From positions 104,243-168,242 of the IMG/VR virus record IMGVR_UViG_3300032246_001180: a stretch of 64,000 nucleotides of DNA; one strand, written 5' to 3'. The position numbers and the translations under genes are program-made. The DNA comes from a virus. Positions 1 to 64,000 of the stretch are shown piece by piece. Numbering within the stretch: the stretch's first letter is position 1; each line of letters starts with the position of its first letter. The notes under the pieces are model-generated. The model saw only the letters and a program-made list of their open reading frames with translations, had not been told where the DNA came from and did no database searches.

Positions 1-2
1 GC

Positions 3-44
3 CATTATTGTGTAGATGCAATTCGTAAACAATTTGGAGTTTAA
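3..44 (+). CDS. 3' end of a small phage protein (partial)
   Basis: Frame 3 is open from the window edge to TAA at 42-44 and encodes HYCVDAIRKQFGV. This tail resembles the C-termini of the two small proteins at 2707-2916 (ILDHFGLVEE) and 2913-3254 (EEEIRKTFGLE). The fragment is therefore probably a third member of that phage family, whose function is unknown. Only 13 residues are visible, so the assignment is by resemblance. Confidence 0.45.
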   Translation, partial: HYCVDAIRKQFGV

Positions 45-46
45 TT

Positions 47-454
47 ATGGGAACTAGATGTTTGACTTTTGTGTATGAGATGCGGAACAACAAAAAAGTT
101 CCGTTGGTGAACCTGTACCGCCAGTATGACGGCTATCCGTCTGGTCATGGTGCTGACTTGGTAGATTTTCTGTCTACTCAAGGTCACAATGGTATGTCAT
201 GTTTGGCAGCATCACTGGTGGCGCATTTCAAAGAATCGGTTGGTGGGTTCTACATTCACCCCGTTACCGATACTGACTGTGGCCAAGACTATGAATACCA
301 CATTTTCGAAGCACCTAATCGTTCCTTCTATGTTGAGGTTGTCGACCGTGGTATCAATATGTTCGGTCTGACTATGAGCGAGCGTAATGAAATTGTGTTC
401 AAAGGCAATCTGGAAGAATTTACCAAGTTTTGTAAAGAAAAGGAACTAGCGTGA
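47..454 (+). CDS. conserved phage protein, GTR-start family
   Basis: A 135-residue soluble protein starting MGTRCLTFVYE with the segment LYRQYDGYPSGHGADLVDFL near residues 23-42. This resembles a small protein found in many T4-like phages, recalled from memory, whose function is unknown. A GGAG ribosome site lies 8 bases before the ATG. The stop overlaps the GTG start of the next gene (GTGA), so the two are translationally coupled. No signal peptide, membrane segment or catalytic motif is visible. Confidence 0.85.
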   Translation: MGTRCLTFVYEMRNNKKVPLVNLYRQYDGYPSGHGADLVDFLSTQGHNGMSCLAASLVAHFKESVGGFYIHPVTDTDCGQDYEYHIFEAPNRSFYVEVVDRGINMFGLTMSERNEIVFKGNLEEFTKFCKEKELA

Positions 455-642
455 AAACAGTTTATTTGGTTAAATCTGGTCAATATGATGCCAATATTGG
501 TACGACCGATTGGTTGAATCTCCGTGCTTTTACTGATAGTGAAAAAGCCCACGCATGGGTTGAATCGGAAATTAAACGGGATCCAAGTTTTAATGAAAAT
601 TTTGATTCTTATCAAATTGAGGATATAACAGTATATGACTAA
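451..642 (+). CDS. small hypothetical protein (GTG start)
   Basis: A 63-residue protein using GTG as start, overlapping the previous stop by four bases. It contains a mixed charged and aromatic sequence with no recognised motif. The reading frame is supported by tight packing: its end overlaps the ATG of the next gene by eight bases. It is probably part of the same early operon. No function can be assigned. Confidence 0.7.
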   Translation: MKTVYLVKSGQYDANIGTTDWLNLRAFTDSEKAHAWVESEIKRDPSFNENFDSYQIEDITVYD

Positions 643-826
643 TAAAGAATTGGTTGATAGATTGACAAAAGCACAGGCGTTGCTTTCTGATGTATATCAT
701 TGGGCAAGCGAACAACAACCTGGTCTTTTGGTGAGAAATAGTGAAGTGGCCAGCCAAATGAGTTGTGCCGACTCTTGTATTATTGATGCGCTTGACGCAT
801 TGGATTGGAATAGGGGAATTGAGTAA
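635..826 (+). CDS. small hypothetical protein
   Basis: A 63-residue, mostly helical protein (MTNKELVDRLTKAQALLSD) with two cysteines near residues 44 and 48. It overlaps its upstream neighbour and its stop shares a base with the next ATG (TAATG). Gene spacing and codon use match its neighbours. Not recognised beyond being a likely phage early gene. Confidence 0.7.
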   Translation: MTNKELVDRLTKAQALLSDVYHWASEQQPGLLVRNSEVASQMSCADSCIIDALDALDWNRGIE

Positions 827-1065
827 TGTCTAGAATGTCTGATTTGCACCTACAAATTGCTGATTTGTTGGATGAAGGTTATAAGGCGACCACGGTTGCC
901 GCCATGTTGCAGGTACCAGTAGATATGGTGCATGATGTAATGGTGATGGTCGAAGAAGGCCAGGACGATTATTATGACGAAGGCGGTGAAACCGATGACG
1001 CTTGGGCTCTGCAAAGTGCAGGTTTTGGAACTGATGAGGATTATGGATATTATGGCGATGAATAA
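826..1065 (+). CDS. small HTH-like protein with acidic tail
   Basis: A 79-residue protein. Residues 5-40 (LHLQIADLLDEGYKATTVAA then MLQVPVDMVHDVM) have the spacing of a helix-turn-helix of the kind that tells a cell when to repeat a step. The C-terminal half is Asp/Glu/Tyr/Gly rich. The N-terminal part resembles the protein at 3680-3865 (MSRIKDMLMDIQELYHSG), so the two are likely paralogues. DNA binding is inferred; the acidic tail could instead mean protein binding. Confidence 0.7.
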   Translation: MSRMSDLHLQIADLLDEGYKATTVAAMLQVPVDMVHDVMVMVEEGQDDYYDEGGETDDAWALQSAGFGTDEDYGYYGDE

Positions 1066-1282
1066 AGAATATACAATCAGCGGATTAACCAAATCTCAAG
1101 TTGTGTTGCTCGACACAATGTGGGATATTGACGGCTATGATGAATACCTTGAATGGAAATCAAAACTCAATATCAGTACCTTGCGTATGGTTGAAGTTTT
1201 TGAAGAAATGTTGATGTTGGCTGATATCGATGATGTTGATAATCTGGAACAAGCACAAAAAGTAATAGAATCAATTAAATGA
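1058..1282 (+). CDS. small hypothetical helical protein
   Basis: A 74-residue acidic, helical protein beginning MNKEYTISGLTKSQ. In-frame ATGs also exist at 1043 and 1052. I chose 1058 because it overlaps the previous stop by eight bases, the usual pattern here, though a GAGG just before 1043 could support the longer form. The last codon overlaps the ATG of the next small membrane protein. Function unknown. Confidence 0.65.
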   Translation: MNKEYTISGLTKSQVVLLDTMWDIDGYDEYLEWKSKLNISTLRMVEVFEEMLMLADIDDVDNLEQAQKVIESIK

Positions 1283-1383
1283 TTGCTCTATGGATTATTC
1301 TTGGCCTGTTCGCCTTTGAATTGATTGGCGGACTTATTGTAACGCTATGTCTTAGGAAATGGGGAGTTTATGGACAAGGCTAA
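1279..1383 (+). CDS. 34-residue single-pass membrane peptide
   Basis: ATG overlaps the upstream TGA (ATGA). The product starts MIALWIILGLFAFELIGGL and continues with one long hydrophobic stretch followed by a basic end (CLRKWGVYGQG). It looks like a single transmembrane helix with a cytoplasmic tail. Phage peptides of this size often act on the host envelope, but nothing specific can be said. Support is the coupled start, TAA stop and clean hydrophobic pattern. Confidence 0.55.
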   Translation: MIALWIILGLFAFELIGGLIVTLCLRKWGVYGQG

Positions 1384-1452
1384 TGCCATTTATTGTGTAA
1401 CGATTATAGCGTTACTGTCTTTCCATTTGATATCTCAAAATGTGGTGGTAAT

Positions 1453-1599
1453 ATGAACGAAAAAAAAGAAATAGATTGCCCATCATGTGGTGGTGGTTGG
1501 TTTATGGATTTGGATGAAGAAGGAAAACCTTACACTTGTTTTTGTTGTTGCAACGGCACAATAAAATGTTTTGAAGGCGAGGACGAAGATGAGTCTTGA
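1453..1599 (+). CDS. small zinc-ribbon-like protein
   Basis: A 48-residue protein with CPSCGGGW near residues 8-15 and a second cysteine cluster, CFCCCNGT, near residues 28-35. This resembles a small zinc ribbon or DnaJ-type zinc hairpin. A TTG-initiated extension upstream to 1393 is open, but the ATG at 1453 gives the compact Cys-rich domain. The stop overlaps the following start at 1589. Zinc binding is inferred from spacing; the function is unknown. Confidence 0.65.
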   Translation: MNEKKEIDCPSCGGGWFMDLDEEGKPYTCFCCCNGTIKCFEGEDEDES

Positions 1600-1930
1600 T
1601 GTTGATTTGATGGTCGTTAAACCTGTATCGGTTTATAGTGCTAACATTACGCACAATCTTGGTAAAATGGCCGATGCTGTTGTTTTTGACAACGGCGTGA
1701 CCTTGTATCATATTCTATGGCGACCTGAAGAAAAAGAATTTTACTTTGCTAAAGATATTGTGGACTTTCTATACATTGCATGGAAAGAATTGATTTCTTA
1801 TCCTGATGAATACAAACAATTCAATCCAGAAAATGGTTGGGGTTCTTATGATGGTTTGGTTAATTTCGTAAAGAACTACCATGCCGCTTGTATGGAAAAT
1901 TTAGATGCTGAAATAAAGGTGTGTCGATGA
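1589..1930 (+). CDS. conserved phage protein (THNLGKMA family)
   Basis: A 113-residue protein starting MSLDVDLMVV. It contains SANITHNLGKMADA near residues 17-30, LWRPEEKEF, and NPENGWGSYDGLVNFVKNYH near residues 81-100. This pattern matches a small family I know from many phages and some bacteria, without a defined activity. The start at 1589 is preferred over an in-frame 1571 because it overlaps the previous stop and begins the conserved block. Confidence 0.8.
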   Translation: MSLDVDLMVVKPVSVYSANITHNLGKMADAVVFDNGVTLYHILWRPEEKEFYFAKDIVDFLYIAWKELISYPDEYKQFNPENGWGSYDGLVNFVKNYHAACMENLDAEIKVCR

Positions 1931-2355
1931 GTGAATATAGACCGAATCGATGGTTGGTCGTAAAGATTAACAGTAATGAACCACACTACCGTGTATTTGC
2001 TACATGGAGTGGTGGATATCTTGATGGTGATGAATGGAAACTAAATTCAGGCATCACCAAAGTATCTTTGATTGATAACTGTTATCATTTTGAAGGTAGT
2101 TCTGGTTCTGTGTATATCTGCCGTAAAACTTCGTATGGCTCAACTGGTTATGGTTGGAGTGTTTTGGATAGATTGAAAACCAATTTTGTCAAGGAAGATA
2201 TGGGCACCATTGAAGTGTTGGATGAAAATATTGATTTTCTAACATTAGATTATGCCTGTGATATACACAATGATAAAGGTTACCAAGTTGGCACATTAGC
2301 AGATGCTGATGCCTTTGCTGAACAACGGAAAAAATCATGGAAAATAACCGATTGA
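1927..2355 (+). CDS. conserved phage protein (YRVFATWSGGY family)
   Basis: A 142-residue protein with a beta-rich N-terminal domain: WLVVKINSNEPHYRVFATW then GGYLDGDEWKLNSGI at about residues 8-45. This resembles a recurrent T4-like phage protein of unknown role. Two cysteines near residues 50 and 64 might pair. ATG at 1927 overlaps the previous stop. The end overlaps the next gene by 19 bases, typical of compact early phage operons. Confidence 0.8.
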   Translation: MSEYRPNRWLVVKINSNEPHYRVFATWSGGYLDGDEWKLNSGITKVSLIDNCYHFEGSSGSVYICRKTSYGSTGYGWSVLDRLKTNFVKEDMGTIEVLDENIDFLTLDYACDIHNDKGYQVGTLADADAFAEQRKKSWKITD

Positions 2356-2519
2356 ATCGTTTGTTGCTTTCTCTTTTAGGCAAAGAAGAATTGGTAGACC
2401 AATGGTGGGATAGCCCAAACTTGGCATTTGAATCAAAAACACCAAAACAAATGTTTGCCTTGCAACCACAAATGGTGATAAACTATATCTTAGGACAATT
2501 CAACGGAGATTATCTATGA
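2337..2519 (+). CDS. small protein resembling a DUF2384-type C-terminal domain
   Basis: A 60-residue protein with LVDQWWDSPNLAFESKTP in the middle. The W-x-PN-x-AF-x-x-KTP arrangement recalls the C-terminal domain of Xre/MbcA/ParS (DUF2384) antitoxins, without the N-terminal HTH. That link is weak and from memory; phage versions may simply be a small binding domain. It overlaps both neighbours in the early operon. Confidence 0.7.
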   Translation: MENNRLNRLLLSLLGKEELVDQWWDSPNLAFESKTPKQMFALQPQMVINYILGQFNGDYL

Positions 2520-2710
2520 GTGATGATGTGCATTTTTTAGTTGGTAAAACACCAGAAGGCCAAACTGTATTGAGAATTGGTGGTAGTGTTTCCACGACTT
2601 TAACTATGGGTCAAATATCCACGGTTGATTTGATTAGACTTTTAGTGGCCACACTTGATGATGATAAATGGGCGTTTACTATTCAAATTGAACCAAAGGA
2701 AAAACTATGA
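2516..2710 (+). CDS. small hypothetical protein
   Basis: A 64-residue protein (MSDDVHFLVGKTPEGQTVLR) predicted to have beta strands followed by a helix (STVDLIRLLVATL). ATGA overlaps on both sides make translation coupling likely. Not recognised; no catalytic or metal-binding residues stand out. Confidence 0.7.
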   Translation: MSDDVHFLVGKTPEGQTVLRIGGSVSTTLTMGQISTVDLIRLLVATLDDDKWAFTIQIEPKEKL

Positions 2711-2916
2711 ACGAACGAATTCGACTACTTGCCATTTCAACGGGGATATTTGATTCATTGTGCGATCCATTCGATGAATTAAAGAATGGCGATTGTTATA
2801 GTTCGGTGATAATTGATTTGGAAAAGTTCGCCGAGTTGATTGTGCGAGAGTGTGCATCACTAGCCTATGATGGACCTGGTGGTATTCTGGATCACTTTGG
2901 GTTAGTTGAAGAATGA
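2707..2916 (+). CDS. small phage protein, RECA-x-x-A family member 1
   Basis: A 69-residue protein (MNERIRLLAISTGIFDSL) with the conserved block EKFAELIVRECASLA at about residues 40-54 and an ending ILDHFGLVEE. This resembles a very common small phage protein of unknown function. The adjacent downstream gene is a paralogue starting MNERFKNLAERTG. Tandem copies suggest local duplication. Confidence 0.75.
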   Translation: MNERIRLLAISTGIFDSLCDPFDELKNGDCYSSVIIDLEKFAELIVRECASLAYDGPGGILDHFGLVEE

Positions 2917-3254
2917 ACGAACGATTTAAAAATTTGGCAGAACGGACAGGTTTCATGTTTTGGCAAAATGAGGAATGGAAACCTGAAGGCGCCGTGATTG
3001 ATTGGGCGGCCAATTATGATAAAGAATTTGAAGAATATTCAAAACTGTTGGTTGCCGAATGTGCTCGAGTTGCTCGAAAATACATTTTAGACACAACGGG
3101 CGCTGGCAATCGATATGGTGGAACTGTATTTGTAGAAGAAGAAATACGCAAAACCTTTGGTCTGGAACACACAGGGAGCGCTCCCCAAGCGTCTGGAAAC
3201 GATTCTATGCACCAGTCTGGCGCCCATTCACTCACGCCACCATGGGAATGTTGA
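2913..3254 (+). CDS. small phage protein, RECA-x-x-A family member 2
   Basis: A 113-residue paralogue of the preceding protein. It shares MNER at the start, the YSKLLVAECARVA core at about residues 42-54 and EEIRKTFGLE near residue 80. The last ~30 residues, polar and Ser/Pro/His rich, have no counterpart in the paralogue and may be a recent extension. It is the last gene of this operon, just upstream of a strong promoter module. Confidence 0.75.
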   Translation: MNERFKNLAERTGFMFWQNEEWKPEGAVIDWAANYDKEFEEYSKLLVAECARVARKYILDTTGAGNRYGGTVFVEEEIRKTFGLEHTGSAPQASGNDSMHQSGAHSLTPPWEC

Positions 3255-3257
3255 ACT

Positions 3258-3317
3258 GTTGTTTTTTTACAACAACATGGAAATAACGCTTGACTATTTC
3301 TACCAGACCTGTATAAT
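3258..3317 (+). promoter_or_regulatory. sigma70-like promoter with upstream GTTG/CAAC element
   Basis: TTGACT (3290-3295), a 16-base spacer and TATAAT (3312-3317), within CTGTATAATGG, form a near-consensus promoter for the gene at 3348. Upstream, GTTG (3258-3261) and CAAC (3270-3273) flank a T-run, followed by AAC. The same arrangement recurs before the promoters at 4411, 8398 and 10245. It may be an operator or UP-like element; it lacks the U-tract of a terminator. Confidence 0.8.
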
Positions 3318-3347
3318 GGACTCTATTAATTCACTGGAGAAATCAAT

Positions 3348-3683
3348 ATGATGTTGGTCATTCGCACACAAATTCACGAAAATTACGCTTGGGTTGATGG
3401 TGAAATCCAAACTGGTTCTGGTGCCTATTGGAAAGCCAAAGGCGGAACAGAATACAAAATCAAAAATATTCCGTTGAATGTTGATTATGATGCTATTGTA
3501 GAAATGGCAAATGTTGAGCGTGCTGATGATTATTTCATGGAGCACGTTGTTGATTGGTCTATCGAACCAGACGATTATTTGAGCTGGTTTGAAAAGAGCC
3601 AATTGGATTATGAAGGCGATATTGAATATGCTGAGCCATCGGTGGATTATTCTGAATTGAAAAATGTAGGAGTTGCAGCATGA
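3348..3683 (+). CDS. conserved phage protein (RTQIHENYAW family)
   Basis: A 111-residue acidic protein with MLVIRTQIHENYAW at the start and GSGAYWKAKGGTEY at about residues 25-38. This matches a small family seen in many T-even-like and cyanophage genomes, of unknown role. It is the first gene after a strong promoter, so probably an early, highly expressed product. ATG at 3348 or 3351 are both possible; GGAG lies upstream. Confidence 0.8.
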   Translation: MMLVIRTQIHENYAWVDGEIQTGSGAYWKAKGGTEYKIKNIPLNVDYDAIVEMANVERADDYFMEHVVDWSIEPDDYLSWFEKSQLDYEGDIEYAEPSVDYSELKNVGVAA

Positions 3684-3865
3684 GTCGAATTAAAGATATG
3701 TTAATGGATATTCAAGAATTGTATCATAGTGGCATGAAATCTCAAGACATTGCAGAAATTTTAAATGTAAGTACCACTTTGGTAAATGATGCAATTTATA
3801 ATTTTTGTGGTGTTACAAAAAAATACAAATACTATAAAGGTGAGGAAATTGGAAGTAATGATTGA
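3680..3865 (+). CDS. small HTH-like protein
   Basis: A 61-residue protein with a probable helix-turn-helix: SGMKSQDIAEILNVSTTLVN at about residues 17-36, resembling resolvase or sigma-type HTH motifs. The C-terminal end is basic/aromatic (KKYKYYKGEE). It resembles the protein at 826-1065. DNA binding is inferred from helix spacing only. It overlaps both neighbours. Confidence 0.7.
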   Translation: MSRIKDMLMDIQELYHSGMKSQDIAEILNVSTTLVNDAIYNFCGVTKKYKYYKGEEIGSND

Positions 3866-4025
3866 TTGGAAAACTTATGCTTGCCGTTCTTTTGATGGAG
3901 ATTTCCATTTCATTGGTGGTGAAGATGTGCAAGATGCAATAGAATCTTATAAAAGAGTTTTACCCAACAAAAAAATAGAATCAGTTTATTTGTTGGTTTG
4001 GCAAGATGAACAGGAAGATGAATAA
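3858..4025 (+). CDS. small hypothetical protein
   Basis: A 55-residue protein, MIDWKTYACRSFDGDFHFIG onward, with an amphipathic helix and acidic end. The start at 3858 overlaps the upstream stop by eight bases and removes an unlikely hydrophobic extension. A single base is shared with the next ATG. It resembles small beta-alpha-beta phage proteins but is not recognised. Confidence 0.7.
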   Translation: MIDWKTYACRSFDGDFHFIGGEDVQDAIESYKRVLPNKKIESVYLLVWQDEQEDE

Positions 4026-4414
4026 TGGAAATTGTTAAAGAAATTACGGTGTGGGATTCTGAATTCCAACCAAATCATACTTATTTGCTTTCTGACAAAG
4101 GCAAGATTATTGCTTATGCTAAAAATCATGGTGATGAAGTATTTGTATCACCATCAGGTAATATTCCACTCAATAAAAGTCGCCGTAAATTTGTAAACTC
4201 AAAACACGCCGCTCTGATGGAAATAATGAAATCGGTTTCTGTGCCGTCTTCTGTTAATCCTAAATGGAAAGTCGAATCGGATTCTGGTAAGACTTACACC
4301 GTGGAATTGGTAAGTGGTAAATACACCTGCACCTGCACAGGTTACACTTACCGCTCGAAATGCAAACACTCCGACTCTGTTGCAAAAAAACAACAACTTG
4401 AAAATATCGCTTGA
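4025..4414 (+). CDS. SWIM-type zinc-finger protein
   Basis: A 129-residue protein whose C-terminus has C102-x-C104 ... C113-x-H115 (YTCTCTGYTYRSKCKHS), the CxCx(n)CxH pattern of SWIM zinc fingers. SWIM domains bind DNA or proteins and zinc. The N-terminal 75 residues are not recognised. The TGA stop overlaps the -35 of the next promoter, and the GTTG/CAAC element lies inside its last codons, which constrains the C-terminal sequence. Confidence 0.8.
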   Translation: MEIVKEITVWDSEFQPNHTYLLSDKGKIIAYAKNHGDEVFVSPSGNIPLNKSRRKFVNSKHAALMEIMKSVSVPSSVNPKWKVESDSGKTYTVELVSGKYTCTCTGYTYRSKCKHSDSVAKKQQLENIA

Positions 4415-4438
4415 CATTTGCCGTGGTACCTGTATAAT
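4379..4438 (+). promoter_or_regulatory. sigma70-like promoter with upstream GTTG/CAAC element
   Basis: TTGACA (4411-4416), a 16-base spacer and TATAAT (4433-4438) within CTGTATAATGG. GTTG (4379-4382) and CAAC (4391-4394) flank CAAAAAAA, with the same 16-base distance from CAAC to the -35 as in the promoter at 3290. It drives the gene at 4468. Confidence 0.8.
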
Positions 4439-4467
4439 GGTACACTCTTAACTGATAAAGGACGATT

Positions 4468-4686
4468 ATGAAATTGCCGTTGGCTGACATTAAAGTGTAT
4501 GATAAAGAACCACAATTCATCAAAAACCCGTTTTCTGGTGAAGGTTGTATGTTGACACCTGAAGCAATCGCTGTATATGATACATTGCGTGGTTGTGAGA
4601 TGTTTGGTGATTATAAAGGTTTGCGTAAATGCCTTGATTGGTTTCGTAAATACTTTCCGCAAGAATACATGGTTTTACTAGATTAA
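4468..4686 (+). CDS. conserved small phage protein
   Basis: A 72-residue protein with MLTPEAIAVYDTLRGCEMF at about residues 28-46 and LRKCLDWFRKYFPQEYMVLLD at the end. It resembles a small protein common in T4-like phages that lies beside early operons; its function is unknown. AAAGGA lies upstream of the ATG, just after a consensus promoter. Confidence 0.8.
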   Translation: MKLPLADIKVYDKEPQFIKNPFSGEGCMLTPEAIAVYDTLRGCEMFGDYKGLRKCLDWFRKYFPQEYMVLLD

Positions 4687-4687
4687 A

Positions 4688-4834
4688 ATGGAAAAGAAAA
4701 AAACAAAAAAAACTAGAACACATTATGTTCTGTTTTGTATGAACACTCCGTTTAAACCAAAACGGGTTGAAAGCAAGGTCGCCTATAAACGGCGTGATAA
4801 ACACAAAGTGAAGAAAGTTTTAGATTATGAATAA
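4688..4834 (+). CDS. 48-residue very basic protein
   Basis: An open frame from ATG 4688 to TAA 4832-4834 encodes a Lys/Arg-rich product beginning MEKKKTKKTRTHYVLF, with KRRDKHKVKK near the end. It sits in the 140-base gap between two solid genes and overlaps the next ATG by eight bases, the local coupling pattern. High positive charge suggests nucleic-acid binding, by inference only. Confidence 0.55.
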   Translation: MEKKKTKKTRTHYVLFCMNTPFKPKRVESKVAYKRRDKHKVKKVLDYE

Positions 4835-5990
4835 AAATGCAAAAGCATTCATTGTTGCTGCAGAATCACTCTTTGGTGAAAATTCGGTATTGACCCGTGA
4901 TGAAATCACCAAAGTTTGTAATGAATCGGCCGCTCCATATCCTTACTGGCTTGTAACAAAAGCTGAGTATCGTTCTGGTCGTGGTTCTTATCGTGTCCCT
5001 AGTTCAGGAGAAAAAGTAGTGAAAAAATCTGTAGCACCAGTTGAAGAAATGGAAACCGAAGTAGCATATGCTCAAGTTGTTCATTTGCGCCAACCAAAGT
5101 TGGTAGATGAATCTGATTCGGCCGTTCCATCAAAATTCCCTGATTATGTGCCATTTGGTTTTTTCAAAGACCTTAAAGGTATCATTCAATCTCGACAATT
5201 TTATCCTGTGTTTGTTACTGGACTTTCAGGCAACGGCAAAACCTTGATGGTTGAGCAAGTGTGTGCAGATTTGCAACGTGAATGTATCCGTATCAACATT
5301 TCTATCGAAACAGATGAAACAGATTTGTTGGGTGGTTTTGCTTTGATTGATGGTAATACAGTTTATCGTGATGGTCCTATTCTTCAAGCAATGAAGCGTG
5401 GTGCAGTTTGTTTGATTGACGAAGTTGACCGTGGTTCAAATAAACTTATGTGTTTGCAAGGTATCATGGAAGGCAAACCACACTATAACAAGAAAACTGG
5501 CGAAATGGTTTATCCAAAACAAGGATTTACCGTGATTGCTACTGCAAACACCAAAGGTCGTGGTAGTGATGAAGGCAAGTATCTTTCACAGATTCTTGAT
5601 GATGCATTTCTTGAGCGTTTTCCAATTACTGTTGAACAGGAATATCCTGATGCACGAACAGAAAAGAAAATTCTAAAACCATTGCTTAACGACCAAGATT
5701 TCGTAGAACATTTGGTTCAATGGGCTGATGTAGTTCGTAAATCATACCAAGAAGGTGCGACTGACGAAATTATCTCTACTCGCCGTCTTGTGCATATTGC
5801 CAAAGCATATGGAATTTTCAATGACCGTATGAAAGCAATTACATTGTGTGTCAATCGTTTTGATGAAGAAACGAAAATGGCATTTCTAGATTTGTATTCT
5901 AAAGTTGACGCCTCTGTAGCATCGCCTGCGAATACAAGTACCACTACCGTTACTACGGATCCATCCGCAACCACGGAAGTACCGTTTTGA
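4827..5990 (+). CDS. AAA+ ATPase, CobS/MoxR-like
   Basis: A 387-residue protein. Residues 1-60 look like a small winged-helix domain (LTRDEITKVCNES). Then comes an AAA+ core with Walker A GLSGNGKT at 132-139, Walker B CLIDEVD at about 195-201 and a sensor-like TANTKGRG near 236. Similar proteins in T4-like phages are annotated CobS-like or MoxR-family ATPases. They probably remodel a protein complex rather than make cobalamin. No CobT or VWA partner is encoded in this window. The low-complexity end is Thr/Ser/Pro rich. Confidence 0.88.
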   Translation: MNKNAKAFIVAAESLFGENSVLTRDEITKVCNESAAPYPYWLVTKAEYRSGRGSYRVPSSGEKVVKKSVAPVEEMETEVAYAQVVHLRQPKLVDESDSAVPSKFPDYVPFGFFKDLKGIIQSRQFYPVFVTGLSGNGKTLMVEQVCADLQRECIRINISIETDETDLLGGFALIDGNTVYRDGPILQAMKRGAVCLIDEVDRGSNKLMCLQGIMEGKPHYNKKTGEMVYPKQGFTVIATANTKGRGSDEGKYLSQILDDAFLERFPITVEQEYPDARTEKKILKPLLNDQDFVEHLVQWADVVRKSYQEGATDEIISTRRLVHIAKAYGIFNDRMKAITLCVNRFDEETKMAFLDLYSKVDASVASPANTSTTTVTTDPSATTEVPF

Positions 5991-6015
5991 TTAGTGGTAA
6001 ACAACCGATTAGGGC

Positions 6016-6044
6016 TTGCCAAACAAGTTCTAATCGTGTATAAT
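6016..6044 (+). promoter_or_regulatory. sigma70-like promoter
   Basis: TTGCCA (6016-6021), a 17-base spacer and TATAAT (6039-6044) in GTGTATAATGG. It lies in the gap before the gene starting at 6100. The -35 is weaker than in its siblings and a full GTTG/CAAC pair is missing, although CAAC occurs at 6002-6005. Confidence 0.65.
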
Positions 6045-6099
6045 GGTAGGTGTAGCTGATTCATGCTATATTATGTTTAATTTGATAGGAGTATATAAA

Positions 6100-6438
6100 A
6101 TGGCTTTAACTGTTCGTAAAGGCAAAATCAATCGCCACGAAAAAATCACCCAAGTGATGTTGAGTGGCAAACCTGTAACGCCAGATGAAATCAAATCTGT
6201 GTTTGCTGGTACAGACCAAGAAGCGGTCTTGTATCGTTTGTCAACCAACATTTATAATATCCGCAAAGATGGCGGTATCGTAAAAGTTATCAAGAATGGC
6301 CGTAAGGTCGAGGCGTATCAGTTGGTTAACTATACAGAGTTTGATGCTAGTGGTCGTTTCAAAGGCGCAGCCAAAACTGCACCTAAGACTGTTGCACAAG
6401 CAGCTGCAATAGTCATGACTGAAACTGTTACAGCGTAA
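6100..6438 (+). CDS. winged-helix-like small protein
   Basis: A 112-residue basic protein. Residues 10-70 (KITQVMLSGKPVTPDEIKSV, then YRLSTNIYNIRKDGGIVKVI) have the helix-helix-beta-hairpin look of a winged helix, similar to the N-terminal part of the ATPase at 4827. The end is Ala/Thr rich. Start 6100 is preferred over 6043 because AGGAG precedes it. It may bind DNA; the specific role is unknown. Confidence 0.75.
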   Translation: MALTVRKGKINRHEKITQVMLSGKPVTPDEIKSVFAGTDQEAVLYRLSTNIYNIRKDGGIVKVIKNGRKVEAYQLVNYTEFDASGRFKGAAKTAPKTVAQAAAIVMTETVTA

Positions 6439-6445
6439 GTTCTAC

Positions 6446-6647
6446 GCCATTGTGGAGTGTGGCTTGTTGTGAAACACCCAATACATTCTACAATGGCACC
6501 TCATTAAGTGTTATCAAGGTATCGTTATAGGACGCTATGACTACTCGACAGTTAGGGTGCGACTGAAACTGTCTGATATAACTGCCACTCGCTCGCCAGT
6601 ACTAGCTATATTTTTGGCAAATCGGCACGATAACACTTAATGAGGTG
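6446..6647 (+). ncRNA. candidate structured RNA, two domains with a four-way-junction-like core
   Basis: A 206-base gap without a gene. Domain 1 is closed by GCCATTGT (6446-6453) and ACAATGGC (6490-6497). Domain 2 is closed by a perfect 19-bp stem, 6497-6515 with 6629-6647. Inside are three more hairpins: 6524-6530/6535-6541 (7 bp, one G-U), 6547-6553/6567-6573 (GACAGTT/AACTGTC) and 6583-6587/6615-6619 (TGCCA/TGGCA). The layout is cloverleaf-like, but I cannot match it to a known family. It may be a stable phage RNA or a leader element, since it ends 18 bases before the ATG at 6666. Confidence 0.7.
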
Positions 6648-6665
6648 TCATACATGGAGAATAAA

Positions 6666-6896
6666 ATGACTGGTTGGCGTAAAAAACAAATTGCAAAATC
6701 TGTTGAGTCTGATAATAGTGAATGGAGTATCAGCCAGCAACCTAATGCAGATTGGACTTACAAATGGAATGATAATGTTGTTTCATTTGAAGAATACAAG
6801 AAATTGGTTGCTGACCATGAAGATTTCGTAAAAGAAATTGAACGAAAAAAGTTGGAAGAAAATAAACCTGTTAAAACCAAAAAGGTTAAGAAATGA
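6666..6896 (+). CDS. small basic hypothetical protein
   Basis: A 76-residue protein starting MTGWRKKQIAKSVESD, with a charged helical end rich in Lys/Glu (KPVKTKKVKK). In-frame starts also exist at GTG 6645 and ATG 6654, but these lie in or beside the 19-bp stem. GGAG six bases before 6666 makes it the best start. The structured RNA upstream could therefore control access to its ribosome site. Function unknown. Confidence 0.7.
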   Translation: MTGWRKKQIAKSVESDNSEWSISQQPNADWTYKWNDNVVSFEEYKKLVADHEDFVKEIERKKLEENKPVKTKKVKK

Positions 6897-7255
6897 AAGT
6901 TGTAATCAATCGTTGTTTTGGTGGTTTTGGCCTGAGTGATGAAGCATTTGAAAAATTGTTGACTCGTAAAGGCATTCCATTTGAGAAAAAAGAAAGTGGA
7001 ACTGCCTTTTTGGGTATGTCATACTACGAAGCAGGCCATGCGGGTGATGATGAGTATTACCTGAGTGTGTATGCATACAGTTCGGATCGTGCGGATCCGG
7101 ATTTGATTGCTGTGATTGAAGAAATGGGTGTAGAAGCTGCATCTGGCGGTTGTGCTGAATTGTCCATCGTGGAAATTCCTGATGATGTTGAATGGCATAT
7201 CAGCGAATATGATGGCAGCGAACACGTTGCTGAAAACCATAGGACTTGGTACTAA
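6893..7255 (+). CDS. conserved phage protein (NRCFGGFGLSDEA family)
   Basis: A 120-residue protein starting MKVVINRCFGGFGLSDEA, with IPDDVEWHISEYDGSEHVAE near residues 95-114. I recognise this arrangement from a protein family common in phages and occasional bacteria; its activity is unknown. It overlaps its upstream neighbour by four bases and shares the TAATG junction with the next gene. Confidence 0.82.
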   Translation: MKVVINRCFGGFGLSDEAFEKLLTRKGIPFEKKESGTAFLGMSYYEAGHAGDDEYYLSVYAYSSDRADPDLIAVIEEMGVEAASGGCAELSIVEIPDDVEWHISEYDGSEHVAENHRTWY

Positions 7256-7455
7256 TGATTTACGCTCTGATTGTTGTTACTGCCATGGGTGCAACCGAGG
7301 CATACCAGTTTTCTAAACTAGATGATTGCAACAAGGCATCTGCCAAAATTGCACAATCATTTTGTGCGGAGAAAAAGCCTGTCGATGTGAATGTTGAAAT
7401 CGACAAAATGTTTGATATTATGAAACGAATGAAAGAAAAAATGGAGTTACTATGA
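7255..7455 (+). CDS. small protein with N-terminal hydrophobic segment
   Basis: A 66-residue protein, MIYALIVVTAMGATEAYQFS, followed by a polar helical region with two cysteines (residues 26 and 39). The N-terminal segment could be an uncleaved anchor or weak signal peptide. The ATG overlaps the upstream TAA. Function unknown. Confidence 0.65.
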   Translation: MIYALIVVTAMGATEAYQFSKLDDCNKASAKIAQSFCAEKKPVDVNVEIDKMFDIMKRMKEKMELL

Positions 7456-7634
7456 GTGAAATTTCTGATAACACGGAATTGCGTGAAGAATGTTTTGCCT
7501 ATTTGAACGAACTGCGTGAAAGTGGTGAAACAAATATGTTTGGTGCAGGTGTATACTTGCAAAGGTACTTTGGCCTCACTCGTTATGAAGCCAAAGATAT
7601 GGTTCTGGACTGGATGAAAAACTTTAAGGGTTAA
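7452..7634 (+). CDS. small conserved phage protein
   Basis: A 60-residue helical protein with YLQRYFGLTRYEAKDMVLDW at about residues 35-54. This resembles a small phage protein that recurs in early regions of T4-like phages. ATGA coupling to the upstream gene and a two-base gap to the next support translation. Function unknown. Confidence 0.7.
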   Translation: MSEISDNTELREECFAYLNELRESGETNMFGAGVYLQRYFGLTRYEAKDMVLDWMKNFKG

Positions 7635-7636
7635 TT

Positions 7637-7843
7637 ATGAAGCGAACTGAAAATATTACAGGTATTATTTTAAGCCTTGTTTTTCTAGGACTATTCGTTG
7701 GTGGCATTTATGGTTGGGTCAACAATATTGTTGTTTTGTTTTCTGGCGCTGATGTATCATTGGCATCGATTACACTTCTAACCGTTTTGCGTATCGTTGG
7801 TATTTTTGTTCCGCCACTTGGCGCCGTTTTGGGATGGGTCTAA
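7637..7843 (+). CDS. small two-pass membrane protein
   Basis: A 68-residue protein with two hydrophobic segments: GIILSLVFLGLFVGGIYGWV at about residues 9-28, and a second near residues 45-66 (LLTVLRIVGIFVPPLGAVLG). It is probably inserted in the host inner membrane. No homologue is recognised. It lies between soluble small genes in the early operon. Confidence 0.65.
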   Translation: MKRTENITGIILSLVFLGLFVGGIYGWVNNIVVLFSGADVSLASITLLTVLRIVGIFVPPLGAVLGWV

Positions 7844-7844
7844 T

Positions 7845-8159
7845 ATGAATCACACTTGGGAAATGAAAGATAGATTTGACTTTGAGCAATGCTTGCTCGA
7901 ATGTTGGAAAGTTACCGATGAAGTCGGTTTGCTTAACAAGAATGTTTTGGAAGGAAAGATTGGTGGTGGTGAAATGACTACTGATGAAATTTCCAATTTT
8001 CTGTTAGGAATTGAAACCATCTATAACCACAAATTTGAAACTTTGTGGGATGGATTCGAAAGAGTGATTATGAATATTGTGAGAGAAAATAAAAATCTCA
8101 CAGATGAGTGTTCCGCTCTCCGTTCACAATTGGTAGAATCAACGAAAGTAACAGAATGA
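7845..8159 (+). CDS. hypothetical helical protein
   Basis: A 104-residue acidic, mainly helical protein beginning MNHTWEMKDRFDFEQCLLEC. The TAAT-ATG junction after the upstream stop fixes the start at 7845 rather than 7797. The last codons overlap the next ATG. A coiled-coil-like C-terminal third is visible. Not recognised. Confidence 0.68.
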   Translation: MNHTWEMKDRFDFEQCLLECWKVTDEVGLLNKNVLEGKIGGGEMTTDEISNFLLGIETIYNHKFETLWDGFERVIMNIVRENKNLTDECSALRSQLVESTKVTE

Positions 8160-8374
8160 AATATATTGCAAAACCTCGCCTTGCCAATAACCTTGGTATG
8201 AAAGAATTTGATAACGAACTAGAGGCAGTCCAGTATCTTAACAGCGTCCTAAGCGCTCAGGAAGGCGATGGAGACCGCTTTGATTACACCTATGTCGTAC
8301 CCTCGACCTCACCTAAGAAGTTGCGGAAGACTGTGGAGGAATATATGTGGATCGGAAAATTGATTGTTGCATAA
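8156..8374 (+). CDS. small hypothetical protein
   Basis: A 72-residue protein starting MKYIAKPRLANNLGMKEFDN, coupled to its upstream neighbour by ATGA. Residues 20-50 look like a helix followed by a beta strand. Its final codons contain the GTTG half of the upstream element for the promoter at 8398, so regulatory and coding sequence overlap. Function unknown. Confidence 0.7.
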   Translation: MKYIAKPRLANNLGMKEFDNELEAVQYLNSVLSAQEGDGDRFDYTYVVPSTSPKKLRKTVEEYMWIGKLIVA

Positions 8375-8425
8375 AAACAACAACTCAAAAATAATGGTTG
8401 ACATTCTCCTTGGTTGTGTTATAAT
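8366..8425 (+). promoter_or_regulatory. sigma70-like promoter with upstream GTTG/CAAC element
   Basis: TTGACA (8398-8403), a 16-base spacer and TATAAT (8420-8425). GTTG (8366-8369) and CAAC (8378-8381) flank CATAAAAA, with 16 bases from CAAC to the -35, the same geometry as at 3290 and 4411. It drives the operon starting at 8457. Confidence 0.8.
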
Positions 8426-8456
8426 GGTATCACCTAATTGAAAAAGGATTTTTATC

Positions 8457-8588
8457 ATGTTTAACTTTATAGCTGGATGTGTTCTTGGTTTTTGTGTTGC
8501 AACAATGGGTTTTGCAGGCTTGGCCGCTAAACTCGACCAAGGCATTGAAACAATTAAAAGCACTTCTGTTACTGTGGAGAAAAAATAA
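8457..8588 (+). CDS. 43-residue membrane-anchored peptide
   Basis: The ATG follows AAGGA by several bases. The product starts MFNFIAGCVLGFCVATMGFA and continues with a short charged tail (LDQGIETIKSTSVTVEKK). It is probably one transmembrane helix with a soluble tail. TAATG junction with the next gene. First gene after a strong promoter; function unknown. Confidence 0.6.
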   Translation: MFNFIAGCVLGFCVATMGFAGLAAKLDQGIETIKSTSVTVEKK

Positions 8589-8890
8589 TGTCAGCCGTTT
8601 ATGATTACACCGCAAAATTGTGTTCTGCATTAAAAACAAAATACAACAATGCTGGTTATAGTTGTATCTCTCACGATTTTATAATCGAAGAAGGCCGCAA
8701 GTATTACAAAATTATTGGTGTTGGTGAACATCAACGAAGTGTTCACGCTTTCGTTGATAAAAAAAATGGCGATTTGTATAAAGCCGCTTCTTGGGCTGCA
8801 CCCGCAAAAGGTGTTCGTTATAACTTGATGAACGATTTGGATAATGTCCTCGCCAAATGTGATTGGGCAGGTTCTTATCTGTACCGATAA
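8588..8890 (+). CDS. conserved phage protein (HAFVDKKNGDLYK family)
   Basis: A 100-residue protein with KYYKIIGVGEHQRSVHAFVD at about residues 38-57 and NGDLYKAASWAAPAKGVRYNL near residues 60-80. This closely resembles a small protein family widespread in phages. It looks like a compact beta-hairpin DNA-binding or structural fold, but its role is not established. Confidence 0.8.
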   Translation: MSAVYDYTAKLCSALKTKYNNAGYSCISHDFIIEEGRKYYKIIGVGEHQRSVHAFVDKKNGDLYKAASWAAPAKGVRYNLMNDLDNVLAKCDWAGSYLYR

Positions 8891-8902
8891 TTGGAGATGG
8901 AA

Positions 8903-9028
8903 ATGAAAAAACTATTAGTTGTATTTTTGATGTGTATTAGTTTGTGTGCGTGTTCAACCGTGTCTGGTGTTGGTAAAGATTTATCATCTGTTGCTGATTG
9001 GACAAAAGAAAAAATGGGTGGAAAATAA
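8903..9028 (+). CDS. entericidin-like small lipoprotein
   Basis: A 41-residue product missed by longer-ORF criteria. A signal sequence (MKKLLVVFLMCISLCAC) ends in a lipobox-like LCAC, followed by STVSGVGKDLSSVADW. The C-x-T-V-x-G-x-G-x-D pattern matches the bacterial entericidin EcnA/EcnB lipoproteins, which are linked to bacteriolysis and stress. GGAG precedes the ATG. It shares a TAATG junction with a second lipoprotein gene. Role in a phage unknown; lysis help or membrane protection are options. Confidence 0.65.
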   Translation: MKKLLVVFLMCISLCACSTVSGVGKDLSSVADWTKEKMGGK

Positions 9029-9261
9029 TGAAAAAGATTTTTGTATTATTGCCAATTTTGGCCGTAATGGTCGGTTGTTCTAGTACGCCTACGATTAAGA
9101 ATTATGAAGGTCCAAAAGCCTTAGAACGTAATGCTGTAATTGAAGGTGCTCGTTCTTGTGTTAATACACGAATGAAACCACAAATTGTATATTTGCCACA
9201 AAAAACTGAATTTGGTTCTGTGTTGGTACCTGTGGATGTTCATTGTGAACCTTACAAATAA
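9028..9261 (+). CDS. small lipoprotein
   Basis: A 77-residue protein with a classic lipoprotein signal: MKKIFVLLPILAVMVGC, lipobox VMVGC, acylated cysteine at residue 17, then Ser-Ser. The mature part has two further cysteines that could form a disulfide in the periplasm (SCVNTRM and VHCEPYK). It follows the entericidin-like gene directly. It could be an outer-membrane spanin component or an exclusion lipoprotein; neither is proven. Confidence 0.72.
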   Translation: MKKIFVLLPILAVMVGCSSTPTIKNYEGPKALERNAVIEGARSCVNTRMKPQIVYLPQKTEFGSVLVPVDVHCEPYK

Positions 9262-9272
9262 TTGGTGAACAT

Positions 9273-9575
9273 ATGGAAATGTTCTATCAGTTTGGTTTAA
9301 CACAAAGAATACTGGAGGCCGCCATTATTTTTGGTGGTGCCGCTATATTGATTGCCGCTCTTTGGAGATATCTTATCCTTGGCGCAGGTGTCATTTTGGT
9401 TGTGTATATCTTTATGCACCACGAACCTCAATCTGCAAATGCAAAACCTATCGATGATATGGCAAAAATAGAAGCGCAGAAAAAAGAATTTATGGAAGAT
9501 TGTCTAAGTATAGCAATGAATGATAAATTTCAATGTGATGTGATTTGGCGTGAGCGTCAACAAGAAGAAAGGTAA
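9273..9575 (+). CDS. membrane protein with soluble tail
   Basis: A 100-residue protein with two hydrophobic segments at about residues 14-31 and 33-48 (LEAAIIFGGAAILIAALW, then ILGAGVILVVYIF). A polar, helical domain with two cysteines follows. It resembles small inner-membrane phage proteins, such as an i-spanin- or holin-like protein, but no diagnostic motif is present. It sits directly after two lipoprotein genes, so an envelope cluster is plausible. Confidence 0.6.
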   Translation: MEMFYQFGLTQRILEAAIIFGGAAILIAALWRYLILGAGVILVVYIFMHHEPQSANAKPIDDMAKIEAQKKEFMEDCLSIAMNDKFQCDVIWRERQQEER

Positions 9576-9580
9576 ATAAA

Positions 9581-9979
9581 ATGGCAATATGGAAAATTGA
9601 ACCTACATTTAAAAAGTCCATCAGGGACATTAATCATTGGCGTAATAGTGCAGGCCAATTAATTACCCACGAAACTGGTTGGCGTTGGGGTGAATTCTTT
9701 ATTGAAACTGAAGATGATAATCCGCCAGATTTGCCACTAGATGGTGGATTTGACATTATGGATTGTGGTTATGAAATGAGTGATTTCTCAACTGATGATG
9801 GTTGTTGGGAAGAATATGAATTTGATGGTTTCACCGAAGAAGAAGAAGAAGCTATGCAAGAATGGCTTGATGAAAATTCCGTGTTCGATTTAGAAGATGA
9901 ACGTGGTGAAGAAGGATGGTCCTGCGATGAAGCGGAAATGTTTATTGATTGCCCAATTACTATCGAGCGAGCAGATTAA
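9581..9979 (+). CDS. conserved acidic phage protein
   Basis: A 132-residue, very acidic protein (runs of Glu/Asp such as DGFTEEEEEAMQEWLDEN). The N-terminal KSIRDINHWRNSAGQ and ITHETGWRWGEFFIE resemble a family in T4-like phages. The acidity suggests a DNA mimic or a binder of basic partners, by inference only. It has a strong TAATG link to the next gene. Confidence 0.78.
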   Translation: MAIWKIEPTFKKSIRDINHWRNSAGQLITHETGWRWGEFFIETEDDNPPDLPLDGGFDIMDCGYEMSDFSTDDGCWEEYEFDGFTEEEEEAMQEWLDENSVFDLEDERGEEGWSCDEAEMFIDCPITIERAD

Positions 9980-10212
9980 TGGATGATGATAAATTCTTAA
10001 AATTGGTAGAAAAAACAGATATGTTTTTGGCCGAGATTGGCACCGAATTCTCATTAGATGCTCTTAGTATGTCTGCTGTCGTGATGGCTAGACTAACATG
10101 GGTAAACAAAGAAGTTGGCTCTGTTGAGCAGTATTCAAAACTTATATCCAGTATACAAGAAAAAATTGAAAGTGGAGTTTTGGATTTAGAAAAAGATGTA
10201 AAAATTCATTAG
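9979..10212 (+). CDS. small hypothetical protein
   Basis: A 77-residue helical protein beginning MDDDKFLKLVEKTDMFLAE. It resembles small phage proteins of the EFSLDALSMSAVVMARL type (residues 22-38). The start at 9979 overlaps the upstream TAA. It is the last gene before a promoter module. Function unknown. Confidence 0.7.
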   Translation: MDDDKFLKLVEKTDMFLAEIGTEFSLDALSMSAVVMARLTWVNKEVGSVEQYSKLISSIQEKIESGVLDLEKDVKIH

Positions 10213-10213
10213 T

Positions 10214-10272
10214 GTTGTTTTTATATAACAACCAAAAATAATGCTTGACTTATATCTTGGTTGTGATATAAT
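10214..10272 (+). promoter_or_regulatory. sigma70-like promoter with upstream GTTG/CAAC element
   Basis: TTGACT (10245-10250), a 16-base spacer and TATAAT (10267-10272). Upstream GTTGTT and AACAAC (10214-10232) form a six-base inverted repeat with an AT loop. The CAAC-to-35 distance is 12 bases here versus 16 in the other three modules, which instead carry an extra AAC. It drives the gene at 10296. Confidence 0.8.
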
Positions 10273-10295
10273 ATTTTTTTAAACATGGAGTTATT

Positions 10296-11225
10296 ATGCG
10301 TATCGCTCTCGCATCGGATATTCATTTGGAATTTGCCGATATCAATCTACAAAATACCGACAACGCTGATGTATTGATTCTTAGCGGAGATATCTGTGTG
10401 GCTCGGGACATTGGTAGACCTGACCCAAACAATTTTATGGAAGGTGCGAAAAGTAATCGTATTACCGATTTCTTCAAGCGTTGTTCGTTTCAATTTCCTC
10501 ATGTTGTGTATATCATGGGTAACCATGAACACTATCATGGTGATTTTGCTACAAGTGGAAATAAAATTCGTTCAATGTTGGAATCTAATATGTTGAGCAA
10601 TGTGTATTTGCTTGACAAAGAATCTAAGACGATTGGTGATGTTACCTTTATTGGTGGTACTCTTTGGACTGATATGAACAAGGAAGATCCAATTACATTG
10701 CTGCACATGAGAGGCATGATGAATGATTTCCGTTGTGTTGAAAATGGTAATCGTGTTGTTAACTATAAAGCACCAATCTATAAAAAAGATGCTGATGGTA
10801 AATACATCATGCAAAAGATTGGTGAAATCAATTCTATGGTTGAAGATGGTTTTGAATTCAAAACCCGTGTTGCAACATTTTCACCAGTTGATGCGGTTGA
10901 AGATTTTAAAAAGATGGTTGATTATATTCGAATTATAGTTGAAGGTAAATTTGACCAGAAGTTTGTTGTAGTTGGTCATCATGCGCCAAGTAAATCTTCT
11001 ACTCATCCACGTTATGCGAAGGAAGAAATTATGAATGGTGGTTACAGTTCTGATTTGAATTCTTTCATTATGGAACGACCTCAAATCAAATTGTGGACTC
11101 ACGGTCATACACACGAAGATTTTGATTATATGATTGGTACTACCCGTGTCGTTTGTAATCCCCGTGGTTACGATGGTTACGAAGATAGAGCCGATAGATT
11201 TCAATTGAAGTTTATGGAGGTATGA
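10296..11225 (+). CDS. calcineurin-like metallophosphoesterase
   Basis: A 309-residue protein with all metallophosphoesterase blocks: D8-x-H10 (SDIHLEF), GD at 31-32 (LSGDICV), GNHE at 75-78, GHH at 227-229 and GHTH at 270-273. Such enzymes bind two metal ions and hydrolyse phosphodiesters or phosphomonoesters. The substrate cannot be read from sequence; nucleotide or nucleic-acid phosphoesters are usual for phage members. It has its own strong promoter and is followed by a DEDDh exonuclease two genes later, hinting at nucleic-acid turnover. Confidence 0.9.
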   Translation: MRIALASDIHLEFADINLQNTDNADVLILSGDICVARDIGRPDPNNFMEGAKSNRITDFFKRCSFQFPHVVYIMGNHEHYHGDFATSGNKIRSMLESNMLSNVYLLDKESKTIGDVTFIGGTLWTDMNKEDPITLLHMRGMMNDFRCVENGNRVVNYKAPIYKKDADGKYIMQKIGEINSMVEDGFEFKTRVATFSPVDAVEDFKKMVDYIRIIVEGKFDQKFVVVGHHAPSKSSTHPRYAKEEIMNGGYSSDLNSFIMERPQIKLWTHGHTHEDFDYMIGTTRVVCNPRGYDGYEDRADRFQLKFMEV

Positions 11226-11422
11226 TGATTTCTTTGAATCGTAAACAAGCAGAAAAGTTTGTTAAATTGGTAGACCACTTTAAAGATGTAGAGTGGTTTA
11301 CCATCGAAGAAGTCAAAGACAACGGAATTGGACCTGTAGTACAGGTTCGGTTCAATCTCTTTGGTGATAATGATAAAGATGATGATGTTAAGGTTGATAT
11401 AACGGACGTTTCGACATGGTAG
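11222..11422 (+). CDS. small conserved phage protein
   Basis: A 66-residue protein, MMISLNRKQAEKFVKLVDHF then FTIEEVKDNGIGPVVQVRF. It forms a helix followed by a beta hairpin and resembles small proteins that recur beside exonuclease genes in T4-like phages. It overlaps both neighbours. Function unknown. Confidence 0.72.
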   Translation: MMISLNRKQAEKFVKLVDHFKDVEWFTIEEVKDNGIGPVVQVRFNLFGDNDKDDDVKVDITDVSTW

Positions 11423-12021
11423 ATGACCAATCTTTTATTGCATTAGATTTGGAGTTAAACAATGCTCCGGATCATTCTACGCCCAACCCGAAGATTATTC
11501 AGGTTGGTATTGCCATTGGTGATTACCAAATGTATAAATCAAATACTTTGATATCTCACCATTGGTATTTGAATCCAAACGAACCAATCTATCCTTTCAT
11601 TACTGAATTGACAGGTATCACCGATGAAGATGTTACGACCAAATCTGTAACACATGAAGTTTTGCTTACACAATTGACTGGATTTATTCACAAGTACAAA
11701 CCTTTTCTAAATCCTGTAACATGGGGTGGTGGTGATTCTACAGAACTGAAACAAGAATATATTGATAGACAAATTCCTTTTCCGCTTTTTGGTCGCCGTT
11801 GGATTGATGTAAAGACTTGGTATGTTTTGCATATGTTGACGAAAGGTAAAAGACCATCAGGCGGCTTGCGTTCCGCTATGGGAGAGTTTAAAATGAAATT
11901 CGAAGGCACACCGCACCGTGCTGACGATGATGCGTTAAATACTTTGCGGTTGTTTTTTAAAATTATGGAACAACAAAGAAAAATGTATGATATGATGGAG
12001 TTAGCTAAAGATGCGAGTTAA
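11416..12021 (+). CDS. DEDDh 3'-5' exonuclease (DnaQ-like)
   Basis: A 201-residue protein with the DEDDh set in order: D11-x-E13 (ALDLELNN), D107 (GGGDSTELKQEY) and H167-x-A-x-x-D172 (HRADDDA). This fold removes nucleotides from 3' ends of DNA or RNA using two metals. Its size is close to a bare exonuclease domain with no polymerase fused. It is coupled to its neighbours by overlapping starts. It may serve proofreading, RNA degradation or end trimming; the sequence cannot decide. Confidence 0.88.
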   Translation: MVDDQSFIALDLELNNAPDHSTPNPKIIQVGIAIGDYQMYKSNTLISHHWYLNPNEPIYPFITELTGITDEDVTTKSVTHEVLLTQLTGFIHKYKPFLNPVTWGGGDSTELKQEYIDRQIPFPLFGRRWIDVKTWYVLHMLTKGKRPSGGLRSAMGEFKMKFEGTPHRADDDALNTLRLFFKIMEQQRKMYDMMELAKDAS

Positions 12022-12211
12022 TGAATACTATGTGTTATCAGATTGTGTTGAACGTGGTGTTCAATTTGGTATGAGTCGTGCTTACAAACATACCGATTTT
12101 CCTACAGAAGAACAAATTAAAATCGCTTTAGTTGATGCTGTTTTATTAGAAATTAGTGAATACTTTAATTTTGATGATGCACAAACTATAGAGATTGATA
12201 AACAATCATGA
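12011..12211 (+). CDS. small conserved phage protein
   Basis: A 66-residue protein starting MRVNEYYVLSDCVERGVQFG, with KHTDFPTEEQIKIALVDAVL at about residues 26-45. It resembles a family of small T4-like phage proteins of unknown role. It overlaps the exonuclease end by eleven bases and the epimerase start by four. Confidence 0.75.
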   Translation: MRVNEYYVLSDCVERGVQFGMSRAYKHTDFPTEEQIKIALVDAVLLEISEYFNFDDAQTIEIDKQS

Positions 12212-13044
12212 AAAAGATTTTAGTTACTGGTAGTAGTGGATACATCGGACAACATCTTTGCAAATTGTTGAAACAAACAGGTGAATATGAAATTCACGGT
12301 ATGGATATTGTTTTTAATAATAAAAACCTTGATGTGTTTACAAAACAAAATGTTATGCAATATTCCAGAGGATTTGAAATAACAATACACAAGTATGATG
12401 CAGTTGTTCATTTGGCTGCATTGGTGCGAGTCAACGAAAGTGTGGAGAAACCTGATTATTATTATAGAAACAATTTGTTTGGTACAATGAATGTACTTCA
12501 ACAAATTAAGTATGACAATTTTATTTTTGCTTCAACGGGTGCAGCATCCAATCCTACAAGTCCTTATGGTTTGTCAAAACGGTGTGCTGAAGATGTTGTC
12601 AAAGAATACTGTAAGAAAAACAATAAACAATTTACTATGTTTCGATTCTATAATGTGATTGGTTCTGATGGTATTCCTCCAACTAATCCTGATGGGTTGT
12701 TTTACAATTTAATCAATGCAGAAAAAACTGGAGAGTTCAACCTGTATGGTGATGACTACAACACACCCGATGGTTCACCTGTTCGTGATTATGTTCATGT
12801 GATGGAAATTTGTCATGCGATTAAAACTGCAATTGAGTTGCCCGCTAATCGCTTAGAGAATCTTGGTCATGGCCACGGGTATTCAGTCAAAGAAATTATT
12901 GATATTTACAAAGATGTAAACAAGTGTAATTTCAAAGTTAATATTTTGCCACGCCGTGAAGGTGATTTAGAGAAAACTGTCCTAGATAAACCTTCTAGTT
13001 ATTTAAAGTCCATGTATATTATTGAGGAGTTATTGAAAAAATGA
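12208..13044 (+). CDS. NAD-dependent epimerase, GalE-like
   Basis: A 278-residue extended short-chain dehydrogenase. The Rossmann motif is GSSGYIG at 8-14. The catalytic set is Y120-x-x-x-K124 (SPYGLSK) with a Ser/Thr in FASTG. The GalE signature appears as DYNTPDGSPVRDYVHV in the C-terminal part. It probably interconverts UDP-glucose and UDP-galactose or a related sugar in the host cytoplasm, altering surface glycans. It is shorter than typical bacterial GalE (about 340 residues), so substrate contacts may be reduced. No glycosyltransferase is seen nearby. Confidence 0.88.
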   Translation: MKKILVTGSSGYIGQHLCKLLKQTGEYEIHGMDIVFNNKNLDVFTKQNVMQYSRGFEITIHKYDAVVHLAALVRVNESVEKPDYYYRNNLFGTMNVLQQIKYDNFIFASTGAASNPTSPYGLSKRCAEDVVKEYCKKNNKQFTMFRFYNVIGSDGIPPTNPDGLFYNLINAEKTGEFNLYGDDYNTPDGSPVRDYVHVMEICHAIKTAIELPANRLENLGHGHGYSVKEIIDIYKDVNKCNFKVNILPRREGDLEKTVLDKPSSYLKSMYIIEELLKK

Positions 13045-13190
13045 AAGAAGGATTTACTGATATTACACTCAACCTAGATACTGATGTGTTGTTTGAATTA
13101 ATGTTTATGGCACATGAAAGAGATATTACATTGAACCAATTGGTCAATGAAGTTTTAAAAGCATATATTGAGGAGCATAAAAATGATTGA
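13041..13190 (+). CDS. 49-residue ribbon-helix-helix-like protein
   Basis: ATG overlaps the epimerase stop (AATGA). The product, MKEGFTDITLNLDTDVLFEL then HERDITLNQLVNEVLKAYIE, has a beta strand followed by two helices with ITLNQLVNEVL. This is typical of Arc/MetJ/CopG ribbon-helix-helix repressors. It may be a DNA-binding regulator or antitoxin-like protein; no toxin partner is evident. Its stop overlaps the next gene. Confidence 0.6.
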   Translation: MKEGFTDITLNLDTDVLFELMFMAHERDITLNQLVNEVLKAYIEEHKND

Positions 13191-13698
13191 TGATGATGAT
13201 TATGATTACAACCGTTATGAAATGGTTCTCAAACAACTTCTTGGTGCTATGTGGCGTGATGAAGAAAATTTGGAAAGAGGTGAAAATATCTCCGATATTC
13301 CAGAAGTTAAAATTATGTTTGAATCTTACGCTGACAAAGAACTTGAAGATGACGATGGTAATTATGTTGAAACTATTGAGAATGGTGATACCAATCAAGA
13401 ATGTTATTGCATATTCATTCACAAAGATTCTGGTCAAGAAGGTTTTGAATTCCCCGAACATGATTCATATGCATTTACTTTTGGTAGTTTGATTCAACAT
13501 CGACCTGCTGAAGAAGTGTGTATCTATGCATGGTATGATGTTAAAGAAGATGATTGGTCTATCAATTCATTAGAAGAAACATCGGAACACGAAATGACCA
13601 ATAAACAGGTTATGGATATTTTAGAAACACTTTATAGTAGATATTATAAATCTACTGAAAACGATACAACATGGGATAATTGGAAGGCGATGAAATGA
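13183..13698 (+). CDS. acidic hypothetical protein
   Basis: A 171-residue, strongly acidic protein starting MIDDDDYDYNRYEMVLKQLL. A central part, FIHKDSGQEGFEFPEHDSYA, is followed by a helical end. The start at 13183 overlaps the previous gene's stop; an earlier in-frame codon at 13168 is not needed. It ends just inside the first TctC-like gene. Not recognised; its acidity could suit DNA mimicry. Confidence 0.7.
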   Translation: MIDDDDYDYNRYEMVLKQLLGAMWRDEENLERGENISDIPEVKIMFESYADKELEDDDGNYVETIENGDTNQECYCIFIHKDSGQEGFEFPEHDSYAFTFGSLIQHRPAEEVCIYAWYDVKEDDWSINSLEETSEHEMTNKQVMDILETLYSRYYKSTENDTTWDNWKAMK

Positions 13699-14642
13699 AA
13701 TTGAAATTAATTATTGCAACTATGGCTCTGATAACATCTACAGCATTTGCTCAAGAGTGGCCACAAAAAACGGTTAAGGTTGTTGTACCTTTGGGTGCTG
13801 GCAGTTCTTTGGATATTATTACTAGAATTGTTTTTGAACAAGTTTCTAAACAAACAGGAAAACCTTTTGTAATAGAAAATAAACCAGGCGCTAGTGGTAC
13901 GATTGCCGCTTCTGGTTTTGTAAAATCTGCGCCTGATGGCCACACTCTTTTTGTGAACACATGGACACAAACAATATTACCATCAGCATTTAAAAATTTA
14001 AGTTATAGTGTTGAAAATGATTTCACAAACATAACTGGACTCATTACACAGCCTTTTGTTTTTACGACCAAATCTAAATGGAAAAATTTCAATGACATGG
14101 TAAAGTATGGTCGAGAAAATCCAGAAAAACTGGCATATGCAACGGCAGGAAAAGGTAGTGGCGGACACTTTTGTATGGAAAAGTTTGCACAACAAGCGAA
14201 TCTCAAAATGCTCGATGTACCATATAAGTCAACAACAGAACCTCTTATGAATATTATGAGTGGTGATATCGATACGTTTTGTAATACATTAACCCAAGCT
14301 ATTCCGTTAGAAAAAGACAATCGTATCGTTTTAAGTGCTGTACTTGATTCTAAACGTTCACCGCTTTTACCAAATGTACCAACATTAAAAGAATTGGGTT
14401 ACGATGTAAATCTTCATTATTGGATTGGAGTTTTTGGTCCTGCAAAAATGGATGAAGCATTAGTTAATAAAATAAACAAAGAGATTCAATTGGCCATGGA
14501 AAACACCACAGTTAAAGGTAGGATTTGGGTTACAGGTTCCACACCTTTAACTATGACACCAAAACAATTTGATTCTTTTGTTCATAAACAAATTAAAGAA
14601 AATGCAGGGATTGTAACCCGTTCTAAAATAACAATGGAGTAA
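13695..14642 (+). CDS. TctC/Bug-family periplasmic solute-binding protein, copy 1
   Basis: A 315-residue exported protein. The signal peptide (MKLKLIIATMALITSTAFA) is followed by QEWPQKTVKVVVPLGAGSSL, the typical start of tripartite tricarboxylate transporter receptors (PF03401). Later blocks include GKPFVIENKPGASGTIAA, PNVPTLKELGYDV and WIGVFGPA. Bug proteins bind carboxylates and other small organics in the periplasm and deliver them to TctAB. No TctA or TctB lies in the window, so it would have to work with host permeases or act as a sensor. It is followed by a tandem copy. Confidence 0.92.
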   Translation: MKLKLIIATMALITSTAFAQEWPQKTVKVVVPLGAGSSLDIITRIVFEQVSKQTGKPFVIENKPGASGTIAASGFVKSAPDGHTLFVNTWTQTILPSAFKNLSYSVENDFTNITGLITQPFVFTTKSKWKNFNDMVKYGRENPEKLAYATAGKGSGGHFCMEKFAQQANLKMLDVPYKSTTEPLMNIMSGDIDTFCNTLTQAIPLEKDNRIVLSAVLDSKRSPLLPNVPTLKELGYDVNLHYWIGVFGPAKMDEALVNKINKEIQLAMENTTVKGRIWVTGSTPLTMTPKQFDSFVHKQIKENAGIVTRSKITME

Positions 14643-14650
14643 TTATGAAA
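14609..14650 (+). repeat. 42-bp direct repeat, copy 1
   Basis: The 42 bases at 14609-14650 are identical to 15565-15606. They span the last codons of each TctC gene, the stop, the next ribosome site and the first two codons of the following gene. Such a repeat is a natural crossover point for expansion or loss of TctC copies. Confidence 0.9.
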
Positions 14651-15598
14651 TTGAAATTAATTATTGCAGCAATGGTTATGGTAACATCTACATCATTTGC
14701 TCAAGAATGGCCACAAAAACAGGTAAAAGTTATCATTGCTGGAACTCCAGGCAGTGTTTTAGATAATATCTCTAGAACCGTTTTTGAACAAGTATCAAAA
14801 CAAACAGGTAAAGCATTTACAATGGAAAATAAAGCTGGTGCTGGCGGCACCATTGCTTCAACAATTGTTGCTAAATCTTTATCTGATGGCCATACATTAC
14901 TTGTCAATACTATTACACATACTGTTGTTCCTTCAGCATATAAAAATTTGCCTTATAATGTAGAAGAAGATTTTACAAATATATCTGGACTAATTTCTCA
15001 ACCTTTTGCTGTTGCGACAAGTTTAAAATGGAAAACTGTAGGTGAAATTGTAAAATATGGAAAAGAAAATCCTGGTAAATTGAATTATGGAACACCAGGA
15101 GTAGGAAGTTCAGGCCATCTTTTTATGGAAAAATTTTCACATTCAGCAAACTTTAAAATGGAAAATATTCCTTTTCGTGGTTCTCCTGAAGCTATGATTG
15201 AATTAGCAGCTGGAAGAATAGATATCTTTCCGGCACCTGTCAGTCAAGCATTACCTTTTCAAAAAGATGGACGTGTTAATATTGTTGCTGTAACATCACC
15301 GAAACGTTCAGTAAATTTACCAGATGTACCCACAATGTCCGAATCAGGTGTTTTGGGTGCTACATATCTATATTGGATCGGTGTGTTTGGTCCATCTAAA
15401 ATGGATACGAAGCAAACCTCAATCATTAATTCGGAGATACAGCGTGCTCTATCCTCACCTGAAGTTAAATTGAAATTAAATGATTTAGGTATAACAGAAA
15501 CATTTAAAATGACTTCAAACGAATTCGATAATTTTGTTAGAAGTGAAATTAAACACAACGCAGAGATTGTAACCCGTTCTAAAATAACAATGGAGTAA
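14645..15598 (+). CDS. TctC/Bug-family periplasmic solute-binding protein, copy 2
   Basis: A 317-residue paralogue of the preceding gene. The signal peptide is MKLKLIIAAMVMVTSTSFA, then QEWPQKQVKVIIAGTPGSVL. It shares the family blocks (GKAFTMENKAGAGGTIAST, LPDVPTMSESG, YWIGVFGPS) and the identical C-terminus IVTRSKITME. Divergence in the ligand-contacting loops (PLGAGSSLD versus AGTPGSVLD) suggests different ligands. The ribosome site of each following gene (GGAG) is embedded in the ATGGAG codons at the end of each copy, so a gene-plus-RBS unit was duplicated. Confidence 0.92.
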   Translation: MKLKLIIAAMVMVTSTSFAQEWPQKQVKVIIAGTPGSVLDNISRTVFEQVSKQTGKAFTMENKAGAGGTIASTIVAKSLSDGHTLLVNTITHTVVPSAYKNLPYNVEEDFTNISGLISQPFAVATSLKWKTVGEIVKYGKENPGKLNYGTPGVGSSGHLFMEKFSHSANFKMENIPFRGSPEAMIELAAGRIDIFPAPVSQALPFQKDGRVNIVAVTSPKRSVNLPDVPTMSESGVLGATYLYWIGVFGPSKMDTKQTSIINSEIQRALSSPEVKLKLNDLGITETFKMTSNEFDNFVRSEIKHNAEIVTRSKITME

Positions 15599-15606
15599 TT
15601 ATGAAA
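15565..15606 (+). repeat. 42-bp direct repeat, copy 2
   Basis: Second copy of the repeat at 14609-14650, at the junction of the second TctC gene with the gene at 15601. The repeat ends with ATGAAA, which is the start of the next gene in each case. Confidence 0.9.
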
Positions 15607-16227
15607 GTATACATGAATGGATATCCAGATAACTGGTTATCACCTTATACAATCTTGGAGAAGGTTTTCTTTTGGCGTGAGATTGATTATGATGAACCAC
15701 TTATTGATAAATGGTCAAGCCGCCTAACGCCTTTCTGTAATGCATTGCAAAAGGTTCGTAGTTTTTTCAATCCTACAATTCGTTATGTGAAGATTGACCG
15801 TTACGATACATGGTCGATGGATCATACCTTGGCTCATATCATTCACCCAATGCTTATTCAGTTGAAGAAAGATAAGCATGGCGCCCCATTTGTTGATGAT
15901 GAAGATGTGCCTGATGAAATTAAATCTATCAATGCACCACCTAAAAAAGAAGAATACGATACCGATGCATTTCATTTCGACCGTTGGGATTGGGTTATGG
16001 ATCAGATGATTTGGTCTTTTGAACAAGAACTCAGAGATGATGATGAACATCAATTTTTTGACCATTCAGAATATGATGATGTAGACAATCATAAACAATG
16101 GTTCAAAGATTTATCAGAAGGTAAATCCAAAACCAAAGTTGATTGGGATGGTCTTAAAGCACACCAAGCAAAAAAACAAAATGGATTCAGACTGTTTGGT
16201 AAATATTATCAAGCACTTTGGGATTAA
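15601..16227 (+). CDS. conserved phage protein (DRYDTWSMDHTLA family)
   Basis: A 208-residue protein with VKIDRYDTWSMDHTLAHIIH at about residues 63-82, QLKKDKHGAPFVDDEDVPDE near 92-111, and RWDWVMDQMIWSFEQE near 128-143. I recognise this layout from a protein present in very many T4-like phages, often near replication genes; its activity is unknown. It sits directly after the TctC pair and takes its ribosome site from the end of copy 2. Confidence 0.85.
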   Translation: MKVYMNGYPDNWLSPYTILEKVFFWREIDYDEPLIDKWSSRLTPFCNALQKVRSFFNPTIRYVKIDRYDTWSMDHTLAHIIHPMLIQLKKDKHGAPFVDDEDVPDEIKSINAPPKKEEYDTDAFHFDRWDWVMDQMIWSFEQELRDDDEHQFFDHSEYDDVDNHKQWFKDLSEGKSKTKVDWDGLKAHQAKKQNGFRLFGKYYQALWD

Positions 16228-16229
16228 TC

Positions 16230-16466
16230 ATGTTCTCTTACTACTACTATTGGCAATCAATCAAACGTTTCAAACTATCGGAGGAAACTCTCCGTATGAT
16301 GGCACCTGATGTACCGCCAATGCTAGAAGCACAACACGAAATGATTCAGCGTGAAATGGAATATTACCGAAATGAATCTAACAAGTTTACCATTATATGG
16401 TTGATTTTTGTAATCGGTGCCTGTATAATGGGTACTCTATATGTGAAAGGACTGATTCATGTTTGA
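16230..16466 (+). CDS. small membrane protein
   Basis: A 78-residue protein starting MFSYYYYWQSIKRFKLSEET. It has a helical soluble part and one C-terminal transmembrane segment (FTIIWLIFVIGACIMGTLYV, about residues 51-70). The start at 16230 gives the shorter form; 16218 also exists. An intragenic promoter-like sequence (16401-16429) lies in its second half. Function unknown. Confidence 0.65.
   Translation: MFSYYYYWQSIKRFKLSEETLRMMAPDVPPMLEAQHEMIQREMEYYRNESNKFTIIWLIFVIGACIMGTLYVKGLIHV
16401..16429 (+). promoter_or_regulatory. intragenic sigma70-like promoter
   Basis: TTGATT (16401-16406), a 17-base spacer and TATAAT (16424-16429) in CTGTATAATGG, the same extended -10 as in the early promoters. 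It lies inside the upstream coding region, about 30 bases before the gene at 16459, so it could supply extra transcription of the next operon. Confidence 0.5.
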
Positions 16467-16725
16467 TAAACTCTATGTATGGATAGGTAAACATCTAATT
16501 GCTTTGTTTGTAACGGCATTGGTTATTACTCTGACAATGACTGTTGTTAATTTGATTGATGTGGTTCGTAAACCTGCATCTATCAATGTTGCTGAAGGTA
16601 GTATTCAACATCGTTTGGTCTGGTCAACTAAAGGCGAATGTTTCTTTGTTCGACCATATTCAAATGAAACTGTATATTTAATTCGTGTGCAAGATTGTGA
16701 TAAAACTGAGAAAGTTGGTAAATGA
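16459..16725 (+). CDS. single-pass membrane protein
   Basis: An 88-residue protein with one transmembrane segment (ALFVTALVITLTMTVVNLI, about residues 14-32). A probably periplasmic domain with two cysteines follows (CFFVRPY, and QDCDKTEK) that could form a disulfide. It overlaps the previous gene by eight bases and the next by four. Not recognised. Confidence 0.68.
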   Translation: MFDKLYVWIGKHLIALFVTALVITLTMTVVNLIDVVRKPASINVAEGSIQHRLVWSTKGECFFVRPYSNETVYLIRVQDCDKTEKVGK

Positions 16726-16898
16726 AACCTAATAAAGATTTTAAATTGAGCAAAACTACTAAACGTATGTTAGCTAATTTTACGGACAAAAATCAACGTG
16801 GAGAATGGAAACGCTTGATGATTAGTGCAGAAATTGCTGAAAAGCAGGCTAGAATGGCCAAATTGACATTTAATAAATCCAACCAAGGAGATGAGTGA
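16722..16898 (+). CDS. 58-residue basic protein
   Basis: ATGA overlap with the upstream gene. The product starts MKPNKDFKLSKTTKRMLANF and is Lys/Arg rich and helical. A GGAG inside its last codons serves as the ribosome site of the next gene, which starts in its stop (TGATG). It resembles small basic phage proteins in T4-like genomes; it may bind nucleic acid. Confidence 0.65.
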   Translation: MKPNKDFKLSKTTKRMLANFTDKNQRGEWKRLMISAEIAEKQARMAKLTFNKSNQGDE

Positions 16899-17173
16899 TG
16901 AGTTTATTTGTAGAAGTGAATAGCATTGATAAACAATGTAAAGTTATTATTAACTTAGATGAGGTAGTTGAAATTGCCCCTTTAGTTGAAGGTGGTTGTG
17001 CCATTTTCTTTTCTGATGGTGCAGGCATGAACTCAAAAACTGCTATCAAAGTTAGTGATGATTATGATATTTTCAAACAGTTTGTTTTGCAAACCGTATC
17101 AACTGAAGATATTCAGAAAAAAGTTAAATCACTCAAAGCACAAGTACCTGCATACGAAATTCCTAAACTGTAA
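16898..17173 (+). CDS. small hypothetical protein
   Basis: A 91-residue protein beginning MSLFVEVNSIDKQCKVIINL, with beta strands in the first half (DEVVEIAPLVEGGCAIFFSD) and a Lys-rich helix at the end. The TGATG junction fixes the start. The N-terminal part looks like a compact PH- or SH3-like beta domain, without a confident match. Confidence 0.7.
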   Translation: MSLFVEVNSIDKQCKVIINLDEVVEIAPLVEGGCAIFFSDGAGMNSKTAIKVSDDYDIFKQFVLQTVSTEDIQKKVKSLKAQVPAYEIPKL

Positions 17174-17181
17174 CACATAAA

Positions 17182-17469
17182 ATGATCCATGATTTGTTCC
17201 GACCCACACTTGAATGGATAAAAGATGATTGGACTTCTAATCGCTTGCGTTTTGTTGTTGAGTTGTTTGCTTGGGCTATTAGCATCGGGTGTTCTATTAC
17301 TATGGCAACCACAGTCCCGAATCCTCCTTTACTCACGCTATATCCTATTTGGATTTCTGGCTGTGCTATGTATGCTTGGGCTGCTTATACTCGGAAATCT
17401 TTTGGGATGCTTGCTAACTACCTACTGTTAACAACTATTGATACTATTGGTTTAATTCGGATGTTATAA
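17182..17469 (+). CDS. small polytopic membrane protein
   Basis: A 95-residue protein with about three hydrophobic segments: FVVELFAWAISIGCSITMAT near residues 24-43, then WISGCAMYAWAAYT and YLLLTTIDTIGLI. Homologues in T4-like phages are common and have been likened to fragments of the PnuC transporter family, but that link is weak. Shares a TAATG junction with the next membrane peptide. Confidence 0.72.
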   Translation: MIHDLFRPTLEWIKDDWTSNRLRFVVELFAWAISIGCSITMATTVPNPPLLTLYPIWISGCAMYAWAAYTRKSFGMLANYLLLTTIDTIGLIRML

Positions 17470-17618
17470 TGTGGCGACTATGGGCAAAAGCACTTGGAGA
17501 AAAATATGGTAGAACGGATCGTGAGGCGGATAAAATCGCTATCATCAGAACAATTATCGTTGTATCTTATCTCATTACTAATTCTTTTATTATTGCTGGG
17601 GTTTTAAGGCATTGGTAA
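17469..17618 (+). CDS. 49-residue membrane peptide
   Basis: TAATG overlap with the upstream gene. The product, MWRLWAKALGEKYGRTDREA then IIRTIIVVSYLITNSFIIAG, has an amphipathic start, one transmembrane helix and ends LRHW. I recall near-identical small peptides beside the same membrane protein in other T4-like phages, so it is a real conserved gene. Function unknown. Confidence 0.7.
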   Translation: MWRLWAKALGEKYGRTDREADKIAIIRTIIVVSYLITNSFIIAGVLRHW

Positions 17619-17621
17619 ACC

Positions 17622-18194
17622 ATGACATTTGAAACTATTGTTATTGATGATGTATTGCCAAAAGAATATGCCGATAAGATAGAAAGAATACACATTAGTG
17701 GATCCTTTCCTTGGACTTTCAACGTTGATATGACTTTGCCGGCTGAGTTAAGAACGAAACTACCTAATTATATTAACACTCCAGGTTTTACCCATGCATC
17801 GGTACATCTTAAAAAACAAGTTAGTCAATATATTGCCCAATTTGCTAAAATAGTTTATTATACTTTACAGAAAATAAACTATACAAAAAGTTATGAAATA
17901 ATTGTTTGTCGTTCCTTTATGTTGTTGCCAACTCCTAAAGTTGAGGAATTTACAACTAAACATATAGATACGGAAACACCTCATTTGGTTATTTTATATT
18001 ATGTGAATGATACCGATGGAGATACCTATTTATTCGGTAAAGAAAAAGATAGTGAGCTGGTACAAAAAGTTTCGCCTCAAAAAAATCGAGCTGTAATTTT
18101 TGACGGATCAAATTACCATGCAAGTAGTTTGCCAACCAACAAACATAGAATTGTAATGAACTTTAATCTTGAAATTGAAAATGATGACCTATGA
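17622..18194 (+). CDS. 2OG-Fe(II) oxygenase-like protein
   Basis: A 190-residue protein with the iron-binding triad of 2-oxoglutarate dioxygenases: H114-x-D116 (TTKHIDTETPHL) and H166 (NYHASSLP), followed by R176 as a 2-oxoglutarate contact. The double-stranded beta-helix pattern spans residues 90-185. T4-like phages often carry such genes; the substrate may be protein or nucleic acid. It is the first of several oxygenase-like genes in the window. Confidence 0.8.
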   Translation: MTFETIVIDDVLPKEYADKIERIHISGSFPWTFNVDMTLPAELRTKLPNYINTPGFTHASVHLKKQVSQYIAQFAKIVYYTLQKINYTKSYEIIVCRSFMLLPTPKVEEFTTKHIDTETPHLVILYYVNDTDGDTYLFGKEKDSELVQKVSPQKNRAVIFDGSNYHASSLPTNKHRIVMNFNLEIENDDL

Positions 18195-18799
18195 ATATTT
18201 TTTATCTTGACAATCATCCACAAACGTGTGCAGAAATGCACGTTGATAAACATTGCATAAAGATGATACTTGAATATGCTCAATTACTTTCTACCGCACA
18301 CCGTGTTCTTGACGGCGTTCTTACTGTTGGTCTATCTGAGTCTGGTCGCAAACGGAAGCAATACGTTCTCTCTGATAGCCGTGAGCAAATGCTTTATTCC
18401 GCTACTCATGTTAATCATCCTTCAGCAGTTTGGGTAAGACAAAGTGTTCAAAACTATATGTGGTTAGCTGAACTACTTGAATGTCTTTGTGGTGAATACT
18501 CTTATCGATATGGTAAAGTACATAAAGTACAACGTGATGGTCTTATGCAACTATTGAAGAATGAATTCCCTAAGAATCTTCCTATTGCACCGTTCACAGA
18601 ACCCACACCAGCTATGCCTGATGATGTAAAAGTGGTAGGTGATTCTGTTGCTTCTTATCACAATTATTATTTCAAAAACAAGCAACATCTTATTTCTTGG
18701 AAAGGTAAGATAAATAGTAGACCAACTCCTCCTTGGTGGAGTGAATTATGTTTGAATGCCTTATCAGAAGAAAATAGAAAACTTGGATTGGAATATTAA
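18191..18799 (+). CDS. conserved phage protein (DNHPQTCAEMHVDKH family)
   Basis: A 202-residue protein starting MNIFYLDNHPQTCAEMHVDK, with ILEYAQLLSTAHRVLDG near residues 28-44 and VWVRQSVQNYMWLAELLECL near 79-98. The His/Asp-rich start could bind metal. I know the family from T4-like phages, where its function is unassigned; a remote link to DNA glycosylase-type proteins has been suggested to me by the start only and is not secure. Confidence 0.82.
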   Translation: MNIFYLDNHPQTCAEMHVDKHCIKMILEYAQLLSTAHRVLDGVLTVGLSESGRKRKQYVLSDSREQMLYSATHVNHPSAVWVRQSVQNYMWLAELLECLCGEYSYRYGKVHKVQRDGLMQLLKNEFPKNLPIAPFTEPTPAMPDDVKVVGDSVASYHNYYFKNKQHLISWKGKINSRPTPPWWSELCLNALSEENRKLGLEY

Positions 18800-19080
18800 T
18801 GCCCACATATGATTTTATGAATAGTGTTACTAACGAAGTCGAAGAACATCGTATGTCTTACACCGAATTGGATGACTTTCTAAAAAATAATCCGAATTTA
18901 TCTCGTCATTTTTCACCCGAAAATCTTCCAATTTTTGGTGATGGTATGCGTATGAATACTCCTGGTATGGGTCAACCAGATTCTACTTTTGAAAAATATG
19001 TAATTGGTCGTATGAAAGAAACAATTCCAGGTAATACAATCAAAGACGGACACAAAACAAAAGGATCAAGAGAATGGTAA
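18799..19080 (+). CDS. FmdB-like small protein lacking zinc cysteines
   Basis: A 93-residue protein starting MPTYDFMNSVTNEVEEHRMS. The MPTYxF start and its position match the FmdB-type zinc-ribbon family seen in T4-like phages, but the usual CxxC pairs are absent, so this is a degenerate, non-zinc version. The end is Lys/Gly rich. It overlaps the next small gene by seven bases. Confidence 0.7.
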   Translation: MPTYDFMNSVTNEVEEHRMSYTELDDFLKNNPNLSRHFSPENLPIFGDGMRMNTPGMGQPDSTFEKYVIGRMKETIPGNTIKDGHKTKGSREW

Positions 19081-19229
19081 TTGACAAAGTGCAGATACCT
19101 TATCTTCTAACACCAAAGAAACCAACTCACCGTAAAGTTGAGCCTGTAACTCCTATTGTACCAACACAAAAAGTGCAACGGGAAATTCCTCGTTTGTTTA
19201 CATATGAACCGAGTAAAAAAAGAAAATGA
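19074..19229 (+). CDS. 51-residue Pro/Lys-rich protein
   Basis: ATG lies inside the end of the FmdB-like gene. The product starts MVIDKVQIPYLLTPKKPTHR and has Pro/Val/Thr/Lys-rich sequence ending EPSKKRK. The frame fills the gap between two solid genes. Probably disordered; function unknown. Confidence 0.5.
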   Translation: MVIDKVQIPYLLTPKKPTHRKVEPVTPIVPTQKVQREIPRLFTYEPSKKRK

Positions 19230-19235
19230 TATATA

Positions 19236-19892
19236 ATGTTCAACTATTGTCCACCAAAAGAATTACCTGATTTACAATCAGAAACTTTCCCTGACGGAAA
19301 AAGATATTACAAATTACTTGATGGTACAAAACTACCTTCTGTAACTACCGTATTGGGTGCTATGAAAAAAGATGCAATCATGGCATGGCGCCAGCGTGTT
19401 GGTGAAGCCACCGCTAATGCAATATCAAAGAAAGCCACGGGTCGTGGTACTAACGTACATACTTTGTGTGAACGATATTTGAACAATGAAGATATGGGCA
19501 CCATGATGCCTGATGCATTAGAGATGTTCTATTCTCTAAAACCATTTTTGAATAATATCAATAATATACACTACCAAGAACAGGCACTTTGGTCTAAACA
19601 ATTAGGTTTGGCCGGTCGTGTAGACTGTATTGGTGAATATAATGGCGAGTTATCAGTTATAGATTTTAAAACTTCCAAAAAAATCAAAACCAAAGTTCAG
19701 ATTGAAGATTACTTCTGGCAGACCGCAGCGTATGCTTTGATGTATGAGGAGATGATTGGACTTCCAATCAATAACCTTGTTGTTATTATGGCTGTAGAAA
19801 ATGAACAACCTTTAGTATTTGAAGAAAAAACGGAAAACCACATTGATGGGTTGGTGAAAGCAATTCAATTTTATAAGGACCAATACAAATGA
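19236..19892 (+). CDS. PD-(D/E)XK nuclease, RecB/Cas4-like
   Basis: A 218-residue protein with motif order typical of RecB-like exonucleases: H75 (GTNVHTLCERYL), E115 region (YQEQALWS), G-R-V-D130 (LGLAGRVDCIGE), D143-x-K145 (VIDFKTSKK), then QTAAYALMYEE. Metal-dependent DNA cleavage is expected. The phage family is widespread in T4-like genomes and may process DNA ends during replication or recombination. An N-terminal segment with KLPSVTTVLG is also family-typical. Confidence 0.88.
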   Translation: MFNYCPPKELPDLQSETFPDGKRYYKLLDGTKLPSVTTVLGAMKKDAIMAWRQRVGEATANAISKKATGRGTNVHTLCERYLNNEDMGTMMPDALEMFYSLKPFLNNINNIHYQEQALWSKQLGLAGRVDCIGEYNGELSVIDFKTSKKIKTKVQIEDYFWQTAAYALMYEEMIGLPINNLVVIMAVENEQPLVFEEKTENHIDGLVKAIQFYKDQYK

Positions 19893-20524
19893 GTTTACAA
19901 TTGTTATTTGATTATATTTGGATTAGAAAATTAAATTTAAATGTTAATACGATTAAACAATCATGTATCAAAATGGAAAGTTTTATCAATGAGAACTTTC
20001 CCGACTATAAACAAAATCCACTTTACGAACAAACAAACAAAGTATTGGAATCAAATTCACCTGATACAACAAATGCATATTTTGATTACAATTTAATGTT
20101 GTATCCTCAACAAGGATTTCATGAGTTGTTTGTATCAATAAGAGAAACATTCAATTTAGTCAGAAAAAAAAATAATGTAAAATTTAATCAATTCTATATG
20201 CAATGTTGGTTGAATACTTATGATGTAGGTCAAAAATTAGAATGGCATGGCCATTTTCCACCAGAAGTTAAATCTTGGCATGGGTTTTATTGTGTGAATG
20301 TTAAAGATTCTGTAACCTCATACAGAATTCCACCAAATGGTAAATTAGTTAATCTAAACTGTAAAGATGATTTACTGGTAATCAGTAAGAGCGATGGAGA
20401 TACACATTGTACTTCAGATTGGAATTATGAAAACGACAAAAGAATTACAATTGCTTTTGATATCGTACCAGCTCCATTCATAGCTTCACAGAAGATGTTA
20501 CTTAATCACTGGATACCATTATAA
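19889..20524 (+). CDS. 2OG-Fe(II) oxygenase-like protein, altered metal site
   Basis: A 211-residue protein with a predicted double-stranded beta-helix. The metal region reads WHGHFPP (H120-x-H122), followed by RIPPNGKLV, H173 and R185-x-T. Family members normally have H-x-D; here the second position is His, so activity may be altered or the metal site different. The C-terminal part resembles phage 2OG-oxygenases of the putative Fe-oxygenase group. It overlaps the nuclease gene by four bases. Confidence 0.65.
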   Translation: MSLQLLFDYIWIRKLNLNVNTIKQSCIKMESFINENFPDYKQNPLYEQTNKVLESNSPDTTNAYFDYNLMLYPQQGFHELFVSIRETFNLVRKKNNVKFNQFYMQCWLNTYDVGQKLEWHGHFPPEVKSWHGFYCVNVKDSVTSYRIPPNGKLVNLNCKDDLLVISKSDGDTHCTSDWNYENDKRITIAFDIVPAPFIASQKMLLNHWIPL

Positions 20525-20527
20525 ATA
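20520..20527 (+). promoter_or_regulatory. T4-late-like promoter motif TATAAATA
   Basis: Exact match to the T4 late -10 consensus at the end of the previous gene, 24 bases before the start of the secreted nuclease at 20551. A short ACCCC/GGGGT inverted repeat (about 20528-20546) overlaps the ribosome site AGGGG. gp33, a late transcription coactivator, is encoded nearby at 22810. Confidence 0.5.
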
Positions 20528-20550
20528 TACCCCATACAAAAGGGGTAATA

Positions 20551-21387
20551 ATGAAAACTATAAAAACAATCTTTGGTATCACGTTAATTGGTTTATTACT
20601 GATTTCGATTAACAATGCGTTTGCATGGACACAAAGACCTAATTTTCCACAAGAGCAATGTGCAGTTCACGCACCTTACGGATTTCCACAGGCCGCAGGT
20701 TCACCAATCTGCCGTCAAGCATATTATGTTGACTATGATGCAGCTGCAAAGTTGCCAAAGGTTGTAACATACACTTTAACACCACCAAATGCAATAGGTT
20801 GTGTTGCTAGAACTAACGCATTTACAGCAGACCAATCGATTCAGAATGGCGCCAGACCAGATGACTACGCAGCCACAGGTTACGATAAAGGTCATATGGC
20901 ACCTGATGGTGATTTAAGTTGGGACCAACAAGTTGAATATGAATCGTTTTTGATGACCAATATGAGTCCTCAAGCAGGTTCATTGAACAGAGGTATTTGG
21001 AAGTTGTTGGAAACATCTGTGCGTGGCTGGGTTGTACAACGCAATCAAGTATATACAATTTATGTTGGTGGTGTTTACAACGCAAATGATAAACGAATTG
21101 GTACTGGTGTTGTTGTACCAAATGCATTTTATAAAATTGTAATTAATCAATCAACAAACGAAGTTGCTGGTTGGTATTTCCCTCATGTGGCACCTTATCC
21201 AAATTTAGGTAATGATTTGACAAAGTTTAGAGCAAGTGTTGGACAAATACAACAAGCAGCAGGTGTACGTTTTGGTTTCCCAGCAACAGCAAGAGAGATA
21301 GCAGTTGGTCAAGAATGGCCAGTTGATTATGGTGCATTAACAAACGCTAAGCGTGCTAAATGTGGTAGTAATGCATCTGCTGATTGA
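20551..21387 (+). CDS. secreted DNA/RNA non-specific endonuclease (NucA-type)
   Basis: A 278-residue protein with a signal peptide (TIFGITLIGLLLISINNAFA, cleavage near 25). The beta-beta-alpha metal nuclease core has D112-K-G-H115 (the DRGH motif with Lys for Arg) and TNMSPQAGSLNRGIWKLLE, carrying the conserved Asn and Glu. Such nucleases cut DNA and RNA outside the cytoplasm, so host chromosome breakdown would need export or lysis. Possible roles are degrading competing incoming DNA or released nucleic acid. It is probably a late gene from its upstream motif. Confidence 0.88.
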   Translation: MKTIKTIFGITLIGLLLISINNAFAWTQRPNFPQEQCAVHAPYGFPQAAGSPICRQAYYVDYDAAAKLPKVVTYTLTPPNAIGCVARTNAFTADQSIQNGARPDDYAATGYDKGHMAPDGDLSWDQQVEYESFLMTNMSPQAGSLNRGIWKLLETSVRGWVVQRNQVYTIYVGGVYNANDKRIGTGVVVPNAFYKIVINQSTNEVAGWYFPHVAPYPNLGNDLTKFRASVGQIQQAAGVRFGFPATAREIAVGQEWPVDYGALTNAKRAKCGSNASAD

Positions 21388-21410
21388 CTTTTTAGCAAGG
21401 AGCATATATA

Positions 21411-21542
21411 ATGAACTTTAAACGTAAAAAAACAAAGAGGTGCGTTCGTTGTACAATGTGTACACAGCATCGATGGTTAGGTAACAACAAAGGTCGTAAA
21501 CCTATCCGTGATATGCGAAACGAACAAAAAGAATTGTTGTAA
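21411..21542 (+). CDS. 43-residue Cys-rich basic protein
   Basis: ATG after AAGGAG; the product starts MNFKRKKTKRCVRCTMCTQH. It has CVRCTMC (C-x-x-C-x-x-C) plus a nearby His, which could bind zinc. It is very basic. It lies directly before the tmRNA acceptor piece, whose likely processed 5' end falls near this gene's stop. Small zinc peptides of this kind often bind RNA or ribosomes, by inference only. Confidence 0.6.
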   Translation: MNFKRKKTKRCVRCTMCTQHRWLGNNKGRKPIRDMRNEQKELL

Positions 21543-21597
21543 TCCCTTCTAAGCGAAGGACTTCTGGACGGGGGTGCGAATCCCCCCAGCTCCACCA
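21543..21597 (+). ncRNA. ssrA: tmRNA acceptor piece
   Basis: The T arm is GGGGG, loop TGCGAAT, CCCCC (about 21570-21586), then CAGCTCC, discriminator A and an encoded CCA at 21595-21597. Upstream a CCTTC/GAAGG hairpin spans 21544-21560. GGAC before the T arm is the usual tmRNA junction. The exact 5' end cannot be read from sequence. Confidence 0.88.
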
Positions 21598-21658
21598 ATT
21601 ATCTACTTTTATCCGGAAACAGATAATTATTCGGATTAAATAAAAGTGTATAATTGAT

Positions 21659-21866
21659 GGGGCTGCATAGTTTCGACAGGGGTAGATAGTAAAGACGGCA
21701 ACACGGTAGGCGATGACCGTTAATCAAGCAAAACAAGTAAACGCAAACGATAGCGAATACGCATTAGCAGCTTAAAGGCCGCTTAGGGTTTTTGGCAGTT
21801 TATCCTCGTAACAGAATTAAACTGCCTAAATAAATTTACTAGACAACACACACAATCGTCTAGTAA
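21659..21866 (+). ncRNA. ssrA: tmRNA coding piece with tag ANDSEYALAA
   Basis: Starts GGGGCTGCATAGTTTCGACA, the tmRNA 5' consensus. A hairpin ACGGT/ACCGT (21703-21720) is the likely PK1. The resume codon GCA is at 21743; codons GCA AAC GAT AGC GAA TAC GCA TTA GCA GCT then TAA (21773-21775) give ANDSEYALAA. Downstream helices are GGCAGTTT/AAACTGCC (21794-21826) and TTACTAGAC/GTCTAGTAA (21836-21866). The 3' end is placed at the last helix and is approximate. A TATAAT at 21649-21654 could give this piece its own start. Confidence 0.9.
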
Positions 21867-21896
21867 TACACATAAACACACACAAGGAGTAAAAAT

Positions 21897-22172
21897 ATGA
21901 GTATGACACCCTATGAAATTCGCCTAGAACTTTTAAAAATGGCGAAAGATATGCTAACTGACGAATACTACGGTAAACGTGAAGTAATCAGCAACGAATG
22001 GTCAACCAAGGTAGAAGAATCCAAAATCAACGGAACACCTTCACCATCCCATCCAGGTTTTCCATCATTCCCCTCGGAAGAAGAAATAATCAAAAAAGCA
22101 GAACTGCTTAACGGATTCGTTTCTCAAATTCCACAACAATCCGAAATAAAGACGAAAAAATCTAATTCGTAA
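21897..22172 (+). CDS. conserved small T4-like phage protein
   Basis: A 91-residue protein starting MSMTPYEIRLELLKMAKDML, with PSFPSEEEIIKKAELLNGFV near residues 58-77. It matches a small protein I recall from many T4-like cyanophages and relatives; its role is unknown. AAGGAG lies before the ATG. It directly follows the tmRNA. The second in-frame ATG at 21903 is also possible. Confidence 0.8.
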   Translation: MSMTPYEIRLELLKMAKDMLTDEYYGKREVISNEWSTKVEESKINGTPSPSHPGFPSFPSEEEIIKKAELLNGFVSQIPQQSEIKTKKSNS

Positions 22173-22229
22173 TTGGGGTACTCCGTACCTGCGATTCGTT
22201 GTGGGTACGGTCATCAACAAGGAGAGAAG

Positions 22230-22751
22230 ATGACAAAAACAAAAAATAATCTAGTAGTAGGTTTACTAACGATAACATTAATTGCATTTAATCTTATCAA
22301 TCCAATATCGATAAGCTTTGCACAAGATTTTGTACGCAAAGAAGTTATCCAAGAATACAATAAAGAAGTTGATTGCTTAGCAGAAAATATTTACTACGAA
22401 TCTGCAAGCGAATCATTCGAAGGCAAATTGGCTGTAGCACAGGTAACAATTAACCGTGTTAAGTCGGGTAAATTTGCAGACAACATCTGCGGTGTTGTTA
22501 AACAAAAAGATACCATCAATGGTTCTATCGTTTGTCAATTTTCATGGACTTGCCAAGCGGTTAAACACATAGTACGCAACAAGTATCAATGGGAAGAATG
22601 TCAGATTGTTGCCAAAAAAGCACTAACACAATCCGTAGCACACGAATTGCTTTATGAACAAGATGCAATGTACTATCATGCGGTGTATGTTAATCCTAAA
22701 TGGAAATTAAAAAGAGTAACACAAATAGGTAATCATATATTTTATAGATAG
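22230..22751 (+). CDS. SleB-type cell-wall hydrolase with N-terminal signal/anchor
   Basis: A 173-residue protein. Residues 10-32 form a signal or signal-anchor (LLTITLIAFNLINPISISFA). The SleB domain follows: CLAENIYYESASESFEGKLA near 49-68 with the presumed catalytic Glu52, INRVKSGKFADNICGVV, and CQFSWTC. SleB-family proteins cleave peptidoglycan glycan strands. It could be a signal-arrest-release or exported endolysin. The start at 22230 follows AAGGAG; an upstream in-frame 22173 start is not needed. A promoter for the next operon starts just after its stop. Confidence 0.85.
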   Translation: MTKTKNNLVVGLLTITLIAFNLINPISISFAQDFVRKEVIQEYNKEVDCLAENIYYESASESFEGKLAVAQVTINRVKSGKFADNICGVVKQKDTINGSIVCQFSWTCQAVKHIVRNKYQWEECQIVAKKALTQSVAHELLYEQDAMYYHAVYVNPKWKLKRVTQIGNHIFYR

Positions 22752-22754
22752 TGC

Positions 22755-22783
22755 TTGACTATGATAACTTAATGATGTATAAT
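22755..22783 (+). promoter_or_regulatory. sigma70-like promoter
   Basis: TTGACT (22755-22760), a 17-base spacer and TATAAT (22778-22783) in ATGTATAATGA, just before the gp33 gene at 22810. It lacks the upstream GTTG/CAAC element. Confidence 0.78.
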
Positions 22784-22809
22784 GATGAATTACTGATTGG
22801 AATGAGAAT

Positions 22810-23031
22810 ATGCCTACTAAAGATGAGATTAAAGAATTCAGTTCGTTGATTGAAGAAATGGCCAAACGATTGCGATGTACCCGTTTAGATGCCATTCTAC
22901 ACCATTGCAAAGAATCTGGATTAGAAGTTGAAGTGGCTTCAAGTTTGATATCGCCTGCTCTCAAGAGTCGCATCAAAGAAGAAGCACAAGATGCAAATAT
23001 GTTGAAAAAGAGTTCACGTTTGCCGATATGA
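22810..23031 (+). CDS. 33: late transcription coactivator, gp33-like
   Basis: A 73-residue protein whose core, EMAKRLRCTRLDAILHHCKE then IKEEAQDANMLKKSS, aligns by eye with the C-terminal half of T4 gp33 (VEEFGMSYLEATTAFLEEN, then IQSEAIDENLLRPS). gp33 bridges RNA polymerase and the sliding clamp to turn on late promoters. It is shorter than T4 gp33 (112 residues), lacking its N-terminal part, as in other T4-like phages. It sits beside gp59, as in T4. Confidence 0.85.
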   Translation: MPTKDEIKEFSSLIEEMAKRLRCTRLDAILHHCKESGLEVEVASSLISPALKSRIKEEAQDANMLKKSSRLPI

Positions 23032-23648
23032 ATGAGAATACAGGCTTTGCAGCTTACGCTCTGTGGAATGCCTTGAAGCTGCACTTTACATCCGATTCGT
23101 ATGATTATTTTAAATACAACGGCAAAACCAATGTATCAAAACAAACGTTTTCCATAAGAAAAGATAAGTACCAGTTTTATAAACTTAGTCGTAAGTATGG
23201 TTTAGAAGAATTGAAAAACTTTTATGTGGCAAACTTTGTATATGGTAAATCTGATTGGGTAGGTGAACTGTTGCAGGATGGCAACGAACATTATTTAAAG
23301 TGGCAAAAAACCATCCAGAGCTTGACTTATACCTTTGAAAATGATATAATATATTTGTTCGATTTGGTAGATGGTGCGGAGTTTTCAACCCGTGATGATA
23401 TTTTAAAACCAATTGAAGGTGGTTGGCCAATGATTATTACCAAACTAATGAAAGGTAAAGTATCATTGGAATCTGTTTGTATTATGGTTGATGTTGTTGG
23501 TTGTATGCCTAGATGGGAAAAACAAATTACTGATGATATCATTTGGCCAACGTACCATAGATTGATTAAGAAGTATACACCATTTATCGAATATGATAAA
23601 GAAAAATATACAAACATTTTGAAAGAAAAGATTAAAGAGTATGGCTGA
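23028..23648 (+). CDS. 59: helicase loader, gp59-like
   Basis: A 206-residue protein starting MNENTGFAAYALWNALKLHF, with YDYFKYNGKTNVSKQTFSIR and RKDKYQFYKLSRKYGLEELK near residues 25-62. The T4 gp59 counterpart reads YDVIKYNWCMRVSDAAYQKR and RRDKYFFQKLSEKYKLKELA. gp59 loads the gp41 helicase at forks together with gp32. Length is close to T4 (217). It overlaps gp33 by four bases. A consensus promoter lies inside the gene. Confidence 0.88.
   Translation: MNENTGFAAYALWNALKLHFTSDSYDYFKYNGKTNVSKQTFSIRKDKYQFYKLSRKYGLEELKNFYVANFVYGKSDWVGELLQDGNEHYLKWQKTIQSLTYTFENDIIYLFDLVDGAEFSTRDDILKPIEGGWPMIITKLMKGKVSLESVCIMVDVVGCMPRWEKQITDDIIWPTYHRLIKKYTPFIEYDKEKYTNILKEKIKEYG
23322..23350 (+). promoter_or_regulatory. 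intragenic sigma70-like promoter
   Basis: TTGACT (23322-23327), a 17-base spacer and TATAAT (23345-23350), with ATGATATAATAT as in the gp32 and 10267 promoters. It lies inside the gp59 gene, about 290 bases before the HAD gene at 23641, and could give that gene or gp32 extra transcription. Confidence 0.5.
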
Positions 23649-24126
23649 AATCACAACTATCTACTTGGACATGGATGGCGTAATTGCTGACTTCAATAAA
23701 CGGTATAAAGAATTGTTTGATATTGAACCGAGTGAAGCGGACAATTACAAAACATTTGAAAAATTCTTTTTGCAATTTATTGCACAAGAGCAATTTGCTA
23801 CACTTGATTTAATGCCTGACGCTTTCAAACTTATTGATTATTTGAAATCTTTGCCAATTGAAACTAAGATTCTTTCATCAACTTCATCCGAATCTAAAGA
23901 TGAAGCGATTCGAGGTCAGAAGTTTAAATGGTTGCAAACACACAACATTACATTTGAACCAATTCTTGTTCCAGGAAAAAGATTCAAACGTAAGTATGCC
24001 ACTCCGTCCTCAATTTTAATTGACGATACTGAATCTAACATCAATCAATGGCATGAGGATGGTGGTGTCGCCATACTACATACTAATATTGATGATACGA
24101 TTAATCGTTTAAAGGCATACCTATGA
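23641..24126 (+). CDS. 5'(3')-deoxyribonucleotidase-like HAD phosphatase
   Basis: A 161-residue HAD-fold protein. D10-M-D12-G-V-I-A-D-F is the nucleophile motif, typical of phage deoxyribonucleotidases; ILSSTSS carries the second motif, and ILIDDTESN the third with two acids. It probably removes phosphate from deoxynucleoside monophosphates to balance precursor pools, or could act on other phosphates. It overlaps gp59 by eight bases and the next gene by four. Confidence 0.82.
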   Translation: MAEITTIYLDMDGVIADFNKRYKELFDIEPSEADNYKTFEKFFLQFIAQEQFATLDLMPDAFKLIDYLKSLPIETKILSSTSSESKDEAIRGQKFKWLQTHNITFEPILVPGKRFKRKYATPSSILIDDTESNINQWHEDGGVAILHTNIDDTINRLKAYL

Positions 24127-24713
24127 TTAAAGATTTTATTGGCGTTTTTGATAATGCAATCAAACCTGAAACTTGCAAATATTTCATTAAACATTTTGAA
24201 AAAATGAAGTCTACTGGTTTTTCTTATAAAAGAACGGACGATGAACGTTCTATGAATATGAAAAATGATGAGGCCATTAATCTTTACGATAATGAAAGTT
24301 TAAATATGCAATTGTGGGGTGTGGGTGGAAAAAATCCACACACCAATGATTTGATGCAAAGTTTTTGGAGTAAATACACCGAATATGCGGAAGAATATCC
24401 TTCTGTAAAACAACATGGTGAAATAGATATCTTAAATATTAAGATACAAAAAACTCTACCCACTCAAGGTTATCATATATGGCATTTTGAAACTTCAGGA
24501 CCAAGAAGTATGAATAGAATTATGGCATGGATGATTTACTTGAATGATGTGGAAGATGGTGGAGAAACCGAATTTCTGTATCAAAGTATGCGTATCAAGC
24601 CAAAACAGGGAACTTTGGTTCTATGGCCTGCACACTTTACACATATGCACCGTGGCAATCCTCCGCTAAGCGGAGAAAAATATATTATGACCAGTTGGTT
24701 AGAATTTATTTAA
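24123..24713 (+). CDS. 2OG-Fe(II) oxygenase (prolyl-4-hydroxylase-like)
   Basis: A 196-residue protein with a double-stranded beta-helix: GYHIWHFETSGPRSMNRIMA near residues 117-136, containing H121-x-E123; GGETEFLYQSMRIKPKQGT near 146-164; and WPAHFTHMHRGNPP near 168-181, with the distal His and Arg. The GGETxF block is classic for phage prolyl-4-hydroxylase-like proteins. The substrate is unknown; in T4-like phages these may modify host or virion proteins. H-x-E replaces the usual H-x-D. Confidence 0.85.
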   Translation: MIKDFIGVFDNAIKPETCKYFIKHFEKMKSTGFSYKRTDDERSMNMKNDEAINLYDNESLNMQLWGVGGKNPHTNDLMQSFWSKYTEYAEEYPSVKQHGEIDILNIKIQKTLPTQGYHIWHFETSGPRSMNRIMAWMIYLNDVEDGGETEFLYQSMRIKPKQGTLVLWPAHFTHMHRGNPPLSGEKYIMTSWLEFI

Positions 24714-24734
24714 TGGTAAATATGTTGTATGTGA

Positions 24735-24764
24735 TTGACAAACGCCTAAATAATATGATATAAT
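24735..24764 (+). promoter_or_regulatory. sigma70-like promoter for gp32
   Basis: TTGACA (24735-24740), an 18-base spacer and TATAAT (24759-24764), then a 59-base leader before the gp32 ATG. The leader carries phased CCGTT repeats. Confidence 0.75.
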
Positions 24765-24775
24765 GTATAAAGTGA

Positions 24776-24808
24776 AATACTCCGTTCACACACCGTTAAT
24801 ACTCCGTT
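24776..24808 (+). promoter_or_regulatory. phased CCGTT repeats in the gp32 leader
   Basis: CCGTT occurs at 24782, 24793 and 24804, exactly 11 bases apart. The outer two are part of an 11-base direct repeat (AATACTCCGTT at 24776-24786 and 24798-24808). In T4, gp32 represses its own translation by binding its mRNA leader. A repeated single-stranded track here could serve the same purpose, by inference. The ribosome site AAGGA follows at about 24812. Confidence 0.45.
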
Positions 24809-24823
24809 TATAAAGGAAATACT

Positions 24824-25711
24824 ATGAGTTCATTTGCAAACCTCAAACGCCAATCTGGCAATCTCGATAAGCTTTCTAAAGCAATCGAAGCTCTCAACAC
24901 TAGCGAGAGCGGTTCAGAAAAACAGGATAACTTCTGGCGACCAGAAGTAGACAAAGCTGGCAACGGCATGGCTACAATCCGTTTTCTCCCCGCACCCTCA
25001 GTTGATGGTGATGACGCACTACCTTGGGCAAAAGTCTTCTCTCACGGGTTCCAAGGACCTGGTGGTTGGTTAATCGATAACTGTTTGACTACCAAAAATC
25101 AACAATGTCCTGTCTGCGAACATAATTCTGCTTTGTGGAATTCTGGCATCGAAGCCAATAAAGATGTTGTTCGTAAACAAAAGCGTAAGCTGAATTATAT
25201 CGCTAACGTCTACATTGTTTCGGATCCAAAACACCCCGAAAATGAAGGCAAAATCAAACTCTTTAAGTTTGGTAAGAAAATCTTTGACAAGATTACTGAA
25301 GCCATGAACCCACAATTTGAAGATGAAACTGCAATCAATCCGTTTGATTTGTGGAAAGGTGCTAACTTCAAGTTGAAGATTCGTAAAGTTGAAGGCTATC
25401 AGAATTATGATAAATCCGAATTTGATTCTCCTTCTGCTCTATTGTCTGATGATGATGAGTTGGAGAAAATCTGGAAGAATGAATTCTCATTGGCAGAAAT
25501 GACTGCTGAAAAAGAATTCAAATCGTATGACGCTTTGAAACAGCGCCTAGATAAAGTTCTTGGTTTGAATGGTGAAGCACCACGCACAACTGTTGAACAA
25601 ACAAAGGCAAAGAACTTTGATGCACCTAAGAAAGCAACCGCTGAACCGGTTCTTGCTGATGGTGATGAAGATGATTTGTCATACTTCTCAAAACTTGCTG
25701 AAGAAGAATAA
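24824..25711 (+). CDS. 32: single-stranded DNA-binding protein, gp32-like
   Basis: A 295-residue protein with the gp32 layout. A basic N-terminal cooperativity region (FANLKRQSGNLDKLSKAIE) is followed by the OB fold with a zinc site, H74, C87, C95 and C98. The spacing is close to T4 (H64-x12-C77-x9-C87-x2-C90). An acidic C-terminus (DGDEDDLSYFSKLAEEE) is typical for partner binding. It coats ssDNA in replication and recombination. A strong terminator follows. Confidence 0.93.
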   Translation: MSSFANLKRQSGNLDKLSKAIEALNTSESGSEKQDNFWRPEVDKAGNGMATIRFLPAPSVDGDDALPWAKVFSHGFQGPGGWLIDNCLTTKNQQCPVCEHNSALWNSGIEANKDVVRKQKRKLNYIANVYIVSDPKHPENEGKIKLFKFGKKIFDKITEAMNPQFEDETAINPFDLWKGANFKLKIRKVEGYQNYDKSEFDSPSALLSDDDELEKIWKNEFSLAEMTAEKEFKSYDALKQRLDKVLGLNGEAPRTTVEQTKAKNFDAPKKATAEPVLADGDEDDLSYFSKLAEEE

Positions 25712-25731
25712 TCACTTCTTCAACATGGTCT

Positions 25732-25760
25732 CCACTCCCGTAAAACGGAGTGGTTTTTTT
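25732..25760 (+). terminator. Rho-independent terminator after gp32
   Basis: CCACTCC (25732-25738) pairs with GGAGTGG (25747-25753), followed by seven T (25754-25760). The loop is CGTAAAAC. It ends the gp32 transcript 24 bases before the transporter-like gene at 25784, so that gene needs readthrough or its own start. Confidence 0.88.
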
Positions 25761-25783
25761 ATGTTTGAAAATGGAGTGAAAAT

Positions 25784-26827
25784 ATGGAAATATTGAAACT
25801 TACAGATGGCCTCGGCTATCTATGGATGGTTTTCTTCATAATGATTTCTGCTGGACTAGCAAAAGAATATAACCTTTTTGCCCCAGCGTACTCTTATGTC
25901 AAGAACACTTTCCGGTCAAACAAATTTGTTATTGTTCTTTTATCTGCTATTGGTGGTATTCTGCCAATTGAGGGTCGAGTAACAGTATCGGCAGGTTTGT
26001 TAGACACCGTTGCGCCAAAGGATGGCCAAGGTCGTGAAAAGATGGGTATTGTTGATTATCTATCAACGCATCACTATTATATGTGGTCGCCACTAGAAAA
26101 GACAGTTGTTCTTCCTATCGCAGCTTTTGGTCTTACATACACAGCATTCATGGGAATGATTGCACCATTACTGGTCGTTAGTCTTGGTTTTATTTCTTGG
26201 TATATTTGGCGAGAAGTAAAAGATGAAGATATCGTGGTTTCAAACCTAGATAATTTCAAACTAAGTTCAGTAATTCGTAATGTATTTCCAATGTTCGTTG
26301 CAATCGGCACTTACATTTATGTTGGTGGTGCAGATAACGTATTCACAATTTTTGGTTTGTTAGCTCTTTATTATGTGTTCATTACACAACAATGGAACTA
26401 TAGAAAGCTTTCTAAATATATTAATTGGGAAGTTTTGGTTACTGTAGGTGTGGTTATCATTCTAGGTAATCTGGCAAAATCCTATAACAACGAATATGTG
26501 TCATACATTAAAGGTGTGGGTTTCGATCCACACACTTTGATTGGAATGACTCTCATAAGCGTTGTCGGATTTGTGGTTAGTTTTTTGATGGGTAGTTCAG
26601 GTAAGTTTATTGCAATTGCAGTATTGATGGCACAAGTATTTGGCCTAGAATATTTTATGTGGTTTTTTGCAGTAGATTATGCTGGTTACTTGTTGAGTCC
26701 TACTCACAAATGTGTTATGGTTGGAAACCGATATTTCGGCACACCACTCAAAACATATTACAAGGCACTAGGTAGTTGGGCATTATTATTGCTTCTTACT
26801 GCCGGCGCATTTACTTTTTTAATTTAA
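25784..26827 (+). CDS. polytopic inner-membrane transporter-like protein (DUF401-like)
   Basis: A 347-residue protein with roughly nine hydrophobic segments, starting LWMVFFIMISAGLA. A long conserved-looking end contains GSSGKFIAIAVLMAQVFGLE and GYLLSPTHKCVMVGNRYF. LSP-x-H-x-C with a membrane hairpin resembles DUF401 family members of the ion-transporter superfamily. The substrate cannot be told. The gene is followed at nine bases by an outer-membrane barrel-like gene. A phage-encoded permease of this size is unusual. Confidence 0.75.
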   Translation: MEILKLTDGLGYLWMVFFIMISAGLAKEYNLFAPAYSYVKNTFRSNKFVIVLLSAIGGILPIEGRVTVSAGLLDTVAPKDGQGREKMGIVDYLSTHHYYMWSPLEKTVVLPIAAFGLTYTAFMGMIAPLLVVSLGFISWYIWREVKDEDIVVSNLDNFKLSSVIRNVFPMFVAIGTYIYVGGADNVFTIFGLLALYYVFITQQWNYRKLSKYINWEVLVTVGVVIILGNLAKSYNNEYVSYIKGVGFDPHTLIGMTLISVVGFVVSFLMGSSGKFIAIAVLMAQVFGLEYFMWFFAVDYAGYLLSPTHKCVMVGNRYFGTPLKTYYKALGSWALLLLLTAGAFTFLI

Positions 26828-26836
26828 GGGAATATA

Positions 26837-27397
26837 ATGAAGAAAATTTTAGCAATGTTGGCTTTGGCCACAGCAACCTCAGTATTTGCTGGCGACAGCA
26901 TTACACTTGAGCGTTCTAGTATTGATAACGTTGGTGCTACCAACCAAACACAATATCAGATGATGTACAAGCATACTTTCACCAACAACTTGGCAGGTGA
27001 TTTGCAGTTTCAAAATACCACAAATGATACAACAAGTGCTTTGAGCACTCGTATCGAAGGTGGTGTAACTGTGTCTGAAAAGGTTGCGGGTCCTATCGGT
27101 TTGTATGTTCGCACCGCAGCAGGTCAAAAGTATAGCAATACTACTGATTTCAGCTACTGGTCGGTTGAACCTGGCGTAACTGCTGATGTTCCTGGTATTT
27201 CTGGTTTGACAGCAAAAGTTGGTTATCGTTATCGTACCGCTTTTGATTCAACCAAAAACAATGACCAAACAAATACAATGCGTTATGGTTTGAGTTATGC
27301 AGTAACTAAGGTTGATGCAATTGGTGTTCGTTATGACCGTGTAAATGGTGATAATGACCAAAAGACTATTGCAGTTAACTATACCCGTTCCTTCTAA
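26837..27397 (+). CDS. exported outer-membrane beta-barrel-like protein
   Basis: A 186-residue protein. The signal peptide (MKKILAMLALATATSVFA) is followed by about eight to ten alternating amphipathic strands with aromatic girdle residues, ending in Phe (YTRSF) as needed for BAM insertion. The pattern resembles small bacterial porin-like barrels. It could form a pore, mask a receptor or block superinfection. It directly follows the membrane transporter-like gene, and a terminator follows. Confidence 0.75.
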   Translation: MKKILAMLALATATSVFAGDSITLERSSIDNVGATNQTQYQMMYKHTFTNNLAGDLQFQNTTNDTTSALSTRIEGGVTVSEKVAGPIGLYVRTAAGQKYSNTTDFSYWSVEPGVTADVPGISGLTAKVGYRYRTAFDSTKNNDQTNTMRYGLSYAVTKVDAIGVRYDRVNGDNDQKTIAVNYTRSF

Positions 27398-27420
27398 TTA
27401 AATTAGAAATGCAAAAAGAA

Positions 27421-27442
27421 CCCCGCTTCGGCGGGGTTTTTT
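27421..27442. terminator. bidirectional terminator between converging operons
   Basis: CCCCGC, loop TTCG, GCGGGG (27421-27436), followed by TTTTTTA on the + strand. On the - strand the same stem is followed by TTCTTTTT. It separates the rightward accessory block from the leftward tail block ending at 27448. Confidence 0.93.
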
Positions 27443-27447
27443 ATTGG

Positions 27448-28950
27448 TTAAACGGTTCTCGTACTACCAATAATCATATTTCGGAAAGATGGTTCTAAAT
27501 TTCTTACAGGTGCAATTGGATTTTTAGTCGGTGCATTACTGCCAGAAGAATTGACAGCTGCCGAATTGACTGTTGTACTAGCATCAGGTGTTGAAGATGG
27601 TAGATTTAAGGCTGCATTTTCACTACTTGCACTAGGTAAGGCTGCACTAGTAGGCGTGGAAGCTGCGGCCGTAGCGGTGGACGCACCACCACCGGCAGAT
27701 GGTGTCGCAGTAGATCCAGCTGTCGGAGAAGCGCCTCCTGATGAAGTTTCTGGCGCTGTTTCGGTAGCGGTACTTGCAGGAGTGGCAGCTGGCGCAGGCG
27801 CTGGGGTTGCCGTTTTCTTAGTGCCATCCTCATTATAATCTTTGCCATATTTTTCATCCCAAGCAGCTGCTCGTACACCACGGGCAAGATTTTTTCCACC
27901 TGTTCCTGGTTTACCTGCAATAAAATCGGCCTTTGGTGGAACATTTTCTTTTATTCCCAATTCAGCATCACTTCTTTGTGGCGGAACTTCATATACTTTT
28001 TCATCAGCAGCAATGGCTTTAACTTTATCTTCACCACCAGCAGCCAACATTGCTTTTCTTTTGGCTTCTTTTTCTTCTTCGGTGGTTTCTGGCATATTCA
28101 AAATGTCTTGAGCATTCTTTTTGCCATTCTTAATAATGTCTTCTAATTTTTCACGGCCGCCCATTGCTTCAATATCTCTAGCATTTCCATTTTGTAAAAT
28201 TGCCTGTGCTTCATCAGGACTTAAAGCCTTCATATTAGGAGTATTTTCGGCCAATTTCTCCAAACCAAATTTTATCAAAGCAATAAGCGCAACCATCGAG
28301 GCTACACCCAACAATGCAAGACCAACAGGACTTGCAAACCAACCTAATACACTCATCAAAGTTTGTACAACAGCACGACCACCCAATAAAGTTTCTAATA
28401 AACTACCACCAGAATCTTGCGTTACCTTTGTGGCAGTTGCTTTGCCTGTGTATGGTTTGCCTGTAATTGCTTCAATAAGTTCTTTGTGTCGTTTTAACTT
28501 CTCAAGTTCATTTTCTTCTTTGTAGTTGTTTGCTTCTTCTCTACGTTTTGTTTCATCTTCAAAAGATTTGTTCATTAGATTATAAATCTTCTCTAACGTA
28601 GCATCAAAACCTCTACCGCCAGTACTAGTGCTTTTAATTTTATCGGCTGTATTTTTTGTATCTTGTAATTGCTCAGCTCTTTCACCTTTTTTTCTCGCAC
28701 CAGTAAAGAAATTGATAGACTCTTGTTTTCTACCTGTGGCCTTACCCAACATAGCAGGCGCCCAATTAGAACCAAATGTCATAAATTTGGCAATATTCAT
28801 TGGGTCAAAGAACTGTTTGATGCCTTCTGTTTTGGCTTTAGTTTTAAGACCGATAGCCTTTTTCATGGACGTGCCGAAGCCACCTTCTTGTTCTGCAAGT
28901 AAAGTGCCAAATGATTTTTTTCTTATCTCTTTTGCTTCTTTATAGTCCAT
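27448..28950 (-). CDS. tape-measure-like/tail hub protein with membrane segment
   Basis: A 500-residue protein. Residues 1-90 (IRKKSFGTLLAEQEGGFG, MNIAKFMTFGSNWAPAMLGK) are nearly the same as the start of the next gene's product. Then comes a coiled region, a long hydrophobic stretch near residues 190-225 (LGWFASPVGLALLGVASMVA) typical of tape-measure proteins, and a C-terminal Ala/Pro/Ser/Thr-rich tail. It lies downstream of tube and chaperone-like genes, where tape measures sit. T4 gp29 is 590 residues. It may guide tail length and enter the host membrane during DNA delivery. Confidence 0.7.
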   Translation of the reverse strand: MDYKEAKEIRKKSFGTLLAEQEGGFGTSMKKAIGLKTKAKTEGIKQFFDPMNIAKFMTFGSNWAPAMLGKATGRKQESINFFTGARKKGERAEQLQDTKNTADKIKSTSTGGRGFDATLEKIYNLMNKSFEDETKRREEANNYKEENELEKLKRHKELIEAITGKPYTGKATATKVTQDSGGSLLETLLGGRAVVQTLMSVLGWFASPVGLALLGVASMVALIALIKFGLEKLAENTPNMKALSPDEAQAILQNGNARDIEAMGGREKLEDIIKNGKKNAQDILNMPETTEEEKEAKRKAMLAAGGEDKVKAIAADEKVYEVPPQRSDAELGIKENVPPKADFIAGKPGTGGKNLARGVRAAAWDEKYGKDYNEDGTKKTATPAPAPAATPASTATETAPETSSGGASPTAGSTATPSAGGGASTATAAASTPTSAALPSASSENAALNLPSSTPDASTTVNSAAVNSSGSNAPTKNPIAPVRNLEPSFRNMIIGSTRTV

Positions 28951-28953
28951 ATT

Positions 28954-31164
28954 TTATCTTCTTTGAGCAGCATCCATTGGTGATGAATCATCTCTGCGTT
29001 GACCTGGTCTGGCAGGCAATGTTTGATTATTGACTGTTGTATTATTTACGGTTGTTGAATTACCACCTTGGTTATTTAACTCACCACGAAGTTGAGTATT
29101 TTCTTGTGATAGACCTAACACATTATACATCTTTTCACCTTCATGTAATTGAGTATTTAAATAAGTTGCTCTATCAGTACCACTACTAAAAGCTTTACGC
29201 ACTTGTTCAACGTCCGCAATGTTTACTTTTCCTTTACCTGCTGTTAACAGAATTAAGGCCTTTTTTAAATCTTCTGGATTTTCATAAGAATTTAAAATTT
29301 TAAGACCTTTTTGATATCCAGCTTTTAATTGTTCAACGGTCAAAAGTGGACTTAAACTATCAGCTGCCAACAAAGAAAGATAAGCTAAAGTTGCTGCTGA
29401 AGTTGTTTTTACATCTTTATTGATTAATTCAGGATTATTCACCAAGTCTAATCCCATTAATTTTCCAATAGCTTCATAGGTGTCTTTATGGGTTATACCA
29501 ATTAAAGACCTGCCTTTGTATTTTTCCCCGCCTTTGTAACCAACAGCTTCAAAGAATTTACCTTCATTAGGATCATCTATTACCGATTTCCATTGTTCGG
29601 AAGACCATTTTTTTCCAAAAGTAAAATTCATATAAGCAGTGCCGGCGCCTGCACCGCTTTGCGGAGCATCTGCATTTTTTGCTTTTATTTTTTCATACTT
29701 GTCATTTGGAATTTTAGATTTACCTGATTCCATATTGCGCCAAGTATTTTTGTAAGCTACTGGACCTTCTTCGCTTAATGTTTGTCCTGCTTGTGTTTCT
29801 TTTGCAGCAACAAGCATAACGCTAGCCGATAAAGCTGAAGAAGCACCCATAGAAACTAATTCTTTTTTAATATTTGCACTTCTTTGAGCTGCATCTAAAC
29901 CTTTTAGTCCTTCACCTTCTCTACCAACTTTTGTTGCTGTTGATGGTTTTGTCGTTGATGGTTTTGCAGGTTGAGCTGAAGGTTCTTTCTGTTGACCAGG
30001 TCTTTGAGGTTGTTGTCTAGGTGCAGTTTGAGCTGGTGCTTGTTGCTGAGGTTGTTGAGCAGGTTGTTCTTCTTTTTTCTGTCTTGTTGCGGTTTCTCTA
30101 TCAGTCTTATCTCTAGCATCTTTAGCTTCTTTATCGGCTTTTTCTTTAGCGTCTTTAGCTTCTCTGTCGGCTTTATCTTTTGCTGCCTTATTTTCTTTAT
30201 CGGCTTTTTCTTTAGCGTCTTTAGCTTCTCTGTCGGCTTTTTGTTTAGCTTCTTTATCCGCTTTTTCCTTGGCAACACGGTCTTTTTCTGCACGGTCTTT
30301 ATCCGCTTTTTCTTTAGCCTTAGTATCCTTATCTGCTTGTTTTTTATCAGTTTGAGATTTATTTTCTTGGTTTTTAGAATCTCTTTCTTGTTGTCTTTGA
30401 GCAGGTTGTTCTTCTTTCTTAGCTGGCGGCTGTTCTTTTTTAACAGGTTGCTCTTCTTTCTTAGCTGGCGGCTGTTCTTTTTTAGCAGGCTGCTCAGTTT
30501 TCTTAGCTGGCGGCTGTTCTTTTTTAGCAGGCTGCTCAGTTTTCTTAGGCGGTTGTTCCGTCTTTTTAGTTGGGGTAGGCTTTTGGGTAGGCTTAGTTGG
30601 CTTTGGTGGCGGCTTCTGTTTTTCAGAAGGTTGTCCACCAGGTTTTTCTGTAGGCTTGGTTGGTTTTGAAGGTGTTACTCTTTTGAGTGAAAGAGCTTTC
30701 AATAATTCTTTGTGTCTTCTTTCTTCTTCTTTTTTATCTTTTTTATCAAACTTGTCATCATTCTTATTCCACTTTTTGACCTCTTTTTCACGGTCTTTAA
30801 TAAGTTTGTGAATTGCTCTGACAGATTCAATTGCTGGTGTAGGTGCATCTTCACCATCATCATTATCGTTGACGGCGGCCGAACGACCCATTGTTTTGTT
30901 TTTTAATCTTGCACCGGTGAAATGTGCAATACTTTCGGCTTTTCTACCCGTCAGTTTACCCAACATGGCTGGTGCCCAATTAGAACCAAAAGTCATCTTC
31001 TTAGCAATATTCATAGGGTCAAAAGTTTCCTTAAGACCTTCTATGTTTGCTCTTGTTTTTTGGCCAATTGCTGATTTTAAAGACGAACCAAGGCCTCCCT
31101 CTTGTTCAGCCAAAAGAGTGCCAAATGATTTTTTTCTTATCTTAGCAGCTGAACTATAATCCAT
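28954..31164 (-). CDS. tape-measure-like protein with GH19-type lysin domain
   Basis: A 736-residue paralogue of the neighbour at its N-terminus (FGTLLAEQEGGLGSSLKS, NIAKKMTFGSNWAPAMLGKL). Residues about 160-400 are low complexity: Lys/Pro/Glu/Gln repeats, then TolA-like Lys/Asp/Ala/Glu coiled coil. Residues about 410-680 resemble a GH19 chitinase/lysozyme: AAKETQAG with a likely catalytic Glu, and YKGRSLIGITHKDTYEAIGK, LVNNPELI. Such a domain would cut peptidoglycan during penetration. The hub protein at 36832 lacks a lysozyme domain, so this may supply it. Confidence 0.75.
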   Translation of the reverse strand: MDYSSAAKIRKKSFGTLLAEQEGGLGSSLKSAIGQKTRANIEGLKETFDPMNIAKKMTFGSNWAPAMLGKLTGRKAESIAHFTGARLKNKTMGRSAAVNDNDDGEDAPTPAIESVRAIHKLIKDREKEVKKWNKNDDKFDKKDKKEEERRHKELLKALSLKRVTPSKPTKPTEKPGGQPSEKQKPPPKPTKPTQKPTPTKKTEQPPKKTEQPAKKEQPPAKKTEQPAKKEQPPAKKEEQPVKKEQPPAKKEEQPAQRQQERDSKNQENKSQTDKKQADKDTKAKEKADKDRAEKDRVAKEKADKEAKQKADREAKDAKEKADKENKAAKDKADREAKDAKEKADKEAKDARDKTDRETATRQKKEEQPAQQPQQQAPAQTAPRQQPQRPGQQKEPSAQPAKPSTTKPSTATKVGREGEGLKGLDAAQRSANIKKELVSMGASSALSASVMLVAAKETQAGQTLSEEGPVAYKNTWRNMESGKSKIPNDKYEKIKAKNADAPQSGAGAGTAYMNFTFGKKWSSEQWKSVIDDPNEGKFFEAVGYKGGEKYKGRSLIGITHKDTYEAIGKLMGLDLVNNPELINKDVKTTSAATLAYLSLLAADSLSPLLTVEQLKAGYQKGLKILNSYENPEDLKKALILLTAGKGKVNIADVEQVRKAFSSGTDRATYLNTQLHEGEKMYNVLGLSQENTQLRGELNNQGGNSTTVNNTTVNNQTLPARPGQRRDDSSPMDAAQRR
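30417..30546 (-). repeat. 42-bp tandem coding repeats
   Basis: Three copies, starting at 30417, 30459 and 30501, of a 42-base unit encoding Lys/Pro/Gln/Glu-rich 14-residue repeats (KKTEQPAKKEQPPA and variants). The flanking 30100-30350 region has a second, 33-base-type repeat encoding Ala/Lys/Asp/Glu hendecads. Both lie inside the 736-residue protein and could change length by slippage. Confidence 0.85.
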
Positions 31165-31167
31165 TTA

Positions 31168-32078
31168 CTATTTTCTTTGTTTCTCTTTTAGTCTTTGGTT
31201 TTCTTCTTCAATATATTGTATCAGCATGGTAACGTAGATATCCCTTTCCCAAGGAATCATCGACTCAAGTTCAGTAAGACTATACTTATGGTGTTGCATC
31301 AAGGAAAAGTTAGTCTTGTAATAATTCTTTAAATTGTCATGACGAAGTGTTAGCCGAAAAAATCTTCAAGACCCTCCACAACAAGGTGGTGTTCAAAACC
31401 ACACTTACTGCAAGTGATATCAATATCTTGTTTCATTCTTGGCAACTGATTGAAGAACGCTTCAACCTTTTCAAACTGCTCTTGATTCATACTCTCAACG
31501 AATTCTAACATCTCACCAGCTTCTGCTTCTCTACCATAGTGAAATTCTTCTGTCGGTACTTCATAGATGTATTCAATACTGTTAGCAATCATATTGAAAG
31601 TAACTTCATTAATATCATCCATGTTGATTGAATCTCTGACCAATCCAAATTCTGGATATTTCATTTTGATAATGATTCGTTCTGAAAGTTTAATTTCAGG
31701 ATTAATATCCGGTACATCAACCTTAACCGAATTCAAATCAACATCTTTTTCCATAATATTTCCGCACTCTTTATCTTCAACTGTATTGTTGCAACGATAA
31801 CGTGCCTGAATCATTTCACCTACTGACTTGGCACGCAAGTTTACAAAGTAATACTCAACGTCAACAATAGGCAATTTATCGATTTCAACACCTTCTGTAA
31901 CTGTACAGTTATAAAGAATATCATGTACGTTTTGTTGAATGGTTTCACTTTCACCAGACTCTAACGCCATCAAAAGATTCTTTTGTTCTTTTACAAGAAA
32001 CGGTCTATATTTAATTTTTCTTTTTGAAACCGGCAATTCTAATTCATATGTCGGCACATCAAGTTTAGGCAACGCCAT
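31168..32078 (-). CDS. predicted -1 frameshift product of the gp26-like gene
   Basis: A -1 shift at T TTT TTC (31356-31362) would join residues 1-241 of the gp26-like protein to a 62-residue extension (RLTLRHDNLKNYYKTNFSLM onward, ending EENQRLKEKQRK), giving 303 residues and stopping at 31168-31170. The extension is fully open from the slip site and has no early start codon in its first 19 residues, so it is coding only through the shift. GGAGG lies about nine bases upstream of the slip site. The arrangement tube, short form, long form, tape measure matches lambda-type G/GT chaperones. Confidence 0.78.
31350..32078 (-). CDS. 26: baseplate hub/tail chaperone protein, gp26-like
   Basis: A 242-residue protein starting MALPKLDVPTYELELPVSKR, KIKYRPFLVKEQKNLL. 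This matches the T4 gp26-type baseplate family (PF12322-like). Cysteines near residues 93 and 102 (RCNNTVEDKEC) and CSKCGFEHH near 223-231 suggest a zinc-bound fold. T4 gp26 takes part in hub assembly. Here it lies between tail tube and tape-measure-like genes. AAGGAG precedes the ATG. A slippery site at its end makes a longer form likely. Confidence 0.85.
   Translation of the reverse strand: MALPKLDVPTYELELPVSKRKIKYRPFLVKEQKNLLMALESGESETIQQNVHDILYNCTVTEGVEIDKLPIVDVEYYFVNLRAKSVGEMIQARYRCNNTVEDKECGNIMEKDVDLNSVKVDVPDINPEIKLSERIIIKMKYPEFGLVRDSINMDDINEVTFNMIANSIEYIYEVPTEEFHYGREAEAGEMLEFVESMNQEQFEKVEAFFNQLPRMKQDIDITCSKCGFEHHLVVEGLEDFFG
31356..31362 (-). promoter_or_regulatory. -1 ribosomal frameshift slippery site T TTT TTC
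   Basis: On the - strand the zero frame reads GAT TTT TTC GGC TAA. The heptamer T TTT TTC allows both tRNAs to re-pair after a -1 slip. A GGAGG sequence about nine bases upstream is placed like the stimulatory Shine-Dalgarno in dnaX. The stop lies two codons after the slip site. Confidence 0.8.
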
Positions 32079-32102
32079 AATATCTCCTTAATAAAAAAAT
32101 CA

Positions 32103-32789
32103 TTATCTACCAAAAACACCTTTGATAGATTCCATCGAACCACTAGCAACTGAATCAGGTAAAGAATTTATACCTGTTCCTAAACCACCAACAGCATTTA
32201 AACCACCAACAGCATCCGCAATAGCAGATATGCCAGCATCGACAATCTCCATACCAAGAGCTTGTAGTGAGTTGTTTTTCCAATATGTGTATGCAAAGGT
32301 TACTGATAATTTATGATAACCTTCACTAGACCAATCTAAATCTAATTGGTTCATAGAAATAGGAAAAGCATCATACAAACTACAAGAATAAGAAATTTCA
32401 TTCATTACATCATACTGTGAAATCGTAATAATCGAAGCGTAATCACTTTTGTATCTATAATTGTAATTAAATGTTGGATTGATATAATTCATCCAAGCAT
32501 CAAAGAAAACTTTTTGACTCATATCATCATCAACAATGAATGTTAGGTCAATATCATTATATGTTGTTTCGTAAGGAAACTTTTCAATTGGGTTTGAACC
32601 AATCTTTTGTTCTGCGGTTGCAAAAGTTCTACCTGGAAGTTGTGCTTGTTCACAACGCATAGACAAACCTCTTGCTGACTTAATATAAGGCAGTAAAGTC
32701 AAAGGCACAGGAATATCTACCAAAAACTTACTTGGTCTTGCAACGTCTTTTTTAAAACTAGATTGAAACTCTGATATTGAACCAGCCAT
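32103..32789 (-). CDS. 19: tail tube protein, gp19-like
   Basis: A 228-residue protein starting MAGSISEFQSSFKKDVARPS. Residues 20-190 have the tube-protein arrangement: NDIDLTFIVDDDMSQKVFFD near residues 78-97, DAWMNYINP, QYDVMNEISYSCSLYDAFPI, and DWSSEGYHKLSVTFAYTYW. These match T4-like tail tube proteins by eye; the C-terminal 35 residues are Gly/Ser rich. T4 gp19 is 163 residues. It forms the inner tube of the contractile tail. It is followed by the chaperone-like gene, as in other tailed phages. Confidence 0.8.
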   Translation of the reverse strand: MAGSISEFQSSFKKDVARPSKFLVDIPVPLTLLPYIKSARGLSMRCEQAQLPGRTFATAEQKIGSNPIEKFPYETTYNDIDLTFIVDDDMSQKVFFDAWMNYINPTFNYNYRYKSDYASIITISQYDVMNEISYSCSLYDAFPISMNQLDLDWSSEGYHKLSVTFAYTYWKNNSLQALGMEIVDAGISAIADAVGGLNAVGGLGTGINSLPDSVASGSMESIKGVFGR

Positions 32790-33392
32790 TTAGTGTGTCC
32801 TTATTTCGTCTAACGATTCTTTCCAAACCTTTTGCGGTTTGGCTTTCTTAAATTGTTGCATAGGTAAGAATACTGCCGTTTCCCATTCATCGGGTTGTAT
32901 GGCAAGTATCTTAGATTGAACGTGGTCATGCAAATACTTTTTAAAACATGGCCTAAACTCTCTAAAACGCTTAGAGGACGATAGAATATCATATGTTACT
33001 CTTAGTCGTTTGATTTCGTTCTCATCGCTATACTGTGCATATGACATTAACTTGTTTAAAAATGCCACACGCCATTTAAGTGGTAAATAATGTAAATTTA
33101 GTCCTGTAAATCCGTCTTTTTGCCTATCTAGTATCAACACCAAAGGAAATCTATCGTAATATGGTAATTGGTCTTTGGTTTTGGGGTCATAATAGAAACA
33201 ATATAACCCACCTATAACAAATCTACTGACTTTACGAAATCCCTCTTTGTTTACTTCCACAGCTATTCTGGAAGGATTTCTCAACGAAGCAATTTTCTCT
33301 AAAAACCATTTATAAGATTCTTTAGACAAAAAACCTAGCTGCGCTGCATTTTTCTCAGCGTTTATTAGTGTTAATTTAGATGAAGTGGCCAT
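32790..33392 (-). CDS. conserved T4-like phage protein (LNLHYLP family)
   Basis: A 200-residue basic protein with YCFYYDPKTKDQLPYYDRFP, then LVLILDRQKDGFTGLNLHYL at about residues 64-101. This block is frequent in T4-like phage structural regions. The neighbouring gp4-like gene suggests a head-completion or DNA-end role such as T4 gp2, but that is by position only. It abuts the tube gene and starts 15 bases after the gp4-like gene. Confidence 0.72.
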   Translation of the reverse strand: MATSSKLTLINAEKNAAQLGFLSKESYKWFLEKIASLRNPSRIAVEVNKEGFRKVSRFVIGGLYCFYYDPKTKDQLPYYDRFPLVLILDRQKDGFTGLNLHYLPLKWRVAFLNKLMSYAQYSDENEIKRLRVTYDILSSSKRFREFRPCFKKYLHDHVQSKILAIQPDEWETAVFLPMQQFKKAKPQKVWKESLDEIRTH

Positions 33393-33406
33393 GATTATTA
33401 TTTAGT

Positions 33407-33841
33407 TCACAGTCCTAGGTGGTCTTCGGTTAATATTCTAAACTCCCATCCTCGGTCTGCACAATACTCATTAGCCGCTTTCCATTTGGCTTGATTGACA
33501 CCCCAAGTGGTAACTTCATTGATATATTGTTTAGTTTTTCTGGTTTGTTGTTTAGGTGGTTGAGTTTGTTTTTTAGGTTTAACTTCAATCATTAATGTTT
33601 TCAGTTTACTATCTCTAGTTCTTAATTTAATAAGGAAATCGGGAAAATATCGATGAAATCGTCCATCAACAGGAGATTTGTAAGGCACAGTCAATTCTTC
33701 AGAACCCCATGCAATAACATCAGGGTTTCTGTCTAACCAGTCCATGACCTTACATTCCCATGAAGAACGATAAACTATGTTTTTGTAATCACCAATATAT
33801 TTTGAAGGATTTTTCGGTCTAAAGAGTCCACTATACGCCAT
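33407..33841 (-). CDS. 4: head completion protein, gp4-like
   Basis: A 144-residue protein from the ATG at 33841, preceded by TTGGAAG. It has MAYSGLFRPKNPSKYIGDYK, YRSSWECKVMDWLDRNPDVI and FHRYFPDFLIK with VEVKPKKQTQPP-like (MIEVKPKKQ) later. This resembles the T4 gp4 (gp50/65) head-completion family, which has an endonuclease-like fold (D-x(n)-E-x-K). The longer 33883 start adds an unlikely hydrophobic lead. A late-promoter-like motif separates it from the divergent gene at 33906. Confidence 0.85.
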   Translation of the reverse strand: MAYSGLFRPKNPSKYIGDYKNIVYRSSWECKVMDWLDRNPDVIAWGSEELTVPYKSPVDGRFHRYFPDFLIKLRTRDSKLKTLMIEVKPKKQTQPPKQQTRKTKQYINEVTTWGVNQAKWKAANEYCADRGWEFRILTEDHLGL

Positions 33842-33862
33842 ATAAAACTTCCAAGTTAACCT

Positions 33863-33870
33863 TATAAATA
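33863..33870 (+). promoter_or_regulatory. T4-late-like promoter TATAAATA
   Basis: TATAAATA followed by CTATG, 36 bases before the ATG at 33906, in the gap between the leftward gp4 gene and the rightward baseplate cluster. It shares TAAATACT with 58487, 60395 and 63865 gaps. gp33 in the same genome supports use of T4-type late promoters. Confidence 0.6.
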
Positions 33871-33905
33871 CTATGTATAACATTTCCCCAACCTAAGAGG
33901 ACTTA

Positions 33906-34853
33906 ATGGCTATCATTTCAATCCCACAATCAATTGGTGGTATAACAATTCCCGGCAGCGTTACCAATGGACCGTTAGGTATGTTGTTTGGTAAAAAAGG
34001 CGCTGGCGGTCTACAATATCCTAGAGATTTAGGTTCGGCCACAAGAGGTCATTCTGTTAGGTTTGAAATTACGGAAATTCAACCAACTGGATATGAAGCG
34101 GGCAAAGAATATAATTTTTCATCAATTGGAAGTGGTCTTACTCAACAAACTACTGATGTTGCTTCTGCTGTTTCTGCTGCTGGTGGTTTTACATCTGGTG
34201 CAGGTTTAGCGGCAGGAGCTGCTAAATTGTCATTATCTCCACAAAAAAGTAAAATTATACAAACCATAGATTTATATATGCCCGAAACCATGGCCTTTTC
34301 ATATGGCGCATCATATGATGATATTAGTTTAAAAGATGCAATACAAGAGGCTGTTCAAGGTGTTTCTTCAGCAATAGGTGTGGGTAATGTTGTGCAAGGT
34401 GTTAGTGGTGCAATAGATTCACAAGTTGCTAAGTTAGCCTTAAAATCTCAAGGCCTCGCAATCAACCCAATGAAGCAATTAGTCTTTCAAGGTATCTCAT
34501 TTAGGGATTTTCAAATGACGTTTACTTTTACACCTTATTCTAAACAAGAAGCTCAGACGGTTACAAAAATCATTGAAGCATTTAGAACGGCTGCAGCACC
34601 AACTATTAATAATGGTACTGGCGGTATGTTTTTTATTCCACCTTCAGTATTCAATATTAAATTTCTTTATAAAGGCAAAGAGAATAAAAACATCAATAAA
34701 GTTACCGAAGCGGCAATAACAACGATTGATGTTAATTACGCTCCAAACGGATGGTCTACACACTCAGATGGTGCGCCGGTACAAACTCAAATGACTATAA
34801 GCTTTAAAGAAAATGCTCTTGTTGATAGAAACAAGATTAAAGAAGGTTATTAA
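33906..34853 (+). CDS. tail tube/baseplate junction protein, gp48/gp54-like
   Basis: A 315-residue protein with LQYPRDLGSATRGHSVRFEI near residues 35-54, TIDLYMPETMAFSYGASYDD near 119-138, PMKQLVFQGISFRDFQMTFT and MFFIPPSVFNIKFLY. These blocks match T4-like proteins that cap the baseplate and start the tube (gp48 or gp54 type). Which of the two cannot be decided. It is the first gene of the rightward baseplate cluster, after a late-promoter-like motif. Confidence 0.78.
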   Translation: MAIISIPQSIGGITIPGSVTNGPLGMLFGKKGAGGLQYPRDLGSATRGHSVRFEITEIQPTGYEAGKEYNFSSIGSGLTQQTTDVASAVSAAGGFTSGAGLAAGAAKLSLSPQKSKIIQTIDLYMPETMAFSYGASYDDISLKDAIQEAVQGVSSAIGVGNVVQGVSGAIDSQVAKLALKSQGLAINPMKQLVFQGISFRDFQMTFTFTPYSKQEAQTVTKIIEAFRTAAAPTINNGTGGMFFIPPSVFNIKFLYKGKENKNINKVTEAAITTIDVNYAPNGWSTHSDGAPVQTQMTISFKENALVDRNKIKEGY

Positions 34854-34855
34854 AA

Positions 34856-35458
34856 ATGAAATATTTTGAAACGCTACCAAAAGTTGTTTATAATGATCCA
34901 GTATTAGGACAAAAATTACTAACGAATCTGATGGCTCGTGTTAGTATGATGCCACAAACTTTACAAAATCCCTTGGTTTTTTATCCATACGACATACAAG
35001 AAGGTGATACTCCTGAAATTATTGCTTATAAGTATTATGGAGATTCTTATAGATATTGGATGGTATTGTTTGCAAATCAAATAATGGATCCTCAATGGCA
35101 ATGGCCGGTAGACCAATTAACATTTGATAATTATTTGTCAAACAAATATCCTAACATAGATGTTAATACGACAATACATCATTATTTAAAAACTGTAACT
35201 TCGGTTGATAACACCAGTAGAACCTCAACTATTACTGAAACTATCATAGATTTAACTGCTTATAATAATTTAGCAAGAACCACAAGAACTTATACAATTT
35301 CAAATACTTCTACAGTTACAGTTACAACAGACAAATCAGCTGTTAATATTTACGATTATGAAATGAGTGTAAACGAAAACAATAGAAATATACGTTTGGT
35401 AAATGCGATATATGCGGACCAACTGGAAAAAGAATTTCAAACTTTGATGGCAATTTAA
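34856..35458 (+). CDS. 53: baseplate wedge protein, gp53-like
   Basis: A 200-residue protein starting MKYFETLPKVVY, with GDTPEIIAYKYYGDSYRYWM, then VLFANQIMDPQWQWPVDQ near residues 44-81. The GDTxxxIAxKYYGDxxxYW pattern is the LysM-like fold of T4 gp53. It closes the baseplate hub-wedge joint. It follows the junction protein after two bases. Confidence 0.87.
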   Translation: MKYFETLPKVVYNDPVLGQKLLTNLMARVSMMPQTLQNPLVFYPYDIQEGDTPEIIAYKYYGDSYRYWMVLFANQIMDPQWQWPVDQLTFDNYLSNKYPNIDVNTTIHHYLKTVTSVDNTSRTSTITETIIDLTAYNNLARTTRTYTISNTSTVTVTTDKSAVNIYDYEMSVNENNRNIRLVNAIYADQLEKEFQTLMAI

Positions 35459-35461
35459 AAT

Positions 35462-36832
35462 ATGGCAACCGTTACTTCAGTTCCAGCAGAAACTAAGGGT
35501 ATAATACAACCTCAAGATTATGCTATAAAAACTCTAAATTTTTTGACCGCAAGTGGTCAAAGAACAGAGATAAAAAAACTCATGATATCTTTAGATTATT
35601 ATGAAGACATATATTCTTTTGTAACCTCGGGTTCTGTTACAATATTAGATGCTCAAGGATTTCCTGAACTGTTACAATTAACGGGAAATGAATTTATTGA
35701 AATTAATTTTGGTAAATATAAAGACGCACCAAACACAACAGACCAAATTTTTCGTGTATATAAAATGGGTGAAAGAAAACCTCACGGAAATTTAAATACG
35801 CAAACTTTTACCTTATATTTTTGTTCTGAAGAATTGTTGTTATCGGAACAAATAAAAATTAGTAAGTCATATACTGGTACTAAAGTAAAAGATATTATAT
35901 CCAATATATTAATTGAACATTTAAAAGTGAAACCTCAAAAAATAAACGTTTTAGAAGACACGTTGGGTGTTTATGATTTTTTGTTGCCAAGAATAAAACC
36001 ATTTGAAGGAATCAGTTGGGTATCAACTTATGCACGACCAGCAAAAACTGATTTAATTGGTGCTGATATGTTGTTTTTTGAAACAAAAGACGGATTCAAT
36101 TTTAGGTCTATACAGTCTATGGTTTCTGATAAACCTTATGGCACATACAAATATCAGTTACAGAATTTAGATAAAAAAAATGACAGTATAGCTGAAAAAA
36201 TGTCTAGCATTATGGAATATGAATTTACAAAAACATATGATGCTCTTGGAGAAATTGCTAAAGGAACTTTTGCTAGTAGATTATTGACAATCGATCCATT
36301 AACACGTTCTTATCAAACAACAGATTATGATTACAGTAAATTTCAAAAAGACGTTAAAAGTTTAAATGACAATCCGGCAATAAATGACATGACCAATAGA
36401 TTAGGTCAATCATTAACAAAAGCCGCAGAAGGTGTTTTTAAATTTATGACTTCAAATCCAAATCAATCTTCAGTAGGTTACATTAAAGAAAAACAAGCTG
36501 GAGTTGCTAAAGATATTTACGCTGAAACGTATGTATTGCAAAGAACCGCACAATTATCTTTAGCCAGTTATAATATTATTAAGTTGACAATTCCTGGTGA
36601 TTCTGGTATTACAGCAGGACGAACAATAGAATTAAACTTACCAACAATACAACCTACTGAGAAAAAAAGAGAGTTGGATAAATTCTATTCAGGTAAATAT
36701 TTAATAACGGCTGTAAGACATTCAATTACTGTGAATCAATTTACAACCATTTTAGAAATTGCAAAAGATAGTTCTCCAACTAAACCTGGTGATACTAATA
36801 AAACAGACTATAAATCAAGTGTAACTGCATAA
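35462..36832 (+). CDS. baseplate hub protein, gp27-like
   Basis: A 456-residue protein with DYAIKTLNFLTASGQRTEIK, SGSVTILDAQGFPELLQLTG, and LGVYDFLLPRIKPFEGISWV near residues 165-184. A late barrel region ends LELAKDSS-like (TTILEIAKDSSPT). This is the form of T4-like hub proteins partnering gp5. It sits directly before the OB-fold hub gene with a TAATG junction, supporting the gp27 role. Identity rests on position plus general fold. Confidence 0.68.
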   Translation: MATVTSVPAETKGIIQPQDYAIKTLNFLTASGQRTEIKKLMISLDYYEDIYSFVTSGSVTILDAQGFPELLQLTGNEFIEINFGKYKDAPNTTDQIFRVYKMGERKPHGNLNTQTFTLYFCSEELLLSEQIKISKSYTGTKVKDIISNILIEHLKVKPQKINVLEDTLGVYDFLLPRIKPFEGISWVSTYARPAKTDLIGADMLFFETKDGFNFRSIQSMVSDKPYGTYKYQLQNLDKKNDSIAEKMSSIMEYEFTKTYDALGEIAKGTFASRLLTIDPLTRSYQTTDYDYSKFQKDVKSLNDNPAINDMTNRLGQSLTKAAEGVFKFMTSNPNQSSVGYIKEKQAGVAKDIYAETYVLQRTAQLSLASYNIIKLTIPGDSGITAGRTIELNLPTIQPTEKKRELDKFYSGKYLITAVRHSITVNQFTTILEIAKDSSPTKPGDTNKTDYKSSVTA

Positions 36833-38487
36833 TGGAAAACTTTTTAGGAAAAAATGGCTTTGTTTGGTGGACAGGTGTTGTTGAAGACAGACTGGATCCT
36901 TTAAATTTAGGTCGCTGTCGTGTTCGTATTTTTGGTTGGCACACTGCTGATAAAATGGCGATGCCTACTGCAACATTACCTTGGGCATTACCAAAGTTGC
37001 CTGTCAATAATTCTAAAACATTTACCACGCCAGCCGAAGGTGAGTGGGTAACAGGATTCTTTTTTGACGGTGAATCTGGACAATTTCCTGTTTATGATGG
37101 CGTTCTTCCTGGTATAGCTAAAGGCGCTACTAATCCACAAACAGGATTTGCAGACCCTAGAACAGATGCACAGTTAACAGCCAGTCCTGCTTTTCCAGCT
37201 AAAACTGTTATTCCTACTGATGGTTCAGGTGCAGAAACAAATAATCAACCAGCACCTAGAAATCCTATAGATGTGGGATTTCCAAGCACAAATAAATTAG
37301 CAATTAATGATACTACAAATCAAGCTTCACAAATAGTCAGTAGAGCTTTTGCTACTACACAAAATATTGCTGGACCTGAAGCTAAAACATTAGGTACAGC
37401 TATTGCTGGTGCGGCTCAAGGTGCAGCACAGGTGTTACAAGGTATTCAACCTGATTTAGAAAAATTAGTACCTAAAGCTTCTGAGTTGGCGAATAGTATT
37501 GAACCTTCAATGAATTCATTAACAAAATCATTGCAGTCAAGTGGCGGAGGAATACCGTCATTATCGGGATTATTAAGTGGTGCTGCGCCGTCATTAAACT
37601 CTGCGATAGGTAGTTTAGGTGGTCCTGAAGCGCAAGCAAAATTTCAAAAAGATTTAGCCACAGCACAAAAGAATATGGCATCGGCTGAAACTTCTGTAAG
37701 TGAACAAATAGCAAAAGCACAAAAAGCAGCGAGCGAAGCAGCTGAAAAAGCAAAAGCCGCTTTAGAAAAAGATTTACCTACATTACAAGCCGAATCTAAA
37801 AATATTGCTGGTTCAATATCGGACAAATTAAAAGAATTATCTGCTGGAAATGTATCAACAAAAACTCCGGTCATATTAAGTCCAGCAACAATAGGTAGTA
37901 TAACTGCAGCCACAACAAGTTTTGAAAGTGGTCTATATAAAAACACACCAGATGACAGATTAACATATAGTGGAATGGATTATATTATTTGGGACAGAAC
38001 CAATGCGGAGAGATTAAGAAGAAAACTTCCTAGTTTAACAGAAATTGGTTCTCCTAGACCACCAGAAGATGCACCAGCACAAGTACCTAAAGCAAACCTA
38101 GGTGCTGTTGCACCCGCACCATTGGTGGCAACTTTAGCACCAAACAAAATTCCAGACCAAGTACCTTTGGAAAAAACACCTAGTACACAAAAGAAATCAT
38201 TTGAAAATTCTTTAGATTTATTTGGTAAAATGGTTGAAGAAGATACTTCTACTTTGTTAGCACAATTACCATCTGTAACAAATCGAGCCACCTTGCTTGT
38301 ATTTTTTGAAAAACAAACTGCGCTTACTGCAAAATGGAATAGTATGGCCGATGAAATCCAAAGCGCACTCACAGGCGATGATAAACAAAAAGCTTTCACT
38401 TCAACATATTCCACAAAAAATAAGGCAATAAGGAATATAAAAAAGGCAACTGATGCAAGAATTGAAGTATTAAATGCACAAGGATAA
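36832..38487 (+). CDS. baseplate hub/spike protein, gp5 N-terminal-like, no lysozyme
   Basis: A 551-residue protein. Residues 1-95 resemble the OB fold of T4 gp5 (WTGVVEDRLDPLNLGRCRVR, IFGWHTADK, WVTGFFFDGESGQFPVYDGV). No lysozyme domain with catalytic Glu is visible. Residues about 170-340 are an Ala/Gln/Lys coiled coil (ATAQKNMASAETSVSEQIAK). A later segment resembles TYSGMDYIIWDRTNAERLRR, a hub-type motif. The beta-helical needle is encoded separately at 38491. Confidence 0.78.
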   Translation: MENFLGKNGFVWWTGVVEDRLDPLNLGRCRVRIFGWHTADKMAMPTATLPWALPKLPVNNSKTFTTPAEGEWVTGFFFDGESGQFPVYDGVLPGIAKGATNPQTGFADPRTDAQLTASPAFPAKTVIPTDGSGAETNNQPAPRNPIDVGFPSTNKLAINDTTNQASQIVSRAFATTQNIAGPEAKTLGTAIAGAAQGAAQVLQGIQPDLEKLVPKASELANSIEPSMNSLTKSLQSSGGGIPSLSGLLSGAAPSLNSAIGSLGGPEAQAKFQKDLATAQKNMASAETSVSEQIAKAQKAASEAAEKAKAALEKDLPTLQAESKNIAGSISDKLKELSAGNVSTKTPVILSPATIGSITAATTSFESGLYKNTPDDRLTYSGMDYIIWDRTNAERLRRKLPSLTEIGSPRPPEDAPAQVPKANLGAVAPAPLVATLAPNKIPDQVPLEKTPSTQKKSFENSLDLFGKMVEEDTSTLLAQLPSVTNRATLLVFFEKQTALTAKWNSMADEIQSALTGDDKQKAFTSTYSTKNKAIRNIKKATDARIEVLNAQG

Positions 38488-38490
38488 AAT

Positions 38491-39345
38491 ATGCCATCAG
38501 AATTAGAACAAGCACTCAGTCAGTCCAATAAACAGTTGGCGGCTTTAACTGAAATTGTAGACAATAGAAAAAAATACGACCAAAAAGGCGACCAGCTTGA
38601 GGCAGTAATTTACCCAAATAATGAATCAAGTGAACCTGTAACATCATACGATTCAAAATATCCGTATAACCACTCAACAATAACTGAATCTGGTCATACC
38701 TTTGAATTGGACGACACTCCTGGTGCTGAAAGAGTGTCTTTATCTCACAGAACAGGCACTTTCTTTGAAGTTCATCCAGATGGATCCAAAGTAGAAAAGA
38801 TTATGAATGATAATATGACAGTTATTGTTAAAAATAACGAAATCTATATTATGGGTGATGAAAAAAGGTCTACACAAGGTAATTTGAAAGTCTTCATCAA
38901 AGGAAATGCTAAATTAGAAGTAGGTGGTGATGTAGAACTTCAGGTGAATGGTAATATGACTATGAAAGTTGAAGGAATGTATACTGCAATGGCAGAATCA
39001 TTCAATTTTGTTGGTCCTATTAACCACGTTGGTGATATTAACTGTACAGGTAATATTATAAATCAAGGAAACATTTCATCCGCTAAGAATATTCAAGCGG
39101 AATTAGATTTTGTTGGCCACCAAGATTTATTGTTGGATAGAGATGCATCTATTGGTAGAGATGCAACGATTACCCGTGATGAATTTATTGGAAGAAACAT
39201 TACATCCGGTACAAATGGTTCTGCAACCATGTCAGTTAATGGTTCTGCATCGTTTACTGGCGATGTAGTAGCAAATGGTATCAGTTTAGATAATCATACG
39301 CATCCTGATGCACAAGGCGGTAACACAGGACCGCCAAATGTTTAA
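38491..39345 (+). CDS. baseplate central spike, gp5 C-terminal/gpV-like
   Basis: A 284-residue protein. The middle has a VgrG/gp5-like stretch (SGHTFELDDTPGAERVSLSH, GTFFEVHPDGSKVEKI), then regular beta-helix repeats (ELQVNGNMTMKVEGMY). The tip has H-x-H as HTHPDAQGG near residues 272-280, like the metal-binding tip of P2 gpV. It is the membrane-piercing needle. Its end overlaps the start of a non-structural oxygenase-like gene by eight bases. Confidence 0.85.
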   Translation: MPSELEQALSQSNKQLAALTEIVDNRKKYDQKGDQLEAVIYPNNESSEPVTSYDSKYPYNHSTITESGHTFELDDTPGAERVSLSHRTGTFFEVHPDGSKVEKIMNDNMTVIVKNNEIYIMGDEKRSTQGNLKVFIKGNAKLEVGGDVELQVNGNMTMKVEGMYTAMAESFNFVGPINHVGDINCTGNIINQGNISSAKNIQAELDFVGHQDLLLDRDASIGRDATITRDEFIGRNITSGTNGSATMSVNGSASFTGDVVANGISLDNHTHPDAQGGNTGPPNV

Positions 39346-40135
39346 TTCCAAAAATTCGAATTTTTCTGTTCCGGCTCAAGATTTTTTTCCGACAGCTTCA
39401 GGAGCTGGAAAAGCGATTTTAGTCCACGCAAAAGAAGATAGTGATGAAAGAATTTCATGTGAAGTTGACATATTAGATGCAAGAGAATTATTAAATACAT
39501 CACTAGACACCAATGGTTTTGTTTTATGTAACAATGAAACAAAGGTTAACAATTTTTTTGATCCACAAGAAATTTGCAACATTTATTATCCAGAAATTGT
39601 CAATTTATTAAAGAAACAAACTGGAGCTAAAAAAGTTTTTATATTTAATCATACGTTTCGTTCTGGTGACGAATTAGAAAGAATTACATTAAAAAATATG
39701 CGTCAAGCAGCTTTACCGCCAGCAAAAATGGTACATAATGATTATACTGATTGGTCTGGACCACAAGAACTTAAAATAAGACTTTCTGAAGAAACAAAAG
39801 AACGATTTGCAATTATACATACATGGCAACCAATAAAACCTGTATTATCTGATCCGTTAGCCATAGTAGATGCAAAAAGTGTGAATGAAAGTGATTTAAT
39901 TGTCAAAACAATAGATTCTGGAAGTAGAATCAATCAAACTTACCATATGAAACATAATTCCACACATAAATGGTATTATTATCCTAATATGCAACCAAAT
40001 GAAGTGTTATTTTTTAAAGGTTATGACTCCGAAAAAGACGGTAGAACAAGATTTACACCACACGCATCATTCAGTATGGGAAACGATACACCTTCAAGAC
40101 AAAGTATTGAATTAAGAACATTTGTTTTCTTCTAA
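39338..40135 (+). CDS. CmcJ/AsaB-family oxygenase-like protein within the baseplate cluster
   Basis: A 265-residue protein with CmcJ/NvfI/AsaB hydroxylase/desaturase blocks: IIHTWQPIKPVLSDPLAIVD, DAKSVNESDLI, HKWYYYPNMQPNEVLFFKGY, DSEKDGRTRFTPHASF, and RQSIELRTFVFF at the end. Such enzymes are 2-oxoglutarate dioxygenase-like and act in natural-product pathways of fungi and bacteria. Here the gene overlaps the spike end and precedes gp25. It may modify virion proteins or a host metabolite. The start at 39338 replaces a longer in-frame option. Confidence 0.8.
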   Translation: MFNSKNSNFSVPAQDFFPTASGAGKAILVHAKEDSDERISCEVDILDARELLNTSLDTNGFVLCNNETKVNNFFDPQEICNIYYPEIVNLLKKQTGAKKVFIFNHTFRSGDELERITLKNMRQAALPPAKMVHNDYTDWSGPQELKIRLSEETKERFAIIHTWQPIKPVLSDPLAIVDAKSVNESDLIVKTIDSGSRINQTYHMKHNSTHKWYYYPNMQPNEVLFFKGYDSEKDGRTRFTPHASFSMGNDTPSRQSIELRTFVFF

Positions 40136-40156
40136 TTTAAGCGTAATAAATAAAGA

Positions 40157-40552
40157 ATGGCAACCAAACAACTAAACATATATTCCGATATAGATTTCAC
40201 TTTCACCAAGAAACCGGTGACGGGTGATGTGGCTTTATCTTACAACGACAACGCTGTGATTAGGTCAATAAGAAATTTGTTGTTGACGAATGAGTTTGAA
40301 AGACCATTTAATCCATCATTAGGTTCTAATATCAATGCGTTATTGTTTGAACCCGATTCACCATTTACGGCCAGTTCTTTAGAATCTGAAATAACGAACA
40401 CGATAAAGAATTATGAACCAAGAGCTAATTTAGTTGATGTAACGGTGGTTCCTATGCCGGATAATAATGCATATAATGTGCAAGTAACCTTCTACATAGA
40501 AAATGCCACATTACCAACCGTTGTAACACTTCTTTTAGAGAGAAACAGATAA
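40157..40552 (+). CDS. 25: baseplate wedge protein, gp25-like
   Basis: A 131-residue protein with SYNDNAVIRSIRNLLLTNEF, then ERPFNPSLGSNINALLFEP near residues 27-66. This is the classic gp25/lysozyme-like baseplate wedge signature (I-x-N-x-L-x-T-x-x-x-E-R). T4 gp25 is 132 residues. It binds sheath and gp6. It shares a near-overlap with the gp6 gene, as expected. Confidence 0.92.
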   Translation: MATKQLNIYSDIDFTFTKKPVTGDVALSYNDNAVIRSIRNLLLTNEFERPFNPSLGSNINALLFEPDSPFTASSLESEITNTIKNYEPRANLVDVTVVPMPDNNAYNVQVTFYIENATLPTVVTLLLERNR

Positions 40553-40553
40553 A

Positions 40554-42635
40554 ATGGCAGGAGCTAACTCAAACATTCAAATGACCGACTTAGATTTTAA
40601 TGATATAAAATCAAGTCTTAAATTATTCCTACAATCACAAGATACTTTAAAAGATTACAACTATGAAGGTTCGGCTCTTTCAAATCTTTTAGATATTCTT
40701 GCATACAACACTCAATACAATGCATACTATCTAAACATGGTTGCTAATGAGATGTTTTTAGATTCTGCATTGCAGAGAGGTTCTGTTGTTTCTCATGCCA
40801 AACTATTAGATTATGTTCCAAAATCTGCGATTGCACCAACAGCACAAATTCAATTAAAAGTTAATCAAGTTACCGATTCATCATTAACTTTACCAAAATT
40901 TACAAGATTTATTTCTGAAGCAATTGACGGAGTAAACTATAGTTTTGTTACTACAGACACCAATACTGTAAACACAGTAAATAATGTGGCGACTTATGAT
41001 AATTTACATATCAAACAAGGAACACCTGAAACATTAACATTCATGGTTGATTCTATTGCTAATCCAAAATATGTATTTGAAATACCAGATTCGGGCGTTG
41101 ACACAACAACCATTTCGGTTACTGTGCAACAATCAACCTCAAACACATACTCAGATTCTTATAGTGTTGCAAGTAATTTCTTAATTTTAAATCCAGATTC
41201 TAAAGTATTCTTTTTACAAGAAAATATCAAAGGTAACTATGAAGTATACTTTGGTGATGGAATTTTAGGTAAAAAACTAAATGATGGTAATGTGGTTATT
41301 GTAACTTATATTCTGACTAAAGGTACAGCAGGAGCATCTGCGAACGCTTTTGTATTAGTAGATTCAATCGGTGGATACGCTAACACCACCATCAACCCTC
41401 TAGTTGGTGCTACTACAGGCGGTAACAGAGAATCAATTGAGTCTATTAAATTTCAAGCACCTAAGTCTTATGCATCACAAGGTCGTGCAGTTTCTAAGAA
41501 CGATTATATTACTTTGATTCAACAAAATAAATTAGGTTATTCTTTTGATGCTGTTAATGTTTGGGGTGGAGAAGAAAACTTGCCGCCTGTTTATGGCCAA
41601 GTATTTGTATGTTTAAAACCAACAGGCGCTTACGCTTTAACGGACACACAAAAACAAGATATCATTACAGAAGTAATTAAACCTATTTCTGTTGTAACAG
41701 TTTCTCCAACAATTGTTGATCCAGATTATACATACATTCAAGTTAATGCTAATGTTGTTTATAATCCAACAAAAACAAATCTTAGTTCTAGCCAACTTAA
41801 TTCAGCAGTTGCCTCAGCAATCCAATCTTTTAGTGATAGAACTTTAAATACTTTTAATGCTACTTTTTTAGGCAGTCAATTAACGTCTGCAATACAATCA
41901 GTTGATGGTTCTATTTTGACAAGCGAATTAAATATTCAACTGCAAAAGAAATTTTATCCAAGTTTAACTGTATCAAAAACATATACTTTAAACTTTAACA
42001 CACCGTTGAAAAAAGGTGTATTATTGTCTGGCATCAGTAGTTCTCCTGGTATTCAACAAAGAAACCCAACAACTCTATCACAAATTATTGATGGAATTTA
42101 TTTTGAAGAGGTGCCTAGTTCTACAGGCGGAATTTCTTCTGTTTCAATTATCAATCCTGGTTTTTCTTATACATATGCACCGACCGTAAGCATATATGGT
42201 GATGGAACAGGTGCAACGGCTGAAGCCATTATTAATACAACCGGCCGAATAACCAAAATTAATGTTACAAATGCTGGTACAGGTTATACTAGTGCGGTTG
42301 TGGTAATCACACCAAGCGCATATGATACAACCGGTCTTAATGGTGCAGCAACTGCTGTTCTAGAAGGTCAATTCGGCACACTTAGAAGTTTCTATTATAA
42401 TTCTAATAACGTCAAAACAATTTTCAATAGTAACATAGGTAGTGTGGATTATGTAAATGGTATTATTACTTTGACAGATTTTAATCCATATCAGATAGAT
42501 AATCCATTAGGTCAATTAACAATATCTGTTGTACCAAACTCAACAATAGTTAGTTCTTCATACAATAAAATTATAACTGTAGACCCTTACGATGCAAATT
42601 CTATTACAGTTAATATGATATCTAAAACACAATGA
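40554..42635 (+). CDS. 6: baseplate wedge protein, gp6-like
   Basis: A 693-residue protein starting MAGANSNIQMTDLDFNDIKS, with YEGSALSNLLDILAYNTQYN near residues 38-57, MVANEMFLDSALQRGSVVSH, and a late block PKSYASQGRAVSKNDYITLI. These match T4 gp6 (660 residues), the main wedge dimer. An insertion near residues 525-585 (FSYTYAPTVSIYGDGTGATA, then TGYTS) is a Gly-rich module also found in other baseplate proteins here. Confidence 0.9.
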   Translation: MAGANSNIQMTDLDFNDIKSSLKLFLQSQDTLKDYNYEGSALSNLLDILAYNTQYNAYYLNMVANEMFLDSALQRGSVVSHAKLLDYVPKSAIAPTAQIQLKVNQVTDSSLTLPKFTRFISEAIDGVNYSFVTTDTNTVNTVNNVATYDNLHIKQGTPETLTFMVDSIANPKYVFEIPDSGVDTTTISVTVQQSTSNTYSDSYSVASNFLILNPDSKVFFLQENIKGNYEVYFGDGILGKKLNDGNVVIVTYILTKGTAGASANAFVLVDSIGGYANTTINPLVGATTGGNRESIESIKFQAPKSYASQGRAVSKNDYITLIQQNKLGYSFDAVNVWGGEENLPPVYGQVFVCLKPTGAYALTDTQKQDIITEVIKPISVVTVSPTIVDPDYTYIQVNANVVYNPTKTNLSSSQLNSAVASAIQSFSDRTLNTFNATFLGSQLTSAIQSVDGSILTSELNIQLQKKFYPSLTVSKTYTLNFNTPLKKGVLLSGISSSPGIQQRNPTTLSQIIDGIYFEEVPSSTGGISSVSIINPGFSYTYAPTVSIYGDGTGATAEAIINTTGRITKINVTNAGTGYTSAVVVITPSAYDTTGLNGAATAVLEGQFGTLRSFYYNSNNVKTIFNSNIGSVDYVNGIITLTDFNPYQIDNPLGQLTISVVPNSTIVSSSYNKIITVDPYDANSITVNMISKTQ

Positions 42636-45600
42636 TACCTAACGACCAAAGAACCTCTTTATTAATCCCATCACAACTTCCTGGATTTATTCGGGATGAA
42701 GCTGATTCTGGTGGTGCATATGAAAATTTTGTTCACTTCATTCAAGCTTACTATGAATGGATGGAAGAAAATGGGAATGTAATTGATAGAACTAAAAATA
42801 TTTCACAGTATACGGATATTGATGCCACAACAAGTGAATTTATAGATTATTTCTTAAATGATTTTCTTGCTTATTTTCCTAAAGATTCTTTAACAAATAA
42901 ACAGCAAGCAATTAAAGTTGCTCGCCAACTATATCAATCAAAAGGTACAATTTCATCGTATCAACTTCTTTTTAGAATGTTGTTCAATTCAGATTTTGAT
43001 ATTTTTTATACAAAAGATGCGGTACTTAAAGCATCATCAGGTATTTGGTACGTTCCAAAAAGTTTGAAACTTTCTACAAATGATACCAGATTCTTAGACA
43101 TTAAAAATCTTAGAATTTTGGGTGAAACCTCAAAGTCAATTGCAACAATTGAAAATTCAATTTATGCAAGAAATAAAACAGAAGTTTTTATCTCCAACAT
43201 TGAACGACTATTCAATTCAGGAGAATTTGTTCGTATTGTAGATTCAAATAATCAAGATGTTATTATTAACGGAACAAATCTTAGAGCAAAAATTGTAGGA
43301 CAAATTAGCCAAATTAACGTAGCTAAAGATATTTTAGGTAATGCTTTGCGAGGTTCAAACTATGGCACAGGCGATCCTGTTGTAGTTTATGGTGGTTTGA
43401 ATACTGAAATTACTAATCCAGTCGGTGCTCAAGCTGTAGTTGGTCAAACAACATCTGGTTCTATTCAAAGCATCACAGTAACATCAGGTGGATTTGGTTA
43501 CAGATTAAGTCCAAATACTGTTATAAATTTTGGTGGACTAGATGCTTCTGCACAAATTCCAACTGCGGTTGTAGCATCTATTGATCCATCAGCATCCAAC
43601 TCTGCAAATGTAACCTACTTACCACAAGAAATTATTAGTTACAAATCATCTGTTGTAATAGGCAATTCAAATTACTTTTTTGCAAATGGTTATACATTAA
43701 ACGTCAATACAAGTTTGTATTCGGTTAATGCCAACACATTTAAAATTAGTGAAACTCTTTACCAAGGTCCTAGTGGCAATCCAACCTTTTCTGGCGTGGT
43801 ATCGAGATGGGATTCATCCAATGGTATTATTAAATTTAGTTCTGCGAGTGGTACTCCTACTAGAAACGCAAATGTAATTAGTAGTTCAACATCCAATGTA
43901 GCAAACGTTAGAAGTTATTATACATCAAACGCAAACACAGCTATAGTTGAAGCTTTAACTTTTATATCTTTTGAAACTTTTCCAATATCATCTGTTTTGG
44001 TCAACAGTCAAGGCGGCGGCATTAGAACACAACCAACCGTTGTAGCCGACACACTTTATCCTTCCGACATATATGATGCAACTAAAACTGGAAATTTAAG
44101 AAACATAGGTATCTTAGGTCCTATTCAAATCAATAATGGTGGAGTGGGTTACAGAGCAAATGATAGAATTGTTTTTTCTGGAGGTTCAGGTTATGGAGCA
44201 TTTGCAAACGTAACTAATGTAAGTTCTACCGGTGCAATTACAGAAATAAAATATGTTCAAAACAACAGTTCAATTTATCCATTAGGTGGTCAAGGTTTTA
44301 ATTATGCTCTACCAACAATAACAGTTAACTCATCTAATACTGCGGCTTATAATGCATCGTTGTCTGTAACATCTACTTTAGGCGATGGAGCTGTATTTGA
44401 TACTACTTTAGATAGAGTTGGAACTGTAACATCAATTGTTGTTACCGAACCAGGAGAAGATTATATTGGTGCACCAACAATTTCATTAAAAGTTATTGAT
44501 TTATTGGTACAAGGCGCAGATGTTTTGAATTTACCAAATAAAACTATGAAGGTGTATCAGGGTACTGATATTAACACCGCATCTTTTTATGCTAACGTAG
44601 ATTCTATTGCAGCGATTACTTCTACAACTAATATAAATCCAGCACTAACAGATTACTTGTTGAGAATTTATAATTATCAATCATTACCTTCTACTTCACA
44701 AGTATTGAAGTTTACTAATTCAAATATTCAATTAACAATCGACCCACAAACAGTTTCGGCTAATGCTTTCTATACAGGAAGTCCATCATTTCAAGATGGC
44801 ATTAGAATATACGGTGATGGAAATGCAAAAGCTGATGCATCTTTCTTAAACGGTCTTGTTATTGGCCAAGGACAATACTTAAACTCACAAGGACAACCAA
44901 GTTCTTATGATATATTACAAAGTCAAAATTTCAATAACTTTACCTATCAAATCACGGTAGAAAAAGAGATATCAAAATATAGAGAAGCTTTATTAAATCT
45001 ACTTCATCCTACAGGAATGAAAGTCATTGGCCGTTTCAAACTGGTTTCAGAAGGAGATAATAATAATACTCTACATTCAGTTGTATTTAATAAAGCTAGA
45101 ACTTTATATTACTATACTAATGATAACAGTTCTAATGCTGTTATGAGAACAGACTTTTCAAACACAAGTACAAATACAGTTATTTTCTATAATATTGGTG
45201 TTGGAACAAATATTGCTAATATTATTTTTGCAAACAGTTCTATCTTCTTAGGTCCAACCAATGGTCCAGACGTATATTCTAAAGTCAAAACGGTTGATTA
45301 TGCAAACAACAAAATTGTTTTAACAGAAGATATTTTCTTAACCTATTCTAACGTTGCTCATGCAACCGGATCCATTGGTTCAAGCACTATAAATATAACG
45401 TCCATATATACCGATAGATACAACATCGTTAATAATGGAGTGTACAGTAATACCGCATACCCGTTGAAGGATATTATATTTGCTGGTGACCAGATTTTAG
45501 TTGCAAACAATACTGCCAAAACAGTACAGAGTATCAATTATGTAACAGGAACAATAACATTAACTACAAACCTGACAGCAAATACGAATTCAAATGTGGC

Positions 45601-45754
45601 GGTCAGTAGAACATTTTCTGCTGGTGGAACTGTATCAAATAAACAACAAGTTAAGATTTATGGTACTGTAGGAACTCAATACTATCCAGAACTTGTAACC
45701 GAAAATGGCGATTCATTAATAACAGAAGATGGCGACTTAATTCTTTTAGACTAG
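42632..45754 (+). CDS. baseplate wedge protein in the gp7 position
   Basis: A 1040-residue protein. The N-terminus (RTSLLIPSQLPGFIRDEADS, NFVHFIQAYYEWMEENG, QYTDIDATTSEFIDYFLNDF) is typical of large virion proteins next to gp6 in T4-like phages, and its length matches T4 gp7 (1032). The middle has Gly-rich GFGYR/GVGYR repeats. It ends with a short repeat of ENGDSLITEDGDLILL. It overlaps gp6 by four bases. Role as gp7 is by position and length. Confidence 0.75.
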   Translation: MIPNDQRTSLLIPSQLPGFIRDEADSGGAYENFVHFIQAYYEWMEENGNVIDRTKNISQYTDIDATTSEFIDYFLNDFLAYFPKDSLTNKQQAIKVARQLYQSKGTISSYQLLFRMLFNSDFDIFYTKDAVLKASSGIWYVPKSLKLSTNDTRFLDIKNLRILGETSKSIATIENSIYARNKTEVFISNIERLFNSGEFVRIVDSNNQDVIINGTNLRAKIVGQISQINVAKDILGNALRGSNYGTGDPVVVYGGLNTEITNPVGAQAVVGQTTSGSIQSITVTSGGFGYRLSPNTVINFGGLDASAQIPTAVVASIDPSASNSANVTYLPQEIISYKSSVVIGNSNYFFANGYTLNVNTSLYSVNANTFKISETLYQGPSGNPTFSGVVSRWDSSNGIIKFSSASGTPTRNANVISSSTSNVANVRSYYTSNANTAIVEALTFISFETFPISSVLVNSQGGGIRTQPTVVADTLYPSDIYDATKTGNLRNIGILGPIQINNGGVGYRANDRIVFSGGSGYGAFANVTNVSSTGAITEIKYVQNNSSIYPLGGQGFNYALPTITVNSSNTAAYNASLSVTSTLGDGAVFDTTLDRVGTVTSIVVTEPGEDYIGAPTISLKVIDLLVQGADVLNLPNKTMKVYQGTDINTASFYANVDSIAAITSTTNINPALTDYLLRIYNYQSLPSTSQVLKFTNSNIQLTIDPQTVSANAFYTGSPSFQDGIRIYGDGNAKADASFLNGLVIGQGQYLNSQGQPSSYDILQSQNFNNFTYQITVEKEISKYREALLNLLHPTGMKVIGRFKLVSEGDNNNTLHSVVFNKARTLYYYTNDNSSNAVMRTDFSNTSTNTVIFYNIGVGTNIANIIFANSSIFLGPTNGPDVYSKVKTVDYANNKIVLTEDIFLTYSNVAHATGSIGSSTINITSIYTDRYNIVNNGVYSNTAYPLKDIIFAGDQILVANNTAKTVQSINYVTGTITLTTNLTANTNSNVAVSRTFSAGGTVSNKQQVKIYGTVGTQYYPELVTENGDSLITEDGDLILLD

Positions 45755-45762
45755 GGTAATAA

Positions 45763-46929
45763 ATGTCAACAGTAAAAATATCACAACTACCACTCATCAC
45801 GGCATTAAATGCCAACACAGCCAATAGTTTGTTTATGGGTGTGGATATTCCAACAGGTGTTACCGGTAAATTTACCGCACATACGTTGGCGGCAAACCTT
45901 TACTCTAACGAAATATTAAATGTTGGTGTCAATCAACAGAACTTACCTAATACGATTGCACAATTTTCTTTGGGTGGCGAATCATATATCCAAACCAACC
46001 TCGTCAATACGAATGATGGTGGTACTGCTGACATAGTTGTAACCGCCAACGTAGGTTCTGGTGGTACGGATGCGGCCAACTTTATCGATATGGGTTATGC
46101 AAACAAGAACTATCAACCAGGTTCGGAATTTAATAATATTGGTAATGCTGTTAATCCAAAAGATGGTTATCTTTATGTTCAAGGTACCGCAGGATCAAAC
46201 GGTGGTAACTTAATTGTTGGTACAACTACATCGAATACAACATTAAAGTTTATTGTTGGTGGTGGTACAAGTGCAAATATTGTTGCTTCGATGACTTCTA
46301 ATAGTCTTGTGTTGAATACACAATCGTTTATTACTTTTGCTGATGGCACAAAACAAATTACAGCTGCAGCTTCTAATGCGTATTCACAGGCAGCTTTTGC
46401 ACAGGCAAATTCAGCAGCATCAAATACAATTATATCTCAAGGTATAAGTTCTACTCAAAATACAAACATTCAATCTGCATGGAACCAAGCGAATACCGCA
46501 AATAGTATTGCAAACACCGCATTACAAAACACCGCAAGTATTATTACGGCTGGTAACTTAACGGTTACTGGTAATTTACTAATAAATAACACAATTAATC
46601 CAGGAAAAGGTTTCATCTACACACCAAATATTTTTCCAAATTCGCAGACTGCAATTACGATTGACTTTGCAAATAACTCGGTTGTTCGTGCTCAGACAGC
46701 TGCAGGTTTAGTTGTAACATTATCAAACTTTGTAACAGGTAAAGTTGTTGATGCATGGATTACAAATACTGCTGGCACAAACCAAACATTTACTCATGGT
46801 GTTTCTGCTCTTAATTCAACAATTAATGCGACAACCTATAATATTCCAGGCACATCAACCATCTATGTAAAATACTGGAGTATGGATGGTACATTAACAA
46901 ATACTTTCTGTTCGATTGTTCACGCTTAA
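45763..46929 (+). CDS. virion tail-fibre-type protein
   Basis: A 388-residue protein starting MSTVKISQLPLITALNANTA. The middle is beta-rich with ASNAYSQAAFAQANSAASNT and STQNTNIQSAWNQANTANSI heptad-like Ala/Asn/Gln repeats. It ends with a small beta domain (MDGTLTNTFCSIVHA). It is typical of T4-like phage fibre or baseplate adaptor proteins. It lies between the gp7- and gp8-like genes, so it may be part of the baseplate rim. Confidence 0.72.
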   Translation: MSTVKISQLPLITALNANTANSLFMGVDIPTGVTGKFTAHTLAANLYSNEILNVGVNQQNLPNTIAQFSLGGESYIQTNLVNTNDGGTADIVVTANVGSGGTDAANFIDMGYANKNYQPGSEFNNIGNAVNPKDGYLYVQGTAGSNGGNLIVGTTTSNTTLKFIVGGGTSANIVASMTSNSLVLNTQSFITFADGTKQITAAASNAYSQAAFAQANSAASNTIISQGISSTQNTNIQSAWNQANTANSIANTALQNTASIITAGNLTVTGNLLINNTINPGKGFIYTPNIFPNSQTAITIDFANNSVVRAQTAAGLVVTLSNFVTGKVVDAWITNTAGTNQTFTHGVSALNSTINATTYNIPGTSTIYVKYWSMDGTLTNTFCSIVHA

Positions 46930-46942
46930 TAAATAAGAAACT

Positions 46943-48301
46943 ATGGCAAATAAACAACTATTAACATGGGGTTCCAAAGTTGCTCAAGTAGAGCAGGCTT
47001 ATTATGCTCCGTCCGCAGGAACATTGACAACTTATATGTTTTTGGCAAACGTTGACCCTTGGACTGACGATGAAAATCCTCCCACACCAACACAAGACCA
47101 AGCTTCAATCAAAAGTTTATTCAAAAAAATCTTTGCTGCAAAATTAGTTACTGTAAATGATATTGCTCCAGTGATAGAGAGAATTGATTGGACTTCTGGC
47201 GTAACATATGACTATTATCGTGATGATATTGATATGTTTGAAATTGATGTTAATGGTTATTTGATTAGAAAATTTTATGTTAAGAACAAATACGACCAAG
47301 TTTTTAAATGCCTTTGGAACAATAACGGCGGTGCATCCGTAAGTGAACCTTATTTCCAACCAGGAAATTATAGTACCAACAATATTTTCCAAGGTGCAGA
47401 TGGTTACAAATGGAAATACATATACACAATTGAGATTGGTACAAAAGTAAAATTCATGGACACAGATTGGTTGCCTGTACCAGCTGGCGACAAGACACCT
47501 AATCCAATCAATAGTCCTGTTGGTGTTGGAAGTATCGATGTTGTTAATGTTGTTAATGGTGGTTCTGGTTATGCTCCAGGTACAGCGCCTATTACGGTAA
47601 CAATTACAGGCGATGGGACAGGTGCAACAGCAACTGTAGGAAGTGTAGTCAATGGATCAATCCAAGATATTGTTGTTTTGACTCCAGGAGCTGGTTATAA
47701 CTACGCTAATGTATCAGTAACAACAGCAAATGGTTCTGGCATAATTACTAATTCATTTACATCACCGATTGGTGGCCACGGTTACGACCCAATATCTGAA
47801 CTTGGTTGCGCTCATGTTATGTATTGTGTTGAATGGAACTCGGATGAATACACCAACGGAGTTGTTAATGTTCCAACAAATATAACATATTATCAAGTTG
47901 GATTAGTGGCCGATCCAGTATCTTTAGTAACTACACCATATCCTGCAAACAATTCAATATATAAAACCACAACAGATTTAACCGTTGCATCTGGATTTGG
48001 ATCCTATATTTCAGATGAGATTTTATATCAAGGTCCATCAGTATCTAATCCTACATTTAAAGGTACAGTAGTAACACATGATACAGGAAACAATGTGGTT
48101 AAGATGATAAATACAACTGGATATCTAACATACAATGCTCCTGTTTTTGGAAATACATCACAGACTGTGAGAACCTTGTTGACTAGTTCATCTCCTTCTT
48201 ATGTGTCTTCATCTGGATACCTGACATACATTGAAAACAGGTCAGGAATACAAAGAAGTTCTGACGGTATAGAACAATTTAAAATTATAATAGGATTCTA
48301 A
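46943..48301 (+). CDS. 8: baseplate wedge protein, gp8-like
   Basis: A 452-residue protein with FLANVDPWTDDENPPTPTQD, APVIERIDWTSGVTYDYYRD, and GYKWKYIYTIEIGTKVKFMD. These align by eye with T4 gp8 (SEPWSSNENE, DAVIPRRDWGDTRYPDPYTF, GYVWEYLFEIPPDVSI). The ending LTYIENRSGIQRSSDGIEQF fits gp8 (YMENRPPIIMAMDQTEEINI). T4 gp8 is 334 residues; the extra length is a Gly-rich inserted module near residues 195-275. Confidence 0.85.
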   Translation: MANKQLLTWGSKVAQVEQAYYAPSAGTLTTYMFLANVDPWTDDENPPTPTQDQASIKSLFKKIFAAKLVTVNDIAPVIERIDWTSGVTYDYYRDDIDMFEIDVNGYLIRKFYVKNKYDQVFKCLWNNNGGASVSEPYFQPGNYSTNNIFQGADGYKWKYIYTIEIGTKVKFMDTDWLPVPAGDKTPNPINSPVGVGSIDVVNVVNGGSGYAPGTAPITVTITGDGTGATATVGSVVNGSIQDIVVLTPGAGYNYANVSVTTANGSGIITNSFTSPIGGHGYDPISELGCAHVMYCVEWNSDEYTNGVVNVPTNITYYQVGLVADPVSLVTTPYPANNSIYKTTTDLTVASGFGSYISDEILYQGPSVSNPTFKGTVVTHDTGNNVVKMINTTGYLTYNAPVFGNTSQTVRTLLTSSSPSYVSSSGYLTYIENRSGIQRSSDGIEQFKIIIGF

Positions 48302-48310
48302 AGGAAAAAA

Positions 48311-51300
48311 ATGGCTCTGAACTTTAACGTAGACCCTTACTATGACGATTTTGATCCGTCTAAGAATTTCCATCGTGTGCTTTTTAAACCAGGTGCTGCT
48401 GTACAGGCTCGAGAACTCACTCAAGCTCAAACTATTTTACAGAATCAAATTTCAAATTTTGCAGACAGCATTTTTTCACAGAATACACCTGTTACCGGTG
48501 GTAAGATAACAACAAACCTTAATTGCCATTATTTAAAATTAAATTTACAATATAACAACGTTGATATTACAGCTGCGTCTTTCTTAAATAAAGTTATTCA
48601 AGACCCGACTGGTACTATTATTGCAAAGGTTATTGCAACAGCTGAATCTACTGGCACATCAACTACTGCTGGTGACCCACCAACCTTAATACTATCATAT
48701 AGATCCGGTATTCATTTTAGTGATGCTACTGTTATTATACCGTCCGATGGAACAAACATTGGTGGAACTACAATTGGTACAACTGGTGGAACAACGTGTA
48801 GCGGATTATCTTCGGTTGCTTCTATCTCTGACGGTGTTTTCTATGTCGTTAATGGTTATTCACAGTCTTCTGTGGCTAATTCAGATGGTAGTTTTACCAA
48901 ATACTCAATTGGTAACTTTGTTGCGGTACAACCACAAACAACAATACTTTCCAAATATAGTAACACCCCATCCTATCGCATAGGACTGTCTATAACTGAA
49001 ACGATTGTTGATTACGTCAACGATGCATCGTTACTTGACCCCGCCGTTGGAGCGTCTAATTATCAAGCCCCAGGCGCTGATAGATATGCTATCATATTAA
49101 CATTAACTTCAATACCACTTGCATTAGGATCCGATGATGCCTTTATTGAATTGGTGAGAATGGAAAACGGTGAAATTACCAAACAAGTAGACAATACCGT
49201 TTATTCGGTAATTGATGACTACTTTGCTAAACGTGATTTTGAAAGCAATGGTGATTATATTGTCAATGATTTCAAATTAACTCCATCCGCAAACACAATC
49301 GATAGCTCTAAGTATAACCTTGGTATTGGTAAAGGTGTTGCATATGTTCATGGTTATCGTATTGAGAACCAATCTCCATTAACTCTTGTAAGCGATAGAG
49401 CCAGAACAGTACAATCTGTTGGTACAAACAATGTTTACTTGGACTATGGTAACTACTTTTTTGTAGATACAGCCAATGGTACATTTGATGTTACTACTAT
49501 GCCAACGGTTGATTTACACCTTGTGCCTGCAATTAACATTGCATCAAACAACAATATGGTTAGTGCTAATGCTAATAGTTACAATTCAACAGTCATTGGC
49601 ACCGCTAGAGTAAGAGATATTCAATATGTTTCTGATACCAGCAGTTCAAATACACAAACATATGTTTATAAGTTATTTGTTTCCAACATACAGTCAAGAA
49701 CTATTTCTGGTGTAGCAGACTCCACAGGTTCATCTGCCACTACTATAAAGGTAAATGATGCAAGTCGTGCTAACTTTTCTAACGTAGCAAATGCTTACTA
49801 CGGTACGACAATTAATGTTACTGGTGGTACATCTATTGGTGATATTCGAACAATTGTTTCTTGGAGTGGTGCTACTAAGATAGCTACTGTTTCTCAACCG
49901 TTTACATTTGTTCCTGATGCGACAACAACCTTCACTTTAAACTTAGCACCAAAAGATGTTGACTCGATTGTTGTTAAAGATGGTGCTTATTCTTTCTCGG
50001 CAAATGCAAACATCAACGTTATTAATGGAAAAGAAAACGCACTCAATACTAATCCTACAATATTTGGTAATCCTGGATATCCCGAGATGTTATTCTCTAT
50101 AGGAAATCCTTACGTTGCTAATCTTTCTAGTTCTAGTTATAGTTCAACTAAAATTTATCGCAATCAATCGTTGTCAAGTTCAACACCGTTGACACTATCA
50201 GCACAAGGATCATTTACCTTTGTTGGTAACGGCACATTGAGTTCTGATGCCAAGAAACAAAACTTTATTGTTATCAGTAAGACCGCTACACCAGGTAAGA
50301 TATTAGATTTCTCTACCACAGGCAATACAATTGCAGTTTCTAGTTCACAAGCAACATTCACAACATCATATTATAATGACACGGTTGATATTATTGCAAA
50401 CATTAATGTGCCTTATGCGGACCATGCAACTGATGGTGGTTTGGTATTAAAGGCAAAGAGTTTAGTTACTGGTAATACAACAGCACTTGGTTCTTTTAGT
50501 TCAATTTCTGGAGTATCAAATACAACTATTGATTTGGCCAAAGGTCAAACATATATTACAAAAGTTGGTACAACAAGTTCTCAAGTATCTTTATATGTTT
50601 CTGATGTTAAGAAGATTAGAAAAATTATTGATACTGGTTCTTCTACTGTTTCTCCAACAGTTGCAATGTTAACATCGGCTTCATATGATGTAACATCTCA
50701 ATATCAATTGGTAAACGGTCAACAAGATTCTTATTATGACCATGCTTACTTGAAGCCATTGGTTGGTGGTGCAAAAGGTAATCTATTAGTGATGTATGAT
50801 TATTACAATCATACAGGCGGTGATGGTTACTTTAGTGTACTCTCATATCTATCTACTGGTGGTGGTTTTTCTACTTCACCTGAAAATTATGCAGAGATTG
50901 GTAATTATACGGCCGCTTCAGGTATAACATATAATTTAACCGATGTTTTAGATTTTAGACCTAAACGCACAAACGCCACAGGCACTTTTGCTTTTGATTA
51001 TGCAACAGCAGGTAACTTTAGAGGTATGTTGTTGCCTCAAGATTTGACTCAATTCCAAAGTTCATATTCATATTATCTTGGTAGAAAAGATTTATTAGTA
51101 TTAAGTAAAGATAAGAGTTTTAGTATTGTTTCGGGTATTCCTTCATTGACACCAACTTTCCCCACAACTCCGGATGGTTCGATGTTGTTGGCTAAACTAA
51201 CTCTTGATCCTTATACTGCATATGTTCCTGGTGAAAATACTGGCCAAGTTGTATCAAACTTATCACTTGAAAAAGTTTCTCATAATCGTTGGGCAAAAAG

Positions 51301-53149
51301 TGATATTTCCAATTTACAAACCCGTGTTAACAACTTAGAATACTACACATCATTAAGTGTGTTGGAACAAAGCGCACAGTCATTACAAGTTCCTGACGTT
51401 AATGGTTTGAACAGATTTAAAAATGGTATTTTAGTTGATGACTTTAGTTCTTTTGGCACGGCTGATACGGCTAATCCGGACTACTCAGCAAATATTAATA
51501 TCAGAACAAGACAATTAAAACCGTTGACACCTATAACCAACTTCCAATTACAAAACTTGCAAGTGTTAAATGGTTTAGGAACATTATCCAATACAAACAT
51601 TTATAATGTTTCCAGTATAAACGGTACAGGTACAAACATCTTTACATTACCATACACTAAAGCAAATGTTGTAACTCAACCACTTGCATCATCAACGATT
51701 AGTTTGAATCCGTTTAGTGTGAATATTTTCCAAGGAACAGCTGCACTAACACCTCCTTTAGACAATTGGGTTGATACTTGGAACGCACCAGCTATATTGA
51801 TTAGTGATCCTAATTTACAAATGTATCAAGTAGATGGAGTTTCTAATGCTTTAAGTGCGGGTGATTTTGCTACTGTTATTGGAACACAAGCACCAACAGG
51901 CACAAAAGGTGGATCCTCAACAGGCATGGGTAACGGTACAGACACCACAACTTATGCGAACGCAATTACCACTTACAATCCAGTTTCGGTTGCAATGAAT
52001 CAACAAAATGGTTACATAACCAACGTTACATTGTTGCCTTATATTAGACCACAAGAAATTGGTATTCGTTCTAAAGGTTTATTAATTAACACACCTATAT
52101 CAACATTTTTTGATGGAGTAAATGTCGACCAATACATTACTTCACCTGACACCTTAGAATTAAAACAAGTTGGTGGAAATTTCCAAGAAGATGATGTTGT
52201 TGGATTCTTTACAAACAACAACTTCTATCCTACTGCTCGTGTCATGGGTGTTTACAATTATCCTGGAACAGCCAACACACGATTGTACTTGTCAACAGTT
52301 CCTGGCGGACCAACATACACATCGACAGCAGTATTGCAACGTGGTGATTTTGACGAAAACGGAAATTATATTACGTCAAGTAACACCGCATGGGGTTTCT
52401 TAGCTTCAGATACAGGTCGTCAATCAATTAGTTTACAAGGTAGTATTACTGGTGTTGGTGGTTTGTATTTACCAAACTCAATAAGTCCTGTAACGATTTA
52501 TAAAGTTTATTATCCAAATATTTGGAACAGCTTTATGAATCAGTATGCCATTTGGGGAGATTTAAACCAAGGTACATCTTTCACATACAACAATGTGAAG
52601 TGGACACCATCAGTTGCAGGTGTGCATACAATCACAGCATCTTCTACAGGTACAAGTCAAACGGTAACTGCAAACGGAACTTCTGTTGGATTAGGAACAT
52701 TAAATTACTCAACAACAACTTCTGTAAATTACACAGTTACAACATTAGGGACAGTTACACTAAACGTTGCTGTAACAGGCGGAACAACCGGTTCATTTGA
52801 ACCAGGTTTTGCAATGATTATTAAAGACCCTACCGGTACTGTCGTGTATAGAACAGATGCACCGCCAAATTCTTTATATTCAGGTGTAACTGGAGAAGAA
52901 AATCTTCCAGAAGGTGGAACATATTTTACAGGTGTTACAACCGTTCAATTAGATTCTAAAGCTTCGTCTGCAAATAATTATTATGTTGGTACAGAAATAA
53001 ATGTTACTTCAAAATATGTTTACCAAGTCGTACAACAAACAGCGACATATCATCCAGCCAGATACTATCGTTCACCCGATGGTGATTCTAGTTGGAGTGC
53101 TCCAGCTTATGCTACATTTGAAAATAAGTCTGCGGACTATTCACTATAA
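48311..53149 (+). CDS. very large baseplate/tail structural protein, DUF4815-type N-terminus
   Basis: A 1612-residue protein. The start (NFNVDPYYDDFDPSKNFHRV, LFKPGAAVQARELTQAQTIL, QNQISNFADSIF) is the DUF4815-type block found in T4-like cyanophage and relatives. The middle has many beta strands and a Thr/Ser/Asn-rich character; a further block is WAKSDISNLQTRVNNLEYYT. It is the largest gene in the window and probably a baseplate-associated fibre or gp10-position protein. The next gene continues domains often found fused to it. Confidence 0.78.
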   Translation: MALNFNVDPYYDDFDPSKNFHRVLFKPGAAVQARELTQAQTILQNQISNFADSIFSQNTPVTGGKITTNLNCHYLKLNLQYNNVDITAASFLNKVIQDPTGTIIAKVIATAESTGTSTTAGDPPTLILSYRSGIHFSDATVIIPSDGTNIGGTTIGTTGGTTCSGLSSVASISDGVFYVVNGYSQSSVANSDGSFTKYSIGNFVAVQPQTTILSKYSNTPSYRIGLSITETIVDYVNDASLLDPAVGASNYQAPGADRYAIILTLTSIPLALGSDDAFIELVRMENGEITKQVDNTVYSVIDDYFAKRDFESNGDYIVNDFKLTPSANTIDSSKYNLGIGKGVAYVHGYRIENQSPLTLVSDRARTVQSVGTNNVYLDYGNYFFVDTANGTFDVTTMPTVDLHLVPAINIASNNNMVSANANSYNSTVIGTARVRDIQYVSDTSSSNTQTYVYKLFVSNIQSRTISGVADSTGSSATTIKVNDASRANFSNVANAYYGTTINVTGGTSIGDIRTIVSWSGATKIATVSQPFTFVPDATTTFTLNLAPKDVDSIVVKDGAYSFSANANINVINGKENALNTNPTIFGNPGYPEMLFSIGNPYVANLSSSSYSSTKIYRNQSLSSSTPLTLSAQGSFTFVGNGTLSSDAKKQNFIVISKTATPGKILDFSTTGNTIAVSSSQATFTTSYYNDTVDIIANINVPYADHATDGGLVLKAKSLVTGNTTALGSFSSISGVSNTTIDLAKGQTYITKVGTTSSQVSLYVSDVKKIRKIIDTGSSTVSPTVAMLTSASYDVTSQYQLVNGQQDSYYDHAYLKPLVGGAKGNLLVMYDYYNHTGGDGYFSVLSYLSTGGGFSTSPENYAEIGNYTAASGITYNLTDVLDFRPKRTNATGTFAFDYATAGNFRGMLLPQDLTQFQSSYSYYLGRKDLLVLSKDKSFSIVSGIPSLTPTFPTTPDGSMLLAKLTLDPYTAYVPGENTGQVVSNLSLEKVSHNRWAKSDISNLQTRVNNLEYYTSLSVLEQSAQSLQVPDVNGLNRFKNGILVDDFSSFGTADTANPDYSANINIRTRQLKPLTPITNFQLQNLQVLNGLGTLSNTNIYNVSSINGTGTNIFTLPYTKANVVTQPLASSTISLNPFSVNIFQGTAALTPPLDNWVDTWNAPAILISDPNLQMYQVDGVSNALSAGDFATVIGTQAPTGTKGGSSTGMGNGTDTTTYANAITTYNPVSVAMNQQNGYITNVTLLPYIRPQEIGIRSKGLLINTPISTFFDGVNVDQYITSPDTLELKQVGGNFQEDDVVGFFTNNNFYPTARVMGVYNYPGTANTRLYLSTVPGGPTYTSTAVLQRGDFDENGNYITSSNTAWGFLASDTGRQSISLQGSITGVGGLYLPNSISPVTIYKVYYPNIWNSFMNQYAIWGDLNQGTSFTYNNVKWTPSVAGVHTITASSTGTSQTVTANGTSVGLGTLNYSTTTSVNYTVTTLGTVTLNVAVTGGTTGSFEPGFAMIIKDPTGTVVYRTDAPPNSLYSGVTGEENLPEGGTYFTGVTTVQLDSKASSANNYYVGTEINVTSKYVYQVVQQTATYHPARYYRSPDGDSSWSAPAYATFENKSADYSL

Positions 53150-53161
53150 CGGAAAATAAAA

Positions 53162-55324
53162 ATGTCTATTCAATCGGCAATATATAATTTTAAGTCAACA
53201 ATAACTGCATATAATGGTGTAACCAAAGTTGCAACATTAAGTTCGCCTGTGGAAATTTCTTTAGGGTATAATGGTACCTTAGGTCAATTAACATCACAAT
53301 ATACGTTATCAGGAAACAACACAAGTATTCTTGCAGCTATTAGAGATGGTACACAACCAAATCAATTATCTACTGATGAAAATGGAAGTTTTTATGGCAT
53401 TCTTAATGTGCCACCAGGAACATTTAAAGTTGGTTCTAGAGTTTTTCGTTTAGACAATAGAACAATTGATAATGATCCATCGACAGCAACAACTTATGCT
53501 GAAGCAACCTTCACTGCTGCAGGTCTTTCTACAACATCACAAACGTTGCAATTTTCTCCGTCAACAGATTCGGCATCAGTAAAATTTACACCAACACAGT
53601 ACCAATCAAAACAACAAATTAGTACGATTGCCAGTTACACTCAATTTGATCCTGTTGCACAATCATTTATTGTACCAAAAGAAAACTATCCAAACGGTGT
53701 GTTTATTCTTTCGGTAAAACTTTTCTTTAGAACAAAACCTACTACAACAAACACTCCTGTTGTTGTTTCTATTGTACCAACATTGAATGGTTATCCAAAT
53801 GGCGATGCATTGGACTATTCTACTGTTTCACTACACGCAGACCAAGTTCAAACAAGCACAACACCACATTATTTGGACGCTTCATCATACACGGAATTTA
53901 TGTTTAAGGCTCCCGTGTATATTAAAGCTGGCGAAACATATGCAATATTGATTCAAACAAGTTCGCCTGATTATACTGTTTACTATGCTCAACAAAATTC
54001 TACTGCTGTTGCTTCAACAGCGAGAGCTTTACCAACAGATAGTATACCTTCAAACCCAACAAAAATTGGTGCTGTACCTAATAGTGGTGCATTTTTTGAA
54101 TCACAAAATGGTTCAACATGGACTGCGGATTTAACCAAAGATTTGATGTATGTAATTGATAGATGTGTGTTTAATACTGCTATCACACCACAAATTAATT
54201 TCGTTGTGCCGCAAGGAATGCCTAAGAGAAAACTTCTTACTAGCGATATTCAATATAAATTGGATCCAGATTTAGTAAACGGAATTTATCGTAGTGCAGG
54301 TGGTAGTCAACGTGTTGATGCTCTAAATGTAACCACAACTGACTTTTCTCCTACAAGTACCGCAATTAATTATCAATATACGGGAACACTATTGAAAGGA
54401 AATATAACAGATGGTCCTTATAGTATTATTCCTGGAAAATATGCATCACCTTTATCAGAAGAAATTCATTTAAATGATGGTAAAGGCGCTCGTGTTTTAT
54501 TGGCAAACACAGACAGCTCATTCACATTAGCTGCAACTCTTTCATCAAATGATTCAGCGGTTAGTCCAATTCTATCAGATGATGGTTTAACATTGTATAA
54601 TGTTCGATACTCTATTAACAATATGGGTTTATCTAATCCTGTTATTTCGATTGCAAATACTGGTGCTGGATATAATGCGAATACAACTAGTGTAACAGTA
54701 AGTTCTCCAGATATTGGTACAGATATTGCCGTATGTTCTGCAAACGTACAAAGTGGAAACGTTGTTTCTGTTACAGTAACTTATCGTGGTTCAGGATACT
54801 TAACTACACCAACAATCACAGTATCAGATTCTACGACCCGTGGCGGTAATGCAAACTGTGTAGTGGTTGTTTCAGGTGAAACAAGTCCTGCCGGTGGAAA
54901 CGGAATTACCAAATACTTCACTAAGAAGGTTGTGCTTGCTGCTGGACAAGACTCAGGTGATTTGCGTGTGTATTATTCTGCATACAAACCAGTTGGTACT
55001 GGTGTATATGTCTACTACAAAATATTAAGTAGTAACGACACACAAAAATTTGAAGAAGGAAATTGGCAACTAATGACACAAGTTGGAGGATATAATACAT
55101 ACTCCGCCAACAGAAATGATATTATAGAATATGAATGTGCGCCAGGTTCATTTACTAGTGGTTTGGCCAACAATTCAATTTCTTACACAGGCATTAATGG
55201 TCAAACGTATAACAACTTTATTCAGTTTGCAATTAAAGTCGTAATGGCTACCAAAGATTCAACTAATATTCCTATCATAGAAGACATCCGTGCGTTAGCG
55301 TTACCATCAGGAACAGGAATTTAA
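53162..55324 (+). CDS. tail structural protein, partner of the large DUF4815-type protein
   Basis: A 720-residue protein with YTQFDPVAQSFIVPKENYPN, GVFILSVKLFFRTKP, and VSIVPTLNGYPNGDAL near residues 160-220. In several T4-like phages this block is part of one long DUF4815-containing protein, from memory; here it is a separate gene. A Gly-rich GAGYNAN/GSGYLTTP module lies near residues 495-560. Together with the previous gene it probably forms a baseplate rim or short-fibre complex. Confidence 0.72.
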   Translation: MSIQSAIYNFKSTITAYNGVTKVATLSSPVEISLGYNGTLGQLTSQYTLSGNNTSILAAIRDGTQPNQLSTDENGSFYGILNVPPGTFKVGSRVFRLDNRTIDNDPSTATTYAEATFTAAGLSTTSQTLQFSPSTDSASVKFTPTQYQSKQQISTIASYTQFDPVAQSFIVPKENYPNGVFILSVKLFFRTKPTTTNTPVVVSIVPTLNGYPNGDALDYSTVSLHADQVQTSTTPHYLDASSYTEFMFKAPVYIKAGETYAILIQTSSPDYTVYYAQQNSTAVASTARALPTDSIPSNPTKIGAVPNSGAFFESQNGSTWTADLTKDLMYVIDRCVFNTAITPQINFVVPQGMPKRKLLTSDIQYKLDPDLVNGIYRSAGGSQRVDALNVTTTDFSPTSTAINYQYTGTLLKGNITDGPYSIIPGKYASPLSEEIHLNDGKGARVLLANTDSSFTLAATLSSNDSAVSPILSDDGLTLYNVRYSINNMGLSNPVISIANTGAGYNANTTSVTVSSPDIGTDIAVCSANVQSGNVVSVTVTYRGSGYLTTPTITVSDSTTRGGNANCVVVVSGETSPAGGNGITKYFTKKVVLAAGQDSGDLRVYYSAYKPVGTGVYVYYKILSSNDTQKFEEGNWQLMTQVGGYNTYSANRNDIIEYECAPGSFTSGLANNSISYTGINGQTYNNFIQFAIKVVMATKDSTNIPIIEDIRALALPSGTGI

Positions 55325-55325
55325 A

Positions 55326-55556
55326 ATGGCTTTAGTTAAGGTTACAGATACATCTTTTCTCCGAGATACCAACTCCAGAGCATTGTTAAATATGGATCAG
55401 ACTGCAAAGAATGATTATTTAACTAAGGTTAAAATGTTAAAGACCCAAAAGGATGAAATAAATACTGTAAAATCAGAGATATCAGCAGTAAAAGAAGATA
55501 TGTTGGAAATAAAACAACTGCTGTTCAAATTATTAGAAAAAGGCTCCAATGGCTAA
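55326..55556 (+). CDS. small coiled-coil structural protein
   Basis: A 76-residue protein starting MALVKVTDTSFLRDTNSRAL. The N-terminal part resembles small T4-like structural peptides; the C-terminal half is a coiled coil (VKSEISAVKEDMLEIKQLLF). It sits between two large tail genes. It may be a fibre connector or assembly chaperone. Overlaps the next gene by eight bases. Confidence 0.7.
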   Translation: MALVKVTDTSFLRDTNSRALLNMDQTAKNDYLTKVKMLKTQKDEINTVKSEISAVKEDMLEIKQLLFKLLEKGSNG

Positions 55557-57879
55557 TACAGTTTCCATTCTAAGTTATGCCAACACTTTTGGTGATTGGT
55601 TGGTTGCGACCAACGCCATAGGCAAAGAGCATAATGACCTAGTGTCCAATAATTGGACAAAATCCACAGGAACGTTATACTTAAACGATTCTAGTTTGGG
55701 TTTACAAGTAGGTTCAGGTGCAATTTTTGCTGGTGCTTTGCAAGTTCAAGGTACAGGTTCTACAGCTTATATTCAAAATAACCTTCGTGTAGACGGAACT
55801 ATTCAATCTACAAATACATCAAACAGTATTTTTACTGGCGGACCAATTACCGCATTAGGAAAAGTTACTTCAAACGCTACTGGTTTAGGTTTATATATTG
55901 CAAACAATGCTACAATTGCTGGTATAGCTAACGCAGCAAATTTATTTGTAACAACCAGCACGACAACAGGCAACTTACAAGTACAGTATGCGACAACAAC
56001 GGGCACATTACAATCTAATACAACAGGAAATTTTGGCACTTCATTAGTTGTTGGTACGACCATATCTTCTGGTGGTCAAACTTATGCGTCAGCAATACAA
56101 GCAAATACAACCGCTAATATTGGAACATCTCTGGTTGTTGGTACAACTATATCTTCAGGTGGCGGTGCGTGGCATTCGTCTGTACAGGCCAACACCACAG
56201 CAAACATTGGTACTTCTGCGGTCATTGGTACTACATTGTCCGCTGGCGGTGGTGCATGGGTTAATGCTCTAACATCAAATACGGCTGCAAACATAGGCAC
56301 CGCTTTACTTGTTGGTACAACCGCAACTGTAGTAGGCAAGACTTATACTGATGCGTTACAAGCGAACAACGGAATAACTACAACAAATATTAGTGGTACT
56401 GGTACCGCTTTTATGAATGTTGTGCAGGCAAATACATCGGTTAATACAAGAACACTTAGTGTTACTGGTACAGGTTCGTTTGATACAATTATTGCTAATA
56501 CAGCATTTACATCGCCAGCTGCAGCAGGTCAATTGTATAGTCTAGCTGTTGGTGTTGGTGGTATGACTGTTGCAGGTACATTCACCATCAACGGTGCAAC
56601 AGTCTATAATACACCAACATTTACTCTAAGTGCATTAACACCATTAAGCAAAGACAACAATGGATCAGTTAACTTTACTGCTTATAGAGTTGTGGGTAAC
56701 TCTGCAAATACACTTACTGTTACACAACAAATTGCGGCAAACGTAGCTAACGTAGCAAATGCCACACTCAGATTTAATAACTCAAATAACTATTGGGAAC
56801 TTGCAAACACCTCCGCCAATACTCTCGGATATGCAACATCTAATGGTTATTTTTATCGCATACTTACACAAGAATTAATTGATAATTCAGGTACACAATC
56901 AACCATCGCAAGTGCAAACATAGCATCTGCATACTTGGCTAACGTTTTAAATACTGCGATTCAAACTGCCAACACATTTAACCAAGCAAACACTTTAACT
57001 GCAAGATTAAATGCTGAAGCAAATACGGGTGCAGCTTTAGCAGCTGGAAAAGTATACACAGATACAGCCAACACATCGTTGAAGTCTTATACGGACAATT
57101 CAATAACAAACAACGCAATTAATCCTGTTACGGCTGCATATGCTCGTGCAAACACGGCTGCAAATACATTTAATGGTACTACAGGTCAAGCGGTAGCCAA
57201 TACTGGTATAATTACTTTCTCAAGTAATAACGGATTTGTAATCTCTGGTACAGCAAATACATTATATTTAAATAGTGCTCAAGATTTAAGAACAACTGCA
57301 ACACCATCGTTTGCTGATTTAACTATAAGTGCTGGTAAACCAACTTCGCCAACACCGGCAACCAACACCAGCAATACAATGATTGCTACAACTGCTTTTG
57401 TTCAGAACCAGTTGAACAACGGTAATGTATATCAACACACAGCAAATGTTTCAAACTTCCATGTTGTGGTTAATGATACCAGTACCAACGCAACAATGTA
57501 TCCTGTTTGGGTTACAACAACTGGTGCAAATGTAGCACTTAAAACTTCAACTACTAATCTGTATTTTAATCCAAGTACAGGTTCAGTAAGTGCAACAGTA
57601 TTCAACGCACTTTCTGATGAGAATAGAAAAGAAAATATTGTTCCAATTGTTGGTGCATTGTCAATAGTTAAAAAAATTGAAGGTGTTGGATTTAATTGGA
57701 AAGATAATGGTAATAAATCTTATGGTCATATTGCTCAAAGATTGGAAGAAATTCTACCTGAGTTGGTAGATACAAATTCAGAAGGTGTCAAGTCAGTTAA
57801 CTATAATGGTATAATTGCCTTCTTGGTTGAAGCCGTAAAAGAGATGGACAAACGTATCATAGAATTGGAAAGTAAATAA
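55549..57879 (+). CDS. tail fibre with S74 intramolecular chaperone
   Basis: A 776-residue protein. The body has repeated segments (TANIGTSLVVGTTISSGGGA and relatives) and coiled Ala/Asn/Thr repeats. The last 88 residues are an S74 peptidase/chaperone domain: SDENRKENI with Ser689-Asp690 at the usual autocleavage site, VGFNWKDNGNKSYGHIAQRL, and VNYNGIIAFLVEAVKEMDKR. This domain folds the trimer and is cut off. Fibres of this type bind host receptors. Confidence 0.87.
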   Translation: MANTVSILSYANTFGDWLVATNAIGKEHNDLVSNNWTKSTGTLYLNDSSLGLQVGSGAIFAGALQVQGTGSTAYIQNNLRVDGTIQSTNTSNSIFTGGPITALGKVTSNATGLGLYIANNATIAGIANAANLFVTTSTTTGNLQVQYATTTGTLQSNTTGNFGTSLVVGTTISSGGQTYASAIQANTTANIGTSLVVGTTISSGGGAWHSSVQANTTANIGTSAVIGTTLSAGGGAWVNALTSNTAANIGTALLVGTTATVVGKTYTDALQANNGITTTNISGTGTAFMNVVQANTSVNTRTLSVTGTGSFDTIIANTAFTSPAAAGQLYSLAVGVGGMTVAGTFTINGATVYNTPTFTLSALTPLSKDNNGSVNFTAYRVVGNSANTLTVTQQIAANVANVANATLRFNNSNNYWELANTSANTLGYATSNGYFYRILTQELIDNSGTQSTIASANIASAYLANVLNTAIQTANTFNQANTLTARLNAEANTGAALAAGKVYTDTANTSLKSYTDNSITNNAINPVTAAYARANTAANTFNGTTGQAVANTGIITFSSNNGFVISGTANTLYLNSAQDLRTTATPSFADLTISAGKPTSPTPATNTSNTMIATTAFVQNQLNNGNVYQHTANVSNFHVVVNDTSTNATMYPVWVTTTGANVALKTSTTNLYFNPSTGSVSATVFNALSDENRKENIVPIVGALSIVKKIEGVGFNWKDNGNKSYGHIAQRLEEILPELVDTNSEGVKSVNYNGIIAFLVEAVKEMDKRIIELESK

Positions 57880-57880
57880 C

Positions 57881-58216
57881 ATGGCTGCAGGATATCAAGA
57901 TATTTACTTAGAACAAGGTGTAACATATGTCAATCAAATTACTTTGGATGATGTTACTGGTTCACCTTACAATTTAACGGGATTTTCTGTACACAGTCAA
58001 GCAAGAAAATCATACTTCTCAACAAATCCAACAATCACATTTGTTGCCACAATTTATGATGCAAATAATGGTATAATTCAATTGTCTGCCAATTCAGCTG
58101 TAACCGCAAATGTTGCAGCTGGAAAATTAGTTTATGATGTTGTTATTTCAACTGCAAATACAACAACCCGTGTACTTGAAGGCCAAATATTTGTATCTCC
58201 AGCCGTAACTAGATAA
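57881..58216 (+). CDS. small conserved structural protein
   Basis: A 111-residue protein with DIYLEQGVTYVNQITLDDVT, GSPYNLTGFSVHSQARKSYF near residues 6-45. It is a beta-sandwich-like sequence seen in T4-like phage tail regions. It lies between fibre genes; it is likely a fibre joint or decoration. Function inferred from place only. Confidence 0.72.
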   Translation: MAAGYQDIYLEQGVTYVNQITLDDVTGSPYNLTGFSVHSQARKSYFSTNPTITFVATIYDANNGIIQLSANSAVTANVAAGKLVYDVVISTANTTTRVLEGQIFVSPAVTR

Positions 58217-58224
58217 GGCTAAAG

Positions 58225-58491
58225 ATGCCAAATGTCAGAGTCAACCCAATACAAAGTGTAAATGTAAGGGTAAATCAACGAAATCAAGTTACTGTTGCTT
58301 CGTCTTCTACTTTTGTGGCTGCTACGGACGCACAAGCACAAATTGATTTTGCTTTACAACAAGCAAATACTGCGGTTGCAACTGCGGGACAGGCTTATAT
58401 TGTTGCAAATTCTGCCTATGCTTTGGCCAATACTGCAAATACCAGTGTTGCCGAGTTAGGAACTTTAATTGACGGCGGCACTTTTTCATAA
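58225..58491 (+). CDS. small structural protein ending DGGTFS
   Basis: An 88-residue protein with an N-terminal strand region (MPNVRVNPIQSVNVRVNQRN) and an Ala/Asn/Thr coiled region (FALQQANTAVATAGQAY). It ends LIDGGTFS. A closely similar DGGSF ending closes the next two proteins. It may be a short fibre segment or trimerisation unit. Confidence 0.65.
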   Translation: MPNVRVNPIQSVNVRVNQRNQVTVASSSTFVAATDAQAQIDFALQQANTAVATAGQAYIVANSAYALANTANTSVAELGTLIDGGTFS

Positions 58492-58494
58492 ATA
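58487..58494 (+). promoter_or_regulatory. late-promoter-like CATAAATA
   Basis: CATAAATACTACA, 30 bases before the ATG at 58525. It shares TAAATACT with 33863, 60395 and 63865. It overlaps the stop of the upstream gene. Confidence 0.45.
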
Positions 58495-58524
58495 CTACAA
58501 TAACAATAACAATAGGACTTTAAA

Positions 58525-60399
58525 ATGGCCATTTCTAACACAAGCATCCTGATTAAACGTTCGGCTGTAGGCGGAACAGGGCGCCCAAGTTCATTACTTG
58601 CTGGTGAATTAGCTTATTCTTATGCATCAAACACAATTTTTATTGGTTCTCCAACAGGTAACGGTGTCGTTAACGTTGGTGGTCAATTCTATACTGCACA
58701 GGTTGATGCTGCAACTAGTTCAAATACTGCAAGTACATTAGTAAAACGTGATGTTAATGGTATGTTTGCTGGTCGTTTGACTGGTATTGCAGATAAAGCA
58801 GACATTTTAACTAACGCCAGAAACTTTAGTATCTCTGGTACAGACATTACCGCATCAGCACAAAGCTTTGACGGTTCTGCGGCCATAACCTTAAACGCAG
58901 CTCTTAATGCTGTTCCTGGTCTTTCTGCTGGTTCTTATGGTTCAACCACAGCAATTCCTGTTGTTACTGTTGGTGCAAACGGTCGTGTTCTTGCAATTTC
59001 TACATCAGCAATTTCTACATCATTTAACATTAATGATGGCACAAACAGCAACACGATTAACGGTGGTTCAACATTCTACCATCTTGGTACGAAAGGTATC
59101 ACAACCGCTGTTACTGCAAACACAGTAACTTTTGGCACAGACAACACAGTTGTTCGTTCTAACACAACATCTGTTGGTCCACAAACCATCGGTACAGACG
59201 TACAGATTTCTGGTAACTTAACTGTTACAGGTACAACAACTTATGTAAACACATCAATCGTACAGACTAACGATTCGATGATTCAACTGGCTGCAAACAA
59301 TACTGTAGGCGATGTAATCGATATCGGTTTCGTTGGAACATATAACAACGGTTCACAAGTTGCAACCGGTCTTGTTCGTGATGCAGGTAACAAAGCATAC
59401 TACTTGTTTAAAGATGTTGCCGCAGGTTCCATCTCTGCTGCCAACACGATTGCAAATAACTTATTTACTGCCGCTAATACGGCAACTCTGTATGCTAACT
59501 TGATGGCCAACACGGCATCTATTACTGGTACAGTAACCTTAGGCACCGCACTAACAGTACCTAGCGGTGGTACAGGTCAGACTACATTTACTTCAGGTCA
59601 AATACTTGTTGGTTCTGGTGTCAATGGTCTTGCACAAGTTGCTAACGTATCGACCGCAATCGGTCAGAGTTTTGGTTCTGCATCAGTTGTTCCTGTGTTC
59701 CAAACAGATGCTTATGGCCGTGTTTCTGCCGTAACTAATACAAGTATTTCGATTGCTGCCTCTCAAGTTACTTCTGGTCAATTAGCAATTGCTCAAGGTG
59801 GTACAAACGCTGCTTCATATGCACAGAATGGTTTACTATTCTACAACGGCACATCGTTCTTAACATCTGCTAACCAAACTGCATACACCACACAAGGCGG
59901 TGCAAGTTATGTTCCATCTATTACAACAAACGCACTTGGCCAAGTTACTGCAATCGCTAATACACAGATTGCAATTGACGTTGCTAACATTACTTCGGGT
60001 ACATTAGGTTACTCTAGAGGCGGTACAGGTGTTACCTCATACACAACTAGTGCTTTACTTGTTGCTGGCGCTACAGGATTGGTATCATTAGCTAACTCAA
60101 CATATACTGTAACAGGTACACCTGCAGCAAACAACACAGTTACTTCTATGACTGTTGATGCGTATGGTCGTACAACTGCAAAAACATATGCTGCAATATC
60201 CGGACTAACTGTTGGTCAAGGCGGTACAGGATTTGCAACTGCAACTACAAAAGGTATAGTATACGGCAACGGTACAGGTGCATTACAAGTTACCAATGCG
60301 GCCGATACTGGCGACCAAACATGGAGTAACCAAATTCTTACTGTAACCAATGCGGGTATACCTGTGTGGTCTACAGCAATGGATGGAGGATCGTTCTAA
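58525..60399 (+). CDS. tail fibre protein
   Basis: A 624-residue protein. The start (NTSILIKRSAVGGTGRPSSL, AGELAYSYASNTIFIG) resembles N-terminal fibre domains of the Mtd/hyaluronidase type. The body has repeats such as FSISGTDITASAQSFDGSAA, ITLNAAL, common in fibres, and YGRVSAVTNT/GGTNAAS repeats. It ends AMDGGSF. It is probably a receptor-binding fibre shaft. The upstream gap carries a late-promoter-like motif. Confidence 0.78.
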   Translation: MAISNTSILIKRSAVGGTGRPSSLLAGELAYSYASNTIFIGSPTGNGVVNVGGQFYTAQVDAATSSNTASTLVKRDVNGMFAGRLTGIADKADILTNARNFSISGTDITASAQSFDGSAAITLNAALNAVPGLSAGSYGSTTAIPVVTVGANGRVLAISTSAISTSFNINDGTNSNTINGGSTFYHLGTKGITTAVTANTVTFGTDNTVVRSNTTSVGPQTIGTDVQISGNLTVTGTTTYVNTSIVQTNDSMIQLAANNTVGDVIDIGFVGTYNNGSQVATGLVRDAGNKAYYLFKDVAAGSISAANTIANNLFTAANTATLYANLMANTASITGTVTLGTALTVPSGGTGQTTFTSGQILVGSGVNGLAQVANVSTAIGQSFGSASVVPVFQTDAYGRVSAVTNTSISIAASQVTSGQLAIAQGGTNAASYAQNGLLFYNGTSFLTSANQTAYTTQGGASYVPSITTNALGQVTAIANTQIAIDVANITSGTLGYSRGGTGVTSYTTSALLVAGATGLVSLANSTYTVTGTPAANNTVTSMTVDAYGRTTAKTYAAISGLTVGQGGTGFATATTKGIVYGNGTGALQVTNAADTGDQTWSNQILTVTNAGIPVWSTAMDGGSF

Positions 60400-60402
60400 A
60401 TA
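60395..60402 (+). promoter_or_regulatory. late-promoter-like TCTAAATA
   Basis: TCTAAATACTTTG, 32 bases before the ATG at 60435, overlapping the upstream stop. It shares TAAATACT with the other gaps. A TATAAT also occurs about 15 bases later (AATTATTTTATAATAGGG). Confidence 0.4.
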
Positions 60403-60434
60403 CTTTGTAATTATTTTATAATAGGGAGTTTGAA

Positions 60435-61004
60435 ATGAGTGAAAATTATGTCAATCATTATGTTGAAATTTTAACTGGTACAATGACAGATGCTGTAATT
60501 AGAAATATCTCTTTACAGGCAAACGCAAAAATTAGTGATGAAATTATTGCTGAATTGAATAGGCAAATTGAAGGATTAAATTCTTCTCTTGAAGGTTATG
60601 AAAAAGGCCAAAATAGTGAGGTTGAAAATTTAAAAAGTTCAATCAACGAACATTTGGCCACCATAACCAGACTTAATAATGATATTGCTAATTTGAATAC
60701 GATGCGTGGTGAGTATGAAAACATTAAACATCAGGTTCAACACGTTGATACATTCAGAAATGAATTGGTTAAAGCCAGAGATGAACATAAAAAAGTTTGT
60801 GACCAATATGAATCTAGAATTTTAGGTTTGAATACAGAACATCAAGTTAAAATTTCAGAACTAAATGATAGAATAGAGTATTTGCAATTAACTCCCGCCA
60901 AGCGAAAGAAAATTGATGATGAGAAGGCTAAGCAGGTTGAACCTATATTAAATGGTGTTCTTCCTATTATGCAAGAACCAATCAAGGATGGCGGAAGTTT
61001 TTAA
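60435..61004 (+). CDS. coiled-coil protein ending DGGSF
   Basis: A 189-residue protein that is almost all coiled coil (ISDEIIAELNRQIEGLNSSL, ENLKSSINEHLATITRLNND, IANLNTMRGEYENIKHQ) with a short basic/Pro tail, ending IKDGGSF. It lies between two fibre genes and shares its ending with them. It could be a fibre assembly chaperone or a coiled-coil spacer. AGGGAG precedes the ATG. Confidence 0.72.
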   Translation: MSENYVNHYVEILTGTMTDAVIRNISLQANAKISDEIIAELNRQIEGLNSSLEGYEKGQNSEVENLKSSINEHLATITRLNNDIANLNTMRGEYENIKHQVQHVDTFRNELVKARDEHKKVCDQYESRILGLNTEHQVKISELNDRIEYLQLTPAKRKKIDDEKAKQVEPILNGVLPIMQEPIKDGGSF

Positions 61005-61007
61005 TAA

Positions 61008-63863
61008 ATGGCAATAGCAAATACAACAATCCAACTTAAAAAATCGGGAGCAACAGGTAACGTACCAACATCACTAAATTTAGGTGAGTTGGCGTTAAAC
61101 TATGCCGATGGAAGGTTGTATTATAAAAATTCAGTAGGCACCATAACTTACATTTCAAGTGGTGCTACTAGCAATTCTTTTGCCACCATCAATGCTAACT
61201 CATCGTTAGTAATTGCAACCTCAAATACTGATATTCTCAGTATCGCACCTGGCAATAACATTACTGTTACTGCCAACACCACATCAAAAACAATCACAGT
61301 TGGTCTTTCTAATAATATTACCATTCCTGGAACATTAACAACAGGTAGTGGGTCTGGTGGTTATATTACTGGTGCGAATATAATCTATGCAAACACATTT
61401 GTTGCAAACACAGGTGGCATAACCTCAAACGGAATTGTAACTGTTAATTATATTAATGCAACAACTACTTCTAATGCTGCAATTGAAATGTATGGTGCCA
61501 ACACAAAAGGTGGCACAGGATATTTTGATTTTATTGCAGCAAACAATAAAAGTGCTGGCACAACGAATCCAAATAAATGGTTTAGAATTGATTCGAATGG
61601 TAAATTTCAAATCATCAATTCTTTATACACAGCTGCCATTTTTGATTTAAATGATTCTGGTTACTTAACAGTACCAGGCGGTATTGCAACATCACAGTAC
61701 ATACAATTCTCGGATGGTTCAAGACAGTATGCTGCCAATTCGTCTTTATCTAATACTCAAATACTATCAGGTTTAAAAACTGTATCTAATACCTCTAACA
61801 TTACTTTTGATTGGGTCGCATCTGCAAATAATGGTCAAGGCTTTAACTTTAAAGTTGGTGATGATACTTGGATTGGTGATATTAATGTTGCCGATACAAT
61901 GTCCGTTCGTGGTCAACAAAATGCTGCAAACGGATATATCATATTTGGTAATGCAGATAGCACTTCAAAATTGGGTCGTGCTGGTTCTGGACCACTAACT
62001 TATGCTGGTGGATTTAATGCCACTTATATTCAATTTGGTGATGGCACAACACAATATACCGCTAACGCTGGTGGCGCAGGAAGTTCTGATACTATTGCTA
62101 GAAATATTGGTTCTGCAGCATATACTCAAGCAAACGCTGCATTTATTCAGGCCAATGCGGCTTTTGCTCAAGCAAATGCAACTGCTGGTGGATTAGTTAC
62201 TGCTAACACAAACATAACAACCGCTAATAATGCGGCTTGGGCTGCATATGCGGCTGGTAATACTAATGCAACTAACATTACTGCGGTAAATAATTTTGCT
62301 GCAGCTGCCTTTGCCAATGCTAATGCGGCTTTTGCAACTGCTAACTCAGCACAATCCAATACAGTTATTATTCAAGGTGTTGATACAGCACAGAATACCC
62401 GCATGACTATCATCGAAGGTGTTGATACAGCACAGAACACCAGAATGACTATTATTGATGGTGTAAATCTTGGTCAAAACACTTTCATGCAGGCCGCTTT
62501 CAACAAGGCAAACACCTCGATACAAACTACTGGTGACCAAAGCATCACCGGTAACCTAACAATCTCCAAAGATTTGTCTGTTACAGGTAACTTGATTGTT
62601 CTAGGTAACACTATTGCAATTAATACTTCATCTTTTACGGTAGTCGATTCGTTGATTACATTAGGTATTGGAAACTACACCACAGACGTATTAGATATTG
62701 GTTTTGCTGGACACTATAATGATGGTAGTAATGCTCATGCTGGCTTTATCCGTGATGCAACCACAAAAGACTGGTACATCTTTAAAGGTTATACACCAGA
62801 ACTAAATGCAAATAATAATGTTGATATCAATGACGCTTCGTTTAGAAAAGCCAACGTCAACTTTGATTATGGTAAAGGCAATCTGATTGCTACTACTGCA
62901 ACTGTAAATGGTTGGGACGTATCTTCTGTATGGTCTACACAGAATACTAATATCACCGCTGTAAACACTTATGCTGGTTCTGCTTATGCTCAAGCAAATG
63001 CAACTGCTGGTGGATTAGTTACTGCTAATATTAATATTACGACCGCTAACAATGCTGCGTGGGCAGCTTATGCTGCTGGTAATACTAATGCAACCAATAT
63101 TACAGCGGTCAATACTTATGCTGGTTCTGCATATGCGGCCGCCAACTTAGCATTAGGTATTGATGCATCACAAAATACTCTTATTACGGCCGCAAATACA
63201 ACGGCCACAACAGGTAATAATGCGGCTCAGGCGGCCTTTGCGTTAGCTAATACCCATACATCACAGATAACAATCATACAAGGTGTGGATGTTGGTCAGA
63301 ACACCAGAATGACCATCATTGAAGGTGTTGATGTAACGCAAAACGCTCGCATGACAATCATTGAGGGTGTTGATACAACACAGAATACAAACATCACAAC
63401 GGCCAATACTAGAGCATACAATTCTGTATTGAAGACCGGTGATGTAATGACAGGCGCTCTAAATATTGCTGTTACAACAGCCGCAACATCATTGACTACG
63501 GGTGCTTTGATTGTTGGTGGCGGTTTGTCTGTATTAGGCAACGCATATTCTACTGCCGTATACACCAACGGATTATACTACGCTGCGAACGGTCTTCCTA
63601 TTTCAACTGGAGGAGGTGGCGGCGGTTCTTCTTTTGGTACCGTTTCTGTTCTCGGTTCGCAAACCGCAAATATTGTAGCTTCAGCATCGAACACACTATT
63701 AACCTTTAGTGCTGGATCCGGAGTTACAATTACTCCTTATTCTTCGAATAACACCGTAAGTATTGGTATATTAGGCGGAGCTCAAGGAGTTCAACTGGAT
63801 TGGGGTCTTATAACTGATACCTTTAGTGCGGTGACCTTTGATTTTGGACCAAGCCTAGTATGA
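61008..63863 (+). CDS. large tail fibre protein
   Basis: A 951-residue protein. The start (IQLKKSGATGNVPTSLNLGE, LALNYADGRLYY) is the same type as at 58525. The body has long repeats: a 42-44-residue unit starting TAGGLVTANTNITTANNAAW occurs twice (about residues 388-430 and 664-706), with QNTRMTIIEGVDTAQNTRMT coils. It ends AVTFDFGPSLV, with no S74 domain. It is probably the long receptor-binding fibre. No adhesin tip can be identified. Confidence 0.78.
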   Translation: MAIANTTIQLKKSGATGNVPTSLNLGELALNYADGRLYYKNSVGTITYISSGATSNSFATINANSSLVIATSNTDILSIAPGNNITVTANTTSKTITVGLSNNITIPGTLTTGSGSGGYITGANIIYANTFVANTGGITSNGIVTVNYINATTTSNAAIEMYGANTKGGTGYFDFIAANNKSAGTTNPNKWFRIDSNGKFQIINSLYTAAIFDLNDSGYLTVPGGIATSQYIQFSDGSRQYAANSSLSNTQILSGLKTVSNTSNITFDWVASANNGQGFNFKVGDDTWIGDINVADTMSVRGQQNAANGYIIFGNADSTSKLGRAGSGPLTYAGGFNATYIQFGDGTTQYTANAGGAGSSDTIARNIGSAAYTQANAAFIQANAAFAQANATAGGLVTANTNITTANNAAWAAYAAGNTNATNITAVNNFAAAAFANANAAFATANSAQSNTVIIQGVDTAQNTRMTIIEGVDTAQNTRMTIIDGVNLGQNTFMQAAFNKANTSIQTTGDQSITGNLTISKDLSVTGNLIVLGNTIAINTSSFTVVDSLITLGIGNYTTDVLDIGFAGHYNDGSNAHAGFIRDATTKDWYIFKGYTPELNANNNVDINDASFRKANVNFDYGKGNLIATTATVNGWDVSSVWSTQNTNITAVNTYAGSAYAQANATAGGLVTANINITTANNAAWAAYAAGNTNATNITAVNTYAGSAYAAANLALGIDASQNTLITAANTTATTGNNAAQAAFALANTHTSQITIIQGVDVGQNTRMTIIEGVDVTQNARMTIIEGVDTTQNTNITTANTRAYNSVLKTGDVMTGALNIAVTTAATSLTTGALIVGGGLSVLGNAYSTAVYTNGLYYAANGLPISTGGGGGGSSFGTVSVLGSQTANIVASASNTLLTFSAGSGVTITPYSSNNTVSIGILGGAQGVQLDWGLITDTFSAVTFDFGPSLV

Positions 63864-63864
63864 T

Positions 63865-63872
63865 AATAAATA
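63865..63872 (+). promoter_or_regulatory. late-promoter-like AATAAATA
   Basis: AATAAATACTATAC just after the last gene. It shares TAAATACT with the others. It may serve a gene beyond the window, but the 63,864-63,932 region itself shows no open frame of note. Confidence 0.35.
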
Positions 63873-63932
63873 CTATACAATCTAATTAGAAATTTGGAAG
63901 GCAGAAGATTTAAAAACTTTCTTCGAAGAGTC

Positions 63933-63986
63933 AAACTTCAACTTCAACTTCAACTTCTTAGTACTGGAGCTTGAAGTTTCTTTTTT
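63933..63986 (+). terminator. possible Rho-independent terminator
   Basis: AAACTTCAA (63933-63941) pairs with TTGAAGTTT (63971-63979), followed by CTTTTTT. The 29-base loop holds three CTTCAA tandem repeats starting at 63936. The stem is AT-rich, so strength is doubtful. It directly precedes the adapter-like end. Confidence 0.4.
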
Positions 63987-63989
63987 CCC

Positions 63990-64000
63990 AGATCGGAAGA
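63990..64000. other. Illumina adapter-like sequence at the window end
   Basis: AGATCGGAAGA at 63990-64000 equals the first 11 bases of the common Illumina TruSeq adapter. This points to an untrimmed read end in the assembly rather than phage DNA. The real contig may end around 63,989. Confidence 0.75.

Follow-up and report, generated by a model that had tools for sequence, protein, structure and literature searches.

We judge it probable, at roughly 75%, that the window (the whole 64-kb stretch of DNA analyzed here, bases 104,243-168,242 of a 168,242-base virus record) carries a genuine beta-type permuted tmRNA gene of a phage, in which the spacer between the two gene halves is a cassette that is exchanged independently of the tmRNA body and provides a slot for cargo. 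Permuted tmRNA is usually described as a split gene whose spacer is discarded. Most of the evidence for the cassette comes from relatives of the window phage and not from the window. Whether the spacer further acts as a dedicated slot, holding either functional small RNAs (new structured families shared with tRNA arrays) or genes for membrane peptides and enzymes that are released or expressed via tRNA and tmRNA processing, is in our estimate an even bet. If phages use the spacer and the matching positions of their tRNA arrays in this way, this would offer a motive for retaining the permuted arrangement, and it would point to small phage RNAs and 21-24-aa membrane peptides, as yet undescribed, which standard gene callers may overlook.

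The gene was recovered by ARAGORN, which called a permuted tmRNA at 21505-21866 with the tag ANDSEYALAA, and by the covariance-model search that an earlier sequence-only reading of this DNA had proposed as a check. When the 64-kb window was searched with Rfam, RF04321 (tmRNA_permuted) matched 21535-21775 with 150.9 bits against a gathering cut-off of 47 (E 6.4e-30), and RF01850 (beta_tmRNA) matched 21482-21829 with 140.8 bits against a cut-off of 84 (E 5.8e-43); these E values exclude a chance match. The beta-type model was the top scorer of its clan at this site, and RF04321 had a single match across the whole virus record. The sequence-only reading had described the T-arm and acceptor half as preceding the half with GGGGCTG and the tag, and this order holds. 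Its tag and stop agree with the ARAGORN call and with the ORF, and the acceptor pairing that it reported is present, the two 7-nt strands pairing with one U.G pair. It had placed the gene at 21543-21866, of which the end stands and the start falls a few bases inside the gene (21535 in Rfam, 21505 in ARAGORN). The sequence supports the split form of the gene well, and cleavage of its precursor into two RNAs is to be expected.

Table 1. Features of the permuted tmRNA locus, in window coordinates.
Feature	Position	Strand	Basis
Sigma70-like promoter, TTGACT-17-TATAAT, 11/12	21384..21412	+	consensus match only
43-aa ORF (MNFKRKKTKRCVRC...), shares bases with the -10 box and the tmRNA 5' edge	21411..21541	+	no Pfam/PHROG match
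Acceptor piece (3' half of the tRNA-like domain), T arm	21535..21597	+	ARAGORN, Rfam, fold
Acceptor strand CAGCTCC	21587-21593	+	within acceptor piece
Encoded CCA	21595-21597	+	within acceptor piece
61-nt intervening segment (IVS), stem-bounded cassette, 3' end = conserved TGAT	21598..21658	+	
5' acceptor strand GGGGCTG, where the RNase P product is predicted to start; partner 21587-21593	21659..21665	+	
Coding piece (5' half) with D-loop analogue TTTCGAC, resume region and tag, then the structures downstream	21659..21866	+	ARAGORN, Rfam
Tag frame ANDSEYALAA and stop TAA (GCA...GCT TAA)	21743..21775	+	ARAGORN and direct reading
Stem GGCAGTTTA/TAAACTGCC, coincides in part with a paired element in beta_tmRNA	21794..21826	+	Rfam alignment
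Terminal hairpin TTACTAGAC...GTCTAGTAA, likely 3' end region	21836..21866	+	

The sigma70-like site lies about 120 nt 5' of the acceptor half and is a candidate promoter for the precursor; a consensus scan with a 9/12 cut-off found 6 sites against 5.9 expected, just one of which reached 11/12. The short ORF that overlaps it is possibly a mere leader sequence. In the putative mechanism, one transcript, possibly starting from this promoter, would be made and its two halves would pair. RNase P would cut before G21659 and tRNA 3' processing would act after A21597, freeing the spacer, and the IVS is expected to be removed during maturation. The two halves would then act with SmpB, alanyl-tRNA synthetase and EF-Tu of the host in the rescue of stalled ribosomes, adding ANDSEYALAA to stalled products for proteolysis. 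No SmpB was detected in the phage record, and rescue would therefore rely on the host protein. The slot would let the phage carry small RNA or peptide cargo and co-express it with its tRNA and tmRNA transcripts, the cargo being released by the same tRNA-processing enzymes. The processing, the rescue and tagging, and the cargo function proposed here are modeled on established knowledge of two-piece tmRNA.

The spacer of the window folds as the sequence-only reading had described it, with 61 bases, seven further pairs and inner hairpins. Past the 7-bp acceptor stem, pairing runs through A21594-U21658, one C.A mismatch and then exactly seven pairs (CAAUUAU 21596-21602 with AUAAUUG 21650-21656), followed inward by 8-bp and 6-bp stems, and the fold energy of acceptor plus spacer is -29.7 kcal/mol. 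The pairing thus continues as claimed, but the spacer, which that reading treated as a mere continuation, is the most unusual part of the gene. The short plain spacer of bacterial RF01850 members is not seen here (61 nt vs 5-42 nt), spacer length being no formal criterion of that family.

Sequence comparison among related phages shows that, within this T4-like group, the spacer forms a cassette bounded by a stem and is exchanged without the tmRNA body. The spacers of the window and of contig L105 are identical at 61/61 positions and lie in a 118-bp identical block from T arm to D arm, which is set in flanks that are about 66% alike. Conversely, L105 and L179 have tmRNA bodies that are 100% (5' part) and 98% (3' part) identical and spacers that are unrelated, and L169 and L299, with bodies 96% and 93% alike, carry one RNA-type and one ORF-type spacer. 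In a sample not selected by spacer, 67 gene pairs reached a spacer identity of 95% or more, yet in 20 of them the bodies were no more than 72% identical. L324 is a closer relative of the window phage (88% in the exonuclease, 76% DNA identity over 3.4 kb), and its spacer is a diverged version of that in the window; therefore, the module seems to belong to the window lineage by origin and to have passed between it and L105 recently. The contigs are metagenomic and single chimeras are possible, but a chimera would combine two different flanks, whereas in these swaps the two flanks are retained and the middle differs, which argues against chimeric assembly. What stays constant in the cassette is its terminal stem, together with a 3' end that in most cases reads TGAT. 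The inner 10 positions of the stem pair 9.23 on average, compared with 6.81 when partners are swapped, and TGAT closes 91 of 108 distinct spacers.

Several spacer modules recur beside tRNA genes. Module F3, the spacer in many tmRNAs, lies in L134 directly before a tRNA-Gly gene with another outer stem; F1 precedes tRNA-Gly in four contigs (L192, L204, L211 and L221); and F4 occupies five tRNA-adjacent spacer positions. Copies of the F1, F3 and F4 type outside tmRNA are in sense orientation wherever a gene was called. A 125-nt stem-bounded module from the tRNA array of the window phage has an 81% homologue directly upstream of the tmRNA of L198. This module is one of three putative RNAs with bounding stems, about 97-220 nt long, that lie between the tRNA genes of the window phage (L124:4971-5095, 5541-5760 and 5885-5981, corresponding to about 42,971-43,981 of its own record) and have no Rfam match; the 220-nt element has a homologue in L134. 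In L087, a row of several stem-bounded structured elements (5950-6350) lies upstream of the permuted tmRNA, one of them a second copy of that gene's own spacer core.

F1 and F4 were picked after the spacers were seen, and their contigs come largely from pattern scans. F1 forms a three-way junction, in which the joining strands GACGAA and UAGCAAA are nearly constant and the stems vary. In an alignment of 14 sequences hand-picked to span the diversity, 97.3% of cells were paired and 8 of 16 pairs had changes on both sides; covariation was 0.306, whereas shuffled alignments averaged 0.158 and none of the 500 reached the observed value, and every slid control scored far below it. In F4, a hairpin pair alternates among GC, UA and AU, and stem pairs alternate between CG and UA and between GC and AU, in an alignment from which the outer-stem columns, misaligned by MAFFT, were left out. 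None of the spacer modules tested had a match in Rfam, and the F1 and F4 consensus modules had none in 50,697 cultured-phage records; F1 was likewise not found in 300 genomes of the Herbaspirillum order, in a search run without a positive control. The window carries a module other than F1, as no R1 match at E 0.05 was found in the window or in its own record. Low-threshold Rfam searches of the window spacer and one F4 copy returned weak, mainly microRNA-type matches far below the cut-offs. We could suggest a specific function for the window cassette itself only weakly, because it is a near-simple hairpin with three known members (the window, the identical copy in L105 and the diverged homologue in L324).

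Other spacers encode proteins. A scan for AAGGAG directly after CCA gave 53 loci, mostly permuted tmRNAs, with spacers of 80-494 nt; the scan selects for a Shine-Dalgarno sequence, and the frequency of ORF-type spacers was therefore not estimated. Many of these spacers, with main length classes of 83, 86 and 89 nt, encode single-pass membrane peptides of 21-24 aa whose stop is the conserved TGA of the TGAT end. For the 89-nt class, the differences counted at the three codon positions were 466/263/619, with the fewest at position 2 among pairs that are not independent. A lysis role for these peptides is possible, as a speculation. The peptide family spans L270-L321 and L168, with spacers of 80-89 nt (for example, MNDNLNSLAIGVVIVLIVFALVLL). 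In L268 (1116-1521; IMGVR_UViG_3300023179_000058), a complete 128-aa IscU (PF01592, 3.3e-55) lies between CCA and GGG, and the 10-bp terminal stem of the spacer takes in the Shine-Dalgarno sequence of the iscU-like gene. In phage Melnitz (L265, MZ577097.1, at about 46.1 kb), the spacer measures about 143 nt and includes a possible ATG ORF (MFKWLSKTRLVVITRDYFRERN...) running into the tmRNA body. The glutamine riboswitch of Melnitz was considered as a spacer module and rejected, as it sits downstream of the tag half. Some of the membrane-peptide contigs have an endolysin gene nearby that is homologous to window positions 22173-22751.

These data have to be weighed against a rival account, in which an ordinary permuted tmRNA has an inert, drifting spacer that needs just a processing hairpin, and identical spacers reflect homologous recombination among co-infecting T4-like phages. 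Bacterial spacers are indeed plain short hairpins, the window spacer is itself nearly one, and the block shared with L105 takes in the conserved T and D arms, as a short homologous exchange predicts. However, drift does not predict cores with covarying stems conserved in differing outer contexts, copies of these cores beside tRNA genes, or spacers that are ORFs or a full IscU gene; we therefore consider an inert spacer unlikely, with perhaps one chance in a few.

Still less probable, in our view, is that the modules are mobile DNA, small and non-autonomous, which inserts at tRNA and tmRNA ends without benefit to the phage. The occurrence of one module both in tmRNA bodies that are unrelated and in tRNA spacers would fit such elements, but every listed copy with a called gene has one and the same orientation relative to it, and the tmRNA copies begin right after CCA, which indicates an RNA-level role or constraint. 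We would be very surprised if the locus were a decaying or host-derived fragment, that is, a prophage attachment remnant or host contamination. PMC11915505 describes tmRNA genes as common integration sites; against this, both halves, the tag and the stop are intact, the acceptor pairs co-vary across phages, and the gene is flanked by phage genes within a T4-like record of 168 kb, with synteny conserved in relatives.

The setting of the gene is that of a T4-like phage. Its gp32 (24824-25711) is 57-58% identical to cyanophage gp32 and matches PHROG 224, the baseplate wedge protein is closest to those of Melnitz and Pelagibacter phages (about 39%), and an array of 24 tRNA genes lies elsewhere in the record. 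Adjoining gp32 is a DUF401 membrane protein (25784-26827; PHROG 14035, function not known). Two adjacent genes for TctC, the tripartite tricarboxylate transporter receptor (13680-15598), are possible auxiliary genes and a hint to the host; receptor genes of this type could fit a betaproteobacterial host.

A pattern scan of IMG/VR for permuted tmRNA yielded at least 120 contigs, most of them called as permuted by ARAGORN and with varied tags, and at least 40 (the 40 best of the loci listed) have neighboring T4-like proteins in common with the window phage. The third acceptor pair, of which the pattern left the 3' side free, was complementary in all 121 phage genes compared, namely 120 from the scan and the window (CG 57, UA 36, GC 25, AU 2, UG 1). 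By a pairing scan, permuted tmRNA was present in 51 of the 80 contigs that carry the closest exonuclease relatives, several of the remaining contigs being short, and in many related contigs the gene occupies the same neighborhood. The phage gene is thus old and maintained, and long kept in one neighborhood. It had been supposed that the phage took the gene from a host. The beta-type affinity (RF01850, 140.8 bits) holds, but there is no sign of recent uptake from one host, because the neighborhood is shared by many phages and ARAGORN found permuted tmRNA in 14 of 300 sampled genomes of the Herbaspirillum order.

The suggestion that a permuted tmRNA in a T4-like phage might be new did not hold. 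A two-piece tmRNA in the T4-like phage Melnitz was published in 2022, together with 53 two-piece forms among 133 distinct phage tmRNAs (PMC9004378); RF04321 matches each of the aquatic T4-like phages Melnitz (a phage of Methylophilales), Mosig and HTVC008M (both Pelagibacter phages), and a search of phage genomes for the permuted order, which had been proposed as a check on the gene, gave the contigs described above. In a blastn search of cultured phages with the whole region, only short T-arm-like matches were obtained. The words 'spacer' and 'intervening' are absent from the text of PMC9004378. No report of spacer exchange or protein cargo was found in the open-access literature, most subscription journals being outside that scope. 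Therefore, within the searchable literature, the exchange of spacers and their cargo are the new part, and the gene form itself is known.

GOLLD and ROOL RNAs are linked to phage tRNA arrays. They are large structured ncRNAs associated with phage tRNA genes, according to the available part of PMC12286853, whereas the phage spacer modules measure about 45-125 nt, with one of about 220 nt, and those tested have no Rfam match. Closer in arrangement are two cases in the 2025 tmRNA database, a permuted gene with tRNA-Ala in its spacer and another with a repetitive element (PMC11915505). Like the phage cassettes, they hold cargo within the spacer of a permuted tmRNA; in contrast, they are single cases, one of them in an archaeal-binned genome, and the available part of that paper mentions neither exchange between genes nor protein cargo. 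Melnitz, Mosig and HTVC008M resemble the window phage in being T4-like and in having the permuted order, a tag ending in ALAA and an RF04321 match, but they score as alpha type (RF01849) while the window is of beta type, and the Melnitz spacer of about 143 nt with its possible ORF differs from the 61 nt of the window. Bacterial tmRNAs of the beta type (RF01850, e.g., Herbaspirillum) share with the window the domain layout, often an ALAA-type tag, and a terminal hairpin that closes the spacer. The spacers of the 14 bacterial genes are 5-42 nt long and mostly plain hairpins, whereas phage spacers are mostly 40-124 nt with structured cores and, where they bear ORFs, reach about 500 nt.
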